34,401 bases of DNA, from the NCBI GenBank assembly GCA_001512885.1, contig LFSZ01000116.1:1-34401 (forward strand), in the 5' to 3' direction. Position 1 is the first letter of the stretch; every line of letters begins with the position of its first letter. Below are positions 1 through 34,401 of this stretch, in pieces. The notes beneath the pieces are model-generated. The model was given only the letters and a program-made list of their open reading frames with translations, did not search any database and had not been told where the DNA came from. Origin of the DNA: Rikenellaceae bacterium DTU001 (GTDB lineage: Bacteria > Bacteroidota > Bacteroidia > Bacteroidales > DTU049). The translations under genes and the position numbers were made by a program.

Positions 1-198
1 CTCCCAGTCTCCACTGTCTCCACTGTCTCAATATTATCGCACCATAAGGAATTGAAATTATGAGAGGATGAAGAGGTGAAACCGCTAACATGTGAATACA
101 TGAAAAGTAAAGGAAAAATATTTTACCACTAAATATTGGCAAACTGATAATTCATGACTTTGTAATTTTTTAATTAGTAATTTTAAAAAAAAATCTAT
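1..198. repeat. Pyrimidine-rich tandem repeat and non-coding left flank
   Basis: Bases 8-25 are two exact copies of a 9-base unit (TCTCCACTG), followed by TCTCA. The 11-mer TCTCAATATTA at 26-36 recurs at 619-629, on the far side of the four-helix-bundle gene. The rest up to 198 is AT-rich and holds no ORF I can support. Short repeats of this kind are seen around mobile-like small genes; their function is unknown. The window edge cuts the repeat, so its true length is not visible. Confidence 0.5.
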
Positions 199-573
199 AT
201 GAGCAAAATAAATAATCATCAAGAGTTGGAAGTTTACCAACTTGCTTTTACAAATGCAATGGAAATTTTTAATTTATCCAATAATTTTCCACGCACTGAA
301 TTATATTCTCTAACAGATCAAATACGGAGATCTTCTAGATCCGTTTGTGCGAATATAGCAGAAGCTTTTCGTAAACGTAGATACAGAAAAGCTTTTATAG
401 CAAAACTATCTGATGCTGAAAGCGAAGCTGCGGAAACTCAAGTCTGGTTAGATTTCGCTTTTAATTGCAATTATATTGATGAAAATATTAAAGATTATCT
501 ACATTTACAATACGACTTTATTATCGGAAAATTAGTAAATATGATTAATAATTCTGATAAATGGTCTTTATAA
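199..573 (+). CDS. Four-helix-bundle protein (23S rRNA intervening-sequence type)
   Basis: This 124-residue protein matches the small family first found encoded in intervening sequences of 23S rRNA genes and now known as stand-alone genes in many Bacteroidota. Family hallmarks are an early 'LEVYQLA' helix, the 'LTDQIRRSSRSVCANIAEAF' stretch at about residues 38-57, and a 'KLSDAESEAAETQVWLDFA' helix at about 69-87. The helices should pack as a bundle that pentamerises in solved members. No biochemical function is established. It is a single gene, with no rRNA around it, flanked by pyrimidine-rich repeats that share an 11-base exact word (26-36 and 619-629). The start is the first ATG after an A-tract, with no Shine-Dalgarno sequence. 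Confidence 0.85.
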   Translation: MSKINNHQELEVYQLAFTNAMEIFNLSNNFPRTELYSLTDQIRRSSRSVCANIAEAFRKRRYRKAFIAKLSDAESEAAETQVWLDFAFNCNYIDENIKDYLHLQYDFIIGKLVNMINNSDKWSL

Positions 574-600
574 TATGATTACTTGATTAAGATTCTAATA

Positions 601-630
601 TACCCTCACCTCTCCCAATCTCAATATTAG
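601..630. repeat. Pyrimidine-rich repeat right of the four-helix-bundle gene
   Basis: A short C/T-rich tract ending in TCTCAATATTA, the same 11 bases found at 26-36, in the same orientation. The two copies bracket the four-helix-bundle gene about 590 bases apart. This could be a duplicated boundary of a small inserted cassette, or two members of a dispersed repeat family. Confidence 0.45.
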
Positions 631-686
631 ATCGGTCTTGTATAGAAATCATTATTATTTACCATTTTTTTTCAAAAATTTAATCT

Positions 687-694
687 TATCTTTG
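687..694 (+). promoter_or_regulatory. -7 promoter element of lpdA
   Basis: TATCTTTG fits the Bacteroidota -7 consensus TAnnTTTG. Only 7 bases separate it from the lpdA ATG, so transcription should begin at or next to the start codon. No TTTG -33 element is clear upstream. Confidence 0.5.
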
Positions 695-701
695 CTAAAA
701 A

Positions 702-2096
702 ATGATTATGTATGATCTAATAGTTATAGGTAGTGGACCTGGTGGTTATGTAGCAGCCATTAGAGCAGCTCAATTAGGTATGCAAGTGTTAGTCGTAGAA
801 AAAGAAAACTTAGGTGGTACTTGCCTTAACTGGGGATGTATACCCACCAAAGCTCTTTTACGCTCAGCTCATATTTATCGAGAAATAATCTCAGCTAATA
901 ATTATGGTATTAAAATTAATGAACCACCTCTAATAGATATGCCACAAATAGTAAAAAGAAGCAGAGATATTGCATCGATGATGAATAAATCTATTGATTT
1001 TCTTTTCAAAAAAAATAATGTAAATCTAGCTCGAGGTGTAGCTAAATTATTATCTAATCACAACGTAGAAGTCAAAGATGTAGATGATAATGTCAATATT
1101 TATGAAGCAAAAAATATTATTATAGCTACAGGTAGTAGATCTAGACAAATATCAGCTTTGCCTCAAGATGGTAAGTTTATCATTAATTACAAAGACGCTC
1201 TCATTCTTGACCATTTGCCTAAAGAAATGGTAGTAGTCGGTAGTGGAGCTATAGGAATGGAATTCGCAGATTTTTATTCTTCACTAGGTGTCAATGTGAC
1301 TATTATTGAGTTTCTTGATAGACTCTTACCTTTAGAAGATCAAGAGATTAGTAAAACTATGGAGAGAATTTTTAGAAAGAAAAAAATCAATGTTCTTACA
1401 TCATCCGAAGTACTAAAAAGCGAAATAAAAAATAAAAAAATATTTCTCACAGTGCACACTCCTAAAGGTATTCAAAATATTGAAACTGAAATGGTTTTGA
1501 GTGCTGTAGGTATTCAAGCTAATATAGAAAATATTGGATTAGAAGACATAGGTATTAGAACAAATAAAGGTAAAATAGTGGTAGATGATTTTTATCGTAC
1601 TAATATTGATGGCTATTTCGCTATAGGTGATGTAATAGATACTCCAGCTCTAGCTCATTTGGCTTCTAAAGAAGCTATGATTTGTGTAGATAAAATTGCA
1701 GGTAAACAAGTGAACCCACTCGACTATAATTTTTTCCCTTCATGTATATATACTAATCCCGAAGTAGCTAGCTTTGGTTATAGAGAGCACGAAGCTATAA
1801 ATGATGGTTTTAATATCAAAATTGGAAAATTCCCTTTCACTGCTAATGGAAAAGCCAAAGCTAATGGCCTATTAGACGGTATGATAAAATTGATTTTCGA
1901 TGTTTCAACTGATAGACTTATAGGGGCTCATTTAATAGGGGAAAATACCACTGAAATGATTGCTGAGCTCGTAGTATCTCATAATTTGAATGCTACAGCT
2001 AAAGATATCTATGAATCTATCCATCCTCATCCCTCACTTTCTGAATCTATCATGGAAGCAGCCGCAGCAGCCTATAATGAAGCTATTCATATCTGA
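702..2096 (+). CDS. lpdA: Dihydrolipoyl dehydrogenase (E3)
   Basis: This FAD flavoenzyme reoxidises dihydrolipoamide with NAD+ in 2-oxoacid dehydrogenase complexes and the glycine cleavage system. The 464 residues have the full family layout: an N-terminal FAD-binding GSGPGG motif (residues 11-16), the redox disulfide C41-x4-C46 in GGTCLNWGC, an ATGS turn at 142-145, the NAD-binding GSGAIG at 180-185, the second FAD motif 'YFAIGDV', and the C-terminal dimer domain with the catalytic His/Glu pair in HPHPSLSE at about 441-448. Length is normal. ATG 702 and ATG 708 are both possible starts; 702 lies 7 bases after a TATCTTTG element. No E1/E2 genes are adjacent, so the complex served cannot be told from context. 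gcvH lies about 16 kb away on the other strand. A terminator follows. Confidence 0.97.
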   Translation: MIMYDLIVIGSGPGGYVAAIRAAQLGMQVLVVEKENLGGTCLNWGCIPTKALLRSAHIYREIISANNYGIKINEPPLIDMPQIVKRSRDIASMMNKSIDFLFKKNNVNLARGVAKLLSNHNVEVKDVDDNVNIYEAKNIIIATGSRSRQISALPQDGKFIINYKDALILDHLPKEMVVVGSGAIGMEFADFYSSLGVNVTIIEFLDRLLPLEDQEISKTMERIFRKKKINVLTSSEVLKSEIKNKKIFLTVHTPKGIQNIETEMVLSAVGIQANIENIGLEDIGIRTNKGKIVVDDFYRTNIDGYFAIGDVIDTPALAHLASKEAMICVDKIAGKQVNPLDYNFFPSCIYTNPEVASFGYREHEAINDGFNIKIGKFPFTANGKAKANGLLDGMIKLIFDVSTDRLIGAHLIGENTTEMIAELVVSHNLNATAKDIYESIHPHPSLSESIMEAAAAAYNEAIHI

Positions 2097-2136
2097 TTAT
2101 TTTGTGTATGATCTCATTTCTTTAAATTATACCATT

Positions 2137-2176
2137 AATAAACCCCTGCAAATTAATTTACAGGGGTTTATTTTTT
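2137..2176. terminator. Bidirectional terminator between lpdA and the ferritin gene
   Basis: A perfect 12-base stem (AATAAACCCCTG at 2137-2148 with its complement at 2161-2172) encloses a 12-base loop. A T-run follows on the + strand, so it suits lpdA best. It also sits just after the stop of the convergent ferritin gene. Confidence 0.85.
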
Positions 2177-2199
2177 GAAAAAAATTGTAAACTAAAATC

Positions 2200-2691
2200 T
2201 TATTTAATCATAGATTCGATATCTTCCATGATATTTTCTAGATCATCTTCATGCTCTACTTCGTCTTCGAGTATCTCACAAATCAGATGATAAGTGATAG
2301 GATCATTATTACCAATAAATTCAAGCAATTTATTATAAACTTCAATAGCACATTGCTCTCCTTTAATGTTTTGTTGCAAAATGATTTTTACATCGGGATT
2401 TTCCGGTGCATCATATCCACAATTAGTCATTTTGTACCAATCTTCTGGTTTTAATAAAGGCGTACCTCCTAATTGTAAAATCCTTTCGGCGAGTTTTTCA
2501 GCATGTTCTAACTCTTCATTAGCATGTTCTACGAGCTCACCTTCCACCTCAGCTCTCATTGCTCCCTTTACTACTTTGGCACCAATCCAATATTGATAAT
2601 ATGCTAACCACTCATCTGCATAAGCTTTGTTTAACATTTCTATCAGCTTATCAACATCTAATTTAACAATTGATTTACCTTTTGTTCCCAT
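2200..2691 (-). CDS. Dps-like ferritin-family protein (DPSL/bacterioferritin-like)
   Basis: This 163-residue four-helix ferritin-like protein probably oxidises and stores iron and guards against peroxide or oxygen. By comparison with bacterioferritin, the di-iron ligands are E27, E60 and H63 (in EELEH), E112, and E144 and H147 (in DEVEH), so the site looks intact. Cysteines at 91 and 114, near the predicted active site, resemble the cysteine pair that marks Dps-like (DPSL) proteins such as those of Bacteroides fragilis and Sulfolobus. No bacterioferritin-type haem methionine is evident, so I do not call it bfr. It is monocistronic, between a terminator and a divergent guaA. The start has an unusually strong Shine-Dalgarno sequence. 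A -7 element (2746-2753) and a palindrome (2767-2779) lie upstream. Confidence 0.85.
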   Translation of the reverse strand: MGTKGKSIVKLDVDKLIEMLNKAYADEWLAYYQYWIGAKVVKGAMRAEVEGELVEHANEELEHAEKLAERILQLGGTPLLKPEDWYKMTNCGYDAPENPDVKIILQQNIKGEQCAIEVYNKLLEFIGNNDPITYHLICEILEDEVEHEDDLENIMEDIESMIK

Positions 2692-2696
2692 ATTTT

Positions 2697-2703
2697 ACCT
2701 CCT
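2697..2703 (-). promoter_or_regulatory. Strong Shine-Dalgarno sequence of the ferritin gene
   Basis: Read on the minus strand, AGGAGGT lies 5 bases before the ATG. It is complementary to the usual 16S 3' end over its full length. Most genes in this window have no such motif, as expected for Bacteroidota, so the site fixes the start and stands out. Confidence 0.8.
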
Positions 2704-2745
2704 GTTTTATATGTTTTTTTGTAATTATTCCTATTATATTTTTTG

Positions 2746-2753
2746 CAAATTTA
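2746..2753 (-). promoter_or_regulatory. -7 promoter element of the ferritin gene
   Basis: TAAATTTG on the minus strand fits TAnnTTTG and would give a leader of about 50 bases that contains the Shine-Dalgarno sequence. The AATAATGATTATT palindrome at 2767-2779 lies just upstream, in the -20 to -35 area. Confidence 0.5.
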
Positions 2754-2766
2754 CAATATTTTTATG

Positions 2767-2779
2767 AATAATGATTATT
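2767..2779. promoter_or_regulatory. Palindrome overlapping the ferritin promoter region
   Basis: AATAAT-G-ATTATT is a perfect 13-base dyad, 13 bases upstream of the ferritin -7 element. Its sequence partly resembles a Fur-type operator, but AT-rich dyads arise easily in DNA of this composition. Confidence 0.3.
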
Positions 2780-3115
2780 TTATTGTTTCTTTTACATCAT
2801 TTTCTAACACTTTAATATTAATTTATTCTTATATCTATATTCCATAATCATTAATCTAAATCTTAATCGAATTATCTGAAAAAATATATTTAATTAAAAA
2901 AAAGTTTACATAATTATTAATTTATAAAAATTTTTCTAGATCAAAATAATTAATCAAAAATTTAACCCATCATTCTACTAAAAAATAATATTGTAAATCT
3001 AACAATTGTTATAAATAAAAAGCATATAATTTTAATAAAAAAATTGTAACTTTGCTTAAATATTTATTAATTTTTTATAAAAAAAATTAGTATATTCCTT
3101 TATTTTTATAAAAAA
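2780..3115. other. Divergent intergenic region, ferritin/guaA
   Basis: Very AT-rich and without a supportable ORF. It holds a 10-base palindrome (AACAATTGTT, 3001-3010) and the guaA -7 element (3047-3054). I see no riboswitch-like structure. Confidence 0.5.
3047..3054 (+). promoter_or_regulatory. -7 promoter element of guaA
   Basis: TAACTTTG fits TAnnTTTG and predicts a leader of roughly 55 bases. No clear TTTG lies at the right distance upstream. Confidence 0.5.
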
Positions 3116-4639
3116 ATGGAAAAAATAATTATCATTAATAATGGATCACAATATACTCAATTAATTGCTCGCAAGCTTAGAGAATTTAATGTGTATTGTG
3201 AAATTTTACCTTGGAATCAGGCAATAGAAGTAACAAACGATATAAAAGGCATCATTCTTAGTGGAAGCCAATATTCTATAAATGATCCTAATGCTCCTAC
3301 GCCCAATTTAGATGATTTTATTGGCAAAGTTCCTATTCTAGCAATATGCTTCGGTGCTCAATACATTGCTAAATATTATGGTGGTGAATTTATTGAAAAT
3401 TTAACCTCAGAATGTGGTAATGCTAAACTAAAATATATTGATAATAGTAGTCCGATTTTTAAAAATATCTATCCTCCAAAGATTGTTTTTATCACTCATA
3501 GCGATACAATAGTGAAAATACCTAAACATTTTAAGATTATTTGTTCTACTGATAATGAAGAAATTGCAGGTTTTCAAATTAGTAAAAACAAAATTTATGG
3601 TCTACTATTTCATCCCGAGCATCCTCAAACAGAAATAAGTGATGATATATTTAGAAATTTTTTAGCTGTTTGTAAGGTTTCTTATGACTGGACACCAAAT
3701 ATTTTTATCGAAAAAAAGATTAATGAAATAAAAGAAATTGTAGGTAATGATGAAGTAATAATAGGTCTCTCAGGCGGCGTAGATAGTACAGTTACAGCTA
3801 TTCTCATACAAAAAGCCATAGGTAATAGATTGCATGGTTTTTTTATAGATACAGGACTTTTGAGAAAAAATGAATTCGAAGATGTATTAAATAGTTATAA
3901 AAAAATGGGCATTAATGTAAAAGGAATAGACGCTAAAGATATCTTTTTATCCCGGCTAAAAGGCATAATAGACCCCGAAGAAAAAAGAAAAATAATCGGC
4001 ATGACTTTTATAGAAATTTTTGAAAATGAAGCAAAAAAAATAAAAAATGTTCGTTGGCTAGCTCAAGGTACTATATATACAGATGTAATAGAATCTGGAT
4101 CAGTAAATGGTTTGTCAAAAACCATTAAATCGCATCATAATGTGGGTGGCTTGCCTGATAAATTAAATTTAAAACTTTTAGAACCTATCAGAATGTTATT
4201 CAAAGATGAAGTTAGAAAAATAGGTAGCGTATTAGGTATACCATTAGATATATTAAATAGGCATCCATTCCCTGGTCCCGGACTTGCTGTGAGGATTTTA
4301 GGAGAAGTAACATATGAAAAGGTTAAGCTTTTACAAGATGTAGATGATATTTATATCAGTATGCTTAAAGAAAATAATTTTTATGACAAAATTTGGCAAG
4401 CTTTTGCTGTGCTTTTACCCGTAAAAACTGTAGGCATTTCAGGAGATGAACGTAGCTACGATTATGCAATAGCTATTCGTGCAATCAATTCTATTGATGG
4501 CATGACTGCAAATGCTTTTGATTTGCCTTTTGATTTTTTAAATAAACTAGCTAACGAAATTACTAGCAAAGTTAACGGAGTTAATAGGATAGTCTATGAC
4601 CTTAGCCCCAAACCTCCTGCTACTATTGAATGGGAATAA
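3116..4639 (+). CDS. guaA: GMP synthase (glutamine-hydrolysing)
   Basis: GMP synthase converts XMP to GMP, using ATP and ammonia released from glutamine, in the last step of GMP synthesis. The 507-residue protein has the class I glutamine amidotransferase domain first, with nucleophile C78 in AICFGAQ and the H166/E168 pair in FHPEHP. The ATP-pyrophosphatase domain follows, with the P-loop-like SGGVDS at 219-224, then the dimerisation domain ending in DLSPKPPATIEWE. All catalytic residues are present and length is close to usual. The N-terminal motif reads NNGSQYT, where many homologues have DFGSQYT. The gene stands alone, divergent from the ferritin gene. Confidence 0.97.
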   Translation: MEKIIIINNGSQYTQLIARKLREFNVYCEILPWNQAIEVTNDIKGIILSGSQYSINDPNAPTPNLDDFIGKVPILAICFGAQYIAKYYGGEFIENLTSECGNAKLKYIDNSSPIFKNIYPPKIVFITHSDTIVKIPKHFKIICSTDNEEIAGFQISKNKIYGLLFHPEHPQTEISDDIFRNFLAVCKVSYDWTPNIFIEKKINEIKEIVGNDEVIIGLSGGVDSTVTAILIQKAIGNRLHGFFIDTGLLRKNEFEDVLNSYKKMGINVKGIDAKDIFLSRLKGIIDPEEKRKIIGMTFIEIFENEAKKIKNVRWLAQGTIYTDVIESGSVNGLSKTIKSHHNVGGLPDKLNLKLLEPIRMLFKDEVRKIGSVLGIPLDILNRHPFPGPGLAVRILGEVTYEKVKLLQDVDDIYISMLKENNFYDKIWQAFAVLLPVKTVGISGDERSYDYAIAIRAINSIDGMTANAFDLPFDFLNKLANEITSKVNGVNRIVYDLSPKPPATIEWE

Positions 4640-4723
4640 AATATTTTTTGAATTTCAAAAATATACAATACAAATTGATGTATAATTTTATATTTTATTA
4701 AAATTCTTTTTATTTTAAATTGT

Positions 4724-4731
4724 TAATTTTG
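4724..4731 (+). promoter_or_regulatory. -7 promoter element of the DUF58 gene
   Basis: TAATTTTG fits TAnnTTTG and lies 70 bases before the GTG start, in the gap after guaA. No -33 TTTG is obvious. Confidence 0.4.
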
Positions 4732-4801
4732 CATGAGAAAAAGTGCCATTTTGTTTCAAAAAGCAACGGTTTCATTATGAAAATAAAATAATATTACAAT
4801 T

Positions 4802-5725
4802 GTGGTAAATTTCGGTGATACAAAAGTACAGAGATATAGTAGATTAGAATTAAGGGCAAGACAATTAGTGGCAGGATATATTACTGGTATACATCGTAGC
4901 CCTTTTCATGGATTTTCAGTTGAATTTTCGGAATACAGACCTTATAATCCTGGTGAATCTACAAGATTTATTGATTGGAAATTATATGCTAGAACTGACA
5001 AATTATTTGTAAAACGATTTGAAGACGAAACTAATCTAAGAGCTAGAATCATAATAGATGCTTCTAATTCTATGCTATACCCAATGAATGAATACGGGGA
5101 AGAGGAATTAAGAAGCAAATATCATATGTCCATGTATATGACCGCCGTATTTTTATTATTATTTTATCAACAAAGGGATGCAGCTGGTATATCTCTGGTA
5201 AGTGATGAAATATTAGAACATACGCACGCTCGCTCTTCATACACTCATCATAGATTTCTTATATCAATATTAGATAAATATTTATTACAAATACGACAAT
5301 TACCAAAAACTGAAACTAAACTATCAAAAAATATTCATGAAATAGCAGAAAGGATACACAAACATTCATTAGTGATAGTTATCAGCGATCTATTTGAAGC
5401 TAATTTAGATACACAACCATTGATTAATGCTCTTCAGCATTTAAGATATAATAATAATGAGGTAATAGTATTTCATTTGTTAGACAAACCAATAGAATGG
5501 AATTTTGATTTAAAAAATCGCCCCTACCTTTTTACTGATATGGAGACTGGAGAAAAAATAAAAATTCATCCGCGTAGTTATAAAGATTTATATAAAGAAA
5601 AAATAAAAGATTATCACCATCAATTAAAAGTTAATCTTTTACAGTTAGGCATAGATTATAATCTGGTTTATCTACAAGATGGATTAGAAGGTATATTGCT
5701 TCCTTTTTTTATGAAAAGAATGTGA
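4802..5725 (+). CDS. DUF58 domain protein (vWA-like)
   Basis: The 307-residue protein belongs to the DUF58 family, whose members often accompany MoxR AAA ATPases in envelope or metallo-assembly functions that are poorly defined. Family signs are the 'GFSVEFSEYRPYNPGE' segment at about 38-52, 'DWKLYARTDKLFVKRFEDE' at about 58-76, and the D-x-S-x-S metal-site motif at 86-90 (DASNS), as in a von Willebrand A fold. There is no signal peptide or membrane segment, so it is cytosolic. GTG is chosen as the start because an in-frame TAA lies at 4784 and no ATG precedes the conserved region. No moxR or BatA/BatD-type neighbour is present. It converges on the gldN end across a strong terminator. Confidence 0.85.
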   Translation: MVNFGDTKVQRYSRLELRARQLVAGYITGIHRSPFHGFSVEFSEYRPYNPGESTRFIDWKLYARTDKLFVKRFEDETNLRARIIIDASNSMLYPMNEYGEEELRSKYHMSMYMTAVFLLLFYQQRDAAGISLVSDEILEHTHARSSYTHHRFLISILDKYLLQIRQLPKTETKLSKNIHEIAERIHKHSLVIVISDLFEANLDTQPLINALQHLRYNNNEVIVFHLLDKPIEWNFDLKNRPYLFTDMETGEKIKIHPRSYKDLYKEKIKDYHHQLKVNLLQLGIDYNLVYLQDGLEGILLPFFMKRM

Positions 5726-5776
5726 AATAATATCTAAGTCAATGAGTAGAATATTTATCAATTGATGTAGTTAATT

Positions 5777-5811
5777 AATAATAGAGCCGTATTTTATACG
5801 GCTCTATTATT
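5777..5811. terminator. Bidirectional terminator between the DUF58 gene and gldN
   Basis: A perfect 16-base stem (5777-5792 with 5796-5811) encloses a 3-base TTT loop and has a GAGCCG core. It ends 6 bases from the gldN stop. It should stop both the DUF58 transcript and the long T9SS operon. Confidence 0.88.
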
Positions 5812-5816
5812 AAATT

Positions 5817-6656
5817 TTAATATTCCCATAGATCATGTTCGAATATAAAAATATCATTTTTTATTCTCTCACTTTCTAAAAGTGCATCTATCCCAGTAGT
5901 GTAAGATGATATATATCTATCATAGACATTAGATTCTTTTATTATATAGCTACCAAACATTCTTTTATTAAAAGCATCATCATAAGTAAGTCTTTGACCA
6001 TCATTTTTTCGGTTAAAATATTCATAACGCACTAGGTATGGTCTCAACTGAGCAAAAGATATCCAAAATAAAGGTCTAGTACCCTTTTCAGTAATACCAT
6101 CAGGTTCAAATTCTACCATAAGAGGTAAAATCCCAATAATTCTAACATCTAGAACAGACCGATTTTTATCAAAAATCCAATCTTCTTTTAAACGATATCT
6201 AGTTACAGTAGAAGGATCAAATTCTGTTACGATGACAGTATCTCTTTCTTCGCCAGTGAAGGGGTCATAAGTTTTAGTAGTCTCTTCCCTTCTTATTATG
6301 TTTTGAACAGTCTCTTTAGTCATAGGTACTTTGAAATCATCAGATTCTGGGCTAAATGGAGTAATGCCACCTTCTTGAACACCTATCATAATGACAGACA
6401 TTAGACTATACCGTCTATTAGTTGGTTGTATAGGATAATAAAGAGGATGATTGATTTTTTCTCTCATATCAATTTCTCTCCATATACGCTTCGCATACAA
6501 AACATCTGATTCATGAATAAATTGATATGGGACTGGAACTCTATTATGTAAATCATCCATTTCATAAGCTCCATCTGTAGGTGCTTCAATGACTTGCCCT
6601 TGTAGAGTTATCACACTTAAAATTAAAAATGTTACTATTAAACTTAAATATTTCAT
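5817..6656 (-). CDS. gldN: T9SS/gliding motility protein GldN (PorN)
   Basis: GldN/PorN is a periplasmic partner of the lipoprotein GldK/PorK; together they form the large ring under the outer membrane in type IX secretion. The 279-residue protein starts with a signal peptide (hydrophobic residues 4-17, likely cleavage after LQG). It then shows family features: 'VLYAKRIWREIDMREKINHPLYYP' at about 52-75, and the C-terminal 'YDDAFNKRMFGSYIIKESN' region. Length is within the family range. It is the last gene of the operon, 14 bases after gldM, and is followed at once by a strong terminator. Confidence 0.93.
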   Translation of the reverse strand: MKYLSLIVTFLILSVITLQGQVIEAPTDGAYEMDDLHNRVPVPYQFIHESDVLYAKRIWREIDMREKINHPLYYPIQPTNRRYSLMSVIMIGVQEGGITPFSPESDDFKVPMTKETVQNIIRREETTKTYDPFTGEERDTVIVTEFDPSTVTRYRLKEDWIFDKNRSVLDVRIIGILPLMVEFEPDGITEKGTRPLFWISFAQLRPYLVRYEYFNRKNDGQRLTYDDAFNKRMFGSYIIKESNVYDRYISSYTTGIDALLESERIKNDIFIFEHDLWEY

Positions 6657-6670
6657 ATTTATAAATTTTC

Positions 6671-8284
6671 TTAACCTGTAATTCGCATTGATACTGTAGG
6701 CAATTCTCTTACAGTACCATCAGGACCTTTTGCTTTGATATTTTCTATATAAAATCTAGATCCTCTCGTAGATCTTTGTATAATATCTATTACATCTTGA
6801 GTAAATCTCATCCCAGATACTTGCTTATCTAATAGATCACCTGCAGGAGTTCTATAAGTAAAGCTATATGAAACTATATCAAATTTAAGATCAAATTCGA
6901 AATTTTCAATATCAGCTATTACATAAGGATTTGCAAGAAGCTCGGTCTTAGTATAATTGCCACCTGCTTTGCCTGCTACCTTAGCTATAGGCGAAGGTAC
7001 TCTTTTGACCCTAAACTCAGCACTACCCATACTCATCATTTTACCATTCATTTCAGCAGTTACATTGACTACAGATTTGGTCCCTTGACTTACTCTTACA
7101 ATGTACTTACCATTTCCTTTAGGAATTATAGTACCATTAGTAATAGATGCTCTAACTCTATCATTAGGCACGCCTGGTACAGAGATCGAAACGGGATTAT
7201 CTACTCCAATATAAAACACATTCATTTTGTCAGCTGATACAGTAGCAGTAGGAGACATTACAAAATATTCTTCTTTAAACCAATAAGTTTGCACAGCTCC
7301 AGATTGACTTTTAATAGTAATAGTCCCACCAAATTTTTTAGCTCCGGGAGAAGTAGCAGGTATTCTAAGAATACCACGCCCACTATCACCTTCTAATTTA
7401 GTAACATTACCTAAAACTTTGAGATTTACAGTGTCTACATCATCTCCTATTAAAATTTCAGGATTTTGGCGAGTATCATAAGCTGCTACGAATATCTCAG
7501 CTTCATATTGGCTACCAGCAACTACAATACTTGATTTAGGAACAACTTTTACACCTACTCTATCAAACGTAAAATCTTCTGCACTCACTGCAGAATACAA
7601 TTGAGCTACTACATCAGCTTCCATATTTCTAACTTCAAGTATTAGTTTATTAAGTATCACTATATCTGCAGCTAAAATAGTATGGTAAAAATTTGTCATC
7701 TCCCAGTTTAATTGTTGATCACCCTCTATAGTAGGATACATTTTATTTTCAATATCTAAACCTAATTGTACTTTGTCAGCATACTTGCCCAATAATTCAA
7801 TCATTTGCTTTCTAAAACCTACTAATTTATTTTTTAATTCACGCGCTTTACCTGCACTTCCATCTTGAGAACTACCAACAAAAAAATTAGTTGGAGCATC
7901 GAAATTATCTCTTCCTTTTATATCTCTTAGATTGAGTTTGCGAGCTTCTTCTACACTCACTCTCTCAGTAACCGCAATTACTTGAGCCTTTAAATCTTCA
8001 ATATATTTGACAAGTTCGTCTGCTTCTTTTTTAACTATCAATGCTTTTTCATAATTATCTTTTACTTTTTCGGGAGTCATAGCATAAGCTTTGTCAAACA
8101 TTGCATAATTTCCCTGAACTTTGTCATAAAAAATTCTATTTGTTTCTTCTATACTATCATTTACAATAATAAAAGCATCGAGAATATCCTTAGATACATT
8201 TAATGCTAACATAGCCGTAAGCACTAAATACATCATACCTATCAGTTTTTGTCTCGGTGTTTCAGCACAATTTTTTGCACCCAT
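6671..8284 (-). CDS. gldM: T9SS/gliding motor protein GldM (PorM)
   Basis: GldM crosses the inner membrane once and spans the periplasm. With GldL it forms the proton-driven rotary motor of type IX secretion and contacts the GldK/GldN ring. The 537 residues begin with the conserved 'TPRQKLIGMMYLVLTAMLALNVS' membrane helix (about 9-31). A long periplasmic part with the family's helical D1 and beta-rich D2-D4 domains follows. The conserved acidic residue after the helix, Glu31 in the Flavobacterium johnsoniae protein as I recall its sequence, appears here as Asp33 (SKDIL). The start is supported by an AAAGGAG motif 8 bases upstream, in the 16-base gap behind gldL. Confidence 0.95.
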   Translation of the reverse strand: MGAKNCAETPRQKLIGMMYLVLTAMLALNVSKDILDAFIIVNDSIEETNRIFYDKVQGNYAMFDKAYAMTPEKVKDNYEKALIVKKEADELVKYIEDLKAQVIAVTERVSVEEARKLNLRDIKGRDNFDAPTNFFVGSSQDGSAGKARELKNKLVGFRKQMIELLGKYADKVQLGLDIENKMYPTIEGDQQLNWEMTNFYHTILAADIVILNKLILEVRNMEADVVAQLYSAVSAEDFTFDRVGVKVVPKSSIVVAGSQYEAEIFVAAYDTRQNPEILIGDDVDTVNLKVLGNVTKLEGDSGRGILRIPATSPGAKKFGGTITIKSQSGAVQTYWFKEEYFVMSPTATVSADKMNVFYIGVDNPVSISVPGVPNDRVRASITNGTIIPKGNGKYIVRVSQGTKSVVNVTAEMNGKMMSMGSAEFRVKRVPSPIAKVAGKAGGNYTKTELLANPYVIADIENFEFDLKFDIVSYSFTYRTPAGDLLDKQVSGMRFTQDVIDIIQRSTRGSRFYIENIKAKGPDGTVRELPTVSMRITG

Positions 8285-8292
8285 CTTCTAAT

Positions 8293-8299
8293 CTCCTTT
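8293..8299 (-). promoter_or_regulatory. Shine-Dalgarno-like site of gldM
   Basis: AAAGGAG (minus strand) lies 8 bases before the gldM ATG, inside the short gldL-gldM gap. Neighbouring operon genes gldK, gldL and gldN lack such a motif, so gldM may get extra initiation within the operon. Confidence 0.55.
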
Positions 8300-8300
8300 T

Positions 8301-9389
8301 TTATCTATTAATACTCATTGCAGCTAACATATTACCATAAACAGTATTCAAAGACTGCAAGTTTAGCGTTAATTTTTGTGTTTGAGACTTATACTCTTGT
8401 ATTGATACTAACATTTCTTGAACATTTGTAGTGAAATCTTCGACACCTTCGCCAAAAGATTTTACTTTGCTAAGCTGATTTTGCATTTCATTTAATTGTA
8501 CTTCATAAATAGAATTAAGAGCAGCAAGATTGTTAGTAATTTTTTCAAATTGTTCTCTCAATTTCACATTATCAATACCTTGAAAATCTAATTTAGCAGT
8601 AGAATTAACAAGCATCTCCGAAGATTCAATATATGTTTTAGCTAATTGATTTGCACTATTAGTAGCATTCTGAATAGTTTCTGCATATATTTTATTAACT
8701 TGTGCTGTTTCTTCCATAGTACTAGCACTAGTCTGGGTAGCTTGAGATAACTTTTGAAAATTAGAAACAATATTTTTAAGATTATCAGCAAATTCTAAAT
8801 TAGCACCAATAACTTTAGCTGTAGCTTCTTTGGTCTGTGAATATGTTTGATTTAACTCTGCTACTGTATTGGCAGTTGTATTCAAATTAGTAACGAAATT
8901 ATCAGTAGCCGTAGTAGCGTCTGCCAATCCTGATAATTTTTTAGCGTTTTCACTCAGATTGCGCATGCCTTCAGCTAAGCTCTCAATGAGTTCTGGACCT
9001 ATCTTGGCTTCTTCAAGCATCTTATCAAGTTTTTGAGTAACGCTATCTTTTACTACGATTTCACCCCCAGTACCTAAAGCTTCTGCAGCTTTACGAGCTT
9101 CTATCTTTTTGAGCATTTCCTCATCCATAGGTTCATCTGGATGATAATAACCCCATAATTCAGGATAAACTAAGCTCCAATCAGGTATAACTGGTTGCTC
9201 TTCGAAAGCTGAAAAGAAAAAAATTACTGATTCAGTGATCATACCAATACTAAGCATTATAGTAGCCCCTGGCCAGTGTGTAATTTTAAAAAGAGCACCT
9301 AAAATAACTAAAGCAGCTCCAATACCGTACAATTTTGTCATAAAGTTTTTGTACGCTCTACTTTTTACGATTTTGTCTAACCAACCCAT
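8301..9389 (-). CDS. gldL: T9SS/gliding motor protein GldL (PorL), long coiled-coil form
   Basis: GldL is the inner-membrane stator-like subunit; five copies surround two GldM helices and use the proton gradient. The 362-residue protein has two membrane helices at about 20-37 and 43-61. 'GALFKITHWPGATIMLSIGM' is the conserved loop between them, and E53 in TES lies where the key TM2 glutamate (Glu49 of F. johnsoniae) sits. From about residue 115 on it is a long, mostly helical cytoplasmic tail with coiled-coil-like Leu/Asn/Thr repeats. This is longer than F. johnsoniae GldL (about 215 residues) and nearer to P. gingivalis PorL (about 309). It sits between gldK (37-base gap) and gldM. Confidence 0.95.
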   Translation of the reverse strand: MGWLDKIVKSRAYKNFMTKLYGIGAALVILGALFKITHWPGATIMLSIGMITESVIFFFSAFEEQPVIPDWSLVYPELWGYYHPDEPMDEEMLKKIEARKAAEALGTGGEIVVKDSVTQKLDKMLEEAKIGPELIESLAEGMRNLSENAKKLSGLADATTATDNFVTNLNTTANTVAELNQTYSQTKEATAKVIGANLEFADNLKNIVSNFQKLSQATQTSASTMEETAQVNKIYAETIQNATNSANQLAKTYIESSEMLVNSTAKLDFQGIDNVKLREQFEKITNNLAALNSIYEVQLNEMQNQLSKVKSFGEGVEDFTTNVQEMLVSIQEYKSQTQKLTLNLQSLNTVYGNMLAAMSINR

Positions 9390-9426
9390 AACTTATTTGT
9401 TTTTTGTTATTTAATATATTTTTTTT

Positions 9427-10830
9427 TTAACGATAAACATTAGATGACATTGGACCATCATCTTTGTGACGACCGAGATACGTCTGAACATTGCGAAAAC
9501 CTATATACGATTTAGCACTATCTTGATATTCATAATCTCGTGTACTCACCTGCATATAAAAGCTTATATCTTTCCAACTACCACCACGTATTACTTTTCT
9601 TTTCAAGACAGGTGGGTCTGTATCTTTAGCTTCATAGGAATAATCCATATTAAGATCATGCGCAAATTGATATGCAGAAGGATCAAATGCATTATTAGTC
9701 CATTCTGACACATTACCTGCCATATCATAAAGACCATAATCATTGGGTGAATAATGAGCTACTATCACAGTATGCAGTCCACCATCATCTACATAATTAC
9801 CTCTTAATGGCTTAAAATTAGCCAAAAAACATCCATTATAATTACGAGTATAAGGACCTCCCCAAGGATAAGGGCTAAGCTGTAAACCACCACGAGCAGC
9901 ATATTCCCATTCAGTTTCTGTAGGCAAACGAAAATCATTAACGTAAGCACTGCCAGTTTTTGATAAATAACTATTCAAGTAATTAGTACGCCAGATAGAA
10001 AAGGCACGTGCTTGCTTCCAATTAACACCTACGACAGGATAATGATCATAAGCAGGATGCCAGAAATAACTTTGTGTCATCGGCTCATTAAAGGAATAGG
10101 TAAAATCATGTATCCAACATAAAGTATCAGGAAAAACATTAATAACATCTTTTTTCACATATACAGAACGATCTTGATATCCTTGTGGTCTATTATTCCA
10201 CATAGGCATAGTAACATTATCAGTTTGATCGCTTGTCAATGGGCTGTCCCAATTTTTAGCAGCTGCAGCTCGATAATCTATCCAATAGTATTCATAATTC
10301 CACTTACGAACATCAAATTGCTTTTTACGAAAATATCTTTCATGTTCGGGCAGATACATATCAGCTAAAGCCTCTCGCTCTTCTTGCCCTTCCCAATTTA
10401 TTTTTGTTTTCCAATTTATAGCAGGCGGGAATATCTCTTCTCCATATTCATTTTGCGTTATTAAATGAGATTCATCTATTTCCCCTAATATGGTATGAGC
10501 TATTGAGTCCCTAACCCAATAAACAAATTGCCTGTATTCATTATTAGTAATTTCAGTTTCATCCATATAAAAAGATTGTACAGAAACTACTTTATTAGTT
10601 TGAATATGATTATAAGGCACATCTTCATCACTCTGTCCCATTATAAAAGATCCTAAAGGTATGAATACCATTCCATAAGGTGTAGGTTGATACCAAGCGG
10701 GTCGATCTCTCACGCCTAATAATTGACCTTTATCAGAAGTATCGCATGAGCTAACAACAAGTGCCATTACACAAACTAATCCTAAGATTTGTAGACTTGC
10801 TTTTGATTGCTTTATATCCATTTTTATCAT
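9427..10830 (-). CDS. gldK: T9SS/gliding lipoprotein GldK (PorK)
   Basis: GldK/PorK is an outer-membrane lipoprotein that forms the large periplasmic ring with GldN. The 467-residue protein has a lipoprotein signal with VSSC at 26-29 (lipidated C29). A formylglycine-generating-enzyme/sulfatase-modifying domain follows: 'MVFIPLGSFIMGQSDED' at about 54-70, 'DETEITNNEYRQF', 'RLPTETEWEYAARGG', 'YDMAGNVSEW' and the final 'RGGSWKD...GFR' motifs. Family members use this fold structurally rather than as an enzyme. ATG 10830 is kept; ATG at 10821 would leave a shorter n-region. It lies 51 bases after porP and 37 before gldL. Confidence 0.95.
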   Translation of the reverse strand: MIKMDIKQSKASLQILGLVCVMALVVSSCDTSDKGQLLGVRDRPAWYQPTPYGMVFIPLGSFIMGQSDEDVPYNHIQTNKVVSVQSFYMDETEITNNEYRQFVYWVRDSIAHTILGEIDESHLITQNEYGEEIFPPAINWKTKINWEGQEEREALADMYLPEHERYFRKKQFDVRKWNYEYYWIDYRAAAAKNWDSPLTSDQTDNVTMPMWNNRPQGYQDRSVYVKKDVINVFPDTLCWIHDFTYSFNEPMTQSYFWHPAYDHYPVVGVNWKQARAFSIWRTNYLNSYLSKTGSAYVNDFRLPTETEWEYAARGGLQLSPYPWGGPYTRNYNGCFLANFKPLRGNYVDDGGLHTVIVAHYSPNDYGLYDMAGNVSEWTNNAFDPSAYQFAHDLNMDYSYEAKDTDPPVLKRKVIRGGSWKDISFYMQVSTRDYEYQDSAKSYIGFRNVQTYLGRHKDDGPMSSNVYR

Positions 10831-10881
10831 TATTTTCTTATTTTTTAAATTAAACGTAAAAAATTTAATTAAGGTTACATT

Positions 10882-11883
10882 TTATAAGAATTTAACATTT
10901 CTATATCCTGAACGATATGTTTTCTTTTCAATTAAGAAGCAATAATTAATAAATATTTCGTGACTACCAGAGCTTACTTTATTTCTGCCAATAGCTGATG
11001 TAGTAAAATCATAAGAATAACCAAAAGAAATAGGTGCAAGCCCTTGATTTAGACTATTAGCAAATGGTTGAGCACCAATATTTATCATTACTGCATCGTG
11101 CACTCTATAGCCAAGTCCACCCCATACCATACCTTGATAATATACTTGTAAATTTATATCATATTGCACAGTAGTGAAATCAGTCTTTATTAAAGCTGAT
11201 GGTCTTAATTCAAATTGATCATTATTAAGAGGGAATATATAACCACCTGTTAAAAATAAATGAGTTTTTAATTTTAAATTAGAAGCCTCTGCTAATTCAG
11301 CTTTAGATTGTAAAAGATTTACAGCTGATAACCCCACCCAAAATTGATTAGGCTTTAATAAAAATACACCTAAATCACCATCTATCACCATATCTGATTG
11401 CTTGCTACGTTGCATTAATAAAGGATCATTAGGTTCTAATGGATTTAATTTAGAAAAATCTAAACTTTTGTCTAAAAAATGTAAATTAAAACCAACACCA
11501 AGAGTAAAATCTCTAATGTAAAAATTATATGAATAACCAATTTTCACCCCAGTATTATTTTCATAACCTAATTTATCATTATAAACAATCAAATTTAATC
11601 CTCCATGCAATGCCTTGATATAACCATCTACAGCTAATAACATTGTTCTAGGATTAACTGTATAAGTCTCTCCATTTACCACTTCCTTGAAACCTACCCA
11701 TTGATTGCGATATAATGCAGTAGCACAAATAGAATTTTTTACCCCAGCAAATCCTGGATTATATGCATTAAAGTTTTGAAAATAATGCGTAAATTGGGCT
11801 TCTTGTTGAGCTTTTAAAACGGTGGAGCTCATAACCATCACTAAAAATATTATAATAAAATATAATTGTCTTTTCATATTCAT
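10882..11883 (-). CDS. porP: T9SS outer-membrane protein of the PorP/SprF family
   Basis: PorP/SprF proteins are outer-membrane beta-barrels that help secrete or anchor T9SS substrates such as adhesins. The protein (333 residues) has a signal peptide ending near KAQ and the family opening 'FTHYFQNFNAYNPGFAG' right after it. A barrel-like pattern of alternating strands follows, with late 'APISFGYSYDFTTSAIG' and a C-terminal strand region. I place the start at ATG 11883 (MNMKRQ...); a TTG three bases earlier would be the only longer choice, and ATG 11877 also leaves a good signal peptide. It is the first gene of the operon, with a TTTG-N19-TAATTTTG promoter upstream. The same order (porP-K-L-M-N) occurs in Porphyromonas gingivalis. 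Confidence 0.93.
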   Translation of the reverse strand: MNMKRQLYFIIIFLVMVMSSTVLKAQQEAQFTHYFQNFNAYNPGFAGVKNSICATALYRNQWVGFKEVVNGETYTVNPRTMLLAVDGYIKALHGGLNLIVYNDKLGYENNTGVKIGYSYNFYIRDFTLGVGFNLHFLDKSLDFSKLNPLEPNDPLLMQRSKQSDMVIDGDLGVFLLKPNQFWVGLSAVNLLQSKAELAEASNLKLKTHLFLTGGYIFPLNNDQFELRPSALIKTDFTTVQYDINLQVYYQGMVWGGLGYRVHDAVMINIGAQPFANSLNQGLAPISFGYSYDFTTSAIGRNKVSSGSHEIFINYCFLIEKKTYRSGYRNVKFL

Positions 11884-11936
11884 CAATTTTGATTGTAAAA
11901 TTATATAAAACTTTTGAATTACAAAAATTTAATTAG

Positions 11937-11967
11937 CAAAATTAAAAAAAATATTAATGTTTACAAA
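11937..11967 (-). promoter_or_regulatory. Promoter of the porP-gldKLMN operon
   Basis: On the minus strand TTTG (11964-11967) is followed after 19 bases by TAATTTTG (11937-11944), a match to both elements of the Bacteroidota housekeeping promoter. The leader to the porP ATG would be about 45-50 bases. Confidence 0.65.
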
Positions 11968-12032
11968 AAATTTATGGCAAAAATAAATAAATTTTTTAAT
12001 AAACAAAATTTTTTATTTACATAAAAATCGCT

Positions 12033-12065
12033 TCTGATTTTAGATTGATAATATCAAAAATCAGA
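12033..12065. repeat. Inverted repeat upstream of the porP promoter
   Basis: TCTGATTTT (12033-12041) pairs perfectly with 12057-12065 around a 15-base loop. It lies upstream of the porP promoter and downstream of the decayed gene at 12191-12475. It may be that gene's old terminator or an operator; the sequence does not decide. Confidence 0.35.
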
Positions 12066-12190
12066 TAAATGTCATTATACTTTATTTTAATTTTATCAAA
12101 TAATTTATTTAAATATTTTATCTTTTTTATAATAAAAAATGCAAATATTATCTTTCGTTTAAATAAAAATTAGAGTGATCTTTTTTTTTG

Positions 12191-12475
12191 TTATTTGATT
12201 TCAATTCTAAAAGCATCAGAATATTTAGGATCTGGTATGATCACATTTAATGTAAAAGTCTTTGTCTAATTTTTTTACATTATGAAACCTACATCAGCAC
12301 TATATTCGTATCATTATTACTAGATATAATTTTTTATGAGTAAAATATATATATTCTCTGATTTATTAAATAGTACTCTACTGTATTGTAACTTTATCAT
12401 TTATATTATGAGCTGATAAAGCACTAATAAATGATAAAATAAATAAAAACACAATGATTTTTTCATTATTTTCAT
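12191..12475 (-). pseudogene. Decayed small secreted-protein gene
   Basis: Read on the minus strand, the region opens with ATG codons at 12475 and 12466. In a shifted frame a signal-peptide-like run follows (KIIVFLFILSFISALSAHN), which stops at a TAG soon after. Near the other end one frame reads YEYSADVGFIM, a TAA, KN, a TAG, then TKTFTLNVIIPDPKYSDAF and RIEIK before the TAA at 12191-12193. A secreted protein of roughly 90 residues broken by a frameshift and several stops fits this best. The family is not recognised. It sits in a 660-base gap with no intact gene, next to other accessory-looking sequence. Confidence 0.5.
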
Positions 12476-12542
12476 TAGATAAGTATTTATTTACAAATAT
12501 TTCTAAACATCTTCTTTACTTTCTAATTAATTTCTTATGCCC

Positions 12543-12588
12543 GTTCTCAATTTGTCTCACTCTGTCTCACTCTCTCCCCTACTCTACT
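12543..12588. repeat. GTCTC-type tandem repeat inside the permease 3' end
   Basis: GTCTCACTCT occurs twice in tandem (12554-12563 and 12564-12573), followed by more C/T-rich sequence. It resembles the tract at 1-30. It overlaps the stop and final codons of the MFS gene. Confidence 0.5.
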
Positions 12589-13839
12589 ATAAAAAATCAG
12601 ATACAAATATGAAACTATCAAAATACTATATGCATATTGCATATCAATTTTATCACAGAGCCAACCAAAGAATGGACCTAAAATAGCACCGCCTATTATA
12701 CCCATAATCAGAAGCGCAGAAACCATTTCTGCCTTCTCATCGGCATTACGTAGAGCTATAGGCCATATACAAGGCCACATAATAGAATGAGCAAAACCCA
12801 ATAAGGGCACTGTATAAACAGATAAGTGAGTTGGCAATAACAAAATAGCTATAGTAATAATTATCCCTATAATGCTAAAAATCTTCAACATTTTTTCCTG
12901 AGATATATATTTTGGAATAAGTATTATACCTAGTAAATAACCTATTATCATACCTGTCATCACATAAGAAGTGAAATAGTGAGGAGTGCTAAAATCTATG
13001 CAGAAGTTGCCAATGCACAATAGTAACGGTTGTAAATTTGTACTTTGAGCGTATGCTACACTGCTATCACCAGCTATTACTTCAGCGCCGACATATAAAA
13101 AAATAGCTACAAAACCGAGCCAAGAATGTTTGGGAATGCCTTTAAACGAATATTTATGCTTTTGTGTCTTAGCTCGTGTCTCCACAGGCTTCATAGCATA
13201 AAAAATAAACATCAATGCTATTAATAAAATAGACATGATAAGATATGGCGATATGATAGAATGTGCCAACTGATCTAAGTAATTAATGCGCTCTGATCCA
13301 CCTAATTGGCTTAAAAAATTCTGTATTTCTTGAGGTTTAGTATCTCCGAATAAGACTCCACCTAATATCAAGCCACCTAATGCACCAGCAATTTTATTAG
13401 CTATACCCATTAAACTTATTCTTTTAGCGGCACTATCAATAGAACCTAACAAAGTTACATAGAGATTAGATGCGGTTTGCATCAAAGTTAATCCAGCTCC
13501 TTGTAAAAATAAACCCAGTAAAAATATAGGAAAAGATCTAGATAAAGCAGCAGGAATAAATACTAATGTTCCTATCACTATCAATCCTAATCCTAATAAT
13601 ATACCTTTAATTAATGATGTTTTTTCTAATAAAATAGCCGAAGGGATAGCAAGTAGAAAATATGAAATATAAAATGCAGTAGTTACTAAAAAAGCTTCAA
13701 ACCACCCTATCTCACAAATTATGCGAAAATAAGGTATTAAAATGCTATTTAACCATGTGAAAAATCCAAATACAAAAAATAAAATACCTATACTCAGCAA
13801 TGAACGACGTTCACTTACTCTATCTAAGCTCTTATACAT
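12547..13839 (-). CDS. Sugar MFS transporter (FucP/GluP-like)
   Basis: The 430-residue protein has about 12 hydrophobic helices and the pattern of the fucose/glucose-galactose H+ symporter group of the major facilitator superfamily: 'FFVFGFFTWLNSILIPYF' in helix 1, 'FYISYFLLAIPSAILLEK' in helix 2, 'GLFLQGAGLTLMQTASNLYVTLLG' around helix 4, and a late 'GFAHSIMWPCIWPIAL'. The substrate is probably a hexose or N-acetylhexosamine but cannot be fixed. Oddly, the last 12-13 codons (residues 418-430) are read from the GTCTCACTCT-type repeat at 12554-12573 and give an atypical charged tail. This suggests a repeat insertion replaced the original 3' end. A -7 element lies at 13872-13879. Confidence 0.85.
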   Translation of the reverse strand: MYKSLDRVSERRSLLSIGILFFVFGFFTWLNSILIPYFRIICEIGWFEAFLVTTAFYISYFLLAIPSAILLEKTSLIKGILLGLGLIVIGTLVFIPAALSRSFPIFLLGLFLQGAGLTLMQTASNLYVTLLGSIDSAAKRISLMGIANKIAGALGGLILGGVLFGDTKPQEIQNFLSQLGGSERINYLDQLAHSIISPYLIMSILLIALMFIFYAMKPVETRAKTQKHKYSFKGIPKHSWLGFVAIFLYVGAEVIAGDSSVAYAQSTNLQPLLLCIGNFCIDFSTPHYFTSYVMTGMIIGYLLGIILIPKYISQEKMLKIFSIIGIIITIAILLLPTHLSVYTVPLLGFAHSIMWPCIWPIALRNADEKAEMVSALLIMGIIGGAILGPFFGWLCDKIDMQYAYSILIVSYLYLIFYSRVGERVRQSETN

Positions 13840-13871
13840 ATCTGTAAATGATTTATTTTTTTAATAATTAG

Positions 13872-13879
13872 CAAATTTA
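13872..13879 (-). promoter_or_regulatory. -7 promoter element of the MFS gene
   Basis: TAAATTTG on the minus strand, 32 bases before the ATG. No TTTG -33 element is visible. Confidence 0.4.
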
Positions 13880-13990
13880 TTACTATTTTTTTAATATATC
13901 ATTGTCATTGCTTTCAAAAAATTATAATAATAGTATCTCTTTTGTTTGAATGATCTAAACTGCTAACTTTTAAGGTTTATATGATCATAA

Positions 13991-14287
13991 GGTTCTATAA
14001 CGTTTATTGTGGGTAAAAACATTTTAGATTATTACAAAAAATAACCATTTTTTAATTATTTAGGCTAATTTTTTTACCACAAAGGGCACCAAGTTATTAC
14101 ACAAAGTTCACAAAGTGCCATTTATAACCCTTTTAATTCCATCTTTCTTTGTGTTCTTGGTGCCTTCTTTGAGAACTTTGTGGTTAATATTTAACTGTCC
14201 AATAATAAACAAACCAATATTAACAAATTTATTTTTGTAAAATTAGTTTTTTTTTAAATCTTTACCCATATAAAACGTTATAGAACC
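13991..14287. mobile_element. MITE-like element, copy 1
   Basis: A 297-base non-coding unit between the permease and the AsmA gene. The ends are 27-base inverted repeats that match at 24 positions and share the exact first 15 bases (GGTTCTATAACGTTT). Flanking bases 13983-13990 (GATCATAA) and 14288-14295 (GATTATAA) agree at 7 of 8 positions, as expected for an aged 8-base target duplication. Inside are repeated CACAAAG words on both strands that form an imperfect dyad (about 14079-14190). It encodes no protein. The GG start and 8-base duplication resemble ISL3-family ends, but that assignment is an inference. A decayed inverted copy lies at 33705-33944. Confidence 0.75.
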
Positions 14288-14336
14288 GATTATAATATTG
14301 TTTGTATAAAAAATAAATTACGAGATTTTATTTTTT

Positions 14337-17054
14337 TTAATCCCAATCAAAGGTAAATTTTTTCTTAGGTTTTTCAATTGTTTTTGTCTTTGTTTCATTA
14401 ATAGTATCTGCAGGTATCCAATCATATTTAAAGGTTTTTGCTTTTTCATCACCTGGCTTAATAATGAAAAGCGAAGTATCTTTTTCGAATAAATGCATCT
14501 CTTCTTTAATATTAGTTTTTATACTTTGCTGTTCTATTTTAAATGTTTCTTCTCTACTTTGCTTCCTTTGTTCTTTATCAAAAAGTGAATACTTATAATT
14601 ACCTGGCTTACCATGTATACGTACATATAAGGTCATCCCTCTATCATCATCATAATTTATATAACCATAATCATCTATGTAATTTATTTGAGTAGCTGAG
14701 TGATGGAGAAGCTCGCGAGCTTTCACTGCTAAATGATAATCTATCTCATTATCAAGAGTATGACTACCACTAACTTTAATATTAATCACATTACTCAAAA
14801 TATACATCTGGGGAATTTCTATTATTTGATCTGATAAATAAAAAGTATTTTTAAGTTCTCCAAATTTTATATAAGAAAAATCTCTTTTTATAAATTTATT
14901 TAATCCAATTAGTGGTTCGAAATTTATCAATTCTCCATTTTTAATATTAACATTAGCGGTAGCTTTTATAGAAGGCTTTATCAGCTTCCAATCTTTTGTA
15001 GTAGATCCACGTGCCTGCAAATCAATGTCGGCGATACCTTTAATATTTTTATTTGTTACTAGGGTTTGATTGAAGTTTTCCATTTCTCTGAAAAGCTGAT
15101 TAATATTTATTTGCTTAGCTATGAGATCTATTACAAATTCATTTTGTTTATCACTCAAAACCACATATCCACTACCATTTATATTGCCTGAGAATGCCTT
15201 AAAATCTATATTATCTATTATAAATTTATCACTGATCATCCTACCATTGATTTTTAAATCACCAGCAGTGAAGAGCTTATGTCTTATTAGATCAGAGTTT
15301 ATATTGATTTTTACATGTTTGCTTCTACTTTCTATTTCAGAATTTATTTTTACATTTTTTGCTACCCAAGTTTTATATAAAAAATTATTTATGTTAATAT
15401 CAGCATTTGCTAATATTGTTGGTTTTACCTTTGATTTGTCTTTTGTAGTTTTAGCTTTTTGTGGAGATGAAGTATTTATTAAGCTATCTAATACCATGCT
15501 AGGAATATTTGCTTTCAAATTTATTATCAATTGTGGCTGTGTAGAGAGTAGTAAATTTTTCCATTTTACTATAATAGCATTAGCATTTTGTATCTGCTGA
15601 TGATTGATATTACAATTGAGAGGATTTAATATTAAACTATCATCATTGATTATAATTGTTGCATTAACATTATTAAAATTATATGAAGAACTGAAAAAAT
15701 CAACCGTTTGCAAGTCAAATTTAGCATTCAAATGAGCAAGTGCTAAAATACTTTTATACCCTACATTCCAATTTGGTATATTAGCACTACCATTTATTTT
15801 ATATTGCACAGAACCTTTAATTAAATTAATAGATTCTGAATTGATAAATTTCAACTCTTCTACGTTCAAAATACCATTTACAGCTATATCTATCTGTGGA
15901 GCTATGAGATTATATATTTTAGCTTTACCTTCAAGATTACTATTTCTACCATATTTGGCTTTTAAATTATTTATTTCTACGTTATAAACTGAAAGATCAA
16001 AGAGTTTTTTACTATTTATATTGGCAATAAGATTAATATTAGAAAAATTAAAATTTTCATTTGTGATTTCAGCATTATTTAGTGTTATTAAAGCATCTAA
16101 TTTGGGATTTTTTTCTTTAGCCAAAGAACCTTTTATCTGAGCTGATAAGCCTAGCGTACCTTTTAGTTTAAATTTATTTAAATTTTCTTGAAAATTTTCA
16201 GGTAATATTGTAATTATATTACTCAATAAAGTTTTTTTAATATTAATATCAGAATGTATAGTTGGGTTTTTTTTATTAAAATTTAAGTTTAAAGCTAACA
16301 AAAGATCAATACCATTTATATTAGCAGAAATCTTATTTGCATTAAATATGGAATTTTTGAAATCTATTGAACTATTAGTTGATAAATTAATATTGATAGG
16401 TTGCCTGATACAAAAATCAGAACCTATTATTAAGCTGTCTAGCACAAGTTTTATCGAAGAGGTTTCATTGAATACCTCTTTTTTATATTCACCCTTTGTA
16501 AGCATTTTATTAATAGTGGCACCGATATAAAATTGATCTTTTAGTGAGTGATATGATAAATGAATATCATTAAGAGAAATATTAGGAAATTCTAAAAGTA
16601 TCGGGCTTGCTTTGGTAGTAGTGTCTTTAACGAAAATATCAAAATTATTACTACCATCTTCCATTACTTTTAAAGATATATTTCCTTGATACAGATATAT
16701 TTTTTTAATATTGTATTTGCCTCTGATAATATCCCAAATATTTATACTAAGATCTAAATAAGATAATGATAGTAATTCCTTTTCACATATTTCTACTTCA
16801 GTAAATCTAACTGATACTTGTGGAAAATGGGAAAATAAATTTAACTTTATAGTATTCACATGTAATGGCACTTTGATATGTTTATTTACATATTCTACGG
16901 CTTTATCTTTTATTATATCTTGATGTGTGTATACATATATGAATGATGAAATAAAAAACAAAATAATGACAATAATAACTATCAGTAAAACTTTTAATAG
17001 TTTTTTGAGCCAGTAATTTTGGTCCTTTTCAGTTGTTAATTGCTTATCATTCAT
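14337..17054 (-). CDS. AsmA-like envelope protein
   Basis: The 905-residue protein has one N-terminal membrane helix (about 18-42) and then a long, repetitive beta-rich periplasmic part, ending in an AsmA-like C-terminal region (about 680-800, with 'KNGELINFEPLIGLNKFIK' and 'IPQMYILSNVINIKVSG'). AsmA/TamB-like proteins are thought to form hydrophobic grooves that carry lipids between membranes and so affect outer-membrane make-up. The tail after about 830 is charged and Lys-rich. The gene is monocistronic, with a promoter so near the ATG that the transcript should have almost no leader. The exact substrate is unknown. Confidence 0.85.
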   Translation of the reverse strand: MNDKQLTTEKDQNYWLKKLLKVLLIVIIVIILFFISSFIYVYTHQDIIKDKAVEYVNKHIKVPLHVNTIKLNLFSHFPQVSVRFTEVEICEKELLSLSYLDLSINIWDIIRGKYNIKKIYLYQGNISLKVMEDGSNNFDIFVKDTTTKASPILLEFPNISLNDIHLSYHSLKDQFYIGATINKMLTKGEYKKEVFNETSSIKLVLDSLIIGSDFCIRQPININLSTNSSIDFKNSIFNANKISANINGIDLLLALNLNFNKKNPTIHSDINIKKTLLSNIITILPENFQENLNKFKLKGTLGLSAQIKGSLAKEKNPKLDALITLNNAEITNENFNFSNINLIANINSKKLFDLSVYNVEINNLKAKYGRNSNLEGKAKIYNLIAPQIDIAVNGILNVEELKFINSESINLIKGSVQYKINGSANIPNWNVGYKSILALAHLNAKFDLQTVDFFSSSYNFNNVNATIIINDDSLILNPLNCNINHQQIQNANAIIVKWKNLLLSTQPQLIINLKANIPSMVLDSLINTSSPQKAKTTKDKSKVKPTILANADININNFLYKTWVAKNVKINSEIESRSKHVKININSDLIRHKLFTAGDLKINGRMISDKFIIDNIDFKAFSGNINGSGYVVLSDKQNEFVIDLIAKQININQLFREMENFNQTLVTNKNIKGIADIDLQARGSTTKDWKLIKPSIKATANVNIKNGELINFEPLIGLNKFIKRDFSYIKFGELKNTFYLSDQIIEIPQMYILSNVINIKVSGSHTLDNEIDYHLAVKARELLHHSATQINYIDDYGYINYDDDRGMTLYVRIHGKPGNYKYSLFDKEQRKQSREETFKIEQQSIKTNIKEEMHLFEKDTSLFIIKPGDEKAKTFKYDWIPADTINETKTKTIEKPKKKFTFDWD

Positions 17055-17059
17055 AAAAG

Positions 17060-17089
17060 CAAATTTACAATGAAAAATATTAATTCAAA
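17060..17089 (-). promoter_or_regulatory. Promoter of the AsmA gene, leaderless geometry
   Basis: TTTG (17086-17089), 18 bases, TAAATTTG (17060-17067), then only 5 bases to the ATG at 17054. Transcription should start at or within a base or two of the start codon. Confidence 0.6.
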
Positions 17090-17161
17090 AATTATTTTTT
17101 TAAAAAAAACTCTTAATATATTTTATTACACAAAATCATTTCAATAAATTGCAGTTAATTT

Positions 17162-17192
17162 TTTGCATATTTCTCAAATAATTATAATTTTG
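17162..17192 (+). promoter_or_regulatory. Promoter of the DUF5684-like gene
   Basis: TTTG (17162-17165), 19 bases, TAATTTTG (17185-17192); the ATG lies 22 bases further on. Both elements fit the Bacteroidota consensus. Confidence 0.6.
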
Positions 17193-17214
17193 AAAAAATA
17201 AAAAAATATATAAT

Positions 17215-17583
17215 ATGGATTTTTCAGATTTGCTCTTTGGTTTAACAAGAGGTTTTGGCCTATTTATTAATTTATTAATATTGGCATTGTATATTATATC
17301 TCTATGGATAATATTTCAAAAAGCAGGCAAACCAGGTTGGAGTGCCATAATACCTATTTATAATATTATTGTTTATTTAGAAATAATTAAAAAACCGTGG
17401 TGGTGGATATTTTTATTTTTAATACCAGTAGTAAATTTAGTATTTTATGTAATAGTAAATCATCAACTAGCTATATACTTTGGTAAAGACGCTGGATTTA
17501 CAGTTGGTTTAATATTTTTGCCATTTATTTTTTATCCTATTTTAGCATTTAGTAACGCTCAATACAATAATTCTGACAATTAA
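17215..17583 (+). CDS. Small integral membrane protein (DUF5684-like)
   Basis: The 122-residue protein has about four hydrophobic segments (about 12-33, 41-58, 62-80 and 90-112). 'IIFQKAGKPGWSAIIPIYN' at about 33-51 is the hallmark of DUF5684 proteins, which resemble the membrane extension found at the N-terminus of some Bacteroidota signal peptidases. No peptidase domain is present here. Function is unknown. It stands alone on the + strand, with its own promoter, and is followed after about 155 bases by a palindromic terminator shared with the convergent TonB gene. Confidence 0.75.
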   Translation: MDFSDLLFGLTRGFGLFINLLILALYIISLWIIFQKAGKPGWSAIIPIYNIIVYLEIIKKPWWWIFLFLIPVVNLVFYVIVNHQLAIYFGKDAGFTVGLIFLPFIFYPILAFSNAQYNNSDN

Positions 17584-17737
17584 AAATAGTGATTTAGTAA
17601 ATACAGAAAATGATTTAAACAAAAAATTAAATTTCGATCTACCTCTAACCATTTTTCCTTTTTTTTTAAAATACTTCTAAACATTACTAGATGATAGAGT
17701 CTATTTGTATGATCAAAATAATCAATATAACAAATAC

Positions 17738-17779
17738 AAAAAAAAAGAGGATTCAAATATTTGAATCCTCTTTTTTTTT
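17738..17779. terminator. Symmetric bidirectional terminator
   Basis: A perfect 42-base palindrome: nine A, GAGGATTCAAAT, its complement, then nine T. It is symmetric, so each strand gives a stable hairpin followed by a T-run. It ends 19 bases from the stop of the TonB gene and also serves the + strand. Confidence 0.9.
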
Positions 17780-17798
17780 AATATATAAACAATTAATA

Positions 17799-18476
17799 TT
17801 ACATTAATTTAAAATCTATTGGTAATGTATAGTAAACTCTCACAGGTTGTCCTCTTTGTTTACCAGGTTTCCATTTTGGCATAGATTTTACGACTCTTAC
17901 AGCTTCTTCATCACATCCTCCCCCTATACCTCTTAGTACTTTCACATCAGAGATACTACCATCTTTTTCTACAACAAATTGCACGTATACTGTACCGGTA
18001 ATACCACTAGTTCTAGCTACTTCTGGATATCTAATATTATTTTTAATATATTCATAAAGTGCTTTTTCACCACCAGGAAACTCAGGGTACTCTTCTACGA
18101 AAGTAAATATCTCTTCAGCTACAGGCTCAGGGGCCTCTTCTACTAAAACAGGAACATAAGTTTGAGCCGCTTGATCGGGTCTATCTTCTATACTTATGTC
18201 GATCTCATCTTGTATTATTTCATCATCACCTACCACCTCTAATATTGTAGTTACTTGTGGTGCTTTGGGTGGCTCTGGTTGCTCTTGTTGGGTGATCTGA
18301 ACTATTTCTTGATCTATCTGCACTGGTCCAGTAGCAGTTAAAATATCTTCTTGTTTTTCATAAGTTTTCCATTCAAAAGCTACAAATACTATAGTTAATG
18401 ATATAACCAATCCTATTTGCAAAAATAATGTTCGTTTACGATTTAAATCTTTCTTTGGATTTTTTTTGGGTTCCAT
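17799..18476 (-). CDS. TonB-family energy transducer
   Basis: TonB links the inner-membrane ExbB/ExbD proton channel to outer-membrane TonB-dependent transporters. The 225-residue protein has a short positive cytosolic end, one membrane helix (about 18-34), a Pro/Glu-rich periplasmic spacer (about 50-125) and a C-terminal TonB domain (about 140-225) with 'GTVYVQFVVEKDGSISDVKVLRG' split over about 160-182, 'DEEAVRVVKSMPKWKPG' and 'VYYTLPIDFKL'. No exbB/exbD or receptor genes are near, so the partner transporter is unknown. It lies 63 bases downstream of gcvH on the same strand and may be co-transcribed with it. A GGAG lies 5 bases before the ATG. Confidence 0.92.
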   Translation of the reverse strand: MEPKKNPKKDLNRKRTLFLQIGLVISLTIVFVAFEWKTYEKQEDILTATGPVQIDQEIVQITQQEQPEPPKAPQVTTILEVVGDDEIIQDEIDISIEDRPDQAAQTYVPVLVEEAPEPVAEEIFTFVEEYPEFPGGEKALYEYIKNNIRYPEVARTSGITGTVYVQFVVEKDGSISDVKVLRGIGGGCDEEAVRVVKSMPKWKPGKQRGQPVRVYYTLPIDFKLM

Positions 18477-18539
18477 ATCTACTCCACTTTTTATTAAAAT
18501 AATACGAAAAAAAAGTATTTTTGTTACATTATTTATTAT

Positions 18540-18917
18540 TTACTGAATAGCAGATTTATATTCTACAGCAGATAATAATTTTTCCACTTCAGTAGGATCA
18601 GAAATTTTTATTTTTACTATCCACCCATCTCCATAAGGATCCTTATTTATTAATTCTGGATTAGTAGTTAATGTTTGATTAAATTCTACTATCTCTCCTG
18701 AAATAGGTAAATAGATGTCTGTCACAGTTTTAACAGCTTCTATTGTTCCCAATACATCACCTTGTTTTAAAGTTTCACCTTCTGTAGGTATATCTACATA
18801 TACTATATCACCTAATTCTGATTGTGCAAAATCACTGATACCTATATAAGCATATTCTCCCTCTACCCTAACCCATTCATGAGTTTTAGCGTACTTTAAA
18901 TTTTCTGGAATATTCAT
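18540..18917 (-). CDS. gcvH: Glycine cleavage system H protein
   Basis: The H protein carries the methylamine group on a lipoyl arm between the P, T and L proteins of glycine cleavage. The 125-residue protein has the normal length and fold pattern: 'KYAKTHEWVRVEG' at 8-20, 'GISDFAQSELGDIVYVDIP' at 26-44, and the lipoylated K63 in GTIEAVKTVTD. The C-terminal part 'NPELINKDPYGDGWIVKIK' is typical. gcvP and gcvT are not nearby; the L-protein function could come from lpdA in this window. A full TTTG-N20-TAATTTTG promoter lies upstream. Confidence 0.96.
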   Translation of the reverse strand: MNIPENLKYAKTHEWVRVEGEYAYIGISDFAQSELGDIVYVDIPTEGETLKQGDVLGTIEAVKTVTDIYLPISGEIVEFNQTLTTNPELINKDPYGDGWIVKIKISDPTEVEKLLSAVEYKSAIQ

Positions 18918-18945
18918 ATATTTACATTTTTTAAGAATTCGTTTA

Positions 18946-18977
18946 CAAAATTAAATTAAAGTTTTTAATTAAACAAA
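18946..18977 (-). promoter_or_regulatory. Promoter of gcvH (and probably the TonB gene)
   Basis: TTTG (18974-18977), 20 bases, TAATTTTG (18946-18953) on the minus strand, with a leader of about 22-28 bases to the gcvH ATG. Confidence 0.62.
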
Positions 18978-19085
18978 TTTTTAAAATAACTCAAACATAT
19001 TAAGACATTAAATGAGAAAATAAATAGGGATCTATAACGAATAAAAATAAATGTGAAGTTATTAAAATATACTAATTATACTGAT

Positions 19086-19502
19086 TTAATTTTTCTGGTT
19101 ACTCATTTTATTTATTTTTTGATTTTTATTTTCTATACAAGTTTCATTTAAAAAATCTTGCCAGCATTTATTTTTGCATAAACCAACATATTTTTTTATT
19201 GCCAATCCATTAGAAATAATTAACAAAGTAGGAGTAGCAGATATTTGAAAAATATTGGACCATTTTTCGTATTTATTAATATCGACAATCACATAATCTA
19301 TTGTTAAAGAATCAAAAAAAGATCTTTGCATTTTACAATAAGGACAATTAGATTTAGTGAATAAAAGTAATGTACAAGGGGACTTTAATAAATCTAGTGA
19401 ATCAATATTAATATTTTGACCATAAATTTGATTATGATTCAAAGTTAATATAAACAAGAATGTGAGAAATAATAATTTTTTATTATTTAAAGTTAATATC
19501 AT
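19086..19502 (-). CDS. Periplasmic thioredoxin-like protein
   Basis: The 138-residue protein has a signal peptide (hydrophobic 9-20, likely cleavage near IYG) and a thioredoxin-fold core with redox motif C53-P-Y-C56 (in SNCPYCKMQR) and the cis-proline P91 in ATPTLL. CPYC is the glutaredoxin/NrdH-type active site. With the signal it is probably an exported thiol-disulfide protein. Four more cysteines (43, 109, 113, 122) are unusual for such a small protein. Its ATG lies inside the end of sppA (20-base overlap), so the two are very likely translated from one mRNA. The partner is unknown. Confidence 0.75.
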   Translation of the reverse strand: MILTLNNKKLLFLTFLFILTLNHNQIYGQNINIDSLDLLKSPCTLLLFTKSNCPYCKMQRSFFDSLTIDYVIVDINKYEKWSNIFQISATPTLLIISNGLAIKKYVGLCKNKCWQDFLNETCIENKNQKINKMSNQKN

Positions 19503-21246
19503 AAGGCATCCGTGTCAATATAATTGGATTCTCGATATTATTTATCAAATAATAAGGATAAAAAGATTTAAGCTCTTCGGCTATCACATCATTTACAATA
19601 GCATCACTACTCATCATGTCCATAAGTTTTTGATATAGACCAATAGGGGCTGGATAGGTAACTATTCTATATTCTTCTATTTTAGATAATCGAACTGCTT
19701 TTTTAATGGCATCATTAATATTACCTAAACTATCTACAAGCTTTAATCTCACACCGTCTATTCCTGTCCATATTCTACCCATACCGATTGAATCAATATA
19801 ACTGATTGATAAACCTCTACCCTGATTTATACGATTTAGAAAAGTATTATAAAAATTAGAAATTTCTTTTTGTAACATTTTGATAGCATAATTATTAGGT
19901 CGTTTCAGAGAGGATACAAAATCACTATTGGCATTAGTACCCACTCCATCTTGTGATATTCCTAATTTTTTATTAAGTAAATTATCTAAAACTGGATATA
20001 ACCCAAAAACACCAATAGAACCAGTGAGAGTGGTAGGTTCTGCGAAAATATAATTACCAGCGCTAGATAGATAATAACCTCCAGAAGCGGCATAAGACCC
20101 CATGCTAATAACAAGAGGTTTGCGAGATCTGATATTCATTAGCTCATGCCATATCACATCAGAAGCTACAGCATCACCGCCAGGACTATTTATACGTAAA
20201 ACTACTGCTTTTACATTATCATCTTCAGCTAATTTTCGTAATAATGGAACCATTTTTTCAGCGGTTATTTTGCCATCTAGAGAGCCTTTCATCATTATCT
20301 CACCCTCAGCAAATACTATTGCTATCTTGTTTATAGTTTTTTTATCAATTTTAATATTTGCTTTATTTTGATCAATATATTTGCCAATAGTGATAGGTTT
20401 TACTCTATTACCAATATCATTTTCTACCCAATTATTAAATTCTATAGATGTCATCAGTGTATCTACCATACCATTATTATAAGTATATTGAGCATTTAGA
20501 GCATATAGACTATCAGCGATAAGATTGAGAGTAGCAATAGGAATATTTCGTGCTTGACTTACCTCAGTAATAATAGTATTCCATATTTGATTAGCATAAT
20601 GTGTATATTGTTCTCTATTTTCTGGGCTCATTTTATCTTGTATGTATGGTTCTACAGCACCCTTGTATTTACCTTCTCTGAGTACTATCATCTCTACTCC
20701 CATTTTTTGTAAAAGATTTTTATAAAAATTGATTTCTAAGTAAACACCTTTCCATAGAATAGAACCTATAGGACTGAGAGCAATTTTATCAGAAGCTGTA
20801 GCTACGTAATAACCAGTTTGAGTATAATTATTACTATAAGAATAAACAAACTTACCACTTCGTTTGAAAGAATCTAAAGCCATTTTAATAGGTCTCAATG
20901 TAGTTAAATCTGAATTAACCTCAGAGCAATCCAAGATTATACCTTTCACTTTATCATCTTTTATTGCATAATTAATAGCATTTACTACGTCATAAGAGCT
21001 TAATTGTTTTTGTATTTTACCATCTCCATAATAAATTATATTATCTTTTTCACATTCTTTTATTGGAGTTGCTAAAGATATTTTTAATACATTATACTCA
21101 ATAGTAGGTTCTGATGATTTCTTAACAGATTTTACTGATAAGGATATCATGCCCATTATAAAAAAGAAAAGGAGAATAAAAAAAATTATTAGAGTAATAA
21201 GATTACCTAATAAATTTGCTAATAAATTTTTACTAAAAGTACTCAT
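19483..21246 (-). CDS. sppA: Signal peptide peptidase SppA, long form
   Basis: SppA is an inner-membrane serine protease with a Ser/Lys dyad that degrades cleaved signal peptides. The 587-residue protein is the tandem-domain (67K) type: an N-terminal anchor at about 15-36, the first S49 domain carrying the general-base lysine K195 in YKGAVEP, and the second S49 domain with 'RINSPGGDAVASDVIWHEL' at about 351-369 and the nucleophile S388 in SMGSYAASGGYY. Both catalytic residues are present. TACTTTTG (21261-21268) lies 14 bases before the ATG. The 3' end overlaps the thioredoxin-like gene. Confidence 0.95.
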   Translation of the reverse strand: MSTFSKNLLANLLGNLITLIIFFILLFFFIMGMISLSVKSVKKSSEPTIEYNVLKISLATPIKECEKDNIIYYGDGKIQKQLSSYDVVNAINYAIKDDKVKGIILDCSEVNSDLTTLRPIKMALDSFKRSGKFVYSYSNNYTQTGYYVATASDKIALSPIGSILWKGVYLEINFYKNLLQKMGVEMIVLREGKYKGAVEPYIQDKMSPENREQYTHYANQIWNTIITEVSQARNIPIATLNLIADSLYALNAQYTYNNGMVDTLMTSIEFNNWVENDIGNRVKPITIGKYIDQNKANIKIDKKTINKIAIVFAEGEIMMKGSLDGKITAEKMVPLLRKLAEDDNVKAVVLRINSPGGDAVASDVIWHELMNIRSRKPLVISMGSYAASGGYYLSSAGNYIFAEPTTLTGSIGVFGLYPVLDNLLNKKLGISQDGVGTNANSDFVSSLKRPNNYAIKMLQKEISNFYNTFLNRINQGRGLSISYIDSIGMGRIWTGIDGVRLKLVDSLGNINDAIKKAVRLSKIEEYRIVTYPAPIGLYQKLMDMMSSDAIVNDVIAEELKSFYPYYLINNIENPIILTRMPYDINFK

Positions 21247-21260
21247 ATAATAAATTTTTA

Positions 21261-21268
21261 CAAAAGTA
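21261..21268 (-). promoter_or_regulatory. -7 promoter element of sppA
   Basis: TACTTTTG on the minus strand, 14 bases before the ATG, predicts a leader of only about 7-9 bases. Confidence 0.5.
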
Positions 21269-21411
21269 TATTATTTTTTTGAATTTTTAATATACTTTAA
21301 ATAGTTACAAAAGTTTTGTTCTAATATTATAAAATTATTACTTGATTATAAAATTATCACTTGTTTTTATTAATTATTTGATAATCATAAAATTACAATT
21401 ATCAGATCATT

Positions 21412-21939
21412 TTATACTTGAGTTTTTAGTTTAATCAACTCATCGATTTTTTCTTGATAAAAATCTTTTTTTTCTGGATTACGAAATTTTAATTTTTCAT
21501 ATATTTCTATAGCTTTATCAAAATTTTTTTGTTTGGTAAAAATACAAGCAAAGGTTTCACTCACGAAATCATCATCATTTACTTTAATGTTTGCGGTCAG
21601 GTCATCTATATTTTCTGGCAAATCATCTTTAGGTGGCAAAACAATTTTTGGGTCTTTTTTGATAAATTCATCTATAATATTACTGTATTTGTTTATTTTA
21701 TTGGTTGATTTATTAGTATTTTGTAAATAATTTTTTAAAATACAAAAAAGCAATTCTCTATTTGGAGAAAGCATAGAAGTTTTATATAAAAGTTTTTCAT
21801 AATTATCATCATCAATAGGAGTAGATAATAAAGAAAGGAGATTAGTAAGATAAGAAAATGAGAATTGAGAATAAATATCTTTATAATTAAGATTTTGTTG
21901 AAATTCGATAATTGTATCAATTAATAAAATTGTATCCAT
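21412..21939 (-). CDS. TPR-like protein downstream of lptE
   Basis: The 175-residue protein has no signal peptide or membrane segment. Its C-terminal part (about 122-172) reads 'DFVSETFACIFTKQKNFDKA' then 'IEIYEKLKFRNPEKKDFYQEKIDEL', which is one to two tetratricopeptide repeats, a helical fold for protein contact. The N-terminal half is helical and not recognised. In other Bacteroidota a similar small TPR gene follows the sigma-54 activator and the lptE-like gene, as here. It starts 3 bases after the lptE stop, so it is the third gene of a coupled operon. The role is unknown. Confidence 0.7.
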   Translation of the reverse strand: MDTILLIDTIIEFQQNLNYKDIYSQFSFSYLTNLLSLLSTPIDDDNYEKLLYKTSMLSPNRELLFCILKNYLQNTNKSTNKINKYSNIIDEFIKKDPKIVLPPKDDLPENIDDLTANIKVNDDDFVSETFACIFTKQKNFDKAIEIYEKLKFRNPEKKDFYQEKIDELIKLKTQV

Positions 21940-21942
21940 ATA

Positions 21943-22449
21943 TTACCAATTTATAAATGCTCTATTAAAAATATCATCTATTAAATCATCAACTATCTGC
22001 TCTACCAGCATATCCTCTACAGAAGATAGGGTAACAGATGAGCTAAATTGTTGATAACGGGAGAATTGTTGTGAAAAATTTTGTTTTTCATCTATTTTAT
22101 TATCAAATCTAATACTCACAGTTATACTTAATTGATTTAAAGCTGCTACATCATTAGCTTGCAAAGCAGCAGGTTGTACAACATAATTAGTGATTTCGCC
22201 CTCAAATGTAAGATCACCACCATCATTTACCATAATCAGATTAGTCTGTGATTGAATGCGTTCACGAAGTTTATCTGTCAATAGCTGGCTCAGAGTGGGA
22301 TTTACCAGAGGTGCATTATTTACGATATATTTGACAGTAAAAGTTTTAGCACCTTCAGGTATCGAAGCTCCAGAAAATGTAAATCTAACACAAGCCGTTA
22401 AAAGAATAATTGAACCGATAAAAATAAAACTGGTATTAAATTTATTCAT
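21943..22449 (-). CDS. lptE: LptE-like outer-membrane lipoprotein
   Basis: The Bacteroidota LptE-like lipoprotein is thought to plug and assemble the LptD barrel that places LPS on the cell surface. The 168-residue protein has a lipoprotein signal with LTAC at 17-20 (lipidated C20). Then come 'FTFSGASIPEGAKTFTVKY' at about 23-41 and the 'LRERIQSQTNLIMVNDGGDLTFEG' region (about 66-89), both typical of the family. The start ATG overlaps the stop of the upstream sigma-54 activator by 4 bases (ATGA), a sign of translational coupling. Sequence similarity to proteobacterial LptE is low, so the role comes from the family assignment. Confidence 0.85.
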   Translation of the reverse strand: MNKFNTSFIFIGSIILLTACVRFTFSGASIPEGAKTFTVKYIVNNAPLVNPTLSQLLTDKLRERIQSQTNLIMVNDGGDLTFEGEITNYVVQPAALQANDVAALNQLSITVSIRFDNKIDEKQNFSQQFSRYQQFSSSVTLSSVEDMLVEQIVDDLIDDIFNRAFINW

Positions 22450-23729
22450 ACCTCTAAATTATATTCTTTGATTTTTCTATATAAAGTACGTTCGCTGATG
22501 CCTAACTCTTCGGCAGCTAATTTGCGCCTGCCATTATGTTTTTTTATAGCTCTTACTATGAGTTCCTTTTCATTATCCTGCAGAGAAAGATTTTCATTAC
22601 TATCATCATTACTATCTTCTACACTATCTTCTACAACGTACGCTACTGCATCCTCAGTCTTGTCTTTAAATTTATTGATAGAATGCTCATCTATTCTAAA
22701 ATCATTGATAGACTGATATGAGTCTTGTTCTATAATCTTAATTGGTAAGCTGGATACTGACATATCATTTATTTTCTGAGCTGTGTCTGCATCGATGGGT
22801 TGATTAGATAATAAATATTTGAAAACTATTTTTTTGATTTCGTTTAGATCTCGTCTCATATCTATCAAATATTTATATATCAGTTCTCGTTCGCTAATGC
22901 TGTCTTTATCAGATAATTCAGACAAAAGTATTGGCAGATTAAGTTTCTCTTCGGGTAGATATTTTTTTAATGTTTCGGCATTAATTTTTCTATTTTTTTC
23001 AATTATAGTCATTTGTTCGGCTACATTTTTTAATTGTCTCACATTACCTGGCCATTTATAATTAATAAGCATCTCAAGAGCATCATCAGTTAACGTAATA
23101 GGTGGCACATTATACTTCTCGGCAATATCAGTAGAGAATTTTTGAAACAAAAGTGGGATATCCTCTTTTCTTTCTCTAAGTGGCTTAATATATATAGGAA
23201 TAGTACTGAGCCGGTAAAAAAGGTCTTCGCGAAATTTTCCTTTAGCAATGGCTTCTTGTAGATTAGCATTAGTAGCTGCCACTACACGCACATCTGTTTT
23301 CATAACTTTGCTGGAACCTACACGCATAAATTCACCTGTTTCCAGTACACGTAATAAGCGTACCTGAGTAGATAAAGGCAAATCACCTACCTCATCTAAA
23401 AAAATAGTCCCCCCGTTAGCTACCTCAAAATAACCTTTACGAGAATCTATGGCGCCAGTGAAAGATCCCTTTTCATGCCCAAAAAGTTCACTGTCTATGG
23501 TCCCCTCTGGTATTGCACCACAATTAACAGCTATATATGGACCGTGTTTGCGTGCACTATATGTATGAATAATTTTTGGAAAAAATTCTTTACCCGTTCC
23601 ACTCTCTCCAATAATCAATACTGTCAAATCTGTAGGAGCTACTTGTATAGCAACTTCTATAGCATGATTTAGTAAAGGCGAATTGCCTATAATGCCAAAT
23701 CTTTGTTTTATCAAGTATAGCTCATCCAT
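22446..23729 (-). CDS. Sigma-54-dependent activator, AAA+ with Fis-type HTH
   Basis: The 427-residue protein uses ATP to remodel RNA polymerase with sigma-54 at -24/-12 promoters. It lacks an N-terminal receiver domain; the AAA+ domain starts near residue 10. Walker A is GESGTGKE (41-48), the sigma-54-contacting loop reads GSFTGA (88-93) instead of the common GAFTGA, and Walker B is IFLDE (109-113). The arginine-finger and sensor areas follow ('FREDLFYRLSTIPIYIKPLR'). A Fis-like helix-turn-helix forms the C-terminus ('AAEELGISERTLYRKIKEY'). With no receiver it may be always active or controlled by its amount. It is coupled to lptE and the TPR gene. TATATTTG lies 11 bases before the ATG. Confidence 0.92.
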   Translation of the reverse strand: MDELYLIKQRFGIIGNSPLLNHAIEVAIQVAPTDLTVLIIGESGTGKEFFPKIIHTYSARKHGPYIAVNCGAIPEGTIDSELFGHEKGSFTGAIDSRKGYFEVANGGTIFLDEVGDLPLSTQVRLLRVLETGEFMRVGSSKVMKTDVRVVAATNANLQEAIAKGKFREDLFYRLSTIPIYIKPLRERKEDIPLLFQKFSTDIAEKYNVPPITLTDDALEMLINYKWPGNVRQLKNVAEQMTIIEKNRKINAETLKKYLPEEKLNLPILLSELSDKDSISERELIYKYLIDMRRDLNEIKKIVFKYLLSNQPIDADTAQKINDMSVSSLPIKIIEQDSYQSINDFRIDEHSINKFKDKTEDAVAYVVEDSVEDSNDDSNENLSLQDNEKELIVRAIKKHNGRRKLAAEELGISERTLYRKIKEYNLEV

Positions 23730-23740
23730 TGTTTTTTATA

Positions 23741-23748
23741 CAAATATA
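23741..23748 (-). promoter_or_regulatory. -7 promoter element of the sigma-54 activator operon
   Basis: TATATTTG on the minus strand, 11 bases before the ATG, so the leader would be about 4-6 bases. Confidence 0.5.
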
Positions 23749-23785
23749 ATAAATTTTTTAATAACAATAAATTAAAAAAATATTT

Positions 23786-23819
23786 TTTGTTTTTTAATTA
23801 AAAAAAATAACTAAATTTG
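23786..23819 (+). promoter_or_regulatory. Promoter of the lipocalin-like lipoprotein gene
   Basis: TTTG (23786-23789), 22 bases, TAAATTTG (23812-23819). The ATG is 26 bases further on. Confidence 0.6.
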
Positions 23820-23845
23820 CAGTATAATGTTTTAAAAAAATAGCT

Positions 23846-24277
23846 ATGAAAAAGAATAATTTAATCATTGTGGCAGTTATTACAACTTTTTTAATTTCAA
23901 CAAGTTGTAGTAAATATGATGAGGGACCTCTTATCAGTTTTAGATCTAAAACTGATAGATTGTGTCAAACATGGAAACCTAAAAAGATTTTAATAAACGG
24001 TGCAGAGACTATATTGACACCTGATCAGCAAAAAACTACTATTGAGTTTAAAAAAGATGGTGATCTGTATCTAACTACCTATAGATTGTCAATAGCTTTC
24101 CCACTTACAGGTACTTGGAAATTTTATGATAAAGATGAAAAATTAATACTATCTATAGATAAGGGTGATCCAGAACCTCAAGTAGACACAGTGAAGATAT
24201 TAAGATTAATGAAAGATGAGCTATGGTTAAAGCAAAAAAAGGATAATATAATAGAGATTCACTTAGAACCAAAATAA
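23846..24277 (+). CDS. Lipocalin-like lipoprotein
   Basis: The 143-residue protein has a lipoprotein signal peptide (positive start, hydrophobic 6-18, STSC at 18-21, lipidated C21). The mature part looks like the small lipocalin-like lipoproteins common in Bacteroidota: 'LCQTWKPKKILINGAE' at about 38-53, then 'TIEFKKDGDLYLTT', 'LTGTWKFYDKDEKLILSID' and 'ILRLMKDELWLKQK', a pattern of short strands. The ligand and role are unknown. It stands alone with its own promoter and meets pcm tail to tail across 17 bases without a visible hairpin. Confidence 0.7.
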   Translation: MKKNNLIIVAVITTFLISTSCSKYDEGPLISFRSKTDRLCQTWKPKKILINGAETILTPDQQKTTIEFKKDGDLYLTTYRLSIAFPLTGTWKFYDKDEKLILSIDKGDPEPQVDTVKILRLMKDELWLKQKKDNIIEIHLEPK

Positions 24278-24294
24278 ATCACATAGGAGATATA

Positions 24295-24984
24295 TTAATT
24301 TTTTTTGATTCCAGGTAACATTGGTACAAATGTAAAGAATCCATGTTTTTCTTCTTTGAAATTATTTTCATCTTCCTTTAATAATCTTGTCATTACTTGG
24401 GTACCAAGAGTATAACTCACAGGGGCTACGATAATACCACCTATTTTTAACTGATCTTTTAGACTATCTGGAATTTGATCTACTGCAGCAGTGATAATAA
24501 TTCTATCATATGGTGCATATTGAGGTAAGCCTTCATATCCATCACCTAAAAAGCATTGAATATTATTATAACCGAGAGCAGATAATATATCTTTTGCATT
24601 TAAATGCAAGTTTAGAATACGTTCAATTGTAAAAACTTGAGCACCCATTTGAGCGAGCACAGCAGCCTGATAACCACTGCCAGTACCTATTTCTAAAACT
24701 TTCATATCAGGCTTGACATCTAAAAGTTCAGTTTGAAATGCAACTGTATATGGCTGGCTAATAGTCTGTCCCTCGCCTATATCAAAGGGTTTATCTAGAT
24801 ATGCGAAATGTTCGAGACCCGCAGGCAAAAAAAAGTGCCTGGGTATTTCTCTCATAGCTTTCAATACAGCTTCATCATTAATCCCTTTACGTTGTATTTC
24901 ATTGATTAGCTTATTTCGCATTCCTTGAGTTTCTAATGTATCTTTTAAAATCCTATTGCCTAATTTAATTATTCGTTCTTTCAT
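24295..24984 (-). CDS. pcm: Protein-L-isoaspartate O-methyltransferase
   Basis: Pcm methylates isoaspartyl residues in aged proteins with S-adenosylmethionine, which allows their repair to aspartate. The 229-residue protein has the family's pre-motif 'GEGQTISQPYTVAFQTELL' at about 70-88, the SAM-binding motif I VLEIGTGSGYQAAVLA at 96-111, and 'YDRIIITAAVDQIPDSL' further on. Length is normal. Start ATG 24984 fits the conserved N-terminal region ('MREIPRHFFLP' at about 44-54). It is a single gene between the convergent lipocalin-like gene and a tRNA gene. Confidence 0.93.
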   Translation of the reverse strand: MKERIIKLGNRILKDTLETQGMRNKLINEIQRKGINDEAVLKAMREIPRHFFLPAGLEHFAYLDKPFDIGEGQTISQPYTVAFQTELLDVKPDMKVLEIGTGSGYQAAVLAQMGAQVFTIERILNLHLNAKDILSALGYNNIQCFLGDGYEGLPQYAPYDRIIITAAVDQIPDSLKDQLKIGGIIVAPVSYTLGTQVMTRLLKEDENNFKEEKHGFFTFVPMLPGIKKN

Positions 24985-25076
24985 AGTTAATAAATTTAAT
25001 CACTATAAGGTATTTCAATTAATAATTTTAAGATTTTTTTTACTACTTAATAGATAAAATACAAAATAAAGAAAAA

Positions 25077-25100
25077 AATTTGAATTTCGAGTTTCAAATT
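25077..25100 (-). terminator. Possible terminator of tRNA-Ser
   Basis: On the minus strand AATTTGAA and TTCAAATT form an 8-base stem with an 8-base loop, followed by a T-run, about 65 bases after the tRNA 3' end. The stem is AT-rich, so strength is doubtful. Confidence 0.4.
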
Positions 25101-25164
25101 ATTTAGTTTTTTATAAACTTTTAATTGTCATTCACTATAAAATGAAATAGAATATATTTGTATT

Positions 25165-25256
25165 TGGCGGAGAGAGAGGGATTCGAACCCCCGGTCCGTC
25201 GAAAAACGGACAACGGTTTTCAAGACCGCCGCATTCAACCGCTCTGCCATCTCTCC
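25165..25256 (-). tRNA. tRNA-Ser (anticodon UGA)
   Basis: Read on the minus strand, the 7-base acceptor stem is GGAGAGA/TCTCTCC, with discriminator G and an encoded CCA (25165-25167). The T-arm contains GGTTCGAATCC. The anticodon loop is CTTGAAA with anticodon TGA (25220-25222). A long variable arm built on GTCCG/CGGAC pairing marks a class II serine tRNA, total 92 bases with CCA. It reads UCA and probably other UCN codons. A TTTG-N21-TATTTTG promoter ends 5 bases upstream. Confidence 0.97.
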
Positions 25257-25261
25257 AATTG

Positions 25262-25293
25262 CAAAATAATAAAGAAATTTTTATATAAACAAA
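25262..25293 (-). promoter_or_regulatory. Promoter of tRNA-Ser
   Basis: TTTG (25290-25293), 21 bases, then TATTTTG (25262-25268), one base short of TAnnTTTG. Transcription would begin very close to the mature 5' end of the tRNA. Confidence 0.5.
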
Positions 25294-25357
25294 TTTTTAT
25301 TATCCACTTATATAATTAATTTCAAATATCGAGCACACTCATACATTACATTAATCA

Positions 25358-25888
25358 CTATTGAAAAAAAGAGAAATTTACTTTACCATATGCTCTATGA
25401 TCTATCAATCGTGGATGATTTTGAAATGAAATTTTAGCACTATGTTCTATTATTAACAAACCTTCGTCGTTTAATAATTTATTATCAAAGATCAAATCAG
25501 GTATTTTTTCGATATTTTCTATGTTATAGGGAGGATCAGCGAAAATGATATCAAACCTATCATAGCTATTAGCAATGTATTGAAAAGCATCTACCTGATA
25601 AACACTGATAGACTGTAATTTAATTTTTTCGATATTTTGTAAAATAAATTTATACCAAAATTCATCTTTTTCTATTGCTATAACATTTTTAGCACCACGT
25701 GAAGCAAATTCATATGATAAATTACCCGTACCACTGAAAAGATCTAAAACATCTATGTCTATAAAATCGGTATAATATCGTAAAATATTAAATAAAGCTT
25801 CTTTAGCAAAATCAGTTGTAGGACTGATATCGATTTTGCTGGGTAGAGTTATTTGTCTTTTTTTGTGAAAACCACCTATAATTCGCAT
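25358..25888 (-). CDS. rsmD: 16S rRNA (guanine966-N2)-methyltransferase RsmD
   Basis: RsmD methylates one guanine of 16S rRNA in the small ribosomal subunit using S-adenosylmethionine. The 176-residue protein has the family's 'MRIIGG' start, the SAM motif VLDLFSGTGNLSYEFASRGA at about 47-66, an acidic 'IAIEKDE' following strand, and the catalytic DPPY at 118-121. Length fits the family (about 180-200), slightly short. The ATG overlaps the end of the DUF3822 gene by 13 bases, so translation is probably coupled. The DUF3822-rsmD pair is common in Bacteroidota. Confidence 0.9.
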   Translation of the reverse strand: MRIIGGFHKKRQITLPSKIDISPTTDFAKEALFNILRYYTDFIDIDVLDLFSGTGNLSYEFASRGAKNVIAIEKDEFWYKFILQNIEKIKLQSISVYQVDAFQYIANSYDRFDIIFADPPYNIENIEKIPDLIFDNKLLNDEGLLIIEHSAKISFQNHPRLIDHRAYGKVNFSFFQ

Positions 25889-26634
25889 AATTTAATTGAA
25901 GAAATAAAAAAATGTGTGAATTCTCCTAAAATATTTGTAGAATGAGATAATAATTTTATCTCTGAAAAAAAAGGATCTACCTTTTCTATCAAGTGCGAAT
26001 CTTCAGTAATAGCACCTGAAAAATACATAGGTAATGAGGTATCTGAGAGCCCTACGACATTAATAGCACTACTAACATAATAAAGCATATCCATCGGAGT
26101 TTTATATTCTAATAAATTATAAAACAATAATTTACCTTCACAAACTATAGCTATAATCATAGTATTAGTATGAATATCAATAAAAACACCATCTTCATTT
26201 TTATCTAGAATATATTGAATCCATAAAAATTCGTGTGGAGTGTATGGATAAATATTGATTTGGTCAGGTGTATTGATTTTTTTATTGAGCATTATAGCAT
26301 TTAGAGCAGGTATAGAGTTCATTTTAATATCGTCAGTATTTTCCCATCCTAATATAGTAGCAAAATCATTTTTAGAATATTTTAATAAATATTCATCAGG
26401 TAATATAGTACTTTGTGTTGATGATATTATAAGGTTAAATTTAGTTATATTATTTAGTTCTTTTAATAAATTATCATCAAATGTGTCCCATGGAAGCGAA
26501 TTTATTTTAATTGGTTTTTTATCATTCAAATAAATAGCATAAGCCCCTTCTGCAAAGAGGCTTAATACTATATTATTAATTTCTAATTCTGAATAAAATA
26601 TTTTTTCAAAATTCTTTAAACTCATTACTCCCAA
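25876..26634 (-). CDS. DUF3822 family protein
   Basis: The 252-residue protein matches the Bacteroidota-specific DUF3822 family, predicted to have an actin/Hsp70-like (ASKHA) fold. Features include 'LSLFAEGAYAIYLNDKKPI' near the N-terminus, 'VFIDIHTNTMIIAIVCEGKLLFYNLLEY' at about 149-176, and the C-terminal 'PMYFSGAITEDSHLIEKVDPFF' region. It has no signal or membrane segment. The first ATG is 26634; ATG 26625 makes a one-base TAATG overlap with the upstream stop and may be the true start. It is sandwiched by overlaps between a membrane protein gene and rsmD. Function is unknown. Confidence 0.8.
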   Translation of the reverse strand: MGVMSLKNFEKIFYSELEINNIVLSLFAEGAYAIYLNDKKPIKINSLPWDTFDDNLLKELNNITKFNLIISSTQSTILPDEYLLKYSKNDFATILGWENTDDIKMNSIPALNAIMLNKKINTPDQINIYPYTPHEFLWIQYILDKNEDGVFIDIHTNTMIIAIVCEGKLLFYNLLEYKTPMDMLYYVSSAINVVGLSDTSLPMYFSGAITEDSHLIEKVDPFFSEIKLLSHSTNILGEFTHFFISSIKLCEL

Positions 26635-27221
26635 TTACCATCTGTTATAGGTTCAGTTATAGAACCAAATTTTAGAAAGCCCTCAGCATCTATGCCATAT
26701 TTTTCTAAATCATAATCTTTCATAAAAGATTTGTAAGGTGCTTTCACTTCAATAGTATTTACCCAAACATTACCCCTATTTATTCTATCTGTTCTAATGA
26801 TAAAAGTATCTTTAGGAGTACCAGTAATATCTGAATATGGTATATATTTTAAATTTTTTGGATTGAAATTTGGAATATTTTTAAATAATGAATCTTTTAC
26901 GATTTTATATCCTATAGTATCTCTAATAAAAACTGAGAAGGTAGTATCTTTAGGATCAGCAGTTAATTTTACAATAGGTATTTTACCATTTTCAATAAAA
27001 TCTGCTAAAGAATCCCAATTTGCAGTGTATCTGTTATTTACTTGTAAATACATTTGCTCAGCAGAGCGTATTTGCTTCAATTTTTCTATTACTTTTTCTT
27101 GTCTTTTATTAAATTCTCTTTGAAAATTTAATGGATCCGAAATACTCTTTACAATCATTATAGCAAGTACTATTATTACTACCCATAGTACTATCTGCAC
27201 AATTAACTTAGTGGTTTTCAT
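26625..27221 (-). CDS. Uncharacterised single-pass membrane protein
   Basis: The 198-residue protein has one N-terminal membrane helix (about 7-27), then a charged helix (about 34-60, 'FNKRQEKVIEKLKQIRSAEQ' with 'MYLQVNNRYTANWDSL' after it), then a soluble, probably beta-rich periplasmic domain. A hydrophobic helix leading into an amphipathic helix and a 'NRYTANWDSL' segment recalls type II pseudopilins, but there is no prepilin peptidase site and no pilus gene nearby, so this is only a resemblance. It heads the overlapping set with DUF3822 and rsmD. TAATTTTG (27241-27248) lies 19 bases before the ATG. Confidence 0.65.
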   Translation of the reverse strand: MKTTKLIVQIVLWVVIIVLAIMIVKSISDPLNFQREFNKRQEKVIEKLKQIRSAEQMYLQVNNRYTANWDSLADFIENGKIPIVKLTADPKDTTFSVFIRDTIGYKIVKDSLFKNIPNFNPKNLKYIPYSDITGTPKDTFIIRTDRINRGNVWVNTIEVKAPYKSFMKDYDLEKYGIDAEGFLKFGSITEPITDGNWE

Positions 27222-27240
27222 ATTTTTTAATGATTTTTCG

Positions 27241-27248
27241 CAAAATTA
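27241..27248 (-). promoter_or_regulatory. -7 promoter element of the membrane protein/DUF3822/rsmD set
   Basis: TAATTTTG on the minus strand, 19 bases before the ATG. An AT-rich 25-base inverted repeat (27260-27284) lies just upstream and could end the gltX transcript. Confidence 0.45.
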
Positions 27249-27411
27249 AAAAAGAAATTACTAATAAAAAAATTTTTTATTAGTATTATCATCTAAACCT
27301 TAGATATCTTTACGATTTATTATGATTTTTAATAGTATTAGATCCTTTGATACATTAATCACGATTATAGAGGCTTATCTATATATATTTCTTAATATAT
27401 CTAAACCAGCA

Positions 27412-28920
27412 TTATTCAAAATAACTAATTCCTCTCTCGATTCTATTTATGGTTTCTTGTTTACCAATAAACTGCATAATGGTAGATAAATGAGGACCTT
27501 TGCTAGTGCCTACTATACAGATACGTAAGGTATTAAAAAAATTACCAGCTTTAACATTTTTTTCTTTTAGATAATTATTAAGAGCTTCATCGATTTTTTC
27601 TGAATCAAAAGGTTCTATATCGTTGATTATCAATAATATATCTTTGAGCCATTGAGCACTATTATCTGTTCCCCATTTTTTTATTGCTTTTGGATCTAAT
27701 GTTTCTGGGGTTTTAAAGAAAAAAATGGCTTCGGTTACAAGATCCTTTACGAAATCTACCCTTTCTCGCATAAGTTCAGCGACAAATACAGCTTCTTCTA
27801 ATGTTACATTTATATTTACTTTTGATAATTCATCTTTAAATTCTTGAGCTACTAATTTGATATCTCTTTTTTGTAGATAAACGTGATTAAACCATCTCGC
27901 TTTGATAGGATCAAATCTAGCACCAGATTTATGCACATCTTTTAGATCAAAAGCTTCTATCATTTCCTCCATAGACATTATTTCTCTATCATCACCAGGA
28001 TTCCACCCCAATAGAGCCAGCATATTAACGAAAGCTTCGGAATAATAACCATCTTCGCGAAAGCCACGATAGATTTCTTTTGTTTTAGGATCTTGCCATG
28101 AGATAGGGTATACACTGAAACCTAATCTATCACCATCTCTTTTACTCAATTTACCTTTACCATCTGGCCTTAATATCAAAGGCAAATGAGCAAACTCCGG
28201 CACCTCCCAATCAAAAGCTTGATAAATCAATACATGTAATGGCAAACTGGGCAACCATTCTTCTCCACGTATCACATGCGATATTTTCATTAAATGATCA
28301 TCTACTATATTTGCTAAATGATAAGTAGGCATACCATCACTTTTGAAAAGTACTTTATCATCTATTATAATAGAGTTTACTTTTATCTCATCACGGATTA
28401 GATCATTTACAGTCACTTCTTTAGCTTCAGGTACTTTGAATCTGATGACATGGGGGTGGCTGGTATCTAACAATTTTTTCACTTCTGATGCTGGTAGACT
28501 AAGTGAATTTTTTAAATTCATTCTATTATTTATTCCATATTGAAAAGTTTCGCCTCTGCTTTCATATTCTTTACGAATTTGATTTAACTCATCAGGTGTT
28601 TCGAAAGCATAATAAGCTGCTCCTTTTTGTATTAAAATATTTATATATTCTCTATAAATACCAGTTCTATCACTCTGTCTATATGGGCCATATTCGCCTC
28701 CGATATTAATGCCTTCATCAAATTGAATACCGCACCAAGCTAATGACTCTAATATATATTCTTCTGCACCAGATACGTATCTAGACTGATCTGTATCCTC
28801 TATTCTCAAAATAAATTTACCTTTATTTTTGCGTGCAAAAAAATAATTGTACAAAGCTGTCCTAACACCTCCAATATGTAATGGACCAGTAGGACTAGGT
28901 GCGAAACGAACTCTAACCAT
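27412..28920 (-). CDS. gltX: Glutamyl-tRNA synthetase
   Basis: This class I synthetase charges tRNA-Glu (and tRNA-Gln where the indirect pathway is used). The 502-residue protein has the HIGH-type motif PLHIGG at 13-18, within APSPTGPLHIGGVRTALYNY, the 'RIEDTDQSRYV' motif at 39-49 and the KMSKS-type motif KLSKR at 257-261. A 'DPKTKEIYRGFREDGYYSEAF' insertion follows, as in other Bacteroidota enzymes. The C-terminal anticodon-binding region is complete. The start is fixed by 'MVRVRFAPSPTG'. A near-consensus -7 sequence lies only about 10 bases before the ATG. It is divergent from the DUF1573 gene. Confidence 0.97.
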   Translation of the reverse strand: MVRVRFAPSPTGPLHIGGVRTALYNYFFARKNKGKFILRIEDTDQSRYVSGAEEYILESLAWCGIQFDEGINIGGEYGPYRQSDRTGIYREYINILIQKGAAYYAFETPDELNQIRKEYESRGETFQYGINNRMNLKNSLSLPASEVKKLLDTSHPHVIRFKVPEAKEVTVNDLIRDEIKVNSIIIDDKVLFKSDGMPTYHLANIVDDHLMKISHVIRGEEWLPSLPLHVLIYQAFDWEVPEFAHLPLILRPDGKGKLSKRDGDRLGFSVYPISWQDPKTKEIYRGFREDGYYSEAFVNMLALLGWNPGDDREIMSMEEMIEAFDLKDVHKSGARFDPIKARWFNHVYLQKRDIKLVAQEFKDELSKVNINVTLEEAVFVAELMRERVDFVKDLVTEAIFFFKTPETLDPKAIKKWGTDNSAQWLKDILLIINDIEPFDSEKIDEALNNYLKEKNVKAGNFFNTLRICIVGTSKGPHLSTIMQFIGKQETINRIERGISYFE

Positions 28921-28965
28921 TTTTTATTGCGAAATTAATAGTTTTTTTTTAAAAAAAATTACAAT

Positions 28966-28997
28966 TCTAAGCAATATTTTATATAATAATGCTTAGA
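28966..28997. repeat. Inverted repeat in the gltX/DUF1573 divergent region
   Basis: TCTAAGCA (28966-28973) and its exact complement (28990-28997) are separated by 16 bases. The dyad lies 45-80 bases from the gltX start. It could be an operator; nothing else supports a role. Confidence 0.3.
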
Positions 28998-29146
28998 CGC
29001 AAACTTTTTAATTCATTTAGTATGTTACTTTTGATAAAAGTTAATATCAATTTACAACCTGAGAACAATGTATTTTTTTTTATACTTACATTAATTTTCA
29101 TTTTTATAGAAATAAATTAAGATTTTTTTATTTTATAAATTTCTTT

Positions 29147-29154
29147 TACTTTTG
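29147..29154 (+). promoter_or_regulatory. -7 promoter element of DUF1573-yajC
   Basis: TACTTTTG fits TAnnTTTG and lies 20 bases before the ATG of the DUF1573 gene. A second TACTTTTG occurs at 29026-29033 within a short dyad and may be an alternative start. Confidence 0.5.
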
Positions 29155-29174
29155 TAAAAAATTTTTATAAAAAA

Positions 29175-29615
29175 ATGAAATCCACCATTTTGATTTTATT
29201 AATGCTAAGCATAAGTGTAATAGGATGCAAAAAAACTAACAACATATCAACTGATGTAGTAAAAAATCCAGCTAGCTTAGAACAAAAGAAAAATATAAAT
29301 CATGCTATAATAGAATTCGAAACTTTAGAACATAACTTTGGTGATATCATGGAAGGCGAAAAACTTACTTATGCTTTTAAATTTAAAAATACTGGTAAAT
29401 CTGATTTGGTAATTACCTCAGTGTCTAGCACATGCGGATGTACAGTTACTGATTTCCCTAATGTTCCTATTAAACCTGGTGAGCAGGGCAATATAATGAT
29501 AACTTTCAATTCGAGTGGCAAAACTGGCAAGCAAGTTAAAATAATTACTGTAGCTACTAATGCTATTCCTAGTGAAACTCAATTGACAATAAAAGCAAAC
29601 GTTAAAAAACCATAA
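29175..29615 (+). CDS. DUF1573 lipoprotein
   Basis: The 146-residue protein has a lipoprotein signal (hydrophobic 4-14, VIGC at 15-18, lipidated C18). The mature part is a DUF1573 domain: 'FGDIMEGEKLTYAFKFKNTG' at about 55-74, 'VSSTCGCTVTDFP' at about 83-95 and 'PGEQGNIMITFNSSGKTGK' at about 101-119. The fold is an immunoglobulin-like (ASH/MSP type) beta sandwich. Such lipoproteins are abundant in Bacteroidota; the function is unknown. It lies 13 bases before yajC and is probably co-transcribed. Confidence 0.85.
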   Translation: MKSTILILLMLSISVIGCKKTNNISTDVVKNPASLEQKKNINHAIIEFETLEHNFGDIMEGEKLTYAFKFKNTGKSDLVITSVSSTCGCTVTDFPNVPIKPGEQGNIMITFNSSGKTGKQVKIITVATNAIPSETQLTIKANVKKP

Positions 29616-29628
29616 AAAATAAATAAAT

Positions 29629-29958
29629 ATGAATTTAATGAACATTTTCCTTTATGCACAACAAGCTGGAGCTCAAAGTACCCAAGGTAGTATGTGGTCA
29701 ACTTTGATAATGATTCTCCTTTTGATACTAATCTTTTGGCTGTTTTTTATACGTCCTCAATCAAAAAAGAACAAAGAGATGCAAAAATTTAGAGATAGCC
29801 TAAAAAAAGGAGATCGTATAGTTACTATTGGAGGTATTCATGGTAAAATCGTTGATTTCGACGGTAATACTGTAATAATAGAAACTGAAGGACAAGGAAA
29901 AATAAGAGTAGAAAAATCTGCTATTCAACAATATGAAGCGGGAAGTAAAGAATCCTAA
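29629..29958 (+). CDS. yajC: Preprotein translocase subunit YajC
   Basis: YajC associates with SecDF in the Sec translocon at the inner membrane. The 109-residue protein has an N-terminal Ala/Gln-rich segment, one membrane helix (about 24-41, 'LIMILLLILIFWLFFIRPQS'), and the conserved 'RPQSKKNKEMQKFRDSLKKG' start of the cytosolic part followed by 'DRIVTIGGIHGKIV'. Length is typical. ATG 29629 is used; the ATG at 29638 would change little. The order DUF1573, yajC, YbbR-like gene is common in Bacteroidota. Confidence 0.95.
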   Translation: MNLMNIFLYAQQAGAQSTQGSMWSTLIMILLLILIFWLFFIRPQSKKNKEMQKFRDSLKKGDRIVTIGGIHGKIVDFDGNTVIIETEGQGKIRVEKSAIQQYEAGSKES

Positions 29959-30068
29959 TGCTACTCAATGCTTTCTTGGTTTTTAAATAATTTTTCCTTC
30001 ACTACTATTTATTGAATTATTTTAATTAGTAAAATAGTATCAAAGTGTATGTAGTAAGTTGATTTGTT

Positions 30069-30908
30069 ATGAAAATTGATATTAATAGTGCTTTATTTGC
30101 TACATTTGCTACCATTATTATTTGGTTTTTTTTTAGATTATCTATCCTGCATAATATTAAAGTACCTATTAATATATCTTTAGAATTAGAAGGCAAATTT
30201 GCAATAGATACTAATGTTACTGGTATATTTAGAGGTGAAGGATATCAATTTCTTCTTAATAATAAGCTTTTCAAAGATACTTTTCGTATAAATATTACTG
30301 ATTATCATAAGACCGAAAATCAAGATACTATTACTTATTTCGTTTCAAAAAATAATATTATTGATAAGATTAATTCTAATTATTTGAATAAACTATCTAT
30401 CAATTTGATAGATATAGCTATCGATAGTTTGATTTTTGATATATTAAACTTAGTAGAAAAAGATTTAATAATACAACCAAATTATGAAATTACTCTATCG
30501 GGAAATTACAATTTGAGAAACATAAAAGTTTATCCTTCTAAAGTAAAAGTTTTATTAAAAAAATCAGAAGCTGATACCATTAATTATATTCCTACAGAAT
30601 TATTCTACATAGACAATATTAATAAAAGATCTGATACTGTACCTTTGGCTAAAATATCTGATAAATACAAACTGAAAAAACCTATTAATAAAGTTATAGT
30701 CAATTACGATATTTATAAATATTACGATACAGTATTTTCATATACATACAATAACCGTACATATGATTTTAATATTTATTCTAATGAACCTGTAAATAAA
30801 AACTTATTTAATATTAAAGTAAGCAATGACACTTTATTTTTAGAGCCACATACTAATATTCAAAATCAAATTATCAAAATCGATCCCTCATATTATTATC
30901 TAAAGTGA
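30069..30908 (+). CDS. YbbR/CdaR-like membrane-anchored protein
   Basis: The 279-residue protein has an N-terminal membrane helix (about 8-27) and a periplasmic beta-rich part with weak YbbR-type repeats. It starts with 'ILHNIKVPINISLELEG' at about 26-42, with a later segment 'NYEITLSGNYNLRNIKVYPSKVKV' (about 141-164). YbbR repeats in CdaR regulate the c-di-AMP cyclase in Firmicutes; in Bacteroidota the YbbR-like gene follows yajC, as here, and its role is less clear. The repeat match is poor, so the family call rests partly on position. It is very rich in Ile, Asn and Lys. Confidence 0.7.
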   Translation: MKIDINSALFATFATIIIWFFFRLSILHNIKVPINISLELEGKFAIDTNVTGIFRGEGYQFLLNNKLFKDTFRINITDYHKTENQDTITYFVSKNNIIDKINSNYLNKLSINLIDIAIDSLIFDILNLVEKDLIIQPNYEITLSGNYNLRNIKVYPSKVKVLLKKSEADTINYIPTELFYIDNINKRSDTVPLAKISDKYKLKKPINKVIVNYDIYKYYDTVFSYTYNNRTYDFNIYSNEPVNKNLFNIKVSNDTLFLEPHTNIQNQIIKIDPSYYYLK

Positions 30909-31005
30909 ATTTATTAAATTATTAATAAAAACGATCAAATATAACGAGAGTATATGAGAAGTGGAGTGGATGCTAAATGAAATATCGCAAATTATATGTA
31001 ACGAG

Positions 31006-33621
31006 CTACTTCAAATAATTTTCATTAAAGAAATTGATATAGTTTTCTTCATTTTTTTCTGTAAAAAATTTAGGATAATTGATCGAATTTATTACAAAAA
31101 TTTTACCATCAGCTACATTAATTAAATTTTTAATTTGTTGATTTTCTTTTATAGTATTATAATAATTAAGAGCCTTAGTTTTAGAGTTAAAATATCCAAT
31201 AGATGCTATCATGCGAGTATCTGTTAAAAAAGTAACATTTACATTAAAGTTTACTGATTTATAAGATTGCTCATTAAAATCAGAAATAGCTATTTTCATT
31301 TCATTAGCAGTGACTTTCAATGGATCGAAAGAAATAATTATCAGATGTATGTCATCTTCATTAGGTATGATATAGGGATTATTGATAATACCAGCTGAGT
31401 TTTTATCACTATTTTGGTTATTATTATTATTTTTATTTGGATTATTTTCATTTAATAAAGCAAGTAAATATTCTGATTGAGAAGCTACCTCAGTATTGGG
31501 ATAAGATCTGATAATCTCTGGAAGCAAAGACAATAAAGTATCTGTTTTAGTAAGATTAGCGAGAGATATTGATTTCATAAACGATAGCTTAGCGAGCACT
31601 GATAAATCATGAAATTTTGTTATACCAGTATCTGTTAGAGCTAGCACTTCAGAGAATTGATTGTTTTGTAAAGCTGTAAATGTTTTTAATAAATATTCAC
31701 TAGCTAGATCCTCCTCTGAAGCTATATGTTTATAATATTCGGGATCTAAGACCAGATGTGCGTAAAAGGAATTGGGATATAAACGCAAAAGACTGTCTTT
31801 ACAAGACAACATATCATTATTTTTACCTATCTCCTTAGCTGATATATAGCAGAGATAAAAAGCTTCATCGGCTTTATTATTGTTAGGAAAACGACGATTA
31901 AGCTCTTGAAAATAATACAAGGCTTTGTCATATTCTTTTAGATTAGTGAAATAGATTTTACCAGCAGTATATATAGCTTCTTCGATTCTTTTATTAGAAT
32001 TAGAAAAATCTTCTGGTGTTTTAGGAATATTCTTTAAATAATATTCTCGTTTAGCGGGATCTGAAAGATTTTTAATTGAATCAGAAGCTAGCATAGTAGT
32101 ATCTTCTGCGAAATAATCTTCTATTATAGGAGTTTTATTTTTTAACCTCCATAGATCTTCTAATGGTCTACCACCCCATCTTTGCTTAAATTCATTTTTG
32201 CCTGCAGTTATAGTATTATTATTATAAAAATACCATTGAGTACTAGTGGATGCAGTATTGTAAAATACAGGAGCATTAGCCATCTCTTGTCGCAGTCTTT
32301 GCTGCTCTTCTTGTTTTTTTCTTTGCTCTTCTATTTTATAATTTTGTATTAATATATCTACGTGGGCCAAAAGTTCCTCTTCTGATAATTTAGAAAGTTT
32401 TTGTACTGAATCTTCTAATGCAATAGTATTGAGAGCTGTAATGAGATCTTTGAGAGTAGCAGCTCTATTTTGATGTTTTTGATAATCAGGAAAATTATTA
32501 GGCATTACTTGCACTGCCGAATCATAATACATTTGAGATTCTTTATACAAACGCTTATTATAATATAAATCCCCCAAAGTAGTATATGTCAGTGCTTTTT
32601 GATATAAATTAGTAGAGCTATTCTGAGCTGATAATTTCAAATATTCTATTGCTTGGCTTTCATTTTTTTGATTTAATTCTATTTTAGCGAGTGCGAAGTA
32701 TAAGGCATCGAGATATTCTTTGTTTTTGCTATCTGCTATCAATTTATTCAATGATTTCTTTAAATTTTCTGATTTATTATGTGAATTTTCTAAACATTGT
32801 GCTGCTAGTATATTACCATAAAGAGTCATCTCATAGGGAGGATTTTTTTTGAGAAGTTTATTAATAGTAGCGAGAGCTTCGTCATTTTTATTTAATTTAT
32901 TTAGTAATTGAGCTTTTATAAATAATAATCTATATTCTGTATTCTTTTTTTGCTTTTTTGCTAGAGCTTTGTCAATAGCATTGATTGCTCTATTATAATC
33001 ATGAACTTTGATATAATAATCAGCCTCAGCGATATGATATAATCTATCTATAGATTTATTAGTGAGTCCACGACTTACACGATCTTCTACTTGGGCAAGC
33101 ATATTTAATACTTGACTAGTTTTGCCTTCTACGAGATACGTAATAGCATCCCATAATAATGCTTCTGTAGCTTCAGGATTTTTATCAAAATATACAATTA
33201 TATGAGAAAAAATTTCATGAGCACCTGGGTAGTCTTGCTTTAATAGCCGCGCTTTGCCTATCATTAAATATGCATCATCTATCCACTTAACATATTCTAT
33301 GCCATTAAAATTCATACTATGCTTAGCTATCACTTTCATTCCCTTTTCTATTGCTCTTTCACATAAAGGTGATACTGATGATAACTGTTGATGATTATCA
33401 AAAGTGAATACTTTTAATATTTCATTAAAATTGTCTACATTTTGCTTCTCTATGAGTGCAAAAGCTTGCTTCAGTGCTTCATTACCATTAAAATATGCAT
33501 TGTAATGAGCTGTAAGATTATGATATGAACGTGAAAAAAATGTATTTTTCTTAGTAGAGCATCCTACTAAAATTATCATTGTCAAGAAAAATATTATAAA
33601 ATATTTTATGTTTTTTATCAT
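31006..33621 (-). CDS. porW: T9SS lipoprotein PorW/SprE-like, TPR protein
   Basis: PorW/SprE is an outer-membrane-associated lipoprotein needed for type IX secretion and, in gliders, motility; it is thought to link the translocon to the motor/ring. The 871-residue protein has a lipoprotein signal (LVGC at 18-21, lipidated C21). The family's opening follows: 'TFFSRSYHNLTAHYNAYFNG' at about 27-46. Many tetratricopeptide-type helical repeats run through about 100-400 and 545-720. An acidic/Asn-rich linker near 725-740 precedes a C-terminal domain with 'LIIISFDPLKVTANEMKIAI'. A Gln/Glu/Arg-rich coiled segment lies near 430-450. It is unlinked to the gld operon but in the same window. Confidence 0.87.
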   Translation of the reverse strand: MIKNIKYFIIFFLTMIILVGCSTKKNTFFSRSYHNLTAHYNAYFNGNEALKQAFALIEKQNVDNFNEILKVFTFDNHQQLSSVSPLCERAIEKGMKVIAKHSMNFNGIEYVKWIDDAYLMIGKARLLKQDYPGAHEIFSHIIVYFDKNPEATEALLWDAITYLVEGKTSQVLNMLAQVEDRVSRGLTNKSIDRLYHIAEADYYIKVHDYNRAINAIDKALAKKQKKNTEYRLLFIKAQLLNKLNKNDEALATINKLLKKNPPYEMTLYGNILAAQCLENSHNKSENLKKSLNKLIADSKNKEYLDALYFALAKIELNQKNESQAIEYLKLSAQNSSTNLYQKALTYTTLGDLYYNKRLYKESQMYYDSAVQVMPNNFPDYQKHQNRAATLKDLITALNTIALEDSVQKLSKLSEEELLAHVDILIQNYKIEEQRKKQEEQQRLRQEMANAPVFYNTASTSTQWYFYNNNTITAGKNEFKQRWGGRPLEDLWRLKNKTPIIEDYFAEDTTMLASDSIKNLSDPAKREYYLKNIPKTPEDFSNSNKRIEEAIYTAGKIYFTNLKEYDKALYYFQELNRRFPNNNKADEAFYLCYISAKEIGKNNDMLSCKDSLLRLYPNSFYAHLVLDPEYYKHIASEEDLASEYLLKTFTALQNNQFSEVLALTDTGITKFHDLSVLAKLSFMKSISLANLTKTDTLLSLLPEIIRSYPNTEVASQSEYLLALLNENNPNKNNNNNQNSDKNSAGIINNPYIIPNEDDIHLIIISFDPLKVTANEMKIAISDFNEQSYKSVNFNVNVTFLTDTRMIASIGYFNSKTKALNYYNTIKENQQIKNLINVADGKIFVINSINYPKFFTEKNEENYINFFNENYLK

Positions 33622-33658
33622 TAATACTAAAAAATTTTTTTGAATAACGTATATTAAA

Positions 33659-33688
33659 CAAAATTAATATATTTTAATAATTTACAAA
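33659..33688 (-). promoter_or_regulatory. Promoter of porW
   Basis: TTTG (33685-33688), 18 bases, TAATTTTG (33659-33666) on the minus strand, with a leader of about 30 bases. It lies just inside the flank of the MITE-like copy at 33705-33944. Confidence 0.55.
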
Positions 33689-33704
33689 ATTATTAATTTT
33701 TTTT

Positions 33705-33944
33705 GGTTCTATAACGTTTTACATGTATAAAGATTAAAAAGAGTTGATTTTTAATATTGGTTTATTTATTATTAGACAGTTATATATCAACCACAAAGTT
33801 CTCAAAGAAGGCACAAAGAACACAGAAAAGTATGGAATTAAAAGGGCTACAAATGGGACTTTGTGATAAAAAAAATAGCCTAAATAATTAAAAAATTGTT
33901 ATTTTTTTGTAACAATCTAAAATTTGATTGCCCAAATTATAACC
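33705..33944. mobile_element. MITE-like element, copy 2 (decayed, inverted)
   Basis: The reverse complement of this stretch aligns with the element at 13991-14287 over nearly its whole length. The GGTTCTATAACGTTTTA end is intact at 33705. The other end has shrunk to GGTTATAATTTGGG (complement of bases up to 33944). About 30 bases between CACAAAG words are missing relative to copy 1, as is part of the stretch near the intact end. No 8-base target duplication is visible here. Copies 1 and 2 form inverted repeats about 19.4 kb apart. Confidence 0.7.
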
Positions 33945-34004
33945 TGAGATATGTTGGATGTGGAGAATTGGAAACTTGAAAACTAATCAGTCGGAACGGA
34001 AAAC

Positions 34005-34032
34005 TAACATATGTTTCAATTAACATATGTTA
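34005..34032. repeat. Paired TAACATATGTT repeats at the transposase 3' end
   Basis: TAACATATGTT occurs at 34005-34015 and again at 34021-34031. Each contains the 10-base palindrome AACATATGTT. The second overlaps the last codons of the transposase fragment. This may be near one end of the insertion sequence, but no terminal inverted repeat can be matched because the other end is outside the window. Confidence 0.4.
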
Positions 34033-34400
34033 AATTCACTAACTCTCTATACCGATACCACGCCCACCTGTCCGAGGATGCAAGATTGAGCATTCGCCCA
34101 GTATTGCTTACAGTCTTGCCTGTGAGGTATTTACCCATCACTACATACCACATAATGTAGTTTTGCAGGTATTTGGTAGCTACGCCCCTAAATTTGAAAT
34201 ATATCCAATTAGTGAATTCACTAGCTTTTTTCTTGACAGTACTTAGGCTATATATACCTCGCTTTTGCCTATGGCTGGTTACTATTTCTTTGTGCTTGAT
34301 TACATTCCTTCTAACCTTTTTGAATGCTTTTTTATTACTGCTACACATGACTCCATCCTTTGGCATCTTAGCCTTCAGAAATTGCTCTATCTGTTCTGAA
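34016..34400 (-). CDS. Transposase C-terminal part (IS1595-like), cut by window edge
   Basis: The frame is open to the right edge, so the gene continues beyond the window; the ATG at 34366 is probably internal (SEQIEQFLKAK precedes it in frame). The visible part has 'KDGVMCSSNKKAFKKV' and 'RGIYSLSTVKKKASEFTNW' followed by 'FRGVATKYLQNYIMWY', which resembles the end of DDE transposases of the IS1595 family, where the GVATKYLQNYL-W signature is common. Base composition is clearly less AT-rich than the neighbouring genes, which supports recent transfer. Whether the element is intact cannot be seen. The family call is from memory of the motif. Confidence 0.6.
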   Translation of the reverse strand, partial: SEQIEQFLKAKMPKDGVMCSSNKKAFKKVRRNVIKHKEIVTSHRQKRGIYSLSTVKKKASEFTNWIYFKFRGVATKYLQNYIMWYVVMGKYLTGKTVSNTGRMLNLASSDRWAWYRYRELVNLTYVN

Positions 34401-34401
34401 C

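Follow-up and report, generated by a model that had tools for sequence, protein, structure and literature searches.

The analysed stretch of DNA (the window, 34,401 nucleotides) carries a 297-bp miniature inverted-repeat transposable element (MITE) that, with a probability of roughly 0.82, descends from a passenger transposon. According to this reading, a carrier of a GxxExxY gene bounded by IS1595-type ends was reduced to a MITE by deletion, was amplified, and later became part of a composite element.

Results

Anatomy of the element

The coordinates of the features are collected in Table 1. Re-measurement of the element (13991-14287) confirmed the values given in the earlier note, namely 27-nt inverted ends that are complementary at 24 of 27 positions, with the first 15 identical, and flanks that agree at 7/8 bases. 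The element is short, contains no transposase and has terminal inverted repeats, as is characteristic of MITEs. Its segment 14018-14055 was missing in the MITEs of about 230 bp from congeners and in the gene-carrying elements of 579 bp described below. Folded as single-stranded RNA, the element formed one long hairpin (-76.1 kcal/mol, z = -8.1). An Rfam search of the window returned a tRNA alone, the hairpin matching no described RNA family, and a scan for promoters and terminators around the element gave no signal above chance. The earlier statement that the element carries no ORF was right for complete ORFs and wrong for the minus strand of 14108-14146, which is the 3′ end of a fossil GxxExxY gene.

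Table 1. Features of the MITE and of the truncated IS1595-family element in the window.
Feature	Position	Strand	Basis or remark
Left 8-bp target duplication GATCATAA	13983..13990	.	Size of 8 backed by flank statistics
Left terminal inverted repeat GGTTCTATAACGTTTATTGTGGGTAAA	13991..14017	+	Matches transposase-5′ end of full-length elements
Stretch present in longer MITE copies of the own genome	14018..14055	+	Sequence comparison
Hairpin arm 1 (ACCACAAAGGGCACCAAG...CACAAAGTTCACAAAG)	14076..14118	+	Equals repeat at 3′ end of GxxExxY gene in intact elements
Fossil GxxExxY gene 3′ end, AAAGATGGAATTAAAAGGGTTATAAATGGCACTTTGTGA, encoding KDGIKRVINGTL and stop	14108..14146	-	Equals C-terminus of the 126-aa L240/L343 protein
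Deletion junction TTCCATCTTT	14137..14146	+	Overlap of two alignment blocks to intact element
Hairpin arm 2 (CTTTGTGTTCTTGGTGCCTTCTTTGAGAACTTTGTGGTTAA)	14147..14187	+	Equals repeat 5′ of GxxExxY gene in intact elements
Right terminal inverted repeat (GGTTCTATAACGTTTTATATGGGTAAA on minus strand)	14261..14287	-	Matches transposase-3′ end of full-length elements
Right target duplication GATTATAA	14288..14295	.	7/8 versus left copy
Right MITE-like module of truncated composite IS1595-family element	33705..33939	-	Terminal inverted repeat 33705-33719
IS1595-family transposase, C-terminal part, cut by contig end	34016..34366	-	97% identical to complete copies

Copies, target duplications and distribution

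The own genome (G000; 1.9 Mb in 117 contigs) was compared with the congeners G001, G002, G003 and G004 and with further genomes, most of the genomes compared being fragmented drafts. Further copies, which the earlier note proposed to look for, were abundant, with 50 places matching the element in G000. The 15-base end, allowing at most 2 mismatches, gave 101 matches there (51+50) against 19 (8+11) for the reversed control. One copy (C70:14081-14377) differed from the window element by a single base and lay at another site within a perfect 8-bp duplication of its own (TTCTTTAG), which implies recent movement. Among the 25 MITE-size copies of G000, 12 showed at least 7/8 flank identity at a length of 8, whereas 0.6 were expected from pairing the flanks of different copies, and no comparable peak was seen at other lengths. 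In a set of 74 non-redundant elements from the own genome, the congeners and the sequence collection, 8/8 duplications were found in 21 (0.23 expected) and 7/8 duplications in 13 (2.6 expected). The element had been proposed to be a MITE, and its multiple copies, its 8-bp duplications and the ends that it has in common with transposase elements bear this out.

The insertion sites were AT-rich, and the ORF interruption test revealed no insertion with clear gene disruption. The comparison gave no formal empty site, because the genes flanking the window element were not adjacent in the congeners; next to the MFS homologues of the congeners, the upstream stretch was free of the element. Neither outcome that the earlier note had named as refuting its reading, a lack of further copies or presence at one locus in all relatives, occurred. 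The end was present in four of the five congeners searched, G003 being without it, and a scan of the collection located it scattered in several other Bacteroidota or related metagenome assemblies. Across a sample of 395 other genomes of the phylum a stricter end pattern had no match, and no match to the end was found in viral contigs.

A GxxExxY gene remnant in the interior of the MITE

The interior of the MITE is not transposase sequence, and in most distant genomes the matches were confined to the hairpin arms. Two nearly identical elements of 579 bp, L240:309-887 in G002 and L343:1420-1998 in G004, share the ends and both arms of the MITE, and a gene lies between these arms. Both 126-aa products belong to GxxExxY / PDDEXK_3 (PD-(D/E)XK), the family profile (TIGR04256 / PF13366) scoring above cut-off for both variants of the passenger protein. 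The protein ends in ...LLKDGIKRVINGTL, and the window MITE retains both arms together with the last 12 GxxExxY codons and the stop. Weighing against the reading preferred here, neither gene-carrying element has a clean 8-bp duplication (4/8 and 5/8); the L343 element has 7 identical bases immediately on either side. Nor was a GxxExxY gene found in G000 or G001, which leaves the parent to be reconstructed from congeners.

Local alignment of the MITE with the intact element gave two blocks, 76-156 and 147-297, which overlap by 10 bases. The overlap corresponds to a direct repeat, TTCCATCTTTT / TTCCATTTTTT (10/11), whose copies lie at 96 and 442 in the intact G002 element; the latter copy covers the GxxExxY start codon. 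Removal of the inter-repeat segment from the G004 element left 233 bp, and the MITEs of the congeners (229-232 bp) aligned with this product from end to end at 84-87%. Two deletion classes were recognised. The 75 classified elements comprised 38 of class I, 6 of class II, 2 carrying the gene, 7 carrying a transposase, 20 with a partial match and 2 others, and the breakpoints of the class II MITEs (L302, L309, L251 and L286) lie near 131 and 434.

Composite elements built from MITE-like modules

The earlier note expected the genome to contain a full-length element that shares these ends, and four were found in G000 (L059, L060, L061 and L063; 1487-1573 bp). In these elements MITE-like modules of the same orientation lie on both sides of a transposase core, the left one corresponding approximately to MITE positions 1-229 and the right one to 20-297. 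The copies have common junctions, which suggests that the composite was probably formed once. Only one of the four complete composites, L061, is flanked by an 8/8 duplication, from which the composite appears to move as a unit.

A classical origin was considered as an alternative, in which the MITE arose by internal deletion of a full-length IS1595-family insertion sequence or by solo-LTR-like recombination of the composite modules. Recombination between modules lying directly oriented on either side of the transposase would indeed give a MITE. Modules within one element were also more alike than modules of different elements, the observed value being reached in 4 of 120 permutations, and this likeness may hint at exchange between the modules of one composite; the breakpoint markers do pass from left-like to right-like sites, but descent explains this equally well. 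Against such an origin, the congener MITEs match the size of 230 bp predicted from the gene-carrying element, and the flanks of the same-ended transposase element of G001 lack hairpin arms of this kind. Moreover, both composite modules already hold the class I GxxExxY remnant, which makes the composite younger than the deletion. We therefore regard the classical origin as improbable, although some MITEs of G000 may be secondary solo products. Descent of the MITE from a full-length insertion sequence, the parent sought in the earlier note, is not supported; its interior derives from a same-ended element with a GxxExxY gene.

GxxExxY loci and other passengers

Five elements combine inverted-repeat ends and a passenger with the lack of a transposase of the element, namely the two GxxExxY carriers described above and three others. 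L247:1674-2595 (922 bp) has a different GxxExxY gene inside the MITE ends and an 8/8 duplication. L241:347-2702 (2356 bp), bounded by the MITE ends and an 8/8 duplication (TTAAATAT), carries the gene of a 558-aa repeat protein with a secretion-system (T9SS) C-terminal sorting domain, and could offer a route for the spread of secreted proteins. L307:5217-5933 (717 bp) holds a Y1 (IS200-like) transposase gene between palindromes inside IS1595-type ends, one of which is more divergent, and GAAAATTT flanks it on both sides. All three resemble mobile insertion cassettes that would belong to an IS1595-type system. Bacteroidales Gx485_bin136 also has small elements (L276, L287 and L303) whose ends are related and which contain REP-like palindromes, L287:3303-3467 having an 8/8 duplication.

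Among 24 placeable GxxExxY loci from 8 Bacteroidales genomes, some of them cut by contig ends, the flanking inverted repeats beat all 60 shuffles, which preserve base composition only, in 15. Many of these repeats are built of CACAAAG, CACAGAG, CACTAAG or similar words, and two further GxxExxY loci (L343 and L345) have GGTTCTATAAC ends as flanks. Tentatively, the GxxExxY genes flanked by repeats of the CACAAAG/CACAGAG type might form a mobile cassette of Bacteroidota in their own right, so far undescribed, which enters transposons of the IS1595 type; the arms would then be its functional ends or nuclease targets and not incidental repeats. In other Bacteroidales families (G023, G030, G033 and G057; L338-L362), GxxExxY genes were seen between long inverted repeats, which at L346 are about 50 bp and nearly perfect; the G023, G030, G033 and G057 loci are without IS1595-type ends. 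Near the start of the contig, the window also has a four-helix bundle gene of the 23S rRNA intervening sequence type (199-573; TIGR02436), beside which no ACAAAG repeats were seen.

That GxxExxY genes of other genera also lie between inverted repeats of like style, as though these repeats were targets or belonged to a cassette, agrees with the idea that a palindromic MITE existed first and received the gene in its loop, so that the MITE would be the ancestral form. The gene-less MITEs, in contrast, hold the last 12 codons and the stop of this very gene, and the class II copies retain more of it at both ends, namely sequence from its opening codons and a longer 3′ stretch, which indicates two independent losses of the gene. 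This makes deletion, and not gene insertion, the likely direction, and leaves insertion into a MITE very improbable.

The probable partner transposase

The frames of the four full-length elements (333-343 aa) include complete transposase ORFs and encode IS1595-family transposases with the zinc ribbon of the family. The transposase domain scored 123-128 bits with NF033547 (cut-off 75) and 35-41 bits with PF12762 (gathering 27), and the N-terminal zinc ribbon scored 54 bits with NF050000 (cut-off 28). G001 has another IS1595-family transposase, with about 51% identity, within the element L232:566-2017 (1452 bp); this element shows the two MITE ends, left/right asymmetry included, and an 8/8 duplication (ATTTAATT). 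The ends start with GG and the duplication is of about 8 bp and A/T-rich (8/8 in both L232 and L061), as in the IS1595 family. Relatives of the transposase on plasmids were all below 60% identity.

ISL3 elements likewise make 8-bp duplications and have GG ends, features with which the guess of the earlier note was compatible, but the transposases between the MITE ends match IS1595 models (NF033547, PF12762) and no ISL3 model in Pfam and NCBIfam, so that an ISL3-family MITE is contradicted by every full-length element examined and has next to no probability.

Because of the shared ends and the duplications, the MITE ends are probably recognised in trans by IS1595-family transposases, as judged from sequence. 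It is uncertain which of the transposases serves the MITE, since many transposase cores of G000 lack MITE ends altogether. Ten such loci (L192-L197, L201, L202, L204 and L205, on contigs C13, C93, C82, C45, C3, C41, C116, C107, C69 and C1) have cores about 97% identical to that of the composite, with common endpoints and unrelated flanks. Their boundaries, TTAATAAATGTTTAAG / CATATATTAG, form a weak inverted repeat, and the GGTTCTATAAC ends are absent. Seven copies of cores without MITE ends gave no convincing signal of a target duplication, and similar core-only copies occur across the genus.

Discussion

Bacterial MITEs are usually viewed as shrunken insertion sequences. For the passenger-transposon origin preferred here, the starting point would be a same-ended mobile insertion cassette that an ancestor of the Bacteroidales genus studied here possessed, its GxxExxY gene enclosed by a pair of inverted ACAAAG-type repeats. 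Slippage or recombination between the short direct repeats, one of which overlaps the start codon, would have deleted about 346 bp, sparing the ends, the two inverted repeats and the final 12 codons. This shortened form would then have been amplified, with IS1595-family transposases presumably acting in trans on the MITE ends and inserting the copies into AT-rich intergenic sites with 8-bp duplications. Later, in the G000 lineage, two MITEs in direct orientation would have come to flank a transposase core, giving the 1.5-kb composite.

ISApl4 is an IS1595-family element with GG ends and A/T-rich 8-bp duplications (PMC12561309, citing Siguier et al. 2009). The system described here is like it in transposase family, ends, duplications, high copy number and many intergenic insertions, and differs in the end sequence (GGGGCTGTACTAGA in ISApl4, GGTTCTATAACGTTT here) and in comprising non-autonomous forms, both gene-carrying and miniature, as well as a composite whose MITE modules lie in direct orientation. 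Mobile insertion cassettes, as in PMC3913671 and PMC6542083, are likewise bounded by inverted repeats, carry a passenger gene and no transposase, and are presumably moved in trans; the elements here differ in having IS1595-type ends and Bacteroidota passengers, namely GxxExxY, a T9SS-sorted protein and a Y1 transposase. MITECca01 of Cardinium (PMC9769881) is also a high-copy Bacteroidota MITE, of about 240 bp, with sister MITEs at different stages of deletion. It belongs to the IS982 family and derives from the insertion sequence itself, whereas the fossil gene here is a passenger and not a transposase. The Tn3-derived TIMEs (PMC4133298) are miniature elements that also form mosaic non-autonomous cargo transposons; unlike the element studied here, they belong to the Tn3 family, make 5-6-bp duplications and are usually single copy.

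The present case would represent a different route to a MITE, one that can be read stepwise from an intact gene transposon through two independent deletions of the passenger gene and amplification to a composite that reunites the MITE with a transposase. The case further ties GxxExxY, a nearly unstudied nuclease-like family named by two papers in the literature searched, to inverted repeats and a transposon, which makes the mobility of these genes testable.
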